A DNA stretch of 64,000 nt from contig NC_083395.1 in the NCBI RefSeq assembly GCF_030864355.1, forward strand, positions 1,860,001 through 1,924,000. The letters are read 5' to 3'. The notes below the pieces were generated by a model, which was not told the DNA's origin, did no database searches, and worked only from the letters and a program-made list of their open reading frames with translations. This document shows positions 1-64,000 of this stretch, piece by piece. The number at the start of each line of letters is the position of its first letter. The stretch's first letter is position 1. The position numbers and the translations under genes are program-made. This DNA comes from Cutaneotrichosporon cavernicola. Taxonomy: Eukaryota; Basidiomycota; Tremellomycetes; Trichosporonales; Trichosporonaceae.

Positions 1-446
1 TGATGTAGTGATAGATATCATGTAATGCAAGTCACTGGTCTATAGTCTAGCTTCTAGCTGCCTTCTTACTGGCAGTTTGAATGACAAGAACCCCAGTGAG
101 AGCGCCGAGAGGGCGCCACAATGGTAACAGAAGAGGACCCGACCGGTCACAAAGTCAACAATCTCAGGGTTTGATTCTAACCCCCAGTTCCCCATTCCCA
201 GTTCCCAGTTCGGTCCGATGACATAACATGCCACGGTCCAAACCATTCCCATCCAATCCACAGATACATGTATCATGTATCGACTAGACCATCACTCAGC
301 GTCATCTACAGCAACGCACACAAACCGATTACACTGACTGCTGCTTGTCTGTCCCTTATCCATAAATAGAGAAATGTCGCCATGTACGCGCAAAAATAGA
401 TAGAACAAGAGAGGACTCAAACAATCAGGGAGGCATGTGCGATCAA
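1..446. other. No gene seen; 3' flank of the coiled-coil gene
   Basis: Only short reading frames occur here, none with codon use like the real genes. It probably holds the 3' UTR and terminator of the minus-strand gene ending at 447. Confidence 0.5.
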
Positions 447-2263
447 CTACTTGTGGGCGAGCCGGTCCTCGAGTGCTCGCACGCGCTCGCGCAACTCGTC
501 GACCTCGCGGCGGTCCGACGAAATTGCGCGATCCACCTCGTACCGAACCATCTCCTTGAGCGAATCGGCACTCTCTTGCAGTGTACGCAAAAGGCCCGAC
601 GCTCTGCTCGCAGTCGCCTTGAACTCGTTTTGGGCTGCCATTTGGTTCGTGTATGTCTGCTCCGAACGGTGCATCATCTCCTGCAGCTGGAAACGCTGCT
701 GCTCGACTCCAGACAGCAAATCGTACAGCTGGTTGAAAGGTGCCAGGAACTGTTCGCGCCCGTGGCTGGGAGGCGACGGGCTCAACGAGTAGCCGTTTGG
801 ACGATGCACGCCACCGTTGCGGAGAGCCGCAGAGGGTGGACCCGGGCCAATCGGGTGTGTGGCGCCGTGAGGCGACGGCGGATAATGAGAGCCACCAGGG
901 TGGAGGGCGGGGATGGAGAAGTTGCGACGATCGGCCGTGTTGGGCTGCTGGGGAAGCTGCTGCTGTTGTTGTTGCTGTTGCGACGGTCGGGCCCCCAACT
1001 CGGGAGGGTAGCGCATGTCGCGGCGCGATGCACTGCTGGCGGAAGGTAAGCCCGACCCGCTTGAGCGATGTAGCGGCGGCTGACTCTGGTGGTACGGCTG
1101 TTGTTGGCGTGCAAAGTTGCTTTCCTCTGGGCGCCCAGAGCGAGAGTGCGACAAGGGCGCAGTGCGAGGATCTGCAATGTAGTGTGCCGAGTGGGGATGT
1201 GCCGGGTAGTGCATAGGCGGGAGAATGTGCTGCGGCATCGCAGTCTGCGACCCAGAAGGAGGTTCCCTTGGCGACTGCTGCTGCGACGCAAGTCCCTGGT
1301 TGAGGGGCGCACTCTTGGATCCGGGGACAACGTCCTTGTCACTAGTCGAGGTGACAATGCTCATCCTCTCGACCTTGTCACGCGTCTTCTCACGGCGGGC
1401 ACCCACGCCACGCTTCTCCGGATCCTTTGGTGTCCAACCTTTGAACGTCAATTCACGTGGCGTCGATGGCTGGCTTGCGGCCATCTCCTTGCGCCTCTGT
1501 GCGATCAACGCCTGCTGCTGCTCCTTGATGCTGATCGTGTCCCGGACCGTCTTCAGTTGATCTTCGTCGATACTCTTGAAATCAAAGCCCAGAACCACTG
1601 GTGATGGAACAGGCGGGTCACCACCGTCGTCACGTCCGCGTGCTTCACGAGAAGCTGCAAACCCAATAGGCTTGATGGGTGCGAGGTTGGCCGGTCGGCT
1701 TTTGGTGGTTGGTTGCGTCTCGCGGGGTGGCGAGTTGGCAGTGCCCTTCGAGCTGGGCGAGTCGCCGCTGTGACGGCCACTGCGGCCGCTCCCAGCTCCG
1801 GTACGGCTGCGCTTCTCTGGACGCGGGTGGTCGTCGTCCGCACTAGTGTGTCAGTCAATGCGCAACCAAAGGCAGTCGCGTCGCCGCGACAAGCGTACAC
1901 TCACAGCTCGTCGCGCTCACGTCCTTTGCCCTTCCGGCGGTCGTCACGGTCGTCACTCGACCTGGCCGTCGATGGAGAAGGGCTACGCAGACCCGGTGGG
2001 GTCGTGTTGGGTGGGGGTTCGCGAAGGGATGAAGTACTGTGAAGTGGATTAGTAGGCGAAGAGACAGTAGTGACGAGAGTGTGAGGCAAAGGTCGGCGAG
2101 GAGATGAATGAGGGTGGGCAGGAGACAATGGGCGATAGGAATCAGGTGGGGGCGAAGGAGGAGGGGGCGACGGGGACGCCGATGTAGTCGCGTTAATGTG
2201 GGGCCGGCCAGCAGCGGATGCGGCGGCGACGTGAATCATAAGAGGAAACGGAGTTCGAGCCAT
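447..2263 (-). CDS. Unknown Pro/Ser/Gln-rich protein with C-terminal coiled coil
   Basis: Function not recognised. Model: complement(join(447..1842,1905..2263)), 584 aa. The 62-nt intron has donor GTGAGT and acceptor CACTAG, and joining restores one frame. The start is the first in-frame ATG (2263, MARTPFPL); the frame is open further upstream but has only a TTG there. Visible parts: a low-complexity Pro/Ser N-terminus; a basic stretch (EKRSR); a compact segment beginning VLGFDFKSIDEDQLKTVRD that looks like the most ordered part; a polyglutamine run; and a heptad-like C-terminus (VDELRERVRALEDRL) expected to form a coiled coil. No signal peptide or membrane segment. The composition suits a nuclear or cytoplasmic scaffold or regulator (inference). 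An unusually long 2.4-kb upstream region separates it from the next gene. Confidence 0.8.
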
Positions 2264-3065
2264 TGTATAGGGACAGGGAGCGAGTCGAGGGACAGAGTTG
2301 GTCGGCGTTGTTGATGTATTTGTACGATTGAGGGATGAGACAACAATGGGGGGATGAAGCAAATTGGTGTCAGCGGAAATGTCGTTTCATCCTCCTTTAG
2401 CCAGACCCCCCCCGCCACCAGATCCATTGCCCCGTCATTCAAACTCCCTCCTGCGCACGGGCCTATACCCGGCGTCATCTATACCCACTGTTCCTCAACC
2501 CCAGCCTTGATGGTTTGGTCTCCGCCATCTTTCCTTGGCATCGAGGTGGGCGACGGGCGCCGGACAAGTGGCTGCGCGAGGCGCACAGCTGCAAGCTTCC
2601 CTGCGCCCGTCTGATCATTGTACACGATCTGGCCATGGTGGATCCCGTTGCATCCGCGGCCACCATATGTTTCGGTCTCGTTACACTCCGAGTCATGGAC
2701 TTACGGATGCATTGCGTGGTGGTAGTCAAACCTTGCACGTGCGGGGCTGATGGCTGCCATTCGCGGAGTCTGGTGTGGATCTGGGTCGCGTCACGTTCCT
2801 CGCGATCGGGATCGCGTTTCAGGCTGTTGGCCTAGTTTGTCTAGCCGGATGAACGGTGACACGGTCGAGGTACGTGTCGAGCTGTCAACGATGACAACTG
2901 GAGGCGTGGCACGGGTAACAGCGAGTACCGAGCTGGTTGGATGTTGCTGCGAGGGCGCAGGAGGGGGAGGGGGAGGCGGGAGGCGGGAGAGAGTGAGGAG
3001 GAAGGTGGAGTGCTCGAGGGAAGATTGCGTCTGTGCAGGCGACCGTCCGTGCGCGAGTGTGTATA

Positions 3066-3101
<36 letters not shown>

Positions 3102-4713
3102 TTGATTGACGATAGGTGATAATGGCGCGTGTCAACAGTGTCAAACAAGGAGTGAGATGGGATGTTGGAGAAGGGGTGGCGACTGGTTGAAGACGATTTG
3201 ATGATGGATGATTGAAAGAGAAACAAACGATGCCGTAGTTTTAGCGGGAACGGGTTGACAAAGGCCAAAGGTCGGTACCGGTAGACTGAGGAGCCAGGGG
3301 GGGGGGAGGGCGAAAGGGAAACGAGTACAGGGGGATGGGTACACACTCAACGTAAAAGTGATGTACGTCGTGTGCCCACTATATCTCAACTGTACACAGG
3401 TAATCCTTTGTCCGTGTACAACGTTTCAACCCGTGAGACTCTCCTCTCCCAGGGTCACGGAAGGCGGGAACGGGATGGTTGGCCAAAAGACACACTTATC
3501 CCACTGATAGCTAAGTCGTCGTGCGCGGTTGCGTGTTTGGTTGCGGGTTGAGCAAGGTGGGCGATGCGACTGCGCGACTGGTTGAGCAACTAAGTGGCGC
3601 TCAACGTAAATTGATTATGGGTGGCGTGGGAAGAGAATGATTGTAGTGTGATTTTGTGATGTAGAGTGGGTGGAGTCAAAAGAGACAAGGAATGGTATGT
3701 ATGAGGGATGGGATGCGAGGTGAGAGGTGGCAACGCGAGGGGTCGAGGGGTAATGGGGTTGTTGGTATGGTTGCAGTTGCAGGGAGTGGGTGAGTATGAA
3801 TCCACCGAGGGGGAGAGGGAGAGAGAGTGTGGGGGGAAGAAGGTGGCCCAAAGTCAAGTCTTGATGTGACAGCTGTCCTAGTTGTCCGATCCCGATGCCT
3901 TGTCACTGAATGCATTAGCCTGGGGGGAAGTAAGGATGAGGCAGCCGGCGTTACGGCAAGCCTTTCAACCTACGTAGGAGGAGGTTAAAGTGACACAAGC
4001 AGTATTACGTCTGTCTCCCCTGATCCCCCGATGACTGCTTTCCCTTGTCTTCTTCAAAAGTGGCTTTGGATCAAGTTGGTTGTTAACGCCAAATAGCCAA
4101 ATATCCAAACTATAGACTGTCATCAAACTGTACTAGTGAAACGCAGGGCCTAGGCCCCTTCCGACCCCTATTCAATCCCTTTGGAATCACCTGGTTCCCC
4201 CTAGTTTTCCTTCTAATTTCCCCTGTGGCTTGATCCAACGTAACCTCTCCCGGGAAAGGCCCAGTTCAGGGTAAATCCAGCAAGCCATTTTCCCAATTTC
4301 CCATTTGTTTGCCTCCCTCTTAAATAGCTGTACACAATATCAAAGTGGCTGCTTAGAGTACCCAGGTTGAGGTTGTTGAATTGAACAAGTCTGGAACAAT
4401 GACGTGGCGAGAGCCCGTTCTTCGATGGATCAATGGATCAATGCATCGATGGATCTTAGGTTTGGCTGAACCTAGCCTAACTAGATGGTGAACACGGCTG
4501 AATCGATCATGGCTGCGCCACACTCGCGCTTAACTACACTCCGACCTTAAGGAAAGGGCTATGCACCTGCATACTTACCGTCCTGCTGCCAAAACTCATT
4601 ATTGTTCTACCTATAAATACAGTACAGTGAGAGGGGAGGGACAAACCTCGGGATCACACGGGACCCGCGACATCTGAATGGCGATTCAATATATTGACTC
4701 GGGGTTGAGCGCC
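2264..4713. other. Long non-coding stretch upstream of the coiled-coil gene
   Basis: About 2.4 kb with no supportable gene. It contains pyrimidine/purine-biased tracts, a TG microsatellite near 3060-3101 and AT-richer DNA at 4000-4650. It is the shared space between the 5' end of the 447-2263 gene and the 3' end of the MFS gene. A long 5' leader or non-coding transcript is possible but not shown. Confidence 0.5.
3060..3101. repeat. (TG)n microsatellite
   Basis: A run of TG dinucleotides interrupted only near its start by TATATGTA. It lies in non-coding DNA. Confidence 0.95.
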
Positions 4714-6710
4714 TCAACCCTGGTGGTTCTGGTGGTTCTGGGTATCCTTCTCCACATGCTCCTCGTGCCCGTGCTCGTGCCCGCCATCATTCTTCTCATG
4801 AGTGTGGTGGGCGAGCTCGGCAGCGGCGTCCTCCTGTTCTCGGCGCTTCTGCATCCGCTCAGCCTCCTCAGCCTTGGTGGGCATCTTGTCGTTGCGCATA
4901 ACCAGTCCACCCAAGAGTCCGAGGATACCGCCCGGCACGCCGATGAGGAACACGACCCGCATGGTGTGCGAGTACGCCTCCAGGGTTGCGGGCCGGAGAG
5001 GTTCTGGAACAATGGTCCACAGGGCATTCGCGTTACTCGTCATGACGCGTACCAGCTGCTCGGGGAGATCTGGTACGTATTTGTGGAGGTTGACCTGGAT
5101 CATGTTTTCGAACACGGAGCCAGCCAGAGATAGACCGACGATACGACCCGCAAAGCCGAAGAATGTGCCGACTCCGGTACCCATTGTGATTAGGCTCGGC
5201 TCGTCGCGCAGGTCGAATTGAATGCTAACCATTGCGTTTTGGAGAGTCATACCGATACCCGCACCAATAATGGCCTGGAATCCGTAGACGTGGGCCACAG
5301 GCGTGTTGACATGGACACTGTATAAGAGGCCTGAGCCGAGAGCAGTGAGGGCGGGGCCGGTGACAATGATCCATTTCACGTAGCCGAGTAGCGGGATGAG
5401 GCGCGAGGTGATAATCATGACGACAATCTGGACCATGATCAGCGGGAGGAGGCGGACGCCAGCGGCAGTAGCCGAGAAACGCCACTGGGTCTGAAGCGCC
5501 AGACTGAGGTAATAGACGTCGACTGCGGTTAGCGAGTTGATATTATGCAGGGACTCACTCATAAAGACGAAGAAGAGGAAAAAGAGGACAATGGTCGCGC
5601 CGAGAATATTGCGCCGGACCAACAAGTCGAGGCGGCACATCTGGCGTTTGGGACCGAGCCACCACTCGTATGTGAAGAAGATGGGGATAAGGACCAGAGA
5701 CAGGACCAGACAGACGATCACCCCTCCGTCCTTCCAGGAGCGCGAGACGCCGGCCCACTGCAATGCGAGGATGAAGCAGCACGCCCAGCCCATAGAGATG
5801 GCTGCGCCGCCCCAGTCGCAGCGGATTAGCTGGCCAAGCATCGCCTTGCCGTAGCCATTATAACTCGCCTTCATGCCCATGGGCGGGCGGGCTGGCTGAA
5901 CGAGGATCTGGAGGAGTAACGCCAACCCACCGAAAGGGAGATTGATGTAGAAGCACCAGCGCCAGGAGACGTGGTCGGAGAACACGCCACCGATTAGCGG
6001 TCCGACAACGGACGCAATGGCAAAGCAGATTCCGATGAGGGCCATGTATTGTGCGCGGCTGTGGAGTGGTGTGATCTCGGCTGCAATGACCATTGCACCG
6101 CTGAAGATGCCTGCTGATCCGGCACCGGCGATAGCGCGACCAAGGATCAGCACGTTGATATTTGGGGCGACGCCGCACACGAGTGACCCGAGCTCGAAGA
6201 TGAACACGGCGAAAATGATGACGTGTTTGGACGGGAAGATCTGGAGGAACTGCGCGTAGATGAGGTTGAAGGCGAAGAGAGGGAGGCTGGGTCAGCACCC
6301 ACTAGAAGAGAAACTCACAAGAACCCATTAGCGAGCCATGTGAGTTCGCTGAGAGCGTCAAACTCGATGGTGATCTTGGGAATTGCCGTGGCGACAATGA
6401 GCTGGTCGAGCGCAAACAGGAAAATGGAGATCATGAGGGAGATGATGACGCCCCAGAATCGAATCCTGGATAACTCGACGTACGCACCCGAGGGCCCCGT
6501 TTTCCGTGGTGTCTTGAGGCCATTGAGATGGGCTTCGGGGTCGGCGTCGGTGTCGGGGGTGGTGGTGGTGGAGTATGGAGCTGTGGAAGTGAGTGGTGGC
6601 GCCTTTGCTGATGCGGCGGCGGAGGGATGCTGTGTCGATGATGGGGATAAGGACGCCGTCGACGCGTTCAGTTCAGCCTGGTTGCTGTGTGTGCTTGGTG
6701 GCGGGGACAT
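4714..6710 (-). CDS. MFS drug:H+ antiporter, DHA2 (14-TMS) type
   Basis: Predicted plasma- or vacuolar-membrane proton-coupled exporter of toxic small molecules. Model: complement(join(4714..5522,5559..6286,6319..6710)), 642 aa; the start is the ATG at 6710 (MSPPPSTHSN). Intron 1 is 32 nt. Intron 2 is 36 nt with a CTAAC branch site; it is a multiple of three with no stop, so a naive reading would add 12 wrong residues before DVYYLSL. A Ser/Thr-rich tail is followed by TM1 (FLFALDQLIVATAIPKI, residues ~97-113), motif A-like and motif C-like segments, and the DHA2-typical block GPLIGGVFSDHVSWRWCFYI. The C-terminus is His/Glu/Asp-rich and might bind metal (inference). The relatives known to me are fungal toxin and azole efflux pumps; the substrate cannot be told from sequence. 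Confidence 0.93.
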
Positions 6711-7463
6711 GATGTCGATGTCGAAATGACGGCGGTGTGTGGGGCTGGAGTTTGGCGTTGCTTTATTTAAATGTGCGGAATGCGCTAGCGGTGGGAGGCG
6801 AAATCGACCCGAAACACCAAGCGGTGGAACCGAGCCCTCGGCGACCGACAAGTCGACCAAAGTATATGCATCTAGGTGTGCATCTTGGTGCGCATCTTGG
6901 TGTCTGGGCGAGTGGTACCTCCAATACAGTATGGTGCTTGGCGCGCTCGCGCGCTCGCTCAGACTGCATTCCCGGAAAAGCAGCAGCGCAGGCTACTCGT
7001 GGGCTTGGCGGGGCATATTCCGCATTCCATTTAGGGATCCGCAGCATGCCCGCAGCGTGCCCGCAGGCCAACGTGCCGGCGATGGCGCGTCTCTTTGCCG
7101 GTTGGCACGTTGGCGCGTCTCTTTGCCGGCCTGCAGTCTGCCGGCCTGCAGCCTACCGGCCTGCATACCGGACTCGCCAAGATCCGAGGCGTCGAGGCGC
7201 TCGAGTGCTGTAAACTGCGAGAGTCTCGCTCCCTTGAATAGGGAGATCTAGACATCGGTGATCGGCGAGTTGGCTCACGTGGAGTGGTGGTCACCTCGGC
7301 CCTCGGCATCGGCCATGGTAGAGTTTGGTGGCCGTATGACACCGAGGAATCCGCATGGCAATCGCGTGGTAGCTCGATTGTAATCACGTGACTTGATGAC
7401 GTCAAAGTGAAAGGAAGGCATTCCTCGCTCTCGCGACATCTCTCAATCGCGACACTCACCATC
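6711..7463. promoter_or_regulatory. Divergent promoter region, MFS pump / NAXE
   Basis: This spacer separates the minus-strand MFS start (6710) from the plus-strand NAXE start (7464). A TTTATTTAAAT element lies about 50 bp upstream of the MFS ATG. Near NAXE are two perfect palindromes, listed separately. A local repeat of CCGGCCTGCAG-like units sits at about 7130-7170. Confidence 0.5.
7384..7404. promoter_or_regulatory. E-box TCACGTGA and CRE-like TGACGTCA palindromes
   Basis: TCACGTGA lies at 7384-7391 and TGACGTCA at 7397-7404, spaced 5 bp and 60-80 bp upstream of the NAXE ATG. CACGTG is the core bound by bHLH factors such as Cbf1/Pho4 types, and TGACGTCA is the classic bZIP (ATF/CREB) site. 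Binding here is inference. Confidence 0.45.
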
Positions 7464-8288
7464 ATGGCACTCCGGTATATAGGCCAGAAACTCGCACAGC
7501 AGATCGACGAGGAGCTCATGTCGGCATCGGGTGCCTTCTCAATCGACCAGCTCATGGAGCTGGCGGGCTTGAGCTGCGCCCAGGCGCTCGCAAAGTCGTT
7601 CTCTGTCCAAACCCACAAACGTGTGTTGGTCTGCTGCGGCCCCGGCAACCAAGTAGGTCCCATAACTCGTAATCTAACTCTAGGGCGGGGATGGACTGGT
7701 TGCTGCGCGACACCTGCACCACTTCTCCTACACCCCGACGATCTACTACCCCAAACCGGGGAACAAGGACCTGTACCAACGCCTCCTAACTCAGGCGCGT
7801 AACCTGGGCATCCCCATAGTTGACACAGACGGGTTCCCGGCCGCTCTTGAACGTACAGACGTAGTTCTGGACGCCATCTTCGGTACGTTGACAAGTAGGG
7901 GGTGCTGATACGGGCTTCTCGTTCCATCCTCCCGTGCGGGCGCCGTTCGATACCGTCCTCACGGCCCTGGTGGAGAGTCACAAGCCGGTGGTGTCGGTCG
8001 ATATTCCGTCGGGGTGGGGAGTCGAGGAGGGCCGGCAGAGACTCACGAATACCGATGGGAACGAGGTGCCGACTATCGATCCCGAAGTGCTGGTTAGCCT
8101 CACTGCGCCAAAGGAGGGCGTGCGGTCGTATACTGGCAAACACTGGCTGGGTGGACGCTTTGTCCCAGAGTATGCTTTGGATAGATGCAGCTAACAGAAG
8201 CGATCTCGCAAAGAGGCACCAACTTAACCTCCCGGCATATCCTGGGGTTGACCAGGTCGTCGAGCTCCCGCCGCCTGGCAAGCTGTAG
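7464..8288 (+). CDS. NAXE: NAD(P)H-hydrate epimerase (YjeF N-terminal family)
   Basis: Interconverts R and S forms of hydrated NAD(P)H so that the dehydratase can repair them. Model: join(7464..7652,7684..7882,7914..8169,8198..8288), 244 aa, close to the family's usual size. The start is CATCATGG at 7464. Family blocks are present: [32 protein letters not shown] across intron 1, FGFSFHPPVRAPF across intron 2, VSVDIPSGW, and the C-terminal LNLPAYPGVDQVVEL. Introns 1 (31 nt) and 3 (28 nt, CTAACAG) are canonical. Intron 2 must end after 7913 to give the conserved FGFSF, but the bases there are GG, not AG. Either a non-canonical acceptor is used or this allele is splice-defective. No linked dehydratase is in the window. 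Confidence 0.9.
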
Positions 8289-8562
8289 TCCAGAAAATGT
8301 AGAGCGCACTGAGCTCTGTCGCCTTGACTGTCTTCTCGGCAGCGTTGTCCATGTATACGCGATAAGGCGAGGGCCTATTGGTTCGGAGAGGATAGCGTAT
8401 AGATGGCGGTGGCGTTCTTGGTAACAAAAACAAGCATAGAGTGGGGCAGCTAGACCGGCCCGAAAATCGGCCCGTTCAGTGACTTGCATTCCAACGTTCC
8501 TTGGCGATTGCTCTCCTCCCCAAAGCTCACCTCATCTGTTACTTTCACCCAACTCATCCGCA

Positions 8563-9928
8563 ATGGCCGCACCATTCCAGGACGCCGTCGTCCTCTTCGT
8601 GTGTCCAGCCGTCCTTGGCTTTGAGTTGACAGCAGGGCGACTCGATCACGTCGCAGCAGTATGTTCCCGGCTCGATGCAGGCGCGTTTCTGCGGTAAGTC
8701 TACCTTCCTCTCCAGAGGGGGGATTGCGCCGAAGTGCCGAGCTTACAATGTCATGTCAGCTCACACCAGACGCGTACCGACGCACGCTCGATATCCTAAA
8801 CCGCGGGTATGGGGGATATAACACGCGCTGGTGCGTTATAGCTTGCGGACAGCTGAACGTCGACGTCCCACTGTAGCTGACTCAAGGGCACGACAGATGT
8901 TTGACACGATCTTTGAGAAGAAGGAGAACGCGGCGCACGTGCCTGCTGTGAGACTCGTCACTATCTGGTTCGGTACGTCTTTCTGCTATTCTGCCACCTG
9001 CGGGCTTGAGCTTGTTGGCTATGGGGACGCATACGGTCTGACCCGGTTTTTTCTAGAGCTCCGTTGCATAGACGGGCCCTTGAACCGATCAGTTCAGCTA
9101 CAGAGTCTGGATTTATCAGCTGACACCAGGTGCTAATGACTCTGTCCTCGCGGACGCAGAACAGACCGTGTCGCAACACGTCCCGCTGTCAGAGTACGAG
9201 GCCAACCTTCGCTTCTTTCTCGACAACCTCACCTCCCCCACATCACCATACGCCGTCGCTCACGAGCAGGGGCTTAATATTGTGCTGGTGACCCCGCCGC
9301 CGCTGTGTGTGTCGATTATGGGCGACTGCCCTTTCGCCCGTGAGCGCGTGCCCGCTATCACGAAGGAGTATGTCGACGTCGTCCTCCGCCTGGGAGAAGA
9401 ATATGCGGCCAAGGCAACAAAGGACGGAAACTGGCGCCTCGGGACGGTGGACATGTGGGACGCCACGATCAAGGCGGCAGGAGGTGAGGGCGAGGAACTT
9501 GCCAAGTATCTGAGGTGAGTCGAGCGACGTGTGCAACGTGCAGAGGCCAAAGACCAATCTGAGCTCTACTCCGCTGCATGAGCAGACTGGGGGATAGCAA
9601 TGGCAACCCACCTCGTGCGGGTCATGCGCCCTGCGGGAAGGAATACGGGTTACGTGCCACCTGGAACCGCACTGACACAAGCGACGGACTGCACCTCACG
9701 GCTGAGGGCTATGCCACCTTCTGGGCCGAGTACACCAAGCTCGTCAAGACTGTGTTCAAGGGCCGAGGCCTCGATTGGGAGAGTCTCGACGACCTGCCCC
9801 TCCGCATGCCTCCGTGAGCCAGCTGACTGTGTGTGCCAGCTGACATCAGGTGGGACCAGGTCGATGCCACGAAGCCCGACGTCCTGGGCGGTATGCGGTT
9901 GCCGCCTATTCGCACAGAGCAGTTGTAG
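8563..9928 (+). CDS. IAH1: GDSL/SGNH esterase, isoamyl acetate hydrolase-like
   Basis: Predicted cytosolic esterase acting on short-chain acetate esters. Model: join(8563..8598,8636..8693,8770..8830,8887..8972,9130..9514,9586..9813,9850..9928), 310 aa, six introns of 36-157 nt. SGNH blocks: VVLF|GDSIT (block I serine, split by intron 1), NRGYGGYNTRW (block II glycine), WFGANDS (block III asparagine, across intron 4), DGLHLTAEGY (Asp and His of block V). The exon 4 acceptor is AAG at 8886; the nearer CAG would create a stop. An insertion of about 30 residues precedes DGLHL compared with the typical IAH1 pattern. No signal peptide. Confidence 0.9.
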
Positions 9929-10144
9929 CAAGATGTGGATGTACCGGGTCGTTGCTGGGGCATATGTACACATGTCTGAAGCTCATATGTCGACTGAAGG
10001 ACTGCATAACTCCAAGCCCAGACCAGGTCTCTGCCTCCTTTTCCAGAGTCTAGGTAACGCGGTGACTTGCAGTATGTAATCACACCCATACGCCCAATCG
10101 ACTTCTGAATTCATCACACACCTGGGACAATCACTCTACGACGC

Positions 10145-11502
10145 CTACTCAAGCATGTCATACAGCTTGCGCTCATACGCCTTCCAGACGTCGACCGTCG
10201 CAGTCTGGTCGATCTGGTCCATGAGCTGGGTGCCGCACACGGCCTGTACGTCAGCACAACCTCGCGCAAGCCCAAGGCCAAGCCCAAGCGTACCACAATG
10301 CCCGAAGCCGGGTCGATCCAGAACTTGGTCTTGGCGATGCCGCCCCAGAACGCCGAGCCCTTCTTGCGGCCGTACTCCGAGTCAGCGTCATAGACGCAGA
10401 GGGCGAGCGAGTGGAATGCCTTGTCGCCCGAGGCAAACTGCGGCTCGGTCTCGCCGAGGATCGTGAGAGTGCCGCCGAGGTGGGCGTAGCAGTTGTGGCT
10501 CTTCCCCTCCTCCTCACGCGGAGGCAAGGCGTTCTCAAACAACATTGGGAAAGTCGACTGTTTGATAAGTCCATCCTTATCCTTACACTGGAGGACGTTG
10601 CGTAGGACCGTCATATAATCGCGAGGTGAACCAACAAGACCCGCCCCGCCCATATGTAATCCAATATCCTCGGGGTTGGTATTAGGCACATCGCGCATTC
10701 CGGCAATGTGAATGAGGTTTCTCTCGGGCGTGTCGTCGCGCCCACAGAGCTGCATCAAGCGATCCTTAATCTCCGGGGTTGGATAGAATGACAGATTCTT
10801 AACGCCACAAGGCCCGAAAATGTGTTGGTCAAAGTACGCGCCGAGTTTCATCCCGGTGATCCGCATGACGAGGACGCCAGCCCAGTCGATCCCGATAGAG
10901 TAGCCGTACTGCGCGCCAGGCTGGAATGTGAGGGGTTCAACGAGGGATTCGACGCCGACGTTTTTGGCGAAGAAACTGGGCACGTTGTGGGTCATTTCCC
11001 AGCGGCCGATCAGTTCGGGTTTGAGGAAATTGTACGAGAGGCCCGACGTGTGCGTGAGAAGGCGGCGGAGGGTGAGTGGCGCCGTACGGTCGACGAGGAT
11101 GGGCGTGCCGTCGGCATTGTAGCCTTCCAGAACTTGCTGGGAGGCAAGTTCGGGGAGATGTTTCTCACTAAGAGAGGCGTCGTCGTAATCGACAAGGCCC
11201 TTCTCCCACAGCTGGAGACAGGCGAGAGAGGTGATGAACTTGGTCTGCGAGAAGAGCTGGACAGCTGATGTCAGTGTCAGGGGTAAACAAAACCTCGACG
11301 TACTGGTATTCTCATCGATCTGGCCCTTGTCCGGCTCGCCGAACACCTTGTCGCCCATTGCATTGAAGTACAGCTCGCCATCTGCATTTGACGCGCCGAA
11401 GAAGATTGCCGGGATCTTCTTCTCGGCCACCTTCTCCGCCAGGAGGGCGTCGAGCGCCGCCTTGCTGTCGGCTGAGAGCTGAGGTTTGGGAGTGACGGTC
11501 AT
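10145..11502 (-). CDS. Class-C beta-lactamase-like serine hydrolase / transesterase
   Basis: Member of the beta-lactamase-related fold used by family VIII esterases and LovD-type acyltransferases. Model: complement(join(10145..10243,10294..11264,11304..11502)), 422 aa. The catalytic Ser-x-x-Lys is SQTK in TVQLFSQTKFITSLACLQL. Downstream LTHTSGLSYN and YGYSIGIDWAG are typical of the fold and carry the likely catalytic tyrosine. Intron 1 is 39 nt and in frame, so reading through it would insert 13 false residues before SQTK. Intron 2 is 50 nt; without it the C-terminus becomes an Arg/Ser-rich artefact instead of AVCGTQLMDQIDQT ending at 10145. No signal peptide, so likely intracellular. The substrate is unknown. 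Confidence 0.92.
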
Positions 11503-11893
11503 TGTGGATGTGAATGAGAGGGAAAGCTCGAACGCGGTAGCTTATGTATTGCCGGCCAGCCCGGCCATCGCCGGCTGACCCGGCATCCAACGAGCCGGAG
11601 CCCACGAGGTCAGTGTCGGGGTCACATGAGGCCCGGCTCGGTAACTGCAGACCAGATTACATACCAGGGGCAACTGCTGGCTAATGGGGACAACTGCTCC
11701 ACAGGGAGTGACTCGAGGGCGCTGTTGGTGGGGGTTGGGATAAGAACTTGGTGCAAAGTCAGAGGATTTGCGTCATCCTATCAACCTCTCTGATCTTCAA
11801 GGAATGTACGCGTCCTTCCGGCATCTCGGCGTCTCGGCTCCAACTCTTACTTTGATAAGAGTCCAAGTACCCCAACTTGTGACGCACACTACC
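11503..11893. promoter_or_regulatory. Divergent spacer, serine hydrolase / ABC transporter
   Basis: About 390 bp between two divergent starts. No clear conserved site is seen beyond GC-rich direct repeats of GCCGGC-like units (11550-11580). An alternative upstream in-frame ATG for the ABC gene lies at about 11804. Confidence 0.4.
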
Positions 11894-14800
11894 ATGCCTG
11901 ATCAACCCCTTGAATCACCCACTTCTACAGCCCTCCCCATCATCGAGCCACACGATGCAGGCAGCGTGACGTCCGAGACGCGGCCGTTGCTGGGTCCTTG
12001 CAAGGCGCAACAAGAATATCAAACATTCACCATTCCAGAGGACGAGAAGCAAGACACTGTCAATTCAGTCAGCCTCTTGGCCCTGTTCCGCTTCGCGACT
12101 CCACTGGAACTCACCGTTAACGCCGTCGGCCTGCTCCTCGCCATCGTGTCAGGCGCCGCTCAGGGCATGATGCCGCTCCTCTTCGGCAACATTGCCAAGG
12201 TGTTCACAGACTATGGACGGATTGTTGGCTGGCCCAGCACGGACAACATGTCTGGCGGTATCTACGCCGAACATGAAGCCGCAAAACGCAACCTCAAGCA
12301 CGACGCCAGCAGGACAGTTCTTTGGATCACTGCAATTGGTACATAGTGTACGAGTGCGATTGCTGAAGCCAGGCATCACAACCTTGATCTGCTCCTACAC
12401 GTACACACTCATCTGGAACTGGACATCAGGGCGTCAGGCGCAACGCATCCGTGAGCAGTATCTCGGAGCCGTTCTGCGAAAAGAGGTCAAGCCGTTGGAC
12501 ACGTTCGGTGGGCGTGAGATTGCGTCGCGCATCGAGTCGGACTCATTTCTCGTCCAGATCGGCATCGGCGAGAATATTCCAATCACTATGGAGGTACTCT
12601 CGGCGTGCATCATGAGTACGTAGCGGCGTTGGCATGGGTCGCTGACACGCCAGATTTCGTTGTCGCCTATGTCCAATCACGATCCCTGGCTGGCACGGCT
12701 ACCGTGATCTTGATCTTGTTTATCATTGCTAGTGTACTCATGGGGGTGGCGATTCCAGTATACCTGTACTTTGCCGCACCGGGGGATGACAGAGCAAAGT
12801 CATCCTCCCTGGCCGGGGAAGCGGTCTCATCGATCCGTACCGTCCAGTCGATGACCAGCATCAAGCTTCTCGCCGACCGGTTTGATAGCCTCGTCGAGAA
12901 TCGGCACAAGGTTGACAGCAAGGTTGCCGTCATCGCCGGCCTATTTATAGGCGAATCGGTCTTACTTGAGTATGCGGCTCACGCCACCGCCTTCTACTTT
13001 GGTGGTGTCCTCTACGCTCAGCAAAAGGTTGACGTGGTGGCGGTCATCAGCGTCCTCTTCGTGATGCTTGGCCCGTTTACCCCTTCCAGGCCCAACTTCG
13101 AGGCAGTCGTCAACGCACAGGGTGCTGCCGCCAAGATTTTCCACACCATCGACACCGTGTCCATGATCGACTCAGCATCTCATCAAACGGAACCTGCCCT
13201 TGGAGCCGTGGACTCGGGTGAACGTAACCGTGGGCCAGGCCGAGCAGACCTCGAGCGCGTCGACAGGACGCTTCTGGCCTCTGGACCCGAGGAAGGCACG
13301 GATGAAATAGTTGATCTTTGGGGATTATTTCCCCGCATCGTCAACCTCGACCTGCTGCACGGGCAGTGGTGCTTCATTGCTCTGGTTGGGGCAGTAGCGG
13401 TCGGTGTGGCACCCCCCGCGACTGCGATTCTGTTCGGCAAGTCCATCGCTGCCTTCGAGAACCCAGACCTCCAAGAGGTGAAGCGAAACCTTGCCAGCAA
13501 AGCCTTCTGGTACTGCATTGCGGGACTCGCAACAGGAGTTGTTTACTCGCTGTCCTGGACATTTGTGAGTCTCTGGTATTGCGCTCGCTGAAGTGCGAGG
13601 TGTGTAAGATGGAGTCGAACGTAACTGCCACACTACACACCAGGGCGTTCCGTGCCATCATGCGCCACGACGTCGAGTGGTTCGACAAGAACGAGGCTGG
13701 GAATGTCACTGCTAGTCTCGAGGACGACGTGCAGGAGGGGCAGCTGCGGAGCCTGTTTTTAGTGACATTCTGCGTTGCCACCTCACTCGCGACCATTGTG
13801 GCAGGTATCATCATCGGTCTTCTCCATGCCCCCCTATTGGCGCTCATGGGAATCGCTTTCATACCTCTCATCATGGCTTCAAGCTACGTCCGTCTACGCG
13901 CCATTGATCTCAAGGAACAGCGCTTGAAGAAGACATACGCCAAGAGCACCAAGCTGGCAACCGAGGCGGCGGAGTGTGTATATATCGGTACTGTAACCTC
14001 GCTGGCGTGCAAGAGTCAAGTGATGAGCAACTACTCGCAGGCGCTCCGTGCGGCTGAAACGATCTCGACTCGCATGGCGTGGCAGTCACAAGCACTCTAT
14101 TCCATATCACAAGCGACTCTCTTGTTCATCACCGCCGCCATGTGCTACATGGGTTCACTCTGGCTCGCCGAAGGCCGATACACGACGGACAAGTTCTTCA
14201 TCTGCTTCAGTGCGGTCATCCTCTCCTCTCTCCAAGCGAGTGGCATATTCGGGTCAGTCTCCACTGCGTCGCGTGCAGCGCGGCTATTGCGCGACCTCTT
14301 CAAACTGATCGACAACACGCCCAAGATTGACATGACCTCGTCCGACGGCATCATGCTGGACCCTTCCCAGGCCTGCGGTGACATCAAGTTGAACAATGTC
14401 ACTTTCCGCTACCCCTCTCGCCCGGATGTGCCTGTCCTCGAGGGCCTGACCCTCGACATCCCGAGTGGCAAGTACGTCGCGCTAGTTGGCCCGGCGGGAT
14501 GTGGCAAGTCGACAGCCGTGCAGCTCATCCAACGCCTCTATGACCCTATCAGCGGCTCGGTCACCCTCGGCGGCGCCGATATCCGCACCCTCAACGTGGC
14601 CTCGTACCGCTCCCACATGGCGCTTGTATCACAGGCACCGTCGTTGTTCACCGGCTCCATCAGATTTAACATACTCTTGACCGCGATCGAGCCTGACACC
14701 GCAACCGAAGCGCAAATCGAGCAGGCGTGCCGCGATGCCAACATCTACGACTTCATCATGGGCTTGCCCGACGGCTTCAATACCGAGCTCGGCAGCGAGG

Positions 14801-15150
14801 GCCTGCAGCTCTCCTGTGAGCAGAGGCAGCTCCTGGCGATTGCGCGCGCGCTCATCCGCCAACCCCGCGTGTTGCTTCTGGACGAGACGCCTGCCGAACT
14901 TGACTCTGCGTCTGAACGTGTGGTACAAAAGGCCGAACTTGACTCTGCGTCGGAACGTGTGGTACAGGAGGCACTCGACAATGCGTCGGCTGGACGCACT
15001 GTTCTCGCCGTTACCTCCCGTTTATCGACAATCCAGAAAGCGGACATGATCTACTTCATGTCGGATGGTGGAGTCGTAGAAACGGGCACGCACCAGGAGA
15101 TGCTCGCCAAGCGTGGCGCGTATTTTGACTTTGTCCAGTTAACCAGTTGA
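11894..15150 (+). CDS. Degenerate ABCB-type ABC transporter lacking NBD1
   Basis: Model: join(11894..12338,12373..12615,12654..13564,13594..15150), 1051 aa; full-length fungal ABCB pumps are usually about 1250-1350. Order seen: TMD1, then directly TMD2, then one NBD. TMD1 ends FHTIDTVSMIDSASHQ, the normal entry to NBD1, but the next ~45 residues lead straight into TMD2 (LHGQWCFIALVGAVAVG). The NBD has Walker A (GPAGCGKST, ~832), Q-loop (LVSQAPSLF) and Walker B with glutamate (VLLLDE). However, its signature is LSCEQ instead of LSGGQ, its H-loop is TSRLST with Ser for His, and its D-loop is disrupted by a 39-bp tandem duplication (14893-14970). The frame is intact throughout, so the gene is probably expressed, but canonical ATP-driven transport is doubtful (inference). 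Confidence 0.88.
14893..14970 (+). repeat. 39-bp in-frame tandem duplication in ABC D-loop
   Basis: Two copies, 14893-14931 and 14932-14970, differing at 3 bases and encoding AELDSASERVVQ(K/E). The duplication adds 13 residues right after Walker B. Confidence 0.95.
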
Positions 15151-15344
15151 AAGAAGAAACATTAAGGGATTCAACCCTGTATTTGATCGTCCCAGACAGG
15201 GCGTGATCTAGATCTAAGGAGATGGCAGTTGTGCTGCTGTAACAACAACTGCCAAGTGCAGCTTTACGTACAGAGTATGGGGACCTGGACAGCCTTACTA
15301 AACGACGTTGGCCTACTCGTGCACAGTAGGCCAAGTTGGCGCAG

Positions 15345-15376
<32 letters not shown>

Positions 15377-15754
15377 GGAGGTGGTGTGACGTCATTCCAG
15401 GCCGAACAAGTGCTTTGTTTTGCAATTTTGGGTCAATACCATTCAGGATCAGCAGGATATCGGCAGGGCCAGCAGGGAGGCAGGGGCTGCAGTGGAGACA
15501 GGGACTCCAGTAGAACCTGATCCGAAACGAGCATGACCGAATACTTTCGACCTATCCACCTCCCACCATCTCATCATCTCATCCACTCCTCATCGCCACT
15601 GTTATTGTCAATGTAACATAGATCCCTCCGCATTAGATTATCATCCCACTATCCTATACCTTACTTGCCAGGCGTGAGCCCCTATCATGCCCGATGCCCC
15701 ACAGTATGTCCTCGCGACCCGGCTGCCGACGTCTCACGAGCTCACCTCAGCCAC
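15151..15754. other. Spacer with (GAT)n microsatellite
   Basis: 3' flank of the ABC gene and promoter of the CSC1-like gene. It contains (GAT)10 at 15346-15376 and short CAGCAGG-type direct repeats near 15448-15510. No gene is seen. Confidence 0.55.
15346..15376. repeat. (GAT)10 microsatellite
   Basis: Uninterrupted GAT trinucleotides in the spacer between the ABC transporter and CSC1-like genes. Confidence 0.95.
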
Positions 15755-18700
15755 ATGGAGACCATGGATGCCGGCTGGCTTCCTCCCAGCCTGCCCCTCG
15801 GGCTTGTCCTCCGCGCGGCGAGCGTGACGGCTGGGGGGGCTTCGTCCAACGAGACCGACCAGTCGTTCATGCAGACCTATGACACAGGCACCTTCCTCGC
15901 GTCGTTGTGGACGAACATGGTGCTCGCGAGCTTGTGGTTCCTGCTATGGAACGGACTCCGGCGCGTCGTCAAGGCTGTGTACGTACCCCATCTTCATGGC
16001 TGACCTTGAGATATGAGCCGCGCACGTACATTCCCCCACGAGATCAGCAGGCCCCACCGCTGGGCAGTCACTGGTTCAAGCCGATCTGGACGGTCCTCAT
16101 GGGCGAGTTCTAGCCTCTTGTGAAACTGATACCAGCCGACCCAAAGGAGATTCTGAACAAGAACGGGGTCGACCCATACATTTTCGTGCGCTTCTTACGG
16201 TTGCTCATGAAGGCCGTGATCCCCATCTGGCTGGTGAGCTGGGTCGTTCTCTTTCCCATCAACTCGGTAGGCGGAGCGAGTAGAACGGGACTGGACATGT
16301 TCGCCATGTCGAACAGCCCCAAACTGAAGCGGTACTGGGCGCACCTGTGCCTCGCGTACTTGTTCAACGGTGAGTACAACATCGGCAGCGGCTGACGAAC
16401 AGGCTGGATCATGACGCTTCTATGGCTCGAGATGAAAGTGTGGCTCAAGACCCGCCAAGAATGGCTCGTGTCTCCCAAGCACTCGTGCACCGCGCAAGCC
16501 AGTACAGTGCTCATCACTGGCATTCCCGAGGAACTCATGGACGAGGACGCGCTCACCAAGCTCTACTCGTACTTGCCTGGTGGTGTCTATCGCGTGTGGC
16601 TTCAGCGGTGAGTGATCTTGTCGCCAGCCTGCACCCTGGACGTACCAGGAAGGCGCGATGGCTGATGACAACGAGGGCTTCCATCTGACCACAGTGACCT
16701 GCGGGACATGCCAAAGGTGTGGCAGAAGCGAATCAGCGCATGTCATGCCCTAGAGGACGCCCAAACTGCTCTGATCCGTACGGCCAACAAGATCGACGAC
16801 AAGGTTCGAAACCTCGAAGCGCATAACAAGCCCGTTCCTGAGTCACTCCGCGCACCGTCAAAGGAGGGCGAGAACGGGACAGCGACTGCAGAGATCGTAC
16901 CGGATGCCTCCCGACCGAAAATCAGACTCAAGCCGTCGTGGGCACCGTTCTCCCTCGGGTGGCTGGGCGTGGGCGAGAAGGTTGATGCCATCACCTACTA
17001 TCGCAAAGAGGTCGAGGAGTGCACCATCACGCTCACCAAGCAGCGGAAGCAGCTCGAGCACGACATCCTCACACCTGGTAATGCCCAGGACTTTTACAAG
17101 CCGCTCTCCGCGGCGTTCATCTGCTTCAATCAGCAAATGTGGGTGGTTGTGCGTAATTGCGCTAACTGATAGTGCTGCTCATATCGCAAAGGTTTTCCTG
17201 CCGTACGGCGAGCCATATCACATGGCGCACCGATACATCGAGCTGTCTCCTGACAATGTCATCTGGGGCAACATGGGCATCAAGTCGGATTACGAGCTTC
17301 ACCTGCGCACAGCTGTGTCTTTCCTGATTACGGCAGGCCTGGTGATCGCGTTCATCTTCCCAGTCGTGCTTGCAACCTTTGTTTTGCCACGAGCGGCCAA
17401 CACGTCCATTATCGGAAACGTGTGGGGAGTGGGCAGCATCGCTGTCAAAGGGGAGGGCTTTGGCTCAAAGCTCCTTCTAGGCCTGCTCACAGGTCTCGTA
17501 CCCCCCATCCTCCTCATGCTCATCCTGATGATTGCGCCGACGCTGCTGCGACAGTTGGCCAAGCTGCACAACTTCACCAAGACGGAGATAGAGCTTGACG
17601 TTATGGACCGCTACTTTGCGTTCCTGCTCATCGAGCGATTCCTCATCCCCACGATTGCAACACTGCTCCCTGAAGGCAACACGACTCAGGTGCAATGGTG
17701 GCCTGACTTTAGCCAGGGCGCATCCAAAGCACTCCAGAAGGCGTTCGAGATTCAGCTCCCACAGGCATCGACCTTTTTCATCACGCTACTGCTCCTGCAG
17801 GTGACTGGCCAGTTTGTCCAGCTGTTCTCGCCCATCACGCTCATTATCTACTACTCAAAGGTCATTCTTGGAAGCGGCACCCCGCGATCGTTTTACAACG
17901 CCCGGTATAAGATGAACAGCCCCGCCTGGGGATCGGAATGGCCAAACATGACCGTGTACTTTGTTATCCGTGAGCGGCAGCATCTTCTTTGGCTAATCCC
18001 AGTCATCGTGTACATGGTCATCGCGCCCGTTATCAATGGTTTCGGCGCCATCCTCGCCGTCGTCGCGTACCACGTCTACAAGTACTTGTACCTGTGGGTC
18101 CTGGAACAGAAGCCGACGCTCGACACGGGCGGCGAGTTCTTTCCACGGGCCATCACGCATGTGTTTGTCGGCATCTATATCGGCGAAGTCGCCCTGACCA
18201 TCATCTTCTTTGGCAAGGGCATCGATACGCTGCCGCTGGCCATCTTGATGATCATCCTAATTGTTGCATCGGTACGCTTGGCCGAGTAGGAGATGCTAAT
18301 GATCCAGGTTGCGGTCCAGTACATGCTTGTCACTGCGTACAAGCCCCTGCTGAACCCCCTGCCCCTGTCGCTGGCGCATCTCACGCACGGCCAGCCGTCG
18401 GCGGACGCCAAGTCGGACGACGATCAGGACGACAAAGTGCCCGACTTATCGAACGGGACCACGGGTGTGGACGACGAGGACGCTATGTGGTACAGGGACC
18501 CGGTCAGCCCGGTCAGCAAGGGCGTCTCCAAGCGCCAGAGCGTGATCAGCATGCGAAGCTGGCAGCTACCACAGAACTCTCCTCGCGTTCGTGCTCACGG
18601 GCGGCCGTCCGCGACAAGCTCCCCAGCCGTTCCGCCACTCGTGCGGCCGTCCGCGACAAGCTCCCCAGCCGTTCCGCCACTCGTGCTGCCCTCACCGAAA

Positions 18701-19384
18701 CCAGTAGCCACGAAACCTGAGGACGTCGAGATGAGCGACCTGCGCGCGACACGGCGGGCCACAGTCACGAGTTGGACCGCCGTCCCCCCGTCTCCAACGT
18801 CGGCCGTCCCCCCATCTCCAACATCCGCCGTCCCTCCATCTCCAACATCCGCCGTCCCTCACACCCCGACATCCGCCATCGGTCCATCCCCATTGTCTGC
18901 AGTCACGCCGTCCCCGACGTCGGACGACGCACAGACTGACGAGGTCACCGAGGACCTGCACTCGGAGACGCCAATTAACCGGCCGCGCCTCGTCTCTGGT
19001 GGCCGGAGTCGGTCCATGTCACTGGCCCCGTGGGAAGACCACCGGCATAAGCGATCCAACTCGGCGCCGCAATGGGAGCTGCGCCGATCGTCGACGAGCC
19101 GGTCGATCGAAGCCAACCAGGAAGACATTAGGCGCTACTTTGCGCGCCCCGGTGGGCCTGGTGTCATTCGTCCACCAGACGACAGTGCGTCGCCAGCAGC
19201 ATTCTTCCATCCTGCCACGCACCAGCCGCAGCCCATCATCTGGTTACCGCAGGACGACCTCGGCGTCGCGCCCGAGCAGGTCCGCGAGAACAGGAAGGAG
19301 GGCGTCAAGAGCACGACGCGCAATGCTGTACTGGACGCGAAGAACCGCGTGCTCGTCGTCGGCCCAGCCCCAGATGACAAGTAG
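15755..19384 (+). CDS. CSC1/OSCA/TMEM63-like calcium-permeable channel (DUF221)
   Basis: Predicted osmosensitive cation channel of the plasma or endo-membrane. Model: join(15755..15978,16011..16102,16136..16369,16403..16607,16695..17138,17173..18271,18308..19384), 1124 aa; ATG at 15764 is an alternative start. An N-terminal TM region is followed by the cytosolic domain (STVLITGIPEELMDEDALTKL, a basic coiled segment, FNQQIAAHIA across an intron) and the large TM core of the 7TM domain. The C-terminal ~330 residues are disordered, with repeated PPSPTSAV units and a 42-bp duplication (18603-18686). Intron 2 (16103-16135) is GC-AG; it contains an in-frame TAG (16111), and removing it gives the conserved-looking WTVLMADPKEILNKNGVD. 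The final intron (36 nt) also hides a stop. Confidence 0.92.
16103..16135 (+). other. 33-nt GC-AG intron inside the CSC1-like gene
   Basis: The donor is G|GCGAGT, the branch-like sequence is CTGAT, and the acceptor is ACCAG. Its length is a multiple of three and it carries a TAG, so without removal the gene would look like a nonsense-mutated pseudogene. Confidence 0.8.
18603..18686 (+). repeat. 42-bp in-frame tandem duplication (CSC1-like C-tail)
   Basis: Two copies, 18603-18644 and 18645-18686, encode the repeated RPSATSSPAVPPLV segment of the disordered tail. Confidence 0.93.
18778..18873 (+). repeat. Short PPSPTSAV-type coding repeats
   Basis: Four 24-27-bp units in the CSC1-like C-terminal tail, encoding Pro-Ser-Pro-Thr-Ser-Ala-Val-Pro variants. 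They are likely disordered and phosphorylatable. Confidence 0.85.
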
Positions 19385-19739
19385 AGAGATTTCAATTGTA
19401 TGCATGTATGTGTGAGGCGTATAGCACCACAAGTAAGATGGTGATTAACCCAGTTGTATCCAATTTTAGTTGATGTCCTACGTCTCCAGTGTATGTCCTG
19501 GCGTCGCTCACGACGATTTTTATCCTGCGTAATGCTGAGTTCTAGTGGCTGCGTATTTAGTGGCATCGAGCAAAGGAAGCTTGGTCACGGCTGCGAACGG
19601 AATACAGGAATTCGAAGCAATCTTGGATTCATCTGAAGAACACGCAAGTATTTATCTCCACACCACCACAAGGCCACCTTGCACCAGGCCAGCTTGCCAC
19701 AAGGGGACCTTACTAACGGCCACCACAACGCCACACCAC
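19385..19739. other. Convergent 3' spacer
   Basis: Lies between the ends of the CSC1-like gene and the minus-strand wall protein. No feature is seen. Confidence 0.5.
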
Positions 19740-20328
19740 CTACACCCACGCAACGGCGGCACCGAGAACGGCCGCGAGACCAGGCGCGAGAGCCATCGCA
19801 CCGCTCTGCTTGCCGCCGCCGCCAATACACTTCTTGCCCGCCGGGCAGCTGGTGTCAGCCTCGTCTGAATGCGACTCACCATCCGTTCTCAAGACACGTG
19901 TTGCCGGCCGGACACGACGACTTTCCATCTACATTAGTCGTGCCATACTCTGACGTACCGGGACAACACTTTGATCCGATCGGCGCACAGCCGTTACCGC
20001 AGCACGTCTGTCCTGCGAGACAGTAGTCGCCAGTCGCGCCACAGCAGGTGGACGAGGCCAACATGCAGCCAGCACCACAAACCTCGTAACCGGGCCGACA
20101 GGTGTCGGAGCTTGCAGAGGAGCCAGAGGAGCCAGAGGAGCCAGAGGAGCCAGAGGAGCCAGAGCCAGTGCCAGAGGAAGAGGAGCTAGAACCAGAGACC
20201 TGGCGGTCGACGAGGAGGGCGCGGGCTTGGAGCGGCGCCTCGAGGGATAGTTTCGGGACCATGTCGGCATCGGCGTTGGCGGCGACGAAAACGGCGAGGG
20301 CGACGGCGAGGAGAGTCTTGGCGAACAT
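19740..20328 (-). CDS. Small secreted Cys-rich, Ser/Gly-repeat GPI-type protein
   Basis: Model: complement(join(19740..19848,19880..20328)), 185 aa, one 31-nt intron. It begins with a signal peptide (MFAKTLLAVALAVFVAANADA). Then come a short spacer and a Ser/Gly-rich linker of SSGSSGSSG units (~50-80), coded by a GAGCCAGAG-type microsatellite (20108-20165). A cysteine-rich module of repeated CC motifs follows (CCGATGDYCLAGQTCCG, KCCPGTSEYG, NGCCPAGKKC across the intron), with spacing like a knottin or granulin stack. A hydrophobic C-terminus (MALAPGLAAVLGAAVAWV) fits a GPI signal. It is probably a cell-wall or surface protein. Chitin binding or effector activity cannot be claimed from sequence. 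Confidence 0.88.
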
Positions 20329-22185
20329 GGTCGATGAGGATATGGTTGATACGGACAAGAAGGGAGAGAGGGGGGGTATATATATTGTTCAGAGCGCGTC
20401 AATCGATGCGACGCGACAGCGAGGACGACGTGAGAACGACGCGAGAACGAGTACGACGCGAGAGCGAAACAACGCGAGAATGAGTACGACGCGGGAGCCG
20501 AACGACACGAGAGCGGAACGACGCGTCGATACCCCTCGGCATCCCGGGCTGTATCCGCCTTGAGGTGAGTACTGTACTTGGTATATTCTATTGCGTCCAT
20601 TGGCGCAGTATCAGGATCCCTTGGAACACCAAGTCACTTCCGCTCGAGTCTTTGCAGTCACATTTTCCCGTCGGATTGCCTAAGCATGTTTGAGGTTGTT
20701 TCAACCTTAACCCCACTAAACACCGTGGTTCCGATGGAAACGTCGCGTGGCAGAGCCACACACAGGCAGCAGGCCCTACCCGTGCCGTGTTCGTGTAAGC
20801 CCTCTCTCTGGCCTCCGTCAACTGGCTCATCCTCTGCCTAGTCGTGTAGCGCAGTGAGCGTGGAAACGCGATGCGGACACAACCGGGGGAACCAAATAAG
20901 CCCCAAGGACGACACATGTGCCGTATCTGAGCATCTGTCCATTATAGAACATGTCTATAATGGATGATATGGACTCCAGTCACGAGTCACGAGTAACTCT
21001 CTAGCTGCGTGAACAGTCGCTCCCGCACTCGGCAGGATCCTGACATCGGAAGTCTCACGATCAGAGATGTGGACACTGCTAGAGTGCAGATGTCTAATCC
21101 ACAGCACTTGGGCAAAGCCAGAATGGAGGCGGGACGGACAGCGGGAAGTATCGTCTACCGGAGTTGGTTGGTTCGTGAAGAGGCAGGCAGCGGGATCGAA
21201 TGTCCAAAGTACTGTATGGAGAGACTCGTCCAGACCCAGATTGCCTCACGCAGGCTGGGTTGGCTGGGCTGTCGAGGTGACGGAGCAGCGCCGGGACAGA
21301 CAAGCTCCATGTCCGGGACGCAGAGTCACCCGGGGCCCGGGACCTCGCTGAATGAGTCATGAGCGCGTCGCGTCGGATGTGCCTTGTCACGCGTAACGCG
21401 AGGTGAGCAAGAAGAGTGGAAAAACGAGGGGTGCATCAGATGGACGAGATTAGGCGGGCGTAGCTGAGGTGAGACGGGAGCAATTGACCATTGGGTAGAC
21501 GGACATTGCAAGCAGGCACGGTAATGTCATGTCCAGGTCCGATATTGCTGCTTTGCCCGTGGGATGGGGATGGGTGGGCCATCGCCATAGTGACGGTTGT
21601 TGAGCATGCGATGGCGGGGATTCAAACATTGCATTGCTTGGGATTTTGGATGGATGGTCGAACATGTTGAGATGGTACTGTAGAGGTAGAGAGCTTGTTT
21701 ACATGTTTACACTCCTCTAACGGCACACTTTACACTTTCATCTCTGGACCACGTTATAGTTGCATTCCCGCCCCAGCCAAAACGACCTTGAACCCAGGGT
21801 CACTGACATGTCGCGTCGGACGTGTACCGTTGTCAACGCTTATACTGAATACTCGCCCCTGACCGGCCATATCTTGCAATCTGTTTCCTGCATCTTGCAC
21901 CTTGCACCTTGCATCGCGCGATTGGAATAACAATGTACCTTGGCGTCCCAAGAATACCTGGAGTGGCGAAACGGGATGCGTTTCAGTCGTTGTGAAGGAG
22001 CTTATGGTGATCGCCGCTGCGTCAACAGAGGAAGCGGTGACTGATAGGATGCGAGCACAGGGCAAGATGAGAAGCAATCATCCCAGCTCGCAACTACTGT
22101 AGCTCACTGGGTAAACACTCAGCACAGCAGAACATATAACCTAGTCCCAGTCCATGCTTCTTCCCAACCATCAAGACTTGTCCAA
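20329..22185. other. 1.9-kb gene-free region
   Basis: No reading frame with convincing codon use or splice joins. It contains CG-rich CGACGCGAGA-like degenerate repeats (20400-20530) next to the wall-protein start and a perfect inverted repeat at 20938-20964. Confidence 0.5.
20938..20964. repeat. Perfect inverted repeat, 10-bp arms, 7-nt loop
   Basis: TCCATTATAG, AACATGT, CTATAATGGA. It could form a hairpin or be a dimer-binding operator. There is no U-tract and no nearby gene end. Confidence 0.9.
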
Positions 22186-23668
22186 ATGTTTACCATTCTC
22201 CTCTTGGCCGCCCTCGCGGCCGCGTCCCCCATCAAAACCAAGCGCGCCCAGAAGACATGGGGCCTCTTCCAGACCACCATGGGCGAAGACTTTTACCGCG
22301 ACTTTGACTTTGTCACCTTTGACGATCCGACAAAGGGCAAGACCAAGTGAGCAAACCAACAAGTGGCGCTGACAACAGCTACGTCGACCAGGATACTGCT
22401 CGGAACCGCGGGTTGGCATGGACTCGCGGTAACCAGTTCGGTATGACTTGCGACACTTCCAGTATTGTGCCCAACGACACGTCCGTGCGCGGACGCGACT
22501 CTGTGCGCATCCACTCCAAGGGTTGGTACGGCGAGGTGAGTGTTGCAGATTAAAGTTTGCGCCAGCTGACACCCAGGTGCTCGTCGTCGCTGACATTGCA
22601 CACATGCCCACTGGATGTGGCACCTGGCCCGCCTACTGGACAAACGGGTACGGGCCCTGGCCGGCTGGCGGCGAATTTGACATTATCGAAGGCACCAACG
22701 GGGGCTGGGGAAACCGCATCACCCTCCACACCGACACCGACAAGTGCAGCATCCCAAAGACCAAGGTCCCTGGCATGAGCGATTTCTCGGGTGACGTGAA
22801 GATATCGAACTGCTTCGGTGGACCCGGGTGCAGCATTCAGGACCCCAACCCCAAGGCGTGGGCTGCGCCGTTCAACGCCAACGGAGGAGGATGGTACGTC
22901 ATGCGCCGCAACCGCGGCGGGTACGCCGTGTGGTTCTACGAGCGCAATGGCAACGTTCCCGACGCGATCAAGAATGGGTGGGGCACCGTCGACGAGGATG
23001 CTCTTGGCCTCAAGGTCGCCGACTTCCCCTTCTGGAATGGCATTGCTGGCGATGGATGTGACTTTAGCCAAGAGTTTACCGACCACCAGATCATTTTCAA
23101 CATTGCCATGGGTGGACAGTGGGCCGAAGCAAACTACAAGAACCAGGGCTGCGAAAGCCAAGGCTCGATCTATGACCTTATCCTCAACCAACCCGAAAAG
23201 CTCACCGAGGCGTACTTCCTCATCAACAGCCTGAGGATCTATGGTCCTGATGGCGACGCTGCTGCCACCCCGGACGCTGCCGCTGCGGCGGCGGCACAGG
23301 CGACTGGCGCCGTCCAGCCCCCTCCAGCCGACACTCCAGCAGCCACGGTGAACAGCTCGCCTGCAGACGCGAACCCCACATCGTCCTCAACCTCGACCAT
23401 GACATCGACTGTCACCGCCCCAGCCCAGCCTACGCAGCCAGCCCCACAGTCCACCACCGAGCCGGCCCTAGGCGGCGCTGGTCCACCTGCCCCTGTTGAC
23501 GACAACAGCGGCGACGATGGCGACGACAGCGGAGACAGCGGAGACAGCGGCGACAGCGGAGACAGCGGTGACGACAGCGGCGACAATATCGACAACAGCG
23601 ACAACAGCGACAACCGCAGTGACGACGGTGGCTGGCGTGGGTACTGGAACTGGCACTGGCACAAGTAG
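22186..23668 (+). CDS. Secreted GH16 endo-1,3(4)-beta-glucanase
   Basis: Extracellular enzyme cleaving mixed or beta-1,3-glucans, in nutrition or wall remodelling. Model: join(22186..22346,22379..22535,22577..23668), 469 aa. A signal peptide (MFTILLLAALAAAS) is followed by a Kex2-like KR site. The catalytic GH16 motif is GGEFDIIEG (nucleophile and acid/base Glu around the DII core), preceded by GCGTWPAYWTNGYGPWP. Cysteine pairs follow in the C-terminal part (CFGGPGCSI). After the catalytic domain comes an Ala/Pro/Thr-rich linker and a strongly acidic DSGDSGDS repeat tail, ending in an aromatic GYWNWHWHK; there is no GPI signal. Introns of 32 and 41 nt are canonical. Confidence 0.95.
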
Positions 23669-23853
23669 AACTCCTCCATCTCCCATCCCAGACTAGTATC
23701 TGGTCCCGAACTCTGAACTCCTGGACACTGCATGTACCATATAATGCTCGACGTGTATGCACGAGTAAATCGCCCAGTTAGGCTCGTGGCGCGGCTTGAG
23801 TTTGCAACCCCGGTCCCGGTGCCTGCGATTGGCCCCTGCAGTGACGCGTAAAA

Positions 23854-23943
23854 AGTCACCCGTCTGGTGTTGTGACTGTGCCAGTCACCTGTCTGGCATT
23901 GTGACTCTGCCAGTCACCCGTCTGGCATTGTTGTGACTCTGCC
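23854..23943. repeat. 29-bp tandem repeat, 3 copies
   Basis: Copies at 23854-23882, 23883-23911 and 23912-23943, consensus starting AGTCACCCGTCTGGCATTGT. The last copy has a 3-bp insertion. Confidence 0.92.
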
Positions 23944-24178
23944 CCAGAATGACAAGGCTCCGTACCTGTCCCGAAAGAGGGCGAGGTGTCCATGCACCTC
24001 AAGTTGCAGGACGAGGGTCATGACAACCACTAACTATATCGTAAGTGGTGGGTGATTCCTGACCGGCCCAGCCAGTCGCGTCCTGGGCGCACATTGCTGC
24101 CTTCTCGCTCTACGCCTCTCGAAACTGGGACTCACCGCTCTCGACGCGTGGAAAATTCGAACCTCCTGACGCTGCCCA

Positions 24179-24260
24179 AGTAGGCCAGAGGTGGACCGTA
24201 AGAGCAATGATGCAGAGATAAGTAGGCCAGAGGTGGACCGTCAGAACCGTGATGCAGAGA
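24179..24260. repeat. 42-bp-period direct repeat, 2 copies
   Basis: AGTAGGCCAGAGGTGGACCG... at 24179-24218 and 24221-24260, just upstream of tRNA-Gln. Confidence 0.9.
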
Positions 24261-24314
24261 CCAGAGACGTGTCGGGCCAGTATAAAGGGGATGTTGGCAA
24301 CCGCTATACTCATA

Positions 24315-24397
24315 GGTTGAATCGTATAACGGTCAGTACACAAGATTCTGATGCAGGATCAGTTCTTGTAGCCTGGGTTCGACTCCCAGTTCGACCT
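24315..24397 (+). tRNA. tRNA-Gln(CUG) with 11-nt intron
   Basis: Acceptor stem GGTTGAA/TTCGACC, T-arm CTGGG-TTCGACT-CCCAG, anticodon stem CAAGA/TCTTG. The loop is TTCTGA + 11-nt intron + T, giving anticodon CTG. U73 discriminator. T-rich Pol III terminator tracts follow at 24403-24417. Confidence 0.9.
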
Positions 24398-24909
24398 GAA
24401 TTAATTTTTGGATTTTTTCCGGTCTGTTTTGACTACCGGAATTGGGCCGAGGGGTCGGCTTGATCAACTGGATCGTGGCGACGTGACCGACTGTTTCGTC
24501 AAGCCAGTCTATCAATCCTGTCATCTCAAGAGTCGGTCAAGCCAATCTATCCATCCTGTCATCTCTTTATTCCGGCCCGAGGTCCGAGATCCGGTCAGAG
24601 GCACGCACGCGACGGCAACGTGCGGATTCCCCGAACTCTGGTTCGGAGTCAAGGATCTCGCTACCGCAGATGCTCCGAGAGTGTGCCCGCAGCCTGCAGA
24701 ATGGTTGCACAGTTCTACGTAATGGCCATGCGCAGCATCGACCGACTTGCATGATGGACCGATAGTTTGCACTGCCACCAAATCACCATTGGGGGTTCCG
24801 ACCCCGTATTCGGGTTTCCCGGATCTCGGTTCGGTCATCCCGTTGCCCCTGCTCAGAGGCAATATATATCGCGGGCAGTGGGGCCGACTCACTCCATCAC
24901 CACACAACC
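24398..24909. other. Spacer: tRNA-Gln 3' flank and RTA1-like promoter
   Basis: Contains short GTCAAGCCA(G/A)TCTATC direct repeats (24498-24560) and a TATATATCGC TATA-like element about 40 bp before the RTA1-like ATG. No gene. Confidence 0.5.
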
Positions 24910-25979
24910 ATGAAATACGACGAGAACGGAACACGACTCATGTAAGCTTATCGCATCCATGTCGTCGCTGACAGCAGTACGGGCTACGTGCCCAAGCTCG
25001 CGCTGACGGGAGTCGCGATCGCCGCATATTTCCTCCTCTCGGCCTGCTGCGTATTCTGTAAGTCATCCTCAAGCGGCGCTGATGAGTCTTCTTCCGCACC
25101 AGGCCTAGACCCAAATACATGTTATGGGTGACGATCGGCACGTTTACGATGGCGGTCGGCTTTGGCGCCCGCATCCCCATGACAAACGACCCAGGGAGCC
25201 TGGGCATCTACATCGCCACCACTCTGGTACGGATTGGCGAGATGGTGCTGACATAACTAAGTTCACGCTTCTTTCTCCCTGCGCGTTCCTTGCTCAGGAT
25301 TACGTTCTCCTCCCTCGTCTCGCAACATGGCTCGACGCCGAGGACTGCTTGTTCCTCTCGTCGCGCCTCATTGCCCGAATCTTCATCGGCTCAGATATCT
25401 GCACGTTCCTTATCCAGGCGGCTGGTGGCGGTATGACCGCCATGGAATCAATGGCGTCCACCGGCGAGAAAGTAGGTTGAAACGGTCAATGTAACTGACC
25501 CAGATCGCACTCATCGGCCTCATCATTCAATGCGTCAGCTTCGGCCTCTTCTGGGTCCTCCTCGTCGTCTTTGCATTCCGTCTGTGCGTCCCCCCTTCCT
25601 TTCGGAATCTGACAGCAGGCGCAGTAATCACTCAAACAAGTGGGCGAGTGGGAGTGGGTTCAAAGGCTGGAAGGCGCTCTACTGGGCCCTCCAGTGGACG
25701 TGTATCGGCATCATGGTGCGCTGCGTTTTCCGCGTTATCGAGTTCTCCCAAGGATACAGCGGGTACCTCCGCACCACCGAGTGGTGCTACTACGTCCTCG
25801 ACACACTGCCCCTTTTCCTGGCTATTGTGGTGTGGGCCGTCGTGTGGCCGCCCAGCATCCTTGTCGAGAGTGACAAGTGGGCTGCGACGCACGAGCACGG
25901 GCACGAGTACGACCTCACAAGCATGGGAGGCTCGACTTATGGGCCCGTCACAACTGGGAGCTCTTACGACAAGGCATGA
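24910..25979 (+). CDS. RTA1-family multi-pass membrane protein
   Basis: RTA1-like proteins are fungal seven-helix membrane proteins linked to lipid translocation, 7-aminocholesterol resistance and azole or stress tolerance. Model: join(24910..24941,24978..25057,25087..25226,25262..25471,25504..25583,25619..25979), 300 aa, five introns of 29-36 nt. Intron 2 ends at GATGAG (25086), not at the nearer CACCAG; only this join gives FFFFRTRPRPKYMLWV without a stop. Family-like pieces: GARIPMTNDPGSLGIY, FLAQDYVLLPRLATWL, IFIGSDICTFLIQAAGGG (the helix D/Q motif), FRVIEFSQGYSGYL, EWCYYVLDTLPLFLAIVVW. A short hydrophilic C-tail follows. Confidence 0.93.
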
Positions 25980-26417
25980 TTGAGTGCAATCGACGAGTGA
26001 TGAGCTGGTACAAGCTATGATCGGCCGGCGGCCTAGGCAACGGAGAGAACGCAGAAATAGAGAATCTGGAGTTACTGTACAAACCTGACCCCGACCGCAT
26101 ATACCCCATAGATGCGACGCATGGACCAGCAATGAGATTGGGTGCGGCGGCCGCGCCGTCCGTGCGCGGCCGCCGAGACTACACAGTGATCAAGGGTGTA
26201 AGCCGTTCGTTACACGAGGGGTTTAACCCAACCTCCAACCCAGGCTCGACGTTGAGCACAGCCATTCCATCTCTCTCAAGACTTTGGGTGACGTTATGCA
26301 CATTTTCTTGCAGAGGCGGTAATCGAAATGCGAACCTTAGTCTAGAAGATGGAACATGACCTTCAAACATCAGACAGCTACATCTCCATGTACAACGAAA
26401 CAACGCTACAGTACAGC
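25980..26417. other. Convergent 3' spacer
   Basis: Between the 3' ends of the RTA1-like and MFS genes. A GCGGCCGCGCCGTCCGTGCGCGGCCGC GC-rich imperfect hairpin lies at about 26147-26174. No gene. Confidence 0.5.
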
Positions 26418-27881
26418 TTACAGCTGGTACCGGAACTTGGCGGCCAGCTGGACCTCGCTGGGCCCGTGCCGACCCAGGTTGCGGCCCTCATCCATCTTAC
26501 GGTTCTCGCGCTTAAAGTACCACCTAGTGACGAGAGCCATGCCGATGCACAGCGCACTGGCGACGAGGTTGACGATGAATGCAGGTACGAACCGCGGCGG
26601 CGAAAAGTACAGATACGAGCTCCAGATGTTGGGTGTCTGTGCGAACGCGTTGAGGATCGCATACACGATTGCACGCTTAGCACTTGGGCCAGTCATGTTG
26701 GCACCGACCCAGGAGAGGATGATGGTGGACGCAGCGTAGAAGCCGAATGGGAGGAGGCACATGGCAAAGTAGCGGGGCGCTGTCTTTGTAGTTGCAACTC
26801 CGATGATATTGCCGAGAAGAGTAAAGCACATTGGGATGGCGATGTGGTACGAACGGTTGCGGGTGCGGTCAGAGCTGAAGCCGTTAATAAGCAGTCCAAT
26901 CGCGCAGAGAATGTATGGCGGCGCGGTGATTGCCAGAGTAGTTGTGCGCTTGAACCCGAGGCCTTGGACGACGATGGGGAAAAAGTTGGTGACGGTAGCG
27001 GCAATGAACGCAAATTGAAGGGTGAGGTTAAGGAGCCAAGTCTTGGGGTCGAGTAGTGCCATCTTGAGCGCCTGTAGGACGGGGACTTCGTCGTTCTCAT
27101 CCTTGGTTCCACGGTCACTCTCGAGGCGCCAGAGCAGCATGTCCTTCTCGATCGGGGTGAGCCAGCGTACGGTCTGAGGACGGTTCGGCATGACGAACGC
27201 GCACATGATAGCGACGCCGAATGTCATCGCTCCCTCGACGATGAAGAGCCACCGCCAGCCGGCGAGTCCGTGCTTCCCATCGAGTTTTAGGATACCTATG
27301 GCGAACAGGCCTCCGAAGGCATTACCGATCTGTGAGCCAGTGTAGAACGCTGCGGTGCGCAGAGCCATTTGACGGCGAGGGTAGAAGAGCGAGACAAGGA
27401 ACACGGCGCCGGGGAAGAAGGCCGCCTCGACGACGCCAAGCATGGTGCGACACACGGCGAGACCAGTGTAACTCGTCACTGCGCCAGTACTTGCGCTCAC
27501 AATGCCCCACAACGACGCGTTGAAACACAGGTAATAGGCTGGGTACTTGATCTTGCCGACGATCATGTTTGATGGGATCTGGAGCGCGACATAGCCGGCG
27601 AACAGGACGGCAACGCAGGTGCCGTATTGCTGCGTCGAAAGACCTAGGTCTTGGGCGATCCCAGCAACAAATGCTGAAGACAAATTCTGTCTGTCTAGAA
27701 AGTTGAGCAAATAAAGTAGTGTGAGGGCGGGAATGAGCATGATGTCCACCTTGCGGGTCGCGCGTTTCGCAATCTCCTCTCGCTCCTCCTCGCTCAAGGA
27801 GGCGAGCGAGTCGGGGAGGTTTACGGCCAGGTGGTCGGCGACAGCGAACGGTTCCTTGTAGATAGATTCCTTGTCATCCAT
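26418..27881 (-). CDS. MFS permease, anion:cation symporter (Dal5) family
   Basis: Predicted plasma-membrane H+ symporter for an organic anion; the family includes allantoate/ureidosuccinate, nicotinate, biotin and pantothenate carriers. A single 487-aa exon, unusual in this intron-dense window; ATG at 27881. Motifs: ATRKVDIMLIPALTLLYLLNFLDRQNL (TM1 with the family's D-R), TM4 RTMLGVVEAAFFPGAV, FYPRRQMALRTAAFY after TM4, GWRWLFIVEGAMT, and a charged C-tail. It has about 12 hydrophobic segments. The exact substrate cannot be called. A GATA-like site and a TATA palindrome lie just upstream. Confidence 0.93.
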   Translation of the reverse strand: MDDKESIYKEPFAVADHLAVNLPDSLASLSEEEREEIAKRATRKVDIMLIPALTLLYLLNFLDRQNLSSAFVAGIAQDLGLSTQQYGTCVAVLFAGYVALQIPSNMIVGKIKYPAYYLCFNASLWGIVSASTGAVTSYTGLAVCRTMLGVVEAAFFPGAVFLVSLFYPRRQMALRTAAFYTGSQIGNAFGGLFAIGILKLDGKHGLAGWRWLFIVEGAMTFGVAIMCAFVMPNRPQTVRWLTPIEKDMLLWRLESDRGTKDENDEVPVLQALKMALLDPKTWLLNLTLQFAFIAATVTNFFPIVVQGLGFKRTTTLAITAPPYILCAIGLLINGFSSDRTRNRSYHIAIPMCFTLLGNIIGVATTKTAPRYFAMCLLPFGFYAASTIILSWVGANMTGPSAKRAIVYAILNAFAQTPNIWSSYLYFSPPRFVPAFIVNLVASALCIGMALVTRWYFKRENRKMDEGRNLGRHGPSEVQLAAKFRYQL

Positions 27882-27914
27882 GGTGGGCGTGGTGAGAACG
27901 GGGCATCAAGCTCC

Positions 27915-27940
27915 TGGTTATATAACCAGTGATGCTTATC
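27915..27940 (-). promoter_or_regulatory. MFS promoter: TATA palindrome and GATA site
   Basis: TGGTTATATAACCA (27915-27928) is a perfect palindrome containing a TATA element about 35-45 bp upstream of the ATG. CTTATCT (27934-27940, AGATAAG on the minus strand) matches the HGATAR site of nitrogen GATA factors. Function is inference. Confidence 0.45.
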
Positions 27941-27963
27941 TGCCTAACATGTGGCCCCATTGG

Positions 27964-28023
27964 GGGCCCACTCGTTGTCACTCGGCCCCACTTGTTGTCA
28001 CCCGGCCCCACTCGTTGTCACTG
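27964..28023. repeat. 20-bp tandem repeat, 3 copies
   Basis: GGCCCCACTCGTTGTCACTC-type units at 27964-27983, 27984-28003 and 28004-28023, plus a partial fourth. Confidence 0.92.
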
Positions 28024-28059
28024 GGCCCCACTGCTCTCGCGCATCGATCCGGAGTATCC

Positions 28060-28128
28060 CGCAGTGGTGGGCTAGAGGAAGGATGGTCGCGCAGTGGTGG
28101 GCTAGAGGATGGTCGCGCAGTGGTGGGC
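28060..28128. repeat. 24-28-bp tandem repeat, 3 copies
   Basis: CGCAGTGGTGGGCTAGAGGA(AGGA)TGGT units; the third is truncated. Confidence 0.9.
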
Positions 28129-28547
28129 TGGATGGTGAGCGCTCGCTCGTCGTATACGGCCCTGGGCAGGTTGTGTTGTTCTTGTGCAGTACATAGTATG
28201 CCGTTGGCAATATCGTATGTCCAAGTGCCTTATCGCAAGTCGGTGAGCATGAGTTGGTGTAAGATAGCAGAGGCAGTGGTAAGGTTGTGGCGTTGTGGAT
28301 TGTTCCGGAAACCCGACTAGTTCCAGCCTAGGCACTTATCGATTACGATTCCGCACGGCTTTCACCGACCCGAGTACACTGCGGTACGATTATCAAGTGG
28401 AGGTTGGTGCCGTCTGTTCGAATTGTGAGAGCATGTGAGCTGCCAAGGTACGACCGCTTGTCGGTCGGATGGCGGCGATGTCAGATTGTGAGGATGACAT
28501 AAACATGGGGATGCACACGCAATCCTGGATATATGGAACCCCTATGG

Positions 28548-28636
28548 GGATGACCTAATAGGGAATGCGCTATATAGGGGTGGAACCAATAAGGATCGCC
28601 ATCCAAGGAATAGCTGGAGGCTAGGGATATATTGAC
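28548..28636 (+). repeat. Dispersed ~85-bp element, copy A
   Basis: About 90% identical to 30868-30951 in the same orientation (one 5-bp indel and a few substitutions). Contains GCGCTATATAGGGG and a CCAAT-like box. Confidence 0.93.
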
Positions 28637-28883
28637 ATCGCCCACTTCCTGGCCGAGCTCTGACACTTGCCGCATGGTCACAGGATGACACCGCAACACT
28701 TACTACACAGTCCATGTCATCACTTCTAACTGAGAACTACATACAACTATTTACCTCACTGATTTACAACAGATGACCTTGGGAAGCTACGATGTGTCAG
28801 AATGATCCGGCAGTTAAACATGATACTCACCACTTGAAATTCAGTTGGCAGCGCGCGTCGTCGTTTACCGCGTCGTGCACCGT

Positions 28884-30094
28884 TCAGGCTTCATGCTCAT
28901 CACGTTCAAGCTCAGTGACGCCCTTCGGGTTCGTGTTGTTGTCGCTCTGTGTACGCTTGACAGTCTTCTTGGGCGCAAGAGGCTCCTTCTCGTAGACCCC
29001 CCTAGCGCGCTTGGCGCCCTTGGCGCCCTTGGCGGGAGTCTTAGTGGAGGGGATAAACTCGTCCTCGCTGTTGTCTTCGACCTCCACGACCTGCGACTTA
29101 CGCCTCGGGGCGCGTTTCGGCCCAGGTTTGAGCAGGTTTGGCTCAGTTGGTGCCGCCTTGGTGACACTGATCTTCGCCTGGGCGAGCTTTGCCTCCCTGG
29201 GGCCGAGCTGGTAGGGGGTTTCGATGAGCCCCACGTCAATGCCGTCAATCGCAATCTCCACGGGCTGACCTGCGCGAACGGCCTCAAGCTTGAGACGCGC
29301 CAGGTCAATCTGAGCATTGACGCGGCTAACAGACGCGAGGTCAGCGAGGCGCTCGATCACGGCAGCATTTCGCAGCATGAGCGTCATTGCAGTGAGGTCA
29401 GCCTCTTTGGCCTCTGACGGCGTCCGCAACACATTCGAGGAGGTTTGGGTGGGCCGGTTACCGTTCTTGGCGGCCTCGCCGGCGTTCTGGCCGTCAGCCA
29501 CCTTCACTGGGATGTCAGCCTCTGCATCAGCACACCCACCGGGGCCTTGGTGCCAAGGTAGACTGCAGGGTCTGTCTCGCCAGTGAGAGCGACTCCAACA
29601 GCGTCCGGCACGCTCCTGAGGAGGTCGACAGACTGCAGTTAGCAGATTGGAGACCGGGGATCGTGGGTGCTCGGTGGGTGGTGCTCGCGCGCTGGGCAGT
29701 GGGGAAGGTGACTCTTCACTTGCTGGGTGGACGGGGGAAGGTGACTCTTCACTTGCTGGGTGGACGGGGGAAGGTGACTCTTCACTTGCTGGGTGGACGG
29801 GGGAAGGTGACTCTTCACTTGCTGGGTGGACGGGGGAAGGTGACTCTTCACTTGCTGGGTGGACGGGGGAAGGTGACTGCTCACGGATCAACTTACCCAC
29901 GGCACGAAGCCCGCCGGCAGCTCGTTGACACCCAACTCTCCAAGCGCCTCGCGGCGATGCGCGTCGCCGGTATCGGCAGCGCCCAGAATCTGTACAAATT
30001 AGCTCAAACCGCTGTCAATAGGAGCACCCACCGCAAGTGGGTCTCCGAAGGTGGTGGCAGGGGTCGATGCCTCGGGCTGTTCAATGGGCATCAT
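28884..30094 (-). CDS. Unknown nuclear-type protein; minisatellite inside intron 2
   Basis: Function not recognised. Model: complement(join(28884..29506,29536..29632,29897..29989,30032..30094)), 291 aa, ATG at 30094. Exon junctions are in good frame and codon use: ...GDPLA|ILGAADTG..., ...LPAGFVPW|SVDLLRSVPDAVG..., ...LGTKAPV|VKVADGQ.... Intron 2 is 264 nt, with GTAAGT, CTAAC and CTGCAG, and contains a 33-bp minisatellite. Residues ~120-190 form an ordered, helix-rich part (LRNAAVIERLADLASVSRV). The C-terminus is acidic, then strongly basic (VVEVEDNSEDE, PAKGAKGAKRARG), suggesting nuclear localisation or DNA contact (inference). Confidence 0.75.
29701..29879. repeat. 33-bp minisatellite, about 5.5 copies, intronic
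   Basis: Near-identical units (GGGGGAAGGTGACTCTTCAC followed by TTGCTGGGTGGAC). It is open in frame on the minus strand as an 11-residue repeat (ASEESPSPVHP) and so mimics a coding repeat. Confidence 0.95.
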
Positions 30095-30127
30095 GGCGAG
30101 GAAGAGGACTGCAATACGAAATGTGAA

Positions 30128-30265
30128 TGAGCTGATGAGAGATGAGAAATGAGCTGATGAGAGATGAGAGATGAGAGATGAGAGATGAAAGATGAGAGAT
30201 ATATATATGTATATATATATTATATGGAGAGAGAGATGGAGAGAGAGAGAGAGAAAGAGAGGACC
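30128..30265. repeat. (GAGATGA)n, (TA)n and (GA)n low-complexity tract
   Basis: Successive GAGATGAGA units, then TATATATGTATATATATATTATAT, then GAGAGAGA. Lies in the 5' region of the minus-strand gene starting at 30094. Confidence 0.9.
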
Positions 30266-30867
30266 TCTTGGAGGTTTTGTGGGAAAGGGAGGGAAGGTCG
30301 CGGTGCGTGGCCGGACGTGGAGGGGAACGCGTGGGCGACGGTGGCGGTGCCGAGTAGTGCAGGGGTTGCTGTTAGATCGTCGAGTGAATTGAGTGGAGCT
30401 GTGTGGATAACATATGGTGCGGTGCATACGATCAGACGGCCAGACGATACGAGTGAAGGCGGACACTGGGCAATGCCGCAGCGACTGCTAGCTGCTAGGA
30501 CAGTCCTGTTGTGTGGTTCAGGCACGGCCGCCATGTGGTGGTTGGTCCTGCTCTGGCCATGGCGTGCGGTACAGGAACAGGAGGGCACGTGCCACGCGCC
30601 ATACGGTTGAGGCACGCCTGTGGAAAATGAATGAGATCCATCGAATGAAGGGATGAGGATCCCACGATTATACAAGGATACAGAAGCTGTTAGAGACGAG
30701 GCGAGGTGGGAACTTCCACGAGGCGAGTCGGGAACTGAGACAGGGCGAGCTGGGAACAGGGAGACGGGCGAATAACGGGAACGAACAGGCGCGTATCCGC
30801 GATAACGGCACCTTCCTTGATTACTGCCCTCTACGTTCTCAACTACTTAACTACGCCGGCAATTAAT

Positions 30868-30951
30868 GGATGAGCTAATAGGGAATGCGCTATATAGGGG
30901 TGGAGCCAATAGGGATCGCCATACAAGGCTGGAGGCTAGGGATATATTGAC
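30868..30951 (+). repeat. Dispersed ~85-bp element, copy B, at the GNAT promoter
   Basis: Second copy of the 28548-28636 element. Its TATATAG and CCAAT boxes lie 130-160 bp upstream of the GNAT ATG, so this copy may act as its core promoter (inference). Confidence 0.93.
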
Positions 30952-31047
30952 AGGTGCGGAACACGGCGAGCTTGCCCAGACCGGTATCGGTGTTCTCGTC
31001 GACAACATCGAACCGAGCTGTTCATCAACCGACGTCTCCACATCCCA

Positions 31048-31557
31048 ATGCCATTCCCAGAAACCATCCCATCCCTCACACTTCAAGGTTACAAAGTGCG
31101 ACGCGCGGTCCGCGATGACGTATCGGCCATCGCTGGTCTCCTCCTCGAGGACCCCATATCTGCGGCCCGCGAGCCAGCCTCGGGCCAGCTGGAGAGGTAC
31201 TATGCGGCGTTCGCGGACGTCGACTCGGACCCACACCAGTTCCTCGCCGTTATGATAGCTTGTTCTTCCCCCTCCCCCTCGTCGGAGCATGTGGTAGGCT
31301 GCGCCCAACTCACCCTCATCCCAGGCCTGACGCGGGGCGGAGCCCTTCGCCTTCAGGTTGAGGGCCTGCATGTCGCTACGTGCTTGCAAGGGCGTGGGCT
31401 TGGCAGCGCTCTCCTCGCGTGGATCGACGACATGGGACGCGCGTCTGGGGCACAGTTTGCCCAGCTCACCAGCGACAAGAAGCGTCCCGAGGCGCACAGG
31501 TTGTATTCCCGGCTGGGATGGGTCGCTAGCCATGAGGGGTTCAAGAAACCGCTCTGA
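31048..31557 (+). CDS. GNAT-family N-acetyltransferase
   Basis: Single exon, 169 aa. Acetyl-CoA-dependent N-acetyltransferase of unknown substrate. Motif A with the pyrophosphate loop is VATCLQGRGLGSALLAWID (Q-x-x-G-x-G/A pattern QGRGLG). Motif B-like RPEAHRLYSRLGW closes the fold. The N-terminal strand YKVRRAVRDDVSAIAGL is typical. Length is normal for a stand-alone GNAT. It is probably cytosolic, since no signal peptide is seen. Confidence 0.92.
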   Translation: MPFPETIPSLTLQGYKVRRAVRDDVSAIAGLLLEDPISAAREPASGQLERYYAAFADVDSDPHQFLAVMIACSSPSPSSEHVVGCAQLTLIPGLTRGGALRLQVEGLHVATCLQGRGLGSALLAWIDDMGRASGAQFAQLTSDKKRPEAHRLYSRLGWVASHEGFKKPL

Positions 31558-31591
31558 ATGTCTTAAGGGAGGACTGTGCAGCTTTGACATT

Positions 31592-31675
31592 ATCCCGTCT
31601 TCTTGGCCTCGCAAACGCCATCCCGTCTTCTTGGCCTCGTAAACGCCATCCCGTCTTCTTGACGTCGTAAACACC
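31592..31675. repeat. 28-bp tandem repeat, 3 copies
   Basis: ATCCCGTCTTCTTGGCCTCG-type units at 31592-31619, 31620-31647 and 31648-31675, immediately 3' of GNAT. Confidence 0.93.
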
Positions 31676-32025
31676 CAGTGCTCAGGTGGATGATTAGTCT
31701 CGAATGTTACCAAGCCACGTCGAACACTCGAAATACAAGTGCCAAAGCGGAGACGGTTCAATCGCTCGCCTCATTCTATGCGGCGAAAGCGGGGAAACAG
31801 CCCAGATGTGGAGCGCATCGCCAACGAGGCCTCTCGCCTCGAGCACAAGGGTACAGGCGACACCCTCTCTGCCTCGCAGGTTCTGTACAGTTGTAGAAGT
31901 TGTGCCGGCGCACGCTGCGTTGGCTTCAGAGGACAGTATAATCGGCGAGAGTATGCAGTGGCTCGACGAGGACAGGGCAAGGAGAGTGGATCAAAAAGGA
32001 TAGGCTGAGGAACTGAATCCTCGTT

Positions 32026-32118
32026 TGACGAGAGTGGGATTCGAACCCACGTCCGAAGACTGCGGATATTCCAGAGAATACCTTAACACAGCGCCTTAGA
32101 CCGCTCGGCCATCTCGCC
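32026..32118 (-). tRNA. tRNA-Leu(AAG) with 15-nt intron
   Basis: Acceptor GGCGAGA/TCTCGTC with A73; D-arm GCC...GGC; anticodon stem CTGTG/CGCAG. The loop is TTAAGG + 15-nt intron + C, giving AAG. T-arm GTGGG-TTCGAAT-CCCAC. A T5 terminator lies about 30 nt downstream (31993-31997). Confidence 0.92.
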
Positions 32119-32450
32119 GGATGGTTATTGGATTTTCACGTCTCTATACATTTTGCGTCCCGACCCAGTTGGTGAACATACCGCCACAGTGCCTGGCTCA
32201 TGTCACGTTTACGTAACATCCGCGAGAGTTGCCCACAGTTTGTGGCACAGGCAGCTTGACTGCCGAGCTATCCGCTCCCACCTGTTGTTGGCCCGATTCC
32301 GCCTGGCTAAGTGTACTGACTGCCGTGGTTGCGCACGACTCACGATTTTTGCGAGGGTTATGCTGTAGATGCCAGTCAGCGCCGTCTGGGTTTATGTTTA
32401 GGCCAGGTTTAGCCGGTCGATCATCACTCTGTCTAATATCTATGGCCCCG

Positions 32451-32506
32451 GTCTTACCTGCCCTCGACCCCACAGGCTGTCTTACCTGCCCTCAACCCCA
32501 CAGGCT
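32451..32506. repeat. 28-bp tandem duplication
   Basis: GTCTTACCTGCCCTC(G/A)ACCC... at 32451-32478 and 32479-32506, one mismatch. Confidence 0.95.
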
Positions 32507-32543
32507 TAGATAAGCATTATCAGAGACATTTACCGGGTGGATT

Positions 32544-32629
32544 GGGATACTGTCTCACTTCCTCAACAGCCTGCCGAGATTGCGGCGGGATACTGTCTCA
32601 CTTCCTCAACAGCCCGGCCAGATTGCGGC
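32544..32629. repeat. 43-bp tandem duplication
   Basis: GGGATACTGTCTCACTTCCT... at 32544-32586 and 32587-32629, with a few mismatches. Confidence 0.95.
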
Positions 32630-32776
32630 CAGGTATATGAGCAAGGTCGCTCGCGGGAACAGATCGTGAGCTCGAGCTCGCTCTTGGATCATGTCGCCAG
32701 TACTGATTACCATAGTACATATCTTCCAACTACGTTACCAACCCCTATATATCAAACAGAAAGGACAATTCGAACC

Positions 32777-34445
32777 CTACATCTGGTAGCGGAAGTCAGG
32801 GTGGCCCTCGAGAACCTTGCCGTCGCGGTCGGCCTTGCGGTTCTCGAGCTTGAAGTAGACCCAGAGGCCGAAGCAGCAGAGGATCGAGGCAGCGGTCATG
32901 GCGAGCGTGATGCGGATACCAGTGGGGTATCCGTGTGGCGCCTCCTTCTCGATGAACGAGACACCGGCGATGATGCCCGAGAGACCGCCGAATGCAACGA
33001 CAATGGCTGAGGTGTATCCACGCTTGCTCTGGCGGCGAATGGCGGTCTGAGCCCACGAGATGGCGAGGGGCATGTTGGCGTTGGAGCCACCGACAGCGAT
33101 GAAGACACCGGCGTAGCGCGCAGCGAGGTGAGAAGCACCCAGCTGGCTGTACATGCAAGTGCCGATGATGACCTGGAGAGAGTTGAGGGAAATGGCCAGA
33201 GCACGCTGGTGGTACCGGTCGGCGAGGATGGCGGTGGCCATGGCAGGAATCGGGACCCACACGTAGGGCGGGGCGACGAGAATGACGTTCTTGAACCCAT
33301 TGAAGCCCATCTGCTTAAGGATACGGGGAAGGAAGTAGCTGAGCGCGTAGGTCGAAGTGCCGGAAGTGCAGAAGATGTAGGCAAAGACCCAGAGCTTGAC
33401 GTCGCACACGTACGACCAGAACTTGGCCATGGTCATGGGGTCGTACTCGGCGTCACCGCGGTCGCGTTCAATACGGGTCTCGATGAGCTCCTTCTCCTCA
33501 GGCTTGAGGAACTTGGCCTTGTCGGGGAAATCGACGATGAAGAGCATACCGACGCAAGCGATGCTGTTGTCAGCCAAGTTTTGTTGGTGAAAAAAATGCG
33601 GGCGACTTACACCATGGTCATGATACCGTTGATGATGAAGATCCAGCGCCAACCACTGAGCCCGCCACGGCCGTGGAGCTGGGAGAGGCCGTAAGCCAGA
33701 GTGGCACTGAGACCGCACACAACCACGGACAGAACGTAGAAGAAAGTGGTACGCGTCGCCATCTGGTGGCGTGGGTACCAGCATGAAATGAGGTAGGTCG
33801 CACCCGGGAAAAGCGCACATTCAAAGAGACCGAGGACAGCACGCAGACCGATCAGTGCCTGCCATGTCTGGATGAAACCGAAGCACATCCTGCCGGTCAG
33901 CCTGTCATTCTAACCAATTCTGGTACTCACATCACAACACCCCAAAGGAAGCAAGCCATGCCGAGCCACCAGCGGGCACCGAACGCGCGGAGACCAAGTT
34001 GGGACTGGTGTTAGCCTCGATGTTTGAGGAAAAAATAAACGGAATTGGTGGCAGTGGCGGTGGCGGGAATGCGACAACCGGTTTCGTCTCTAGATCAAAC
34101 ACTCACTGGGATCTCAAAAATGATGTACGGGACGAAGAAAATCATGGTGGCGATACCATAACGGTTGTTACCGTTGACAAGGTCGAGCTCGGTGTTCATA
34201 GCTTGGTCGTTGGCGGCACGTGCGAGCGAGAGATTGGTACGGTCGATGAAACTGATACAGTAAAGGAGGGACAGGACCGGAATGAGGCGGCGGTCAACTT
34301 TGCGAGTGACTGAGCGAACGAACGCCGGCGAGTATCCATCGTCGATGTCGATGGGACCCTCGTTGACGCTGGTCACCTTCTCGTTCACCGCCACCTCGGC
34401 GACCTCGACATCGGCCTTGTAGTCGCTCTTCGATGTGGTCGTCAT
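32777..34445 (-). CDS. MFS permease, anion:cation symporter (Dal5) family
   Basis: Second Dal5-type carrier of the window. Model: complement(join(32777..33563,33611..33889,33931..34004,34107..34445)), 492 aa; ATG at 34445; introns of 47, 41 and 102 nt. TM1 region VTRKVDRRLIPVLSLLYCISFIDRTNL carries the family D-R. It is followed by YGIATMIFFVPYIIFEIP|SQLGLRAFGARWWLG across intron 1, RAVLGLFECALFPGATYLIS, CWYPRHQMATRTTFFY and GWRWIFIINGIMTMV|IACV. The C-terminal half has NANMPLAISWAQTAIRRQSKR and KRGYTSAIVVAFGG, characteristic of allantoate/tartrate/vitamin-type members. Substrate unknown. It has four exons, whereas the 26418-27881 paralogue is intronless, so they are not recent duplicates. 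Confidence 0.94.
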
Positions 34446-35852
34446 GATAGTAAGAGTGAGAGTGGGTGGAGTCAATGTTGAGGAACCTAGTCGCCGTGAG
34501 CTTATGTACCTTTCCCATGGTCATTGACCGAGCTGAAACGGATAAAGCTGTCGAGAGGAGAATGCTAACGTGGATGCAGTGGCCGATTTGCGTACATTCC
34601 GTATCACTTTCGCGCAAGCAAGTGCTGGGACCCCGTGGGCGGGTAATCCCCGCCTTGGGAAGCTTACACAACCATCGTGCGCCACCGTTTACCCGCGGGG
34701 GCCCGTTTAGGGATCTGGGGATCCCATCGCGCGCGGGGGGGGGGCGCTAGTCACCTCCGTGATGGGTGTGATCGTGCCTTGGATTTAACGAGCGGGCCAC
34801 TGGCCCCGGTGACAAACGCGCATCTAATCGGCATGAGTGGGCTGGATGTCAAACTGTGGCGTCGCTGTCGAAGTTGCTTATCCCGAGAATCAAGTCTTTC
34901 AGTTCGTAGGGTAGGGAAAAATGAATCTGGGGCCAAGCCGGAAAAAGCAAGATTGAGCCCACTTGGTCTCAACGCTTTGGCCAGCGTAACATTGCTCCAC
35001 GCAGGCACGTGCCGCCAATCCAATCGGGTTTGGGTGGTCTGATCGCATGCTGTGAGAGGGCAAGGCGAGCGAGCATATCGTAAGTTCTAACCGAGCCACG
35101 AGTAACCCAGATACGGGCACTGCTCGGTTGCGGAGCAGCGAGGGGATGAGGTCCAGAGTTGAGAGGTAATTGCGCGCTTTGCCACAATGTAATGCGAGTT
35201 AATTGCGCGCTTTGCCACAATGTAATGCGTTTCAAAACACTAGCACCGAATGCCGGTGCACGGACTTGTCAGCCTTGAATGTAGATGGAGCGGACGTAAA
35301 GCGGTGTGGACGGCCATGCAGCAAGACCTTGAACGTCCGGGCGGCGGAGGTGGGCACGGCGTCTGGCTAGGACTGACTGACATGCCGCGCACGTCCACTA
35401 TCTGGCATTGAGCGTGTGGCTGGTGTTGACTTGGCGTGGTGTTCGATTGGGGGTACGTGCTTGCGGGTAAACCACTTGAAATCAATTTACTTCCAACCAA
35501 TCATCTACATGCTGAAACGAACCCGTGAGGACCAGAACGAACAAGTTCAAATAGAATACTTGGAAATGGTAACTGGTTCGATAAGGCGATCGAGGCTCCA
35601 CCGAACCCGCACCGAACCGAAGCTGCATGTGACTCATGACAGATTACACATGTTATGAGCATGTGGACAGTCGCATTCGCAGAGCTTAATTCGGTTGCAC
35701 CGCAAGGGAATGCGCGGCGATGGCCGCAAGGGCTTGAGTCGATCGTCTTCACGGGCCGCCGGTTTAGTCAGCGTCGCGCTCATGCACATACATGTCCATC
35801 CATCAACATCAGCAGTGGAATGAAAGAGGTCAGACGAGTGGAAAAAAACAAC
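34446..35852. other. 1.4-kb spacer with direct repeat
   Basis: No gene seen. Contains a G9 run at 34736-34744 and the 30-bp duplication at 35167-35229. Confidence 0.5.
35167..35229. repeat. 30-bp direct repeat, 33-bp period
   Basis: TAATTGCGCGCTTTGCCACA... repeated exactly at 35167-35196 and 35200-35229. Confidence 0.96.
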
Positions 35853-35954
35853 TACGGCGAACGGGGTTCGAACCCGTGTCACACCCTAAACTGGTAAGCA
35901 GGAACTGCCAAACCGATGGGAAGGGTGAATCCTAAACCACTAGACGATCACCGT
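35853..35954 (-). tRNA. tRNA-Gly(CCC) with ~29-nt intron
   Basis: Acceptor ACGGTGA/TCGCCGT with A73; T-arm ACGGG-TTCGAAC-CCCGT; anticodon stem CACCC/GGGTG. The loop is TTCCCA + ~29-nt intron + A, giving CCC. A T7 terminator lies directly downstream (35842-35848). The long intron makes the identity a little less certain. Confidence 0.85.
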
Positions 35955-37081
35955 GACAGGAAAGCGGAGATGGCAAATGACGCAATGACGCAATTGCTGC
36001 AAGAAAGCCTCACGCCACAACGGAGCACCACGTGACCATTAGCCCTATTTACACGTGCGCGAGCCCGTTCTACTCAGGCCACCGCCATATTCTATCCAAA
36101 GTCGCGGGAGCGTACAACGCCGCGGGCGGTCCGCGGGCGGCTGCAGATACGTCAAATCGGCAGTTCCAACAAGGAACCTTCTATGTTAGAGATGTCAGAT
36201 TCGGTCAGGTGGTCCGCGGGGTGTGGCAGGTGGCGTAGCCTACGGTCTCCGGTAGTTAGAGGTGATTGATGTGGGCAAAGTCCATGTTCTGCAAGGTGCA
36301 GCGGCTCGTGCATGATTTCGTCGGAACGCAAGCTCAAAGTCAGCCGGGAGCAAACCCACATGGAAAGTGGAGGTTTGCTATGATGAGAGTGTTGCTGGAA
36401 TCTGCTGACGTAAGCCGTGATTTCTCCTCCCTTCTTTCATCTTGGGATGTCCGCACTGGACACTGTCGTCGGCTGCACTCTCACCGCTCCGCTGGTCCCA
36501 GATGGGCGCCAGGTGCATCGTAGGGGCATGGGCATGCCCATTCCCCAGGAACGCGGAGCACCGACGGCCCCGCAACTGCAATTCGAGCACGGTGGGCTTG
36601 GAAGACATGGAAGGGATGCGCATGTGGTCGTGGCGACTTTGCTCGACCGCTTATCTTCAAACCTGAGCCTGCCAGGCAACGGTGGCTTGGAAGCTCGGTA
36701 TTGGATCGTGATTAGAATTTTGCGGCAAGGGGTATTGCAAAATAGAAATCCCCGTTCTCATCGGGCCTCTATTCGAGGCCAGCTTTGCCGAAGTACTGAG
36801 TGTATTCGGGGCCCGTGGAGTCCTACGACCTGTGGCAGTGACACAGTCATGGAGCGCTTCGCCCTGTTGGGTCATGCCATTGCCGCCGGCACAGCTGGAG
36901 GCATGTGGTTTATTTACAGCTGTGCCGTGGGCGTCGGACTCACACTGTTGGACTTGCTAATGTACTGCGGGCAGTATTTATTCAACAGCTGGAATGTGGA
37001 GTACCACTTGCACATGCGGAGTCTCCAACCTCACCCTGACCACTGGCAACGTTAGAAATAGGCCCAATCGGCGCGCCTGTT

Positions 37082-37137
37082 AGGTCCGACCACATCGGCC
37101 TTTGAAGTACATAGGCAGCTCCGACGTGGTCGGACCT
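37082..37137. repeat. Perfect 12-bp-arm inverted repeat
   Basis: AGGTCCGACCAC at 37082-37093 and its exact reverse complement at 37126-37137, loop 32 nt. Isolated in non-coding DNA. Confidence 0.92.
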
Positions 37138-37941
37138 CGTTCGGGTTTTTCCCCCGGACTTCGGCAGCTCTCCACAACGTCTACCTCGACATGGCAACAG
37201 TGACTCACGATGTAGCATGCGCAATGACCCGAGCGCACAGACACTGGCGCTGATGTTATCAGCCAAAGCGACGCCATTGCTGATACACAACGGCGTGTAT
37301 GATACATCTGTACCTTGTATCTCTGATAACGGTAAATGTGCCCAACCCAGGGTTTTGCCTGAAGCTTTCAAGCCACTTGAACCGAAACCAGGATCGGCCA
37401 AGGCCGCCAGGATCAACTATCTCTGTACTGATCAGCGAGGTAGTGACGACGCAAGGTAAGATGAGGTCAGCTGACTCGAAAGCTGGCTGTGAAGGGATGC
37501 CGGCCTCATCGGGGCTCAAGGAACGAGACGAGTCAGGGTCCAGAGGTATATAGTTGTGGGAGCTTGGGACCTGAGGACTCGTCAGTGATGAGTGGCTTAC
37601 GAGCTGCGAGGGTTAGAATGACATGCCTCACAACCTGAACCCCGTGATCTAATGTACAGGCTGGGACAGCCGCAGGCAGGGAGATACCCTCGGCTTTGGG
37701 GGGCGCCGCGGAGTCACCACGCCGAATGCTGTCTCGTCCGCCCTGAACGGAGCGCATTGCCTAATCTCGTCTCTCACGCTGGGTGGGGGAAGTGGGTCAT
37801 CCGTACTCAATTTGCAAACCAGGTTTGAGACCCCGCGGCTATGCGAGTTCCCCTCCACTCGTAGGTAGCCAAGGCGAGGTACGCGGTGGGCTGTATGGGC
37901 CGTGCTGGTCGGCTACTCCCACCCTCCCGCCCTTGGCATCT

Positions 37942-37975
37942 CTTATCACCTAATGGCCAAACTACTACTTATCAC
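37942..37975 (-). promoter_or_regulatory. Paired GATA-factor sites at the purine permease promoter
   Basis: GTGATAAG occurs twice on the minus strand (37942-37949 and 37968-37975), 26 bp apart and about 110-145 bp before the ATG. HGATAR pairs are the usual targets of fungal nitrogen GATA activators (AreA/Gat1 type), which control UapA-class genes. Use here is inference. Confidence 0.55.
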
Positions 37976-38085
37976 CTCGCGATTCGAGCTCAATACGACG
38001 GATCCCATGGCCAATTGAGCTCACTCAGCCTCACTCCTCTTCACTCAACCCGGCCCTCACACACACACACCCACATTCACACAGC

Positions 38086-39867
38086 ATGACTACCCCAAGT
38101 ACCGCTTACGATGAGGACCAAAAGGTCGAGGCCAAGGTCGACATTCAGGACGTCGACGACTCTGCTGAAGGTGACCTCGCACACACCCCACGGACCAAGC
38201 GCCCTCTTGGTGTGCGGCTCAAAGAGTTTGGCGCGTCATTGAAATCCAAGGAAGCCTGGTTTGCAGACTACGACTACGGAGCACTGTTCATTCCCAACAT
38301 CCCGGGGCTGTTCAAGAAGCGCGAGCTTCCCTTCTACGGGCCAAACGACAAGCTGCCGTACCTCCTCATCATCATTCTCGGTCTTCAACAGTAAGTCATA
38401 TCCATCTTCTGTTAATCCTTTTTGCCGGAACCCTGGCTAACAACCAGCGCTCTCGCCATGGTTGGCGGTCTTGTCGTCCCTCCATTGCTGCTTGGTGGTG
38501 TCACCGGCGCCAACCTCCCTACCGAAGTCCAGCAGTACTTGATCTCGGCTTCTCTCATTTGGTGCTCGGTCGGAACAGTCATCCAGATTCAGCGCACACG
38601 TCTTTTCGGCACTCGTTACTACATCGGCACTGGTATTGTCTCTGTCACCGGCACTTCGTTCGCATTCGCCAACGTCGCCCTCAAGTATCTCCAGCAGTCG
38701 TACCAGAACGGGACTTGCCAAACGCTTCCCGATGGCACAAAGCTCCCATGCGAGTCCGAGTTTGGTGCCATTCTCGGCACAACGGTCGCCACCGGTGCAT
38801 TTGCTATCGCCCTTGCCTTTGTGCCTCCCCGCATTATCCGCAAGCTCTTCCCGCCCCTCATCTGCGGTCTCATGCTTACCCTCATCGGCGGTGTCCTCAT
38901 CACTTCGGGTGTGACCAACTGGGCTGGTGGCGCTGGCCCTTGCCGCACCAACCACGACATCAACTGCGTTGCTGGTAGCCAGGCTCACAGGTGGGGTTCC
39001 GCCCAGTTCCTCGGACTCGGTCTTTCGTGCTTTGTCGTCATCATCATCTGCGAGGTCTTCGGGTCCGCGTTCATGAAGTCGGCTGCCGTCTTCCTCGGTC
39101 TCATTGTTGGTCTCGCCATCGCTGCTGGTACCGGCTACTTCAACAGCAAGGTTATTAAGGAAGCACCTGGCGGCACTTTCCTCTTCGTCCACCGCTTCCC
39201 CCTGGCTGTTCGTGGCCAGCTTGTCCTTCCCATGATTGCCGCTTGGTGCATCATCATCGTCGAGTGCATCGGTAACATCACCGCGTCGTGCGATGTCTCG
39301 GGTCTCGAGATTGAGGGCGAGCGCTTCATGTCGCGCATCCAGGGCGGTATTCTTTCCGACTCCATCACCGCCACTATCGCTGGTCTCGTGACCGTCCCCG
39401 CCCTCACCACCTTTGCGCAGAACGCTGGTGTCATTGCTCTCACTCGCAATGCCTCGCGTTCATCCGGTTACGCTTGCGCCTTCTTCCTACTCCTTATGGG
39501 AATCATCGGCAAGTTTGGTGCAATCTTCGTTGCCGCTCCCCCCGCCGTCATTGGTGGTTTCACAACTTTCCTCTTCGGCGCCGTCACCACGTCTGGTCTA
39601 CGTGTCATGGCCTACGCCAAGTGGACTCGTCGCGACCGTTTCGTCGTTTCCGTCTCGGCTGCCCTGGGCTTCTCGTCCCTTTGCGTTCCCGACTGGTTTG
39701 GTTACATCTTCACGTACAAGGGCGACAACACTGGCCTCAAGGGTTTCATCCAGGCCATCACCCTCATCGTCCAGGAGCCGTACCTCATCGCTGCAGTCCT
39801 TGGCGTCTTCCTCAACGTTGTCCTCCCAGGGGAGAGCGAGGAAGAGGAGGTTGACAACACCCACTAA
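38086..39867 (+). CDS. Uric acid-xanthine permease, nucleobase-ascorbate transporter (NAT/NCS2)
   Basis: H+ symporter importing urate and xanthine at the plasma membrane. Model: join(38086..38390,38448..39867), 574 aa. The 57-nt intron interrupts the TM1 QH motif; splicing gives LQHALAMVGG. The NAT signature is FAQNAGVIALTRNASR (Q-N-x-G-x-x-x-x-T-R). The N-terminus has DYDYGALFIPNIP and FYGPNDKLP, like UapA/UapC. Helix 8 CDVSGLEIEGERFMSRIQGG carries the conserved E of the family. Its size equals that of the known Aspergillus transporters as I recall them. The Q..N..T-R form of the signature favours urate/xanthine over ascorbate or uracil specificity (family knowledge). Confidence 0.96.
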
Positions 39868-41038
39868 ACGTCGAAAGAAGGGTTCAGAAGATTCAACGAA
39901 TGGAGTCGAGAGGGTTGTACAGCACATAGTCCACACTTGCGACTGGCCGGCTGGGTTTGCAAGGTCAAAGTCGATGGTTAAATCGACGAGGGCACGGTTG
40001 GGGTCGGTCGGACGAGGATGGACGGGCATGGCGCCATGATAGCCTGCCGCGTACCAAAATACCTGCGCACCAATATGGGTTGTGCCATGCATTAGCAGTT
40101 GTCATTAGGTTACAATCAACGGTCGACGGTCGACGGAGCGGAGACGGAGGGGCGAAGAAGAGGCAAAAAAGCAAGTGATCGCGGCGGGTGACACGAAAGG
40201 CTGGCGAGTGAGTCAAGTAGAGTCTGAGGAGGCTACTATTCTGTTTCACTACTACATGCCCATCACTCACAGTACAATTGATAGGTGCGCAGCGTTGCGG
40301 GTTCGGATCTTGCACCATGACGAGCGCAAACAAGTACAACTGTTCCAGTGGAGGTGAGGAAGCGGAGCTGAGGGGTGATGGTGGTCTGTGTGTATTGTCC
40401 TGGGTGGTGAGTGGTGAGTGGAGGCAAGTTGATGGCGAGGGCCGCATTGTCCACCACACGACCAACACCCAACACACACTTGTCCTTCTCATCCTCGATC
40501 CATCCACCTGTCCTTTGGCATCACACTTGCCTTCCTTTCAATCGCTGTTACAGCTGGTATCCTTCTCCCACTCCTTCCCTCTCCACTCTTACGAACCAAC
40601 ATTACACACCCACAGCCCCAGCTCAGCCCACTTCCGCACGCACTTGCACCACTGCGCTCCACCCAACCCAGACCCATACCCACTCGATCAAGGCTGTCCA
40701 GCTCGGCTCCAGCCCACAATCCACACAACGAACAGCCGGAAGGCAGCACTCGACTCTCGGACGACACAGGTCCATCCGTAGCACCACTCGCAGCTTGCCA
40801 GCGACAAACTCCACTCGGGTTCCACGATACTAGTTTGGTGTCTGCGCCCTTCCAAATCGACATCCGACCTGATCGGACTTGTTACTCCCAGTCGCTCAAC
40901 CAACGCCCAGCGCCGCGTCATTATCGTTCCGGACCTTCCCTTTACCGCGGCAGCGCATACTCATCCACCGATCCGAAGTTTGTCTCACAGCCGGTCCACG
41001 TGACACTCAGGCATCCGTACATTCCCGACATTACTGCC
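39868..41038. other. Spacer; probable 5' leader of the basic protein gene
   Basis: The first part is the 3' flank of the permease gene. 40440-41038 is pyrimidine-rich (CAC/CTC tracts), as expected of a long 5' leader. No gene called. Confidence 0.45.
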
Positions 41039-42002
41039 ATGCCCGTCCGTCCCTCGAAACGTGCCGCAACCAAACGCAAGCCCCCACATGTGGCAGACCT
41101 GCTGCCCTGCGTGCCCGACATAGCCCCCGATGATAGAGCGAGCAACTTTTCCGCGCCTCCGTCCGATGTCAGCGAGGAGCCCATCGACGATTTGCTAGCT
41201 CGCCTGGGGAAGAGGTTGGAGTATGTCGACCCGCAGGTACGCTTTGCACAGTGGTACGCGGGTGAGTGATCATGTACGAGCAAGGTCTGACATGCAGATG
41301 TAGACAAGCACCTCAGAGCCGGCAGCCTTACGGATGTTTGGACGGACGACTCCTACGACGTGAGCTCATATGTGGGATGCAGGCCTGACGATTCAGAGCC
41401 CAGCCAACCTAACCAAGATCAGCCCAAAGATGACCAAGCAAGGCGTGAAGCGCAAAGGCGATGCCTTGGCAGAAGTTGCCCTTAAACCGAAGCGAAGCTG
41501 TCCGGGGCCCCCTGTTGTCAAAGAAGAGCCCAACGTTGAGCGCGCCGCAGCTAACAAGATAGCCGTCTCGAAGAAGACCATTACGGGGAGGAAAGCTACT
41601 GCCACTGGTACGCCTGCTGCGGCTCGCAAGGCAGCCGCAAGGCTGACGACGGCTATCAAACCTGCGATGAAAGCTCCGACCACAAAGCAGGCTGGCATAA
41701 AGCCTGCGTTTAAGCCCTCCACGGCTGCCGAGGGCGTCGCTGATCTCCTACCCAAGAAGAAGACGACTGCGCCGAAGCTTGCGCTTGTCCCTCCCCTGCC
41801 ACCGCCCGTACGCACTCGCACCTTCTATGCGCGGCGCGCAAAGGCGCCTGTCGAACCAGTATTAGACCTAGCTCCTGCAGTTGCTGTCTCATCTATCCTG
41901 AGCCCTCCTCCACAGTCTCCTGACCACACAACGGCGCTCGAGGCGGCACCCAAGGTCACGCGCGGGACTGGCCATCGGAAGGCCTCGGGGCAACGCAGGT
42001 AG
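41039..42002 (+). CDS. Unknown Lys/Ala/Pro-rich basic protein
   Basis: Function not recognised. Model: join(41039..41261,41298..41359,41397..42002), 296 aa, two canonical introns of 36 and 37 nt. It begins MPVRPSKRAATKRKPP (nuclear-localisation-like). The most structured part is EEPIDDLLARLGKRLEYVDPQVRFAQWYADVDKHLRAG, spanning intron 1. The rest is a disordered Lys/Ala/Pro tail (KKTITGRKATATGTPAAARK), histone H1-like in composition only. It probably acts in the nucleus (inference). The start is the first ATG after the leader. Confidence 0.75.
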
Positions 42003-42238
42003 TATCTCACGTGCTTCTTCAAATCCTACATCTAGACTCTCATCGACATGTTGTATAGAGTCATATTGTACAAATTACCCGCACTCCAGGATGAACACAA
42101 CCGAGGCTGGCGACACCGTCGTGACCATGCCTACTGATCATAGATCGCGTCCAGGTCGCGGCCCGAACGCATCAACCCCTGAGCCTTTCCGGCGATACTC
42201 TAAATTTACTCAAGACCCAAGATCGAAGATCGAAACAG

Positions 42239-43943
42239 TTAAGTGGCCATGACGGCAATGATCTGGGTGCGCGTCCCAGGCTTTTCGTCATTGTGGGCTT
42301 TCGCCTCCTGGCTTCGGCAGGTAAGGCTGTGCGTCCCGGGCTTGATGTCCTGTGACACGAGCTGTCGAGCGCCGACCGACACAAAGCCCCACCAACCAGT
42401 GAGAAGGGCTGCGTTACCCTCGTCATTGTCAACCCAGCACAGCAGGTCACCCATGTCGTGGCCCCACGAGCGGAGGAAGTAGAGGGAGATGGTGCCGTCG
42501 ACCACGGTGATGTTGGGGAACGTGATCTGCGAACCGGCGTTCTCGGACCTATAGTAAGCGCCTGACAGGCGGGCGGCTGTCGAAACCTTGGGCAACTCAC
42601 TTCCAGAACCACTTGTCGTTCCACTCGAACTGCTCATATCCATTATTGGCGCTTGGCTGGAGTTGGGGTTGCCCGTGCGCGCTGCCGTCCTGGATGCGAA
42701 CGCGGACACTGGAGCAGAAGGGCTTGGCGTCAGGCAGCAACTCCTGGTCTTCGATCCTCTGCCGGACGCGCAGGGGCGGCAAGGACCACGGGTCGTACGC
42801 CGATGGTAGTTGGCTCCCCCGAAAGCCGGTCACGGGTTCGGTAACGGCCTCGCGTACCAGCTGCTCCAAGACCCCGCCAGCACCCTGCACACGACATGCC
42901 TGCTGCAGGATGTAACGGAACACTGGGGTCAGCATCCAAGCTGACATGGTTACGCACTGATGTCGGCCATATACTGGTGGCCCTTCTGGTTCTGATGCGA
43001 GTAGTTGTCCGAAGGGACATAGTGGTCCTCGATCTCGTCGCGGTGCTGGAGCATGTAGCGGTACAGGAACGTGCGACTGCTGACGCGTGGGATGTCGTAG
43101 TACTCGCTGACGGTAGCGTGGGCGTCTGCACCAGTCATGTAGTGTTGAGGTCTCTGCCATGTGGACAAGAAGACAAGCGCGGCGTCGGGGTGGGTGTGGC
43201 CAATGGCGCGGACGAGGTGCTCAGAGTGCCAGATTGTGTCGAGCTTGTGCTGGGCGGCCATCTCGCTGAGGTCAGCCGCGTGCCTGCGTGTGGACTCACA
43301 TGATAGCGTCGTTTACGGCAAACTCGAGGAGGAACAGGTCTGTCCCCTCTGCTGTGTGGTGTGGGTAACAGGCGCCAAAGTAGTCGCTTCCAGTCGCTCC
43401 GATGGCGTTGTTCTCGAGGTGGACGTTGGCTTTGGGAAACGCGCGTTTGAGCTGCTCGGCGAGGAGGATGGGCCACGGCCGCCCTCCTTCTGGTATACTG
43501 TGTCCAAAGGTGATACTGCCACCGAGGACAGTGATGCCGACGCGCTCACCCGCGAGGAGTTTTTGTGCGACACGGCGAACGCGTATCCCACTCCCCTCGA
43601 ACCCGACACTCATATCAAGAGCTGTGCGGCCCCACCTGGCGTCGAGATCCTCCAGCAAAGTCGAGAGGTGGGGATCACACCTGCCATGCGCGACGACATA
43701 CGCGTTGGCTTGCTCTTCGAGAGTCTCGAGACGCTCGAGTTTGGCCTTGGTCACTTGATCGAGACCGAGACCCGGACGCACGGCCGAGACAACATAGTGC
43801 GCGACACCCGATACGATCTGTGGGTGTTGGAGGGTGGTGAAGAGGAGGGAGATGACGAGCACCCAGCTCGCGATAAGGGCCGCGTACAGACCCAGTCGAG
43901 CGCGCCTGGACGACGGCAACTGCAGAGAGAACTCGACGGCCAT
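42239..43943 (-). CDS. Membrane-anchored SGNH/GDSL-type hydrolase
   Basis: Model: complement(join(42239..42549,42602..42922,42958..43265,43300..43943)), 527 aa, three introns of 34-52 nt. A single N-terminal membrane anchor (residues ~16-37) gives a type II topology with the catalytic domain in the secretory lumen. SGNH blocks: ITVLGGSIT (Ser), NNAIGATGSDYF (Gly), LLEFAVNDAI (Asn) and DNYSHQNQKGH (Asp...His). The C-terminal ~200 residues (EQFEWNDKWFWK|SENAGSQITFPNI, DLLCWVDNDEG) look like a beta-sandwich accessory domain. It is likely a glycan or cell-surface ester hydrolase; the substrate is unknown. A similar architecture is known for fungal polysaccharide acetylesterases (comparison by architecture only). 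Confidence 0.9.
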
Positions 43944-45059
43944 GATGTGTGTGTTGCTAGTTCAAGTTCAAGTTCATAGTCAAAGGCGCGTGGGTTGTAG
44001 TGGACTCTAAGTGGGTTGGGTACCATATATGGTTACCGTAACTAAAGTGTAGAGTTTGCTACCGTAACGCGACGTGGTGATACGGTTGTCAAGGTCGGTG
44101 GGGTGCCCAACTGCGTTTTTGGTTTGGTTTGTGGATTAGTAGATGTGCCTGTCTGGCCTGTCAAGGTGTCGGTGTCAAGCCTCCCGCCTGGTCCTGAAAC
44201 AGAATACGAGGCACAGGCTCAAGCTACACTCGGTCTGACACTTGCAAACGCTTTTGCGGTCCCAAGGCCCATGGTTCTTGGTGGGGGCACTTGTCAAAAC
44301 GCTCATTTTCTGGAACATGACCCTCGGTGGAGGGGGGTAGGCAAGTTTACGCAAGGTCTCCGTACACGTTTTCTGACACTTCCAGGCGACTCTGGGGCCT
44401 TAGTTACACTGTTATCACCTTTCGCGCGATCTCTAAAATCATCAGTTCCCACGATATTAGACTATTAGACTCGGAACTTCTCACTGACTTTGTCCGTTTT
44501 GGAGACGCAGTTGCGCGCTGGCTGGCCTTGCCATATATCATCAGTTTAAGACGATGGAGGAGGAAGGGGTGACATCTATTTCCATCCTCGACCGCTCTTT
44601 TCTTCTCTCTCCTGCTTTCTCCCTCTCTCCCTCTCTCTCTTGCTTTCTCCCTCTCTCCCTCTCTCTCTTGCTTTCTCCCTCTTCCTCTCTTGCTTTCTCC
44701 TCTACCCCTCTTGCCAGGCCAATACACTCCCCACCCATACCTCGAGACCAGATCTGAGGGTCGGCTGGTGACCTGCACCCACTACCGAAGCGTTCTTGTC
44801 CAAATACTTGCGAGACAACATCCATCATCAACATGTCAACATCTCATATCGCCGATGAGACTAGAACGCAATGTTGACTGGGAGTCGTATGCGTAAACCA
44901 GGTCCAGGTCCAGGTCCACATTCACATTCACTCACATTCAGCTGACCTCCACTTGCACACCCACCTTGACCTCTCCATTCACCTCCACCCCCACCCACCC
45001 CCACCTTCTCCCACGCGAAACCACTGACGCTCACTCATCATTGACGCCTGACGCCGACC
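43944..45059. other. Gene-free spacer with CT-rich tract
   Basis: No gene. 44585-44700 is a (CTCTCT/TTGCTTTCTCCCT) low-complexity tract. 44910-45010 is a CAC/CCA-rich leader-like stretch. Confidence 0.5.
44585..44700. repeat. CTCT/TTGCTTTCTCC tandem low-complexity tract
   Basis: About four imperfect copies of a CTCTCTCTTGCTTTCTCCCT unit. Confidence 0.88.
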
Positions 45060-47227
45060 CAACCGCGATCTTCTATGGCACCAGCGGTATGGACATCGAG
45101 GGTTCGGACTGGACATGGACATGGACATCGAGTCGACCGCTTTGACATGTCTCCATTGAGAACGGGGTCGGTGAACGGACAACTACTCGGTGGAGCGTGT
45201 CGGCTTGGTCTCATCCTCCGGAAGGAGCCATCAGCCGGACCTCGTGGGCTCAATGCCACGACAGCGCCATTGCCACGCCCACATTGATGCAGCGTATCCG
45301 AGCCAACGTAATTGGGCTGGGCTCAAGCTCGGACGACGTCTACACCGTCTGCTTGCCAGCCTTGACTTGGGTTCAGTACATGGTCACCTGCGCTGGCAAC
45401 ACTGACCAAGGTGCCGGGCATGTCCCTCGTGATACCGCCCGACTGGACAGCCCGCAAGGACAGGCGCGAAGGAGGCGCGTTCCCAGCTCAGATGGAGGTG
45501 AAGATGTTGTGCTGGAAGAGAAGATGTTGTGCTGGAAGAGAAGAGGAAGAGGAAGAGGAAGAGGAAGAGGAAGAGGAAGAGGAAGAGGAAGAGGAAGAGG
45601 AAGAGGAAGAGGAAGAGGAAGAGGAAGAGGAAGAGGAAGAGGAAGAGGAAGAGGAAGAGGGGACTCGTCTGGGTCCACTCGCAACTGACTCGGCCACAGG
45701 CCTATCCACCTCCGCTTTCCCTCCACACATCGGCGCCTACGCCCTGTCTAGTCTCCGAAACAGCCGAAGTTTTCCATCTCCATCTCCATCTCTCTGCCCT
45801 GCCCATCTCGCTAAACCAACACGCCTGTCGCTTATCAGCTCATTACCCCTGTCACAGACATCAGCCCCATTGTCTGGTTGGCTACTACGCCACCCGAACA
45901 GCCCGTGCTCCGGCCCAAGCACCGGGATCACTTGCGAGCCGGGCCCTTGCCTTGGGGCACCGGCGGGGCGAACCGGGGCAACGCGGATTGTTTCTCCGCC
46001 CCACACTGTACCGGCGGCTCGGGGCAGTGTACATTCTGCAACAGAACCCTGATGGGACAACAAACACTCGCACCGAGACTTTTCAGTGTCTGAGCGTTGG
46101 TGCGAGCGACAGGGAGAGTGGTGCGAGAGACAGAGACCATTGGGATCGGGAACGGGAGTAGTAGCTCGGGGATGGGCTCATCGCCTTGACGGCGAGGGCC
46201 GAGGAAAGGAGAGCAAGGAAAAGCAAGAGATCGTGACACCGAGCGCTAGGCCCCGGGCCCGAGGCGAATGCCTGGCGCACGCCCGACGACGACGCGTGCC
46301 CGCAGCCCGCAGCCCGCGCCCCCCTCCACCCCCCGTGACGCAGCATTCCCCAGTCGGCTATGCACGGTCCCAGACGGCCACATCCAGCTTTGCAGGGGTA
46401 CGTCACGCACGACGACGCCGTAATCGCATGCAAGCGAGCCGTCAGGAGCGGCAAGACCACCATCCCAGAACGGCAGGTCGACGGCGGCGCCACCGGCGAG
46501 CGCCCCGGATCTGGTGGCGTTGGATCATCAAGCCTGCTCCGTAGCACCGCACGACGATGTAGAGATGGTGCCTCGGTGCCTGGCTGATATAAGACTGGCA
46601 TATCGTGATCGTCATCACAGTGCCCATGTCCGCCATCGCCACTTGTCTACTTGGGCATAAACCATGTGCGAGCGTCTCCCCTTATCTCGCATTGATTGGT
46701 GTCAAGGTCCCTCATCTCAAGGCAAGAAACCCCCTCGGTATCCACTTACCCCAGCGTCACGGCAGTGCAGTTTCTGCGCTCGTCGCGGACCACGTAGCCG
46801 TCCAACTGCCATCTCGCTCGCGCGGACCGCGCACCCAGACCCACTGACCATCTTCCGTCTCTGTCTTCCCGCCCAGCCTTGCCCACCTCGGCCTCAGTTC
46901 CTCAAGAGTAAGAGTGCAAGCGAGGGAGGCTCGGAAGGCTCGCGTTCCCTCACCCACCCATTTGGTGTTCCGCGCGCGAGGAGTAAAGGTGCTTCCCTCC
47001 ACTGGTACACCGAGTGGACGCCAAGCTCCGCAATCGGTCCCACGCCCTTGAATACACCGCGCCCGGGACTCGCAACCGGACCAGCACCGTGTCCACCGCA
47101 TCCCATCCCTATTGTCAAGCACACGCACCAGTCGGCGGCGCGGTCCGTCATGCCCGAACTCGACCTGTACTTTGGCACAAGCGGCCCCGCACGTCGTTTA
47201 CGCGCCTCCAGCGCCCCACGTCATTAG
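45060..47227 (+). other. Unresolved possible multi-exon gene
   Basis: Several segments have gene-like codon use but I could not join them into one model. They are around 45370-45510 (…LATLTKVPGM SLVIPPDWTAR), 45860-46080 (SPIVWLATTPPEQP, then two Cys pairs in CTGGSGQCTFCN), 46396-46560 (GYVTHDDAVIACKRAVRSG) and 47120-47227 (MPELDLYFGTSGPARR, TAG). A 20-copy hexamer repeat lies between the first two. The Cys-x2-Cys pair could be part of a zinc finger, perhaps of a regulator, but no family is recognised. It may be one gene, two genes or none. Confidence 0.3.
45533..45660. repeat. (GGAAGA)n hexanucleotide array, ~20 copies
   Basis: About 120 bp of near-perfect GAGGAA/GGAAGA units, preceded by a 20-bp direct duplication (AAGATGTTGTGCTGGAAGAG, 45501 and 45521). 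It reads as poly-Glu, Gly-Arg or Arg-Lys depending on frame. Confidence 0.96.
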
Positions 47228-47764
47228 CGCGTCCCCAGGGCGTGTGACCCCCGTCCCCGAGATTTGACGAGGGAATATTCGCTACGTATACTTTGCATTG
47301 TAGACACGGTCGTACGCATACTCTTATCAGCCCTCTGACGGGGGCTCTGATGTGACGAGTGGCTAGCGCGGCTGACTAATGTCGGTGCAGTGCAGCACTG
47401 GCAGCAGTCAATTCCTTTGGATTCATGTCGCGTACGTCTGCGTTTCCGTGTGGGACGAGACAGTGCGGAAGCATGTTTTGTGTGCCGATCTGTTCAGAGG
47501 TCTGCAACACATGCTGATCAAACCTCCTCTGATGCTTGAGTCTCATGCGCAACTCAAGTGGGTGGCGAGGCAAACACTGCTGGGAATAGTGACGGGGACT
47601 TACCCCTCGGTACCTTACAGCCCAGCCTTCGATCAGAACGACTGATAGGACATTTACACTGCATCGTGCACCACTGTTTCCGGCAGCGCTGCGATTGAGG
47701 TGGATGGACAGCAGGCGGGGCGTCCGATGCGAGCCTTGCCAGGCCCCAGAGAACGCTCCACCAA
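47228..47764. other. Spacer upstream of a tRNA-like gene
   Basis: No gene seen. Confidence 0.45.
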
Positions 47765-47852
47765 GCCGAGGTCGCATAGTGGTTATTGCGGTTGGCTACT
47801 AGTAGTAGACTAACTACCGAAAGGTTCCAGTGTTCGAATCACTGTCTCGGCT
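47765..47852 (+). tRNA. tRNA-like gene, class II; anticodon read as ACU (Ser), 7-nt intron
   Basis: Acceptor GCCGAGG/TCTCGGC, D-arm GCA...TGC, T-arm CAGTG-TTCGAAT-CACTG, long variable arm with an ACC-GAAA-GGT hairpin. Anticodon stem GTTGG/CTAAC; loop CTACTA + GTAGTAG + A. Ser AGY codons are normally read by GCU, so A34 and U73 are odd. T4 terminator at 47862-47865. It may be a variant tRNA-Ser or a pseudo-tRNA. Confidence 0.6.
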
Positions 47853-48176
47853 CGTCTGCTTCTTTTGGCGTCTCTGTTGTAGAGCGGCGCAGCGAGCGAG
47901 GGCGCAGCGAGCGAGGGCGTTGTGGTGGTGGTGGTGGTGGTGGTGGGGTGGGGGCGGTGCCCGTGGTGGAAAAGAGTGTGGACCCTGAATCACACATGTC
48001 GCCACTCAGGATAGTCACTCTGACACAAGAACAAGCAGGTATTAGCCCTGTATCAAAAAAGGAAACTGGGCGACCTCGACAACCCAGCGCAGAAGAGTCA
48101 CACCATGATCCAGATTTAACGGGTGACCCCAACGCCCAAGGCTGCACCTAAAAGCTCTACTCCCCACAGAAAAAGA

Positions 48177-48255
48177 TACACTGACGGGGATTCGAACCCC
48201 GGTCAAGTGCTAATCCATTGGAAGGCACTTATGCTAACCACTACACTATCAGTGT
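48177..48255 (-). tRNA. tRNA-Gly(UCC) with 7-nt intron
   Basis: Acceptor ACACTGA/TCAGTGT with A73; anticodon stem AGTGC/GCACT; loop CTTCCA + ATGGATT + A, giving TCC. T-arm CGGGG-TTCGAAT-CCCCG. T5 terminator immediately downstream. Confidence 0.92.
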
Positions 48256-48577
48256 GGCTGATAGTTGGTGGTGGCCAGCATCACGTGACCCGCTGCGTTG
48301 TCCTCCATTTTGGCTCTCTACGTTCGCAGAAACCGTACACCAGAGAGATATCGTAGAACCCTATCAAGGGACAAGGCGACCAGGTGCACATGATATACAA
48401 TGCATATGTCCGTGATCACAACGACGGTGCCTGCTCTTTTGATCTACAATGTTCAGGCGAGAACGATCAACGTCCATGGATATCCCTAAACCCCAACGCG
48501 GTTTGAAGCCGTGCGAACCTTCACAGAATCCCACAAAGTGAGAGACTTGGCGGGCTCCTCCTCCGCGACGCATCGAC
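48256..48577. other. Spacer
   Basis: Between tRNA-Gly(UCC) and the 3' end of the receptor-like gene. No feature is seen. Confidence 0.5.
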
Positions 48578-50568
48578 TCACGGCGTGGGACTGGCCCGTT
48601 CTGCAGCAGAGGAACCATGACCCTGCCCCTCGTCCACCTCCGCGTTCGGCTTAGAGAGCTCAACGCCCTCAGGAGAAGCGTCAGATTTACACAGGACTTG
48701 AGGTTCCTCGACGAAGGCGCTGCTTGACATCAAAGTGGCCGTGGACTGCCGAGCCGTGCTTTCGACGCGCGCACGCGGCTCCCACTCGGGGTCATACGAA
48801 GGAGGAACTTCCATTGGCGATTGGATGGGACCCGCGTCAAGGCCTTGGAATGTGGGGCGATCACCGCCGAACGGGTTGGACATGCCGCTGCTTATGCCGA
48901 GATTGGACTGCCCAACCGTGGCTCCGGTACTGTCTGTCAACTGTGAAACGGCTCTCTCCTACAGTCGAGTCAAATTGGTGCCGCTCGAATCCGACGAGTA
49001 GCGGCGGTCCGGGGAAAGCGGCTGGTTTCCCAGTTGACGGAGCTTCTGTGATGAGACAGCCTCGGATACGAGGGACATGGACATCTCTCCGCCCGGCCCC
49101 GACGACATCGAAACTCGCTTGCCGCGGGCATCGCGCATGGGAGGCACCCGGGAAGGAAAGTACGATGGCTGGCCACTCTCCGTTGTGAAAGAGGCTTGGG
49201 TCAGGGAGATCGCAGGAGAGACGTACATGTGACGAACGGCGTTGAGACTGCACCGGGTGACTCGTCGACTTCAAAGCCTTCCGCCGGGCTGATGGTTCCG
49301 TGGCGACGCCAGCGGCCCCACACGCACCACCAGACCCCGGCAACGCCGACAATGGTCGCGAAAACACCACCCTGCAATTAGGAGTTTCTTGGGATACACT
49401 CACCACAACGCTGCCTACAATCACGCCGATGGGGAGACCTTTCGAAGGCGGAGGCCTTGGGTAAGCTAGTTCACCGACAACCCTCACACTATGTCTTTCC
49501 TCCAAAGCTCGAGGGATGCGATTTCGAACCACGAAGCAGCATTGTTGAGCTGCTCAACCCCGTAGTCCCATCCATTGTTGTTAAGATTCGTAAGCGTTAG
49601 ATTGTAGCGCTGACCGGGATCGAGGGTTGTGGCTAGGAGGGATACGTTGTACACCTCCCACGGTGCGAACGTCCGCAGGTCGTCAGACTGCTTGAGAAGC
49701 ATGGTTGGGGGCGGGCTAATCGAGTAGCGGAAGTAGCTACCGGAATAACCACGGCCGCCTTTGAGTCTCATCCAGTAGTTGCCTGTGCCGAGGTCGATAA
49801 CCACAGAGTCGTTTATGGCAGATGTGCCAATAACACGGCGCTGAGGTATGACGCTCCAGCTAGTTCCACTCCAGTTACCGAAGGCATCATTGCGCACAGA
49901 CTCGCCCAGCGCGTTTTCGACAATTGGAGAGCGGACCTCAGGATTCTGACGCACAAGGTCAATTTCAGGCTGTGTTGCCCTGGGATCAGACTGGCGAGTG
50001 GTTAGACTCACCCAAAGTCCACGTCTATCACAGAGTGCGTGAAGGAAACAGTCCCGGATGTGACCCTAAGGGTCACCGTGTAAAACCCAACGGGAAGATC
50101 CTTGACGTGACACAGAAGCGTAGGCTGCGCTCTCTTCATAGGGCGTTGATCGGAACGGCCTTCAAGTGCGATATTCTGTACGCCGGTGTATCCGTCTGAG
50201 TCGATATACAGAGTGGTTTCCCCGGAGCCACCGGCAGTCATTTTTCCCTCACCAAGGTAGCCCCAGTAGCCGAAGAACTGAATGCCCGTGCCGTAAAAGC
50301 CGTACGAGACGGATGGTGGATCGAGGCTCGAGTTATAGGACGCGTAGTGGTAACCTAGTCCGGCTCCTTCAGTGCCTTGGGAACGAGTAGACCATGGGGT
50401 GTCCGTGAAACTGGCGTTCCAATAACCGGTTTCGGTAAGCGATCCGTTAACGCGGGGCAAGTACACCGCATTGAGGCTGTACGAGTCGAAGGTGATGGGG
50501 ACGGTTACCGAATAGACGGAGACAGCGAACGCCAGAGCGAGCGCGAAGGCCACCATGGGGGCAACCAT
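48578..50568 (-). CDS. Single-pass type I membrane protein with lectin-like ectodomain
   Basis: Model: complement(join(48578..48929,48963..49194,49227..49371,49404..49455,49488..49979,50012..50568)), 609 aa, five introns of 32-33 nt. Signal peptide MVAPMVAFALALAFAVSVYS. The ectodomain has two beta-rich, glycosylated halves: residues ~25-180 (TWYW-like YGFYGTGIQFFGYWGYLGEG) and ~220-340 (LTLTNLNNNGWDYG), resembling tandem galactose-binding-type modules. A TM segment GLPIGVIVGSVVGGVFATIV spans intron 3 and is followed by WWCVWGRWRRHG. The ~220-residue cytosolic tail is Ser/Pro-rich. Introns 3, 4 and 5 each correct a stop or frame change. Such multi-member families are common in basidiomycetes. 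A sensor or adhesin role is inference. Confidence 0.87.
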
Positions 50569-52024
50569 GACCAAGTGGTTGACTGATAGATGGAGTGAGG
50601 AGATGGGTAAATGGAAGAGTAGATGAAGAAAGGAAGGAGGAAGGATGGGGGGATGGAGGACCTAAGGTGGGGCGAATCAATTCTCAGGCTTCATGTGCAT
50701 GCGTACGTGTGTGCGTGCGGGTGAGACGGTTGGTTGTTGTTGTGCCCGAACAAATTCACCCACACGGAACACCGCATTCTCCATCCCTTTCACTCCCACT
50801 CTGTTGCCAACGCACATCTGTAGATCAGGCGCAAAGGATGGCCTCTCCTTCAGCTACCACCCTATCATTCAAACTGGTAGAGGCAGAGGAGTACGGATCA
50901 AGGAGTGTGAAGGCAGTGGCTGTGATAAGGATGTCTTTGGAGATCAGTGGATCAGTACTGGGAGGGAGGGAGGGAGGGGAGGGAGGGAGGTAGGGGAGGA
51001 GGGGATGGCCTGGTATGGCAGGGCGCCTTTCAAGGAATGCTGGATTGGAGACCGAAGCAGCATAGTATGCGTAACTTTGTAGCAGTATAGCAGGAGCTAT
51101 GCGGCATTGCCTGACGAATCGACACCCCATCCATCACATTCGCCACATTCACCCAACCCCCTTGTATGCATCAAGCACACCTTATCCCACACTTTATCAC
51201 GAGCTGCATTGCAGCCAACTGGTGGGATCCCAATTGTCCTGGGGTCAACATCACCTCCCATGCATCGCCGAGCTACGGATCCCCTCGATTGGCGTAGTTG
51301 AGGGTACAGTTGTGCAACTGCCCTGAGGAACCTGATTTGCAGTGTTAGCACGTTACTGACGAGTGTGTACAAGAGCCGCAAAGCGCACGGCGTGTGAAGC
51401 TTCAAGGACAAGAACCAAGGAGGAGAAGATTGGCTTTGTGTGATGGCCGGTGGCGAATGGAGGCGTGAGCACATCAAATGATGAGGAAAGCTGTGCAGGA
51501 ACCTACAGGTCACAGGCGACAGGCAGCAGGCGAGAATGGGAGAGAATCCGACGATCCGAGGGGCTCGAACATGATCATAGGCTTTCAGTCGTATATCTCG
51601 CACTCGCCGACGAATTGGGGCAACCAGTGTAACGCCGGAGCTCGGAGCAGATACTCGCAGGCAAGTGATCTGGCCATGTTCTCAAAAACTAAACTTGACC
51701 TACTGAGGAGCGTGGGACGTGGGAAGAGAACGCAGGGGCCATGGTCATGTTTACAGCCCATGTCGAAAATGAGGTGAGCGAGTAACAGATGTCTAATTGC
51801 CCAACTCTTGTCGTGTGGAATCCGGCCCTGGCGCGTAGCCCCTGTTGGAAGTGCACGCCGTCCAGGTGTTGCGTACACCTGCCGTGGCACACCGTCTGGG
51901 TGCGCCTCATCATCCACCCTGATTCCCTTTTGCCTCAGGCTTTCAGGTTGCGTGCACCCCTTCGGGTCGTGCTCATCGACACTCGGTTGCTTCGGAAGCA
52001 CCGGCCCCAACAACATCAGCACAC
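50569..52024. other. Gene-free spacer
   Basis: About 1.45 kb. TGTGTGCG-like and GGGAGG-rich short tracts occur (50690-50720, 50955-50995). No frame shows gene-like codon use with splice signals. Confidence 0.45.
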
Positions 52025-52105
52025 GTCCTCGTGGTGTAGTGGTTATCATACTCTCTTAGGGTCTAGCTATGGGAGTGGCCCCGCGTTCGAATCGCGGCGA
52101 GGACC
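52025..52105 (+). tRNA. tRNA-Pro(AGG) with 8-nt intron
   Basis: Acceptor GTCCTCG/CGAGGAC with C73 (seen in fungal tRNA-Pro); anticodon stem CTCTC/GGGAG; loop TTAGGG + TCTAGCTA + T, giving AGG. T-arm CCGCG-TTCGAAT-CGCGG. T4 tract at 52136. Confidence 0.9.
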
Positions 52106-52651
52106 AGCTGTCTTCACTGGCAGATGCGTATGCTCTTTTGTCAACCCGGTGGGGCAGAAGGGAAGAGGGGCTCCGTAAATGCCACAGATAACCCCTGTAT
52201 GTGTGCCGAGAAGTCAGTGCCATTAATAGATGGGGAGGGAGCGGTTCGAGGCGCGTTCAGTGTACAAGATGAACGATAGCGATAGCAGGTCTTGAAGACG
52301 AGTATGGTAGGTCGCCACGTGACAAAGTCAGTCGCGCTGGTGGAGGTCAATTTCCTCAGTCTACACCACACCACCCCCTGGTTGTCGCTCGCCAACCCCA
52401 AACCCCGACCGAATCTCATCTTACGAGCCTCGGGCGCTAGTTTCCCGTTCGTAGACTGAATTCACATTACTGCTAGCTCCAACGAGACCGCAGCGGAGAT
52501 CGAGAGTTCGAGTTCCTCTCTTGCGGATTCGGGAGTGGCGAAGAATGCCACTCCGTCTTACGAGTTTCTACCTCTACTCGTCTTTGCGCATTCCACGGCT
52601 TACCTCAACCGGAACCTTGAGGAACACCCACCGCAAGCGGAGCCAAAAACG
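52106..52651. other. Spacer between two tRNA genes
   Basis: No gene. A CCAAACCTGCTTTTGA-type unit repeated three times follows on the other side of tRNA-Arg (52756-52830). Confidence 0.45.
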
Positions 52652-52736
52652 AGCGCCCTGCCGGAGTCGAACCGACGATCTTGGCCAAACGGTGCGAAAC
52701 CGGAAGACCACGCCTTAGCCTCTTGGCCAAGAGCGC
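52652..52736 (-). tRNA. tRNA-Arg(CCG) with 12-nt intron
   Basis: Acceptor GCGCTCT/AGGGCGC with T73; anticodon stem TGGTC/GGCCA; loop TTCCGG + 12-nt intron + T, giving CCG. Variable loop AGATC; T-arm GTCGG-TTCGACT-CCGGC. T5 terminator downstream (52644-52648). Confidence 0.9.
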
Positions 52737-53066
52737 CACGTGATTATACATCCCCAAACCTGCTTTTGACCTCCCCAAACCTGCTTTGAACATCTGGATT
52801 TAGTGGCCAAACCTGCTTTTGAACCTCTGGATTAAGTGGCGGCAGTGTCGTCCATGGTCTCTTGATTTAGCTGCTCAGTTTGGTGATTGGATCGCAACTG
52901 TGGGGTATCGGCGAGGAACATAGGTCCAACTCTACTGGCAAGTATAGATAGCATACAAGTTTCATATACAGTGACGGAACGACTGGGCTGATCGCGTGGT
53001 AGCGGAGCTCACGGCAAATACGCTGGTTACGCGGCGATGTGTGCCGCAAACACAGACAACTCGAAG
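52737..53066. repeat. Spacer with three CCAAACCTGCTTT(T)GA units
   Basis: Units begin near 52756, 52776 and 52808. The rest of the spacer is the 3' flank of the APC permease. Confidence 0.8.
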
Positions 53067-54729
53067 TTATGCCGCCTTGGCAGCTGCGAGTCGATCGGCG
53101 AGCTCGCTGGGTCCGTGGAAGCGTCGTCGGCCGTCGACTGCCCACGTGATGCCACACGCAAGCCACACCACACCCGCAACGACGACCACCCAGTTCATGC
53201 TGTCCCCACCGCGGACGGGCACCTTGGGCGGGAATAAGAACGTGACAGTTGTGACGAGGAGGAATACGAGAGCGCCGCCATTGACGATTCGGCGCCAGCG
53301 GCCGAGCGCCCACCGCCGCTCGGTATCGCCGAGCACACTGCCGCCACGCATAAACAGCAGTGCGATGGGTACAGTGTACGAGACCTGGAGGAGTACGACC
53401 GTGGCGGACAGCACTGCGTTGAGTGCGATGCTTGAGCCGAGATTGATCGCCGCGATGGCGAGGACCGCGGTCGTCACTGCGAGAATTGCGAATAGGGGGA
53501 CATTTAGTGCTGGGTGGATGGTTGAGAGAGGTGAGGAGAGCGCGCCGAGGCCACGGTCACGTGCGAAGCGGAGGACAAGACGGGAAGAAACGGTGATGAG
53601 GCCTTGCGAAGCGAAGAGCATCGCACCGAGGTTGAAGATCATGAGGATCGTCGACTTGGGTTAGTCGTGTAAGTAGATTACTCACTCCAGCTTTCGATCC
53701 CGTCGCTTGGAAGTACATCTGCAACAGAGGACCGGTGGGGGAAGACATGACTGCACGCAGGTCCTTGATGCAGAATAGGAGGGCGATGAGGTATACCCAG
53801 CTCGTGACTGCGCCAAGGAGAACAGCGATGACCATCGTCTTGGGCGCGTTGATTGCCGGACGCGGCATGTGGTCGACCATGAATGCGACGCTGTCAAACG
53901 CCGTGAGTCCAAAAGTGGACTGGAGGAGACCGAGGATGAACGCCATTCCGTCGGGCCACTTCCGTCAGCTTGTCCAAAGCTTGTTAGCAGCAGGTTTTGC
54001 GAGATCGAGTGACTCACGCCGGTCTCATTTGTCCACCGCGCAAACACCTCATCTGCAGGTTGGTACTCGCCGCTGCTGCAAGCGAGCACGGTCACGACGA
54101 TAACCATGATGCCAAGGATACTCCACACTCCGCTCACTCGGTTGATGAGGGGCAGCAGCCGCGCGCCGAAGATGTTCAGTACCGCCGCGTGCAGCACAAA
54201 CGCGAGTGTGATAAGGAACACCTGCCATGCCCGCGGTGCACTTCCGTTCCACAGCGCGACGATGCCTAGGATGAAGCGGGCGCCAACAGTGGCCGCCGTT
54301 GCGCCTAACGCAACCCAGCCTGCCGTCACGTTCCAGGCCGTCAAGAAGGAGAGGGGCCGGCTGAGGGCGGGTGGTGCAAGCATGTCTTGCATCAGCTTCT
54401 CAGCCATTCCAAAAGGAGGGAAACTCACACGCCCAGTCGTATTGTCCTCCACTTGTTGGGAAAGCGTGGCAGATCTCGGCCAGGCTGATGGCCATCGCCA
54501 TCGTTCCAATCGTGGAGACCACAAGGCCCCACACCATGGACACAGACCCGCCAGACGGGAGGACGAGGGGGAACGAAGCCGCGACGGCTGGTGTCAGCGG
54601 GACAGTAGTGGTGGACGCACCGCACCACGAGTTCAGCGTCGTGAACGCCAGCCCGAGGCAGCTGAGGAGCGAGAAGCTCCTCTCGGGGGCACGCCCGACG
54701 CGTATTGTGCTCTCTTTATCCTCAGACAT
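53067..54729 (-). CDS. APC-superfamily amino-acid/GABA/choline-type permease
   Basis: Plasma-membrane H+ symporter for an amino acid or amine. Model: complement(join(53067..53654,53686..53958,54018..54385,54429..54729)), 509 aa, the family's usual size; introns of 31, 59 and 43 nt. TM1 region FSLLSCLGLAFTTLNSWCG, then ISLAEICHAFPTSGGQYDWA|YMLAPPALSR across intron 1 (the GGQYxW motif of fungal GABA/choline permeases), then RWTNETG|WPDGMAFILGLLQSTFGLTAFDSVAFMVD (substrate-site helix 6) and later TM helices to LAAAKAA. The fit is to Uga4/Hnm1-like carriers; the exact substrate is open. Confidence 0.93.
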
Positions 54730-55098
54730 GGCAGATGGAGTACGTTCAACCGGACATGGTGGAGGGTGGTGTTGACAAGCCGAGTCACAAAGCTCGCCTG
54801 TCCTGGGTGGGTCACGCTCATTCGCTTATCTCGCCAACAACTGATGCCGATGTGCCGAGATTGGGAAGTTTGTTGATAAGTATTCGTCAGACTCGAAACA
54901 GATCCTTGTGGCTCGACTCTACCTATACATTGGATTTGACTCTTCTTCCCAGTCCACTTGCCTTGACCCATCCAACCTACCCAACCATATACATGGTCGG
55001 TCAATACAACCTGCGAATACACTACATAAACTACACCACAGCTATCCTTGTCACTATACACCCTAATCTAGTCCCAAAGTACCAAATACCCTTTATGC
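54730..55098. other. Spacer between BRCT gene end and APC start
   Basis: Promoter of the minus-strand permease. ATA-rich stretch at 54980-55090. No conserved site recognised. Confidence 0.45.
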
Positions 55099-56966
55099 TC
55101 AACATTGCACTTCGTCACCGAGAAGCTTAGCCTGGTCTTCATGGCTGACCTCGTACGGGCCGGGATCCAGCAGTTTGGCTGCCACCATCGAGTCGGTGAT
55201 CCAGTGCGAGCGAACCAGCCGGGCACAGATGCTCTTATCGGAAGCGAAAGTCATCATGCTCTCAGCGGTTGTGCCAGGAGCAACAATCACGTACGTGGCC
55301 CAGCAGAGCTCCATCATGCTACCGCCTCCCGCCTGCTGTTAGCCAACATGTAACAACAGAGAGGCGTACAGTAATGGCCGCCTGGAGAAAGGCGCGACCG
55401 GGTGAGTCCATAACATGGAACAGCATGCGGTTCGGCCCCAGCACAAAGATCTGGGGGACCGAATAGGGCTGGGTATGAGACTTCTCGATATTGGAGGTCA
55501 CTGAAAGGAAGGATAAGCCTTCCTCGAGAGCAACACTGGCTTGGTCAAGGTTCGAAAAAGGCGTCTCGGCCTTAATGGACGGGGAGTCTGGCGAGCCGAA
55601 GAGCGAGTTGTCCTCCACCTCGACGTCGCAAGGAGCTGTTGAGTCGCGGGTGGAGGTAACGCTCTCGTCTTTGATTTCGTTCCTCTCCTCCAGCTTCGGG
55701 GAACGGCCTGATGCCGACGGAACGGTCAGAAGGCATTCCTCCCTAAACTTGAGGTTGCTGTGGTTGTTCTGCGAAGCCCCACATCGAGCCAGCTCATGAC
55801 CTGGACTGGTCTCCCCTTTGACACCAGCCGAGATTCGTCCTCTTGGAAGCAGGTGTTTGCTTCGGCTGTCTGGTAACCCTAAGCAGTCGGCCACCCTTGT
55901 CGCTTCGTTAATTGATGCTGTGCTTAAAATGCTTGCATCGAGCGGAGAGATGGGAGTAGTGGAAGTTAATCTGATGGGAGTAGTGGAAGTCAACCTGGCC
56001 CCTCCAGAATTGGGTGCGCTGGTCAACGTCCCTGGAGTTGTCATGTGGGCGAAGTCAGCATGGGAAGGCTCCATCATTCCAGGGGTGGAAGGTAGGGTTG
56101 GGCCTTGGGTGGGTACTGTATCCAGGCGAGGTAGTAGGGAGGGGTTCCTGCGGAGAGAAGCTGGCGCAGTGAAGCCGTTGGGGCGAGATGAGGTTACCCC
56201 CCTTTTAGCAAGGTGATCAGCAGCAAAGGCGTCGCGTCGGCATAGCGGTCCGGGGTAGGGTGAGCGAGTCGGCGAGTCGCTGCGGTGGCGTTTAAGGGAG
56301 GGGCGTTGATCAGATGCTGACGTGTTTTCTGACTCAACGTTGGCTCGACGAGCAGCGTAGGCTCCGTGAACTGCCGCCGCTGAGTCTGTCAACTTGGAAA
56401 GCCGCGGGTCACGGGTAGCCCTATGTTGTTAGCGCTCTCTTCATGATAATGTCTACCGTGATGCCACAATTGCTGCCAGTTGACAAGTATGTTTGAATAG
56501 GCGAGTGACTCACTTGACATGCCAGCCTCCCCAGTTGTCTGCCTTGCCCAGGATGCGCCTATGCTCAAGGCAGTCTTTGATCCAATGGTGCTGCAACACT
56601 GGTATCTCCCTTGGTGCTTGCGAAAAGTAGCCCATCACCTGGTCCAAGTTCCAGTCGGTGACCTCTCCTTCTTCCCTGACTCTAGACTGTCCAGCGGGGA
56701 CGGAGTTAATCTTGTAGACAAAGTCCTTCACGCGCGTCGATGTGGAAACCTCGACGATTATCAGAATGGGGGCGAGGAAAGTGATTGGGTGGTGCACAAG
56801 CGCGGCACCGTTCTCCTGTGGATGAGCATGCATTTAGCTGAGCACTCACGGTGAGGGCTTTAATATCGCTGAAAAACTGTTCTTTATGGCGGGCTCCACG
56901 GTGGATGAAGATATCAAGGCCTTTGAAGATGCCACGCCGATCACGTCTGTCGCGTCTGTAGGCCAT
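55099..56966 (-). CDS. Two-BRCT-domain protein
   Basis: BRCT domains bind phosphoproteins or DNA ends in DNA-damage response and telomere biology. Model: complement(join(55099..55332,55370..56420,56514..56815,56850..56966)), 567 aa, introns of 37, 93 and 34 nt. The N-terminal BRCT (residues ~11-140) runs GIFKGLDIFIHRGARHKEQF, the glycine-turn ENGAALVHH just after intron 1, and closing tryptophans LQHHWIKDCLEHRRIL. The ~300-residue middle is disordered, Ser/Pro/Thr-rich, with a 24-bp duplication (55950-55997). The C-terminal BRCT (~455-555) runs IFVLGPNRMLFHV, AAITAGGG across intron 3, TYVIVAPGTT, SHWITDSM. BRCT at both ends recalls Rap1-like or repair adaptor proteins, but no Myb is visible; no orthologue is claimed. 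Confidence 0.88.
55950..55997 (-). repeat. 24-bp in-frame tandem duplication in BRCT protein
   Basis: Encodes RLTSTTPI twice in the disordered linker; copies at 55950-55973 and 55974-55997 differ at two bases. Confidence 0.93.
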
Positions 56967-58047
56967 GGCTACAAGAGTGAGAAGAATGGAAAGGTGAGGT
57001 GTACAGTGGAGTGTGGAGAGTGAAGAGTGAAGAATGAGGAAGAAGAGGGAAAGGTTGAGTGGGCGGTTCAAGTTTGATTATGTACCAGAGGGCGAGCGAA
57101 GGTGCGACTTGCGACTTGAGGTTTGGGTGCCGAGTGAGTGTGCTTGTCACATGAACCAAAGGGGTGATTGGGTCACCCACCCACACCGACGCGCCGACGC
57201 GTCTGTTTACCCCAACCCAACCCAACCCATCCCTCAATGCGCACAGGCCGCTATGGCGACTCGATCAATGATGATCGCCGAGTGAGTGCGGAGGGAATGA
57301 CAAATTACCAGAGGATGAGGGAAATCCCATCGACTTTGATGAGCTCGTGGGGATTGCAAACGTACCAAGACATTGACAACGCCTCCAGTAACAACATTCA
57401 AGAGCTCAGTTGGGGCAGTTGGGGCCGCAATTATAACCTCGACGGGGTGCACGGAGCCTCAAGTCACTCCCCACATCCCTGTATTTTCCATACACCATCG
57501 GAATGTCAAAGGGTGCGTATGGGCGTGTCAGCGGTGCACGGTGGGAATCGAACCGAGGTCTTGCGCTGGCGGGAAAGGGACCGAGGTTGCTTTTACCCAT
57601 GTTCGTGGGGATGGGGCGTGGGGAACATGATCTGCGTTCTCAGTTGCTGCCCAACACGTGACTGATAAGGTGACTCCGATTGAGGTGAGGTGGCGGCAAT
57701 GTGAGAATCATAAGGAGGAGGCACGCTGGGGATCTATGATTGTCACATCTGGAAATCAACAAACGCCATGCCTTGCCACGTAAACTAGTAGGCTATAGTC
57801 CAACAGACTCGTTCAGTTTGAACTCCACGCCATACAATACCCAGCGCGCTGTGAGTGCGAATTTCTCTGGTGTGGATGTGAGGGTGTTGAAAGCACTCGG
57901 TGTTGTCGGCGGGCGCGGGATACTTGGAGAGGCATCGGGGTTGACGAGGAGGGCAGAGATTGATTCTCTTGAGCTGTTCGAGTTTTAGGTAACGGGATGC
58001 TGGGGAAGTTTCTATATATAGATAGCGGAGTTTGTAGCAACAACGAA
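56967..58047. other. Gene-free spacer upstream of tRNA-Ala
   Basis: No gene called. An isolated T-arm-like sequence near 57540-57556 lacks the rest of a tRNA. Confidence 0.45.
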
Positions 58048-58138
58048 GGGCGTGTAGCTCAGTTGGTAGAGCGTGTCATTAGCATTCCAATTGGTTCTGA
58101 TCTTGACAAGGTCTTTGGTTCGATTCCTAACCCGTCCA
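58048..58138 (+). tRNA. tRNA-Ala(AGC) with 18-nt intron
   Basis: Acceptor GGGCGTG/CCCGTCC with A73. It keeps the G3-U70 pair that specifies alanine and has a mismatch at 6-67. Anticodon stem TGTCA/TGACA; loop TTAGCA + 18-nt intron + T, giving AGC. T5 terminator at 58147. Confidence 0.92.
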
Positions 58139-58554
58139 CACTTCTCTTTTTCCATCTCAATGGACCATGACCGTTTGGGAAGCTTGGTGGCAAGTTGCGT
58201 TTCCAGCATGTGTCAGACATCATGGAGATAAAGCTCGTGGTGACAAGTTGTCGTCCCCGAGGCTCTCATAAGGAACGCTATATCGATTTCGTGTCGATAA
58301 AGTCTGGTTGTGAGGTCGGTGGGTGTACGCCTTTGATGGGGGTCGGAGAGCGGCAGGGTGAGAGCGATCGACAGCAAGTTGTTACAGCCTGGTCGATGGA
58401 AACAGACGATGCGTTGCGGCGTACAGAGGTGAAGAGCGCGAGGAGAGTGCCCAGACGCGTAATCACAGAGAGCTCAAGAACACTAGATGTCTCTGCCGAC
58501 GCGATCGGTGCCCAGCCCACCAGAACCACTCCAGCGCACGCCCTTGCGGCCTAC
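58139..58554. other. Spacer
   Basis: Between tRNA-Ala and the 3' end of the lactonase gene. No feature is seen. Confidence 0.45.
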
Positions 58555-59709
58555 TTACTCCTTGGTCGAGCGCAGTGGCGTTCCGCCCTCGCAATGCCAG
58601 TCGATGTACCCGACCGCGCCAGCCAGTGAGTCGCAGAAGTACAGGCGCTTCCTGTCCGTCGGCCGGCTCCCGAAGATACAGTTGGTGAGCATGGCGGACT
58701 TGTCCGTCTTCGGAGCGATGATCCGCGCAACGGGTTCGCCGAGGGGTGAGATGACGAATATGGCGCCAAGAGGTGGCATGCAAATGAAGAGGTTACCTTC
58801 AACGTCAACCGTCAGACCGTCAGGGCCCGTACTCCCGTTTGTTGAGACTTGTGTTAGCATTGACAGAAATCCACCTACAGAAACGGGCAACTTTGGTCGT
58901 CGTGCCGTCCTTGTGAAGGGGGCAGCGCCAGACCGAGTTGTCGCGCGTCATCGCCACATAAAGGATCTGCTGTCAGCTGTCAAGGATATGGAGATGGGTG
59001 GGGTACACAAGGAAAAGGGGTAAGTCATATCAGTGCCACAGCACCTGCAAGTCACTCACACTCTCATCGGGACTCAAAACCAGCCCATTCGGACTCGGTC
59101 CATTTCCGATCAGCATGTCGAGCTTTCCAGTCTCCGATAGGCGATACACCCTTCCAGTCGGGTCTGCCATGTCCGTCTGTCCCTGGTCCGTAAAGTCTAC
59201 GTCAGCCCAGTCCTACTCAGACGTACAGAGGTCGCCATTCCTACCGACAATCAGGTCGTTTGGACCCTTGAAGCGCTCCAAGTTTCGGCGCGCCAGGTGT
59301 GGCGCGACTCCCGACGTCGGGTCGTATGCGAGGATACCCTCGGCGTAGTCTGCGATCATGATGCGGCCGTCGCGCGCGATCGCAAGGCCGTTCGGGTTGC
59401 CCTGGAACTGTGTGGCGGCCTTCCATTCCCCTGTCGAGTCGAATTGCGTGGCGGCCTTCCGTTCCCCTGTCAAGTCGAAGCGAAGGATGCGACCATGCCC
59501 GATGTCCACAACCCAAAGGTTGCCCTGCGTGTCGGTCGTGATGCCCTCAAGGAAGATTGGGGGAGGGGGTCCGTTGCCTGTCGTCAGCTCAGTCGACGGA
59601 ACAACTTACCGGGAGACCAGTCCGACGTGCCCTCGGCATAGAGGCTCTTGGGAACGGTAGTGAGGAGCTTGCCCTCCAAGGTTGGAGGAGTTGCGAAGAA
59701 TCCGGCCAT
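58555..59709 (-). CDS. SMP-30/gluconolactonase-family lactonase
   Basis: Six-bladed beta-propeller metal-dependent lactone hydrolase; the physiological lactone is unknown. Model: complement(join(58555..58847,58879..58966,59060..59196,59227..59577,59610..59709)), 322 aa; introns of 31, 93, 30 and 32 nt. Propeller motifs: LYAEGTSDWSPG (metal-ligand Glu), GNPNGLAIARDGRIMIADY, FKGPNDLIVGRNGDLYFTD (ligand Asn; joined across intron 2), SPNGLVLSPDESILYVA and GPDGLTVDVEGNLFIC (ligand Asp). A 36-bp in-frame duplication (59405-59476) repeats (E)(R/W)KAATQF within one blade. No signal peptide, so likely cytosolic. Confidence 0.93.
59405..59476 (-). repeat. 36-bp in-frame tandem duplication in lactonase
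   Basis: Copies at 59405-59440 and 59441-59476 differ at five bases and add 12 residues to a propeller blade. Confidence 0.94.
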
Positions 59710-60009
59710 TGTGGATTGTGCGATGGTGAGCTGAGGAATGACAAAGTCGGGAATTAGGTGGGCCCCCGGCGGAGATGGCCGACGGAAGAAGGCAACTCAG
59801 GCTGGCTCGTCCCAGATGGTCACTCTCAGTACAAGTGCGAGCTGCGCACTGCTCGCTAGGACGCCCGCTAGCCGAGGGAGAGGCAACTGCTCTCTGAGCT
59901 CCGAGGCGCTAACATCCAGGTTTCAAGAGATCCATCACACATACTCATCCATCGCGGAAACGCTACACTCCAACACTAATAACGGCTTATGGTACACGTC
60001 CTGCCTCCA
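59710..60009. other. Spacer: SMP-30 promoter / phosphatase 3' flank
   Basis: 300 bp, no feature recognised. Confidence 0.45.
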
Positions 60010-61931
60010 TTACACGTACGGCATGCCGTTACTGTCCCTCAGCTGGCTCGTCTCCGTGATGTTGATGAGCGGCCCATCTGGTGTCAGCTCGTGGACCAAT
60101 TCCCCACTTACTGCATGCCTTGTGGTAGTCGATCTCAGCCACCCGCGTCTGCAGCGCAGCGACAACGTGTTCGAGCGCACACAGTCCATCGTCGTCGCCT
60201 TCGCACCCGGCGTACGTCTCGTGCAGGGGGATGATCGCGTCGTTGCTGCTGTCAGCGTCTCTCATTCCTCCCCAGCGTACAGGATGAACCGGATCTGCTC
60301 CCCCTCCCTCCCATCACACCGCATGACCTGCGCGACAAAATTGGTGTTAAACGGCACAATCTTGGATGAGTAGAACGGGCGGTCGTCGAGACTCCTGTCC
60401 ACGTCGGTAGGGAGGCGCCCGAACGAGTTGAGGGCGGTCAAGTTGAGAGCAACCATCGTGCTCATCATGTACGAGTCGTGCGATGCGTCCACGTAGATGC
60501 TCTGGTTGAGCGGGAACGTCTCCGGGTTGTCGTCGAGGGTCGAGTTAGTGCTGCTGTCGTACACTTCGATGGGGGTGTGCGTGAGCCGCGCGAGGAATTC
60601 CTGCACCCAGCCCTTGCCCTGCGCCGCAGTCGTCTGGCCACCGAACCCATTACCATACTGCGTGAGCTCCACCATAGGCAATTATAGCTCACGTAGAACA
60701 TGATGTCGTAGGCGTATGCCATGTTCCGGACTTTTATCAGTGACACCCAGCACGAACAACTTACAGTCCTCCTCCGTGAATAAGGGGCAGAACGTGCTGT
60801 ACCCCAACGCGAGCGTCTCATAAGCGCACAGGCTCAGCATCGTCTGCACGTCCGCGGGCGTGATCGTGAATCCCTTCACATGGGCCTGGAGGCGGGCGGC
60901 CGTCCCCGCCATCGTGCGGTTGACGAACTCGGCCATACCGAGCTTGGAAGCGGCGACGTCCAGAGCCGAGTTGGGGCACGTTCCCCCACCAGGATCTGCG
61001 TCAGCTCCATCTCGTGAGGTGACTCACATACGGTGGCATTGATGCCATTGCTCTCAATCGCGATCGTCATGCTGAACTGCTTGTTGGAATCGCGTCCGAA
61101 GAAGCCCTGTCCAAATGCCTCCATCGTCTCTACCATCCGGTCGATGCTACCGGTGCGGAACTGGCTCAGCCTCGTTGGCAGGCTACTCACCACTGGGAGG
61201 GTGCCCTTCTCGGTGAAGTCGTTGAGGAGCTGGCCGTATGCGAGGCGGCTTCTTACGCCGAGCTCCATGCACTGCAGCCGTCCAAAAGGGATCAGGATGT
61301 CACTGCCGAGCTTGTACGTCCAGTCATTGAGGAAGGCGAGGTCCCCACTGGCTTCAAAGTCGCCCATGGTGGAAGCGTTCAGGAGCCGGGTGGCAAAGAC
61401 CTCGGCCGCATCCCCCGCTGTCGGGTAGCGGGCCCCGTGACGCATGAGCTGGATCAGCTTCCAACATTGATACGGCTCACTTGGTGGACAGAGCTCAGCG
61501 TACACTGCTCCGGTACAATGGGTGACGCGTCGCATGCACCCCAAGTGCACGGGTCCAGTGAGTAACGCGGCGTGAGGTACCCCCACGAGGTGATGGGCTC
61601 GAACTGGCCTTTCTTGGGCTTCTACCTGTTAGCACAGCCTTCCCTCCCCCGAGACGCTCACCTTGGGAGCCTTTCCATCCTTGGGCCGAGGTAGTACGAC
61701 AGGTCCGAATGGCTGTTGTACGCGGGGGAACTGGTCCGCCGGTGCGGTGAAGAAGGCACCGGGCTCGGCACCAGTACGCGTCACGTGCGGGAAGCCGACG
61801 ACCGTACGGTCAGGAAAGAGGCCCGTGTCGACCTCGGTATTGGGTGGCGGGAAGACGTCCGCTGTCGTGACTCCCACCGGCGCCGAGGCGACGAGGAGGA
61901 GGTTGGTCAGCAAGGCGATTGCTGTGAGCAT
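60010..61931 (-). CDS. Secreted histidine acid phosphatase (phytase-like)
   Basis: Extracellular or periplasmic phosphomonoesterase for phosphate scavenging. Model: complement(join(60010..60077,60112..60245,60281..60657,60693..60730,60765..60995,61028..61160,61191..61448,61481..61621,61662..61931)), 549 aa; eight introns of 30-40 nt, including a 38-nt exon. Signal peptide MLTAIALLTNLLLVASAPVG. Catalytic RHGARYP (140-146) is restored by intron 2 and the HD motif is ASHDSYM (417-418). Disulfide-type cysteines and N-glycosylation sites (NAST, NAT, NRT, NLT) are present. Intron 3 is 30 nt and in frame, hidden in LPV|FRTGSIDRM. Without the last introns the C-terminus (LNDAIIPLHETYAGC, NITETSQLRDSNGMPYV) would be lost. 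Confidence 0.94.
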
Positions 61932-62298
61932 GGTGATGGAGTGGGTGAGAGATTGTGATCGAGAGGGAAGTCACGCTTGATATTGGCGGGTCCTTGGCGT
62001 CGGTGAGGTCATGTGGCCCGGATCGACTGAGATGCCATGCAGTGGCTGGAAGTCGTCGTCGTGCATATGAAGAACGGAGACTGAGATGATGAGACGATGC
62101 ATGCAAGCCCAGACTTGGAACTTCCGTAATGTCGGAGCCTTGCTGCAGCGCAGATGAACTTATCTGTGTCATCTGATCACATTCCCTACCCCGATCGCTT
62201 TTCCCCACCCTGCTAATCAAGCTCCAGCAAGGGTACATGTGGTAGGAAGGCACGGCTACAACTCACAAACGGCAGAACACATTTTTCAACAATCACTC
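61932..62298. promoter_or_regulatory. Divergent promoter, acid phosphatase / F-box-like gene
   Basis: 367 bp between two starts. No CACGTG (Pho4) core is seen; no site can be assigned. Confidence 0.4.
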
Positions 62299-63768
62299 AT
62301 GTCCAGCGCGGGGCTGCTCGCCGACATCACGCGGCTGCGCATGGCCGCACTCCTACCGCCCTCGGCGCGCGAGGCGTATCTCCAGTCTTCCCAGCACGAT
62401 ACCGCGGCCCCTGTAGCGGCGGAACACATCGCGCCAGTGCTGGCGGCTCAGGTCGATCTCAACCTCGTGCAAAAGCTGGCGGGATTGAGTGTCGAAGAGC
62501 AGGTTGCGGCCATGGACGACCCCAATGTCGTCGCTGGGTTGCTGGGGATGCCTGTTCTCGGCCGATCATCTGCGAAACCCACGTCTGCGGTGTCGACGTT
62601 CTCTAAATCTGCCGCGTTCGGCGTGGCGGACCTTCGAAGAGGGCTCGAGGATGTGGTCGGACGTAAAGTCTACTCGAACGTGGGCGCGTCCAGAGGGTCC
62701 AACTCAGCACAGCTTGCGACCACAGCCCCTCCTGTCGAGGCAGAGCATTCACCCGTCCATCCACAGTCTGCCTGTCCATCTACCATCCTACAGCACCCCG
62801 CTCTCACTCACATCACCGACGGTGTTATTTCCCACCTCGACGGCCCATCGCGTCTCATTCTCCGGCTCGTTACCAAGCATCTCTGTGATCGAGTCGATTA
62901 TGATCTCCTCGCAGACATCATCATCACGGCCTCTGGTATCACCACAGCTCGCGGTCGCCCACCCCGCTCCGACTTCATCAACTATCCCCACCTCCGCAGC
63001 GCGCCACGTACCCTCACGATTCGCTCTCTTCCGCCCAACCCTCTAACGACCCGGCTCGACCTCCTCACGGCCATCACCCGCGTTCGGTGCACCCAGGCAG
63101 GCCTGCCAGCGCTATGGACGGTGCGCGCCCCAACTGCTATCATTGAGGCCGTTGTTGCGCCCCTCACCCAGCAACAGTGGATCACTGCGCCGACACTCCG
63201 CCTCCCAACCCTCACGCACCCCACTAACATCATCTACGAGATCACGTACGCCTCAACCTCTTTACTTCTGCGTGCAAACCCGCACTGGACCATTTGCCAG
63301 GGTGTGCGCCGTTTAGCTGTTGTCCTCAAGCCGTATGTTGGCGAACTCGCCCCCGTCCCAGAGCGTATACTCTGCACGACGACGCCCGATAGCGTGTTGG
63401 ATGAGGTGATCAATCCCAATGACGATCCAGAGCTCGAGGTGGGGCAGGAGCTCGTGCACTTTGAAAACCCCGAACGATCGTTGTTTGACTGTTTTCCTGG
63501 TCCGATCCAGGATACTGTGGGTTTCTTCGACAAGCTCGCAGCGGTATTAGGGCGCTTCGCAAGGCTTGATCTGAAGCTCGTCGTTGTGGGCACTGAGGCA
63601 TTGGGACCCGCGTATTATACGTACCCCGTGGACAGCTTCGACGTGAAAGAGCGGTTCCGGGAGATGATGCGTGCCGCGATCTCTGAGCGGGGAGTTGACC
63701 CGAAGCAGGCGAGGAAGCTCCAGCAGCAGCTCAGTTTCGTAACAGCCGATGAGTGGGAGGGTTGGTAG
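62299..63768 (+). CDS. F-box-like protein of unknown role
   Basis: Intronless, 489 aa; first ATG at 62299 (the open frame extends upstream only through a GTG). Residues ~160-205 (HPALTHITDGVISHLDGPSRLILRLVTKHLCDRVDYDLL) have the hydrophobic pattern and length of an F-box, which would dock to Skp1 of an SCF ubiquitin ligase. The remainder (~220-470) is a mixed alpha/beta region with no clear LRR or WD repeats. Single-exon genes of this kind are often expanded families in Tremellomycetes (inference). The N-terminus has a short helical region LADITRLRMAALLPPSARE. Confidence 0.75.
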   Translation: MSSAGLLADITRLRMAALLPPSAREAYLQSSQHDTAAPVAAEHIAPVLAAQVDLNLVQKLAGLSVEEQVAAMDDPNVVAGLLGMPVLGRSSAKPTSAVSTFSKSAAFGVADLRRGLEDVVGRKVYSNVGASRGSNSAQLATTAPPVEAEHSPVHPQSACPSTILQHPALTHITDGVISHLDGPSRLILRLVTKHLCDRVDYDLLADIIITASGITTARGRPPRSDFINYPHLRSAPRTLTIRSLPPNPLTTRLDLLTAITRVRCTQAGLPALWTVRAPTAIIEAVVAPLTQQQWITAPTLRLPTLTHPTNIIYEITYASTSLLLRANPHWTICQGVRRLAVVLKPYVGELAPVPERILCTTTPDSVLDEVINPNDDPELEVGQELVHFENPERSLFDCFPGPIQDTVGFFDKLAAVLGRFARLDLKLVVVGTEALGPAYYTYPVDSFDVKERFREMMRAAISERGVDPKQARKLQQQLSFVTADEWEGW

Positions 63769-64000
63769 GACTGGCGGTGTTGATAGAGGCCGGTGATCAG
63801 CTGGCTCCAGTCTCAGGGCCAGCTTGGCAATGTATGATAAACAGTGTGTTAGCTACAGGGCTAACAGTCTACCAGCTGACTTGCTACGCTCCAGACTAGC
63901 CAACCCTGGCTGCCTGGCCGCCAGGACGCTGGTCTCAAGCGGGTAAGGCAGCGGTGTTCGGTGTTCCCGCTTATCAATTGGCCGGGCAATTGGCCGGGCA
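63769..64000. other. 3' flank at window end; 13-bp repeat
   Basis: No gene. The last bases hold two copies of CAATTGGCCGGG; the array may continue beyond the window. Confidence 0.6.

What the first reader, a model, noticed from the sequence alone, without database searches (positions are those of the whole stretch)
11894..15150. ABCB transporter with NBD1 deleted and a crippled NBD2, yet an intact frame
TMD1 runs directly into TMD2 through a ~45-residue linker where about 300 residues of NBD1 and linker should be. The remaining NBD keeps Walker A, Q-loop and Walker B but has LSCEQ for LSGGQ, Ser in place of the H-loop His, and a 39-bp duplication in the D-loop. Two TMDs with one non-canonical NBD and no stop or frameshift suggest a repurposed protein (lipid or ligand-gated, or dominant-negative partner) rather than fresh decay.
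Basis: partly seen in the sequence, partly recalled or inferred. Interest (0 to 1): 0.8.

Follow-up and report, generated by a model that had tools for sequence, protein, structure and literature searches.

The report
ABC pump missing one motor domain
A cave yeast and its closest sequenced relative share a membrane-pump gene that has lost one of its two ATP motors and has a damaged second one, yet still reads as one intact protein, so it probably no longer pumps and is either doing another job or slowly fading.

Summary
Window 11894-15150 (Cutaneotrichosporon cavernicola) is a four-exon gene (introns 34, 38, 35 nt) for a 1049-aa TMD1-TMD2-NBD2 protein; the frame is intact only after splicing. 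The missing piece is essentially NBD1 alone (about 273 residues against the C. oleaginosum full-length relative). The orthologue of Cutaneotrichosporon sp. HIS471 (86% identical) shares the deletion, the Ser for the H-loop His and a broken signature (LSREQ; here LSCEQ), so assembly collapse and fresh decay are unlikely. The 39-bp duplication is seen only in C. cavernicola. Of 236 ABC proteins retrieved (capped lists), only these 2 are TMD-TMD-NBD. Since the two species split, changes hit family-conserved columns as often as the average (10.5% in the most conserved quarter; 0.4-3.9% in nine control pairs): pump-type constraint is gone. Yet no stop appears, eight of eight internal indels are whole codons, and protein divergence (10.4%) lies below a neutral lower bound (about 13.7%). 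Best reading: a pump-dead ABCB protein whose frame is still kept, role unproven; a slowly decaying relic is a close second. 'Repurposed' is possible, not shown.

The parts
11894..12338 (+). Exon 1: start codon, N-terminal tail and start of TMD1
   Evidence: ORF list and splicing; same N-terminus in P0001
12339..12372 (+). Intron 1, 34 nt, GTACAT..CCAG
   Evidence: Removal gives gap-free alignment to P0003 here; same intron in P0001; sizes of 32-50 nt are normal
12373..12615 (+). Exon 2, TMD1
12616..12653 (+). Intron 2, 38 nt, GTACGT..CTGACACGCCAG
   Evidence: same intron in P0001
12654..13564 (+). Exon 3: end of TMD1, linker, start of TMD2
12074..13141 (+). TMD1 (residues 61-392, introns included in the span); TM6 carries 1- and 2-residue deletions
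   Evidence: P0003 matches, alignment, in-house TMD HMM, model helices
13180..13181 (+). Junction where NBD1 is missing (after residue 405, IDSAS)
   Evidence: Alignment with P0002, P0003 and others
13181..13315 (+). Linker, residues 406-450, resembles the native NBD1-TMD2 linker; low confidence in the model
   Evidence: by eye; (residues 407-445 pLDDT under 50)
13565..13599 (+). Intron 3, 35 nt, GTGAGT..GCGAG; acceptor uncertain (P0001 model uses 13593)
13600..15150 (+). Exon 4: rest of TMD2, NBD2, stop
13316..14295 (+). TMD2 (residues 451-765, intron 3 included in the span)
   Evidence: PF00664 E=1.8e-29 on its exon-4 part
13975..14016 (+). Fourth coupling-helix region with 2-residue insertion (CVYIGTVTSLACKS for GSIRTVASLTREK)
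   Evidence: model block pLDDT 57 and no helix there
14383..15147 (+). NBD2, the only NBD
   Evidence: PF00005 E=4.5e-26
14488..14514 (+). Walker A GPAGCGKST
14632..14634 (+). Q-loop Gln kept; the following Glu is Ala (Val in HIS471)
14809..14823 (+). Signature LSCEQ (HIS471 LSREQ)
14881..14886 (+). Walker B Asp and the catalytic-position Glu, kept
14893..14970 (+). 39-bp in-frame tandem duplication at the D-loop; second copy is the more ancestral-like
   Evidence: absent from P0002
15016..15018 (+). Ser codon in place of the H-loop His

Best explanation
The gene is the C. cavernicola member of a full-length ABCB exporter lineage (C. oleaginosum P0003). It lost NBD1, and nearly only NBD1, before C. 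cavernicola and strain HIS471 parted, and it is still kept as a protein-coding gene. Shown by sequence: TMD1, TMD2 and NBD2 remain; residues for binding one ATP in cis (A-loop Tyr, Walker A, Walker B) remain; the signature that would close a partner's site and the H-loop His are lost in both species. Inferred: with NBD1 gone neither of the two ATP sandwich sites of an ABCB exporter can form within the molecule, and a homodimer of NBD2s would have broken signatures on both sides, so it is not an ATP-driven pump. Inferred from P-glycoprotein work (PMC4505440): the joint of NBD2 with intracellular loops 2 and 3 is the linchpin of assembly while the NBD1 joint tolerates mutation, so the molecule could still fold, with NBD2 as an ATP-binding or purely structural clamp. 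What it then does (passive lipid or ligand binding, a partner or decoy for other transporters) is open.
For: Two species share the architecture and lesions; tree joins both with P0003 and P0121 at 100/100. Frame is kept: no stop in 1049 codons here; 4.5-5.1 stops expected for 107 neutral changes over both lineages, chance of none 0.013-0.020, but only 0.03-0.10 for the C. cavernicola branch alone. Eight of eight internal indels between the two are whole codons, 1.5e-4 at one in three. Residue divergence 107/1025 = 10.4% against 13.7 +- 1.1% neutral at 6.5% nucleotide divergence (ANI about 93.4%). Changes are somewhat more conservative than neutral by BLOSUM62, P 0.008-0.035. The model folds both TMDs and NBD2 with confidence (mean pLDDT 83.4, pTM 0.79) and matches full-length ABCBs (Foldseek best 7qks, E=1.4e-52).
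Against: Substitutions since the split ignore family conservation: 25/239, 24/239, 11/239, 38/242 by quarter, P=0.18. Hydropathy of changes is not significantly constrained, overall P 0.07-0.11, by region 0.12-0.39. 22 of 122 near-invariant columns are lost in both species. The expected weakening of loops 1 and 4 against 2 and 3 is only a trend by score (one-sided P 0.083 and 0.053) and absent, or reversed at the 0.8 cut-off, by counts. No orthologue was listed for C. spelunceum, so the gene looks dispensable. No expression data; gene models disagree on intron 3. The frame of HIS471 is known only from its annotated protein.
Confidence: 0.5

Rival explanations
1. A relic in slow decay: after losing NBD1 the gene is under little or no selection and its frame is open partly by luck and short time.
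For: Flat distribution of changes over conserved and variable columns, unlike nine control pairs; near-neutral hydropathy of changes; different further lesions in each species (LSC/LSR, D-loop duplication or deletions); excess loss at conserved columns already on the stem (10.3% against 2.9% and 1.4% on the two outgroup branches in the most conserved quarter); no listed C. spelunceum orthologue. About 300 of more than 1300 curated ABC gene models in mycorrhizal fungi are fragments or pseudogenes (abstract of PMC4692070).
Against: No stop, eight of eight whole-codon indels, divergence below the neutral lower bound; the stem still shows a conservation gradient (18/143 to 31/80, P=4.7e-6), so at least part of it was constrained.
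Confidence: 0.4
2. It still works as an ATP-driven transporter by pairing with another molecule that supplies an NBD in trans.
For: NBD2 keeps A-loop, Walker A and Walker B; two full-length ABCB paralogues exist in the genome.
Against: Signature, D-loop and H-loop of NBD2 are broken, so two sites would be defective; no separate gene for an NBD1 of this lineage was found: the best matches to the NBD1 of P0003 are the NBDs of the two full-length paralogues (68, 66, 58, 53%) and then this gene's own NBD2 (49 matches); conserved columns are not protected.
Confidence: 0.05
3. Artefact: NBD1 lost in assembly, or an NBD1 exon missed.
For: Gene models are automatic and disagree on intron 3.
Against: HIS471 was assembled separately and shares the junction; HIS019 and HIS471 genome structure was confirmed by PacBio (PMC10568926); frame and homology run through the junction without an intron; the NBD1 of P0003 finds only NBD2 in the window.
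Confidence: 0.03

Closest known systems
Full-length fungal ABC-B exporters (C. oleaginosum P0003, STE6/MDR1-like)
   Same: Same lineage by tree, same TMD fold in the model, neighbouring beta-lactamase-like gene has a C. oleaginosum relative on a contig of the same length as that of P0003 (2,699,508)
   Different: Lacks NBD1; signature and H-loop of NBD2 broken; conserved columns no longer protected
Anopheles sinensis 'short form' ABCC with TMD-TMD-NBD (passage in PMC6471920)
   Same: Same order of domains on paper
   Different: Another subfamily, insect, and only named there; the tomato survey (passage in PMC6062036) treats odd arrangements as prediction errors or pseudogenes
Yeast Adp1 (ABC-G; passage in PMC2848647)
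   Same: Two membrane domains and one NBD
P-glycoprotein truncations (passages in PMC4505440)
   Same: Show that NBD2 with loops 2 and 3, not NBD1 with loops 1 and 4, decides assembly
   Different: Laboratory constructs; those in the passages lack NBD2 or both NBDs, not NBD1 alone

Membership tests
Full-length ABC-B exporter | Two ABC_membrane TMDs | tested here: met
Full-length ABC-B exporter | Two NBDs | tested here: not met
   One NBD
Full-length ABC-B exporter | LSGGQ signature and H-loop His able to complete an ATP site | tested here: not met
   LSCEQ/LSREQ and Ser in both species
Full-length ABC-B exporter | Descent from the ABC-B lineage | tested here: met
   Tree of 34 proteins, 100/100 with P0003 and P0121; nearest-sister order 94/50 is weak
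Full-length ABC-B exporter | ATP-driven transport | not testable with these tools
   -
[quoted passage not shown]
   Two TMDs
Pseudogene | Stops or frameshifts | tested here: not met
   None in the spliced frame; HIS471 protein runs full length
Pseudogene | Substitution pattern without constraint | tested here: inconclusive
   Flat over conservation, but divergence below neutral and whole-codon indels
Pseudogene | No expression | not tested
   RNA reads exist (PMC10568926) but could not be reached

The most novel reading that the evidence does not exclude
A eukaryotic ABCB exporter turned, by clean loss of one NBD, into a maintained non-pumping membrane protein whose remaining NBD is an ATP-binding or structural clamp on loops 2 and 3 without ATPase work: a natural counterpart of an NBD1-deleted P-glycoprotein.
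Probability: 0.35. Interest if true: 0.65.

Novelty: new variant of a known kind. Interest (0 to 1): 0.4.

Why it matters
If the protein is made and used, it is a natural experiment on which parts of a P-glycoprotein-like molecule are needed for folding and which only for pumping, and a case of an exporter outliving its motor. If it is a relic, it is a warning that an open frame, a public gene model and a good structure prediction do not show that an ABC gene still pumps: annotation by homology would call this an efflux pump.

Tried and rejected
Rejected: assembly collapse (shared with HIS471); a split gene with NBD1 elsewhere (one search found no such gene; none in the window); mini-introns as disguised lesions (six other introns are 32-50 nt, and removal of introns 1 and 2 gives a gap-free fit; intron 3 is less sure, its acceptor differs between models and paralogues read through that place). 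Tried without a clear answer: whether loops 1 and 4, which face NBD1, decayed more than loops 2 and 3 (counts not significant at five cut-offs, at 0.8 in the wrong direction, 3/23 against 4/13; scores one-sided P 0.083 and 0.053); whether the cis ATP-binding part decayed less than the signature-to-end part (P 0.23-0.59); hydropathy constraint; codon usage (GC3 0.692, index 0.567, like two neighbours at 0.692-0.727 and 0.575-0.592, below the paralogues, whose own codons were in the reference set). dN/dS could not be computed: no HIS471 DNA within reach. Papers: searches listed none describing an NBD1-less ABCB as here; that is a statement about these listings only.

Reading of papers: PMC10568926 outline with abstract, passages and section 8; PMC4505440, PMC2848647, PMC4692070, PMC2984421, PMC9605142, PMC6471920, PMC6062036 passages only; PMC6490891 listing only. 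Coupling-helix positions and motif roles are partly recalled; the pairing of loops with NBDs was seen in PMC4505440.

Full report
What is there. The window is part of a 20.2-Mb, 8-contig yeast genome. Its gene at 11894-15150 gives a 1049-aa protein after removal of three GT-AG introns of 34, 38 and 35 nt. The best database match is CcaverHIS002_0307200 of Cutaneotrichosporon cavernicola (P0001, 1051 aa). It differs from the window by one residue (position 37) and by the acceptor of intron 3, so the window is C. cavernicola, strain not determined. Introns of this size are normal here: six others, in the beta-lactamase-like neighbour and in two ABCB paralogues, measure 32-50 nt.

Domains. Pfam finds ABC_membrane on both membrane halves (E=3.3e-9 on the exon-3 piece, 1.8e-29 on exon 4) and ABC_tran once (4.5e-26). 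With in-house TMD and NBD profiles, P0001 and P0002 are the only 2 of 236 retrieved ABC proteins with the order TMD-TMD-NBD; 181 are TMD-NBD-TMD-NBD. The 236 are the listed best hits of two capped searches, so this says nothing about unlisted proteins.

What was lost. Against the C. oleaginosum full-length protein P0003 the gap covers residues 402-674, essentially NBD1. The linker left behind lines up by eye with the native linker of P0003 (sequences). No remnant of NBD1 is in the window: the NBD1 of P0003 finds NBD2. No stand-alone NBD1 of this lineage is in the genome: its best matches are the NBDs of the two full-length paralogues on contig C5.

Not an artefact and not fresh. Cutaneotrichosporon sp. 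HIS471 has an annotated orthologue, P0002, 1045 aa, 918 identical of 1025 aligned residues, with the same junction. The genomes were assembled separately from long reads, with PacBio confirmation for HIS019 and HIS471 (PMC10568926, passages). The two species have about 93.4% average nucleotide identity (section 8). Shared lesions: NBD1, His to Ser at the H-loop, Gly-Gly of the signature (Cys-Glu here, Arg-Glu there), the Glu after the Q-loop Gln, the Arg after the signature, the insertion at the fourth coupling helix. The 39-bp duplication is not in the HIS471 protein.

Descent. A tree of 34 proteins joins the two short proteins with P0003 and the metagenome protein P0121 at 100/100; their placing beside P0003 within that group is weak (94/50). 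The stem of the two is 1.56 changes per column, against 0.26 for P0003 and 0.31 for P0121. The adjacent beta-lactamase-like gene (CcaverHIS002_0307190, next to _0307200) has relatives in C. spelunceum and in C. oleaginosum, the latter on a contig with the same length as that of P0003; that suggests, but does not prove, a shared neighbourhood. No C. spelunceum protein of this lineage was listed; its two listed ABCBs group with other paralogues.

Constraint lost. Between the two species 98 of 959 scored columns differ: 25/239, 24/239, 11/239 and 38/242 from most to least conserved quarter, P=0.18. In nine control pairs of ordinary relatives the most conserved quarter changes at 0.4-3.9% and P is 1e-10 to 1e-25. 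The pairs are not independent (some share members) and some members are partial metagenome proteins. Restricting to columns where at least one species keeps the consensus gives 9/114, 10/114, 9/114, 15/115, P=0.081. Of 122 near-invariant columns the window protein has lost 27, HIS471 25, both 22, P0003 3. On the stem a gradient remains (18/143, 29/131, 23/102, 31/80; P=4.7e-6), shallower than on the branches of P0003 and P0121 (second half of the protein only). So constraint weakened on the stem and is hardly visible after the split.

Frame kept. For 107 neutral residue changes 4.5-5.1 stops are expected and none has probability 0.013-0.020; for the C. cavernicola branch alone 0.03-0.10. Of ten gaps between the two proteins I set aside one at the uncertain intron-3 acceptor and one at the C-terminus; the other eight are whole codons, 1.5e-4 if one in three indels keeps frame. 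A protein alignment can only show whole residues, so this rests on both sides of each gap staying in register. At 6.5% nucleotide divergence neutral change predicts 13.7 +- 1.1% residue differences; 10.4% is seen. The genome average includes constrained sites, so true neutral divergence is probably higher and the shortfall larger; a local difference in divergence could mimic it. BLOSUM62 scores of changes are a little higher than neutral (P 0.008-0.035); hydropathy is not.

Structure. The AlphaFold2 model of P0001 has mean pLDDT 83.4 and pTM 0.79, with residues 1-52, 407-445 (linker) and 967-979 (duplication) under 50 and 57 at 661-670, where the fourth coupling helix is not formed. Such a model leans on the family alignment and does not show that the protein is stable. 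Foldseek finds STE6-2p and P-glycoprotein.

Mechanism. An ABCB exporter needs two NBDs that close on two ATP molecules (established knowledge). Here NBD1 is gone and NBD2 lacks the signature and the H-loop His, so ATP-driven pumping is very unlikely. In P-glycoprotein, mutations at the joint of NBD2 with loops 2 and 3 block assembly while the NBD1 joint is tolerant (passages of PMC4505440). That makes a folded NBD1-less protein plausible. The matching prediction, stronger decay of loops 1 and 4, is only a trend. I therefore give 0.5 to a kept, pump-dead protein, 0.4 to a slow relic, 0.05 to a pump working in trans and 0.03 to an artefact.

Noticed in passing
window 10114-11502 (-): Divergently placed beta-lactamase-like (PF00144) gene, 390 bp from the start of the ABC gene, orthologues in C. 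spelunceum and C. oleaginosum; two introns of 39 and 50 nt.
   Followed up: partly
window 16904-19381 (+): CSC1/OSCA-like channel gene (RSN1_7TM, PHM7_ext) downstream.
   Followed up: no
window 29701-29878, inside an ORF at 28884-29900 (-): 5.4 copies of a 33-bp unit, 100% matching: an 11-residue repeat if that frame is coding, probably young or homogenised.
   Followed up: no
window 45534-45660: About 21 copies of the hexamer GGAAGA, in overlapping open frames.
   Followed up: no
window 4717-6207 (-), 26421-27881 (-), 32780-33820 (-): Three MFS transporter matches in the same window as the ABC gene and the serine-hydrolase-like gene.
   Followed up: no
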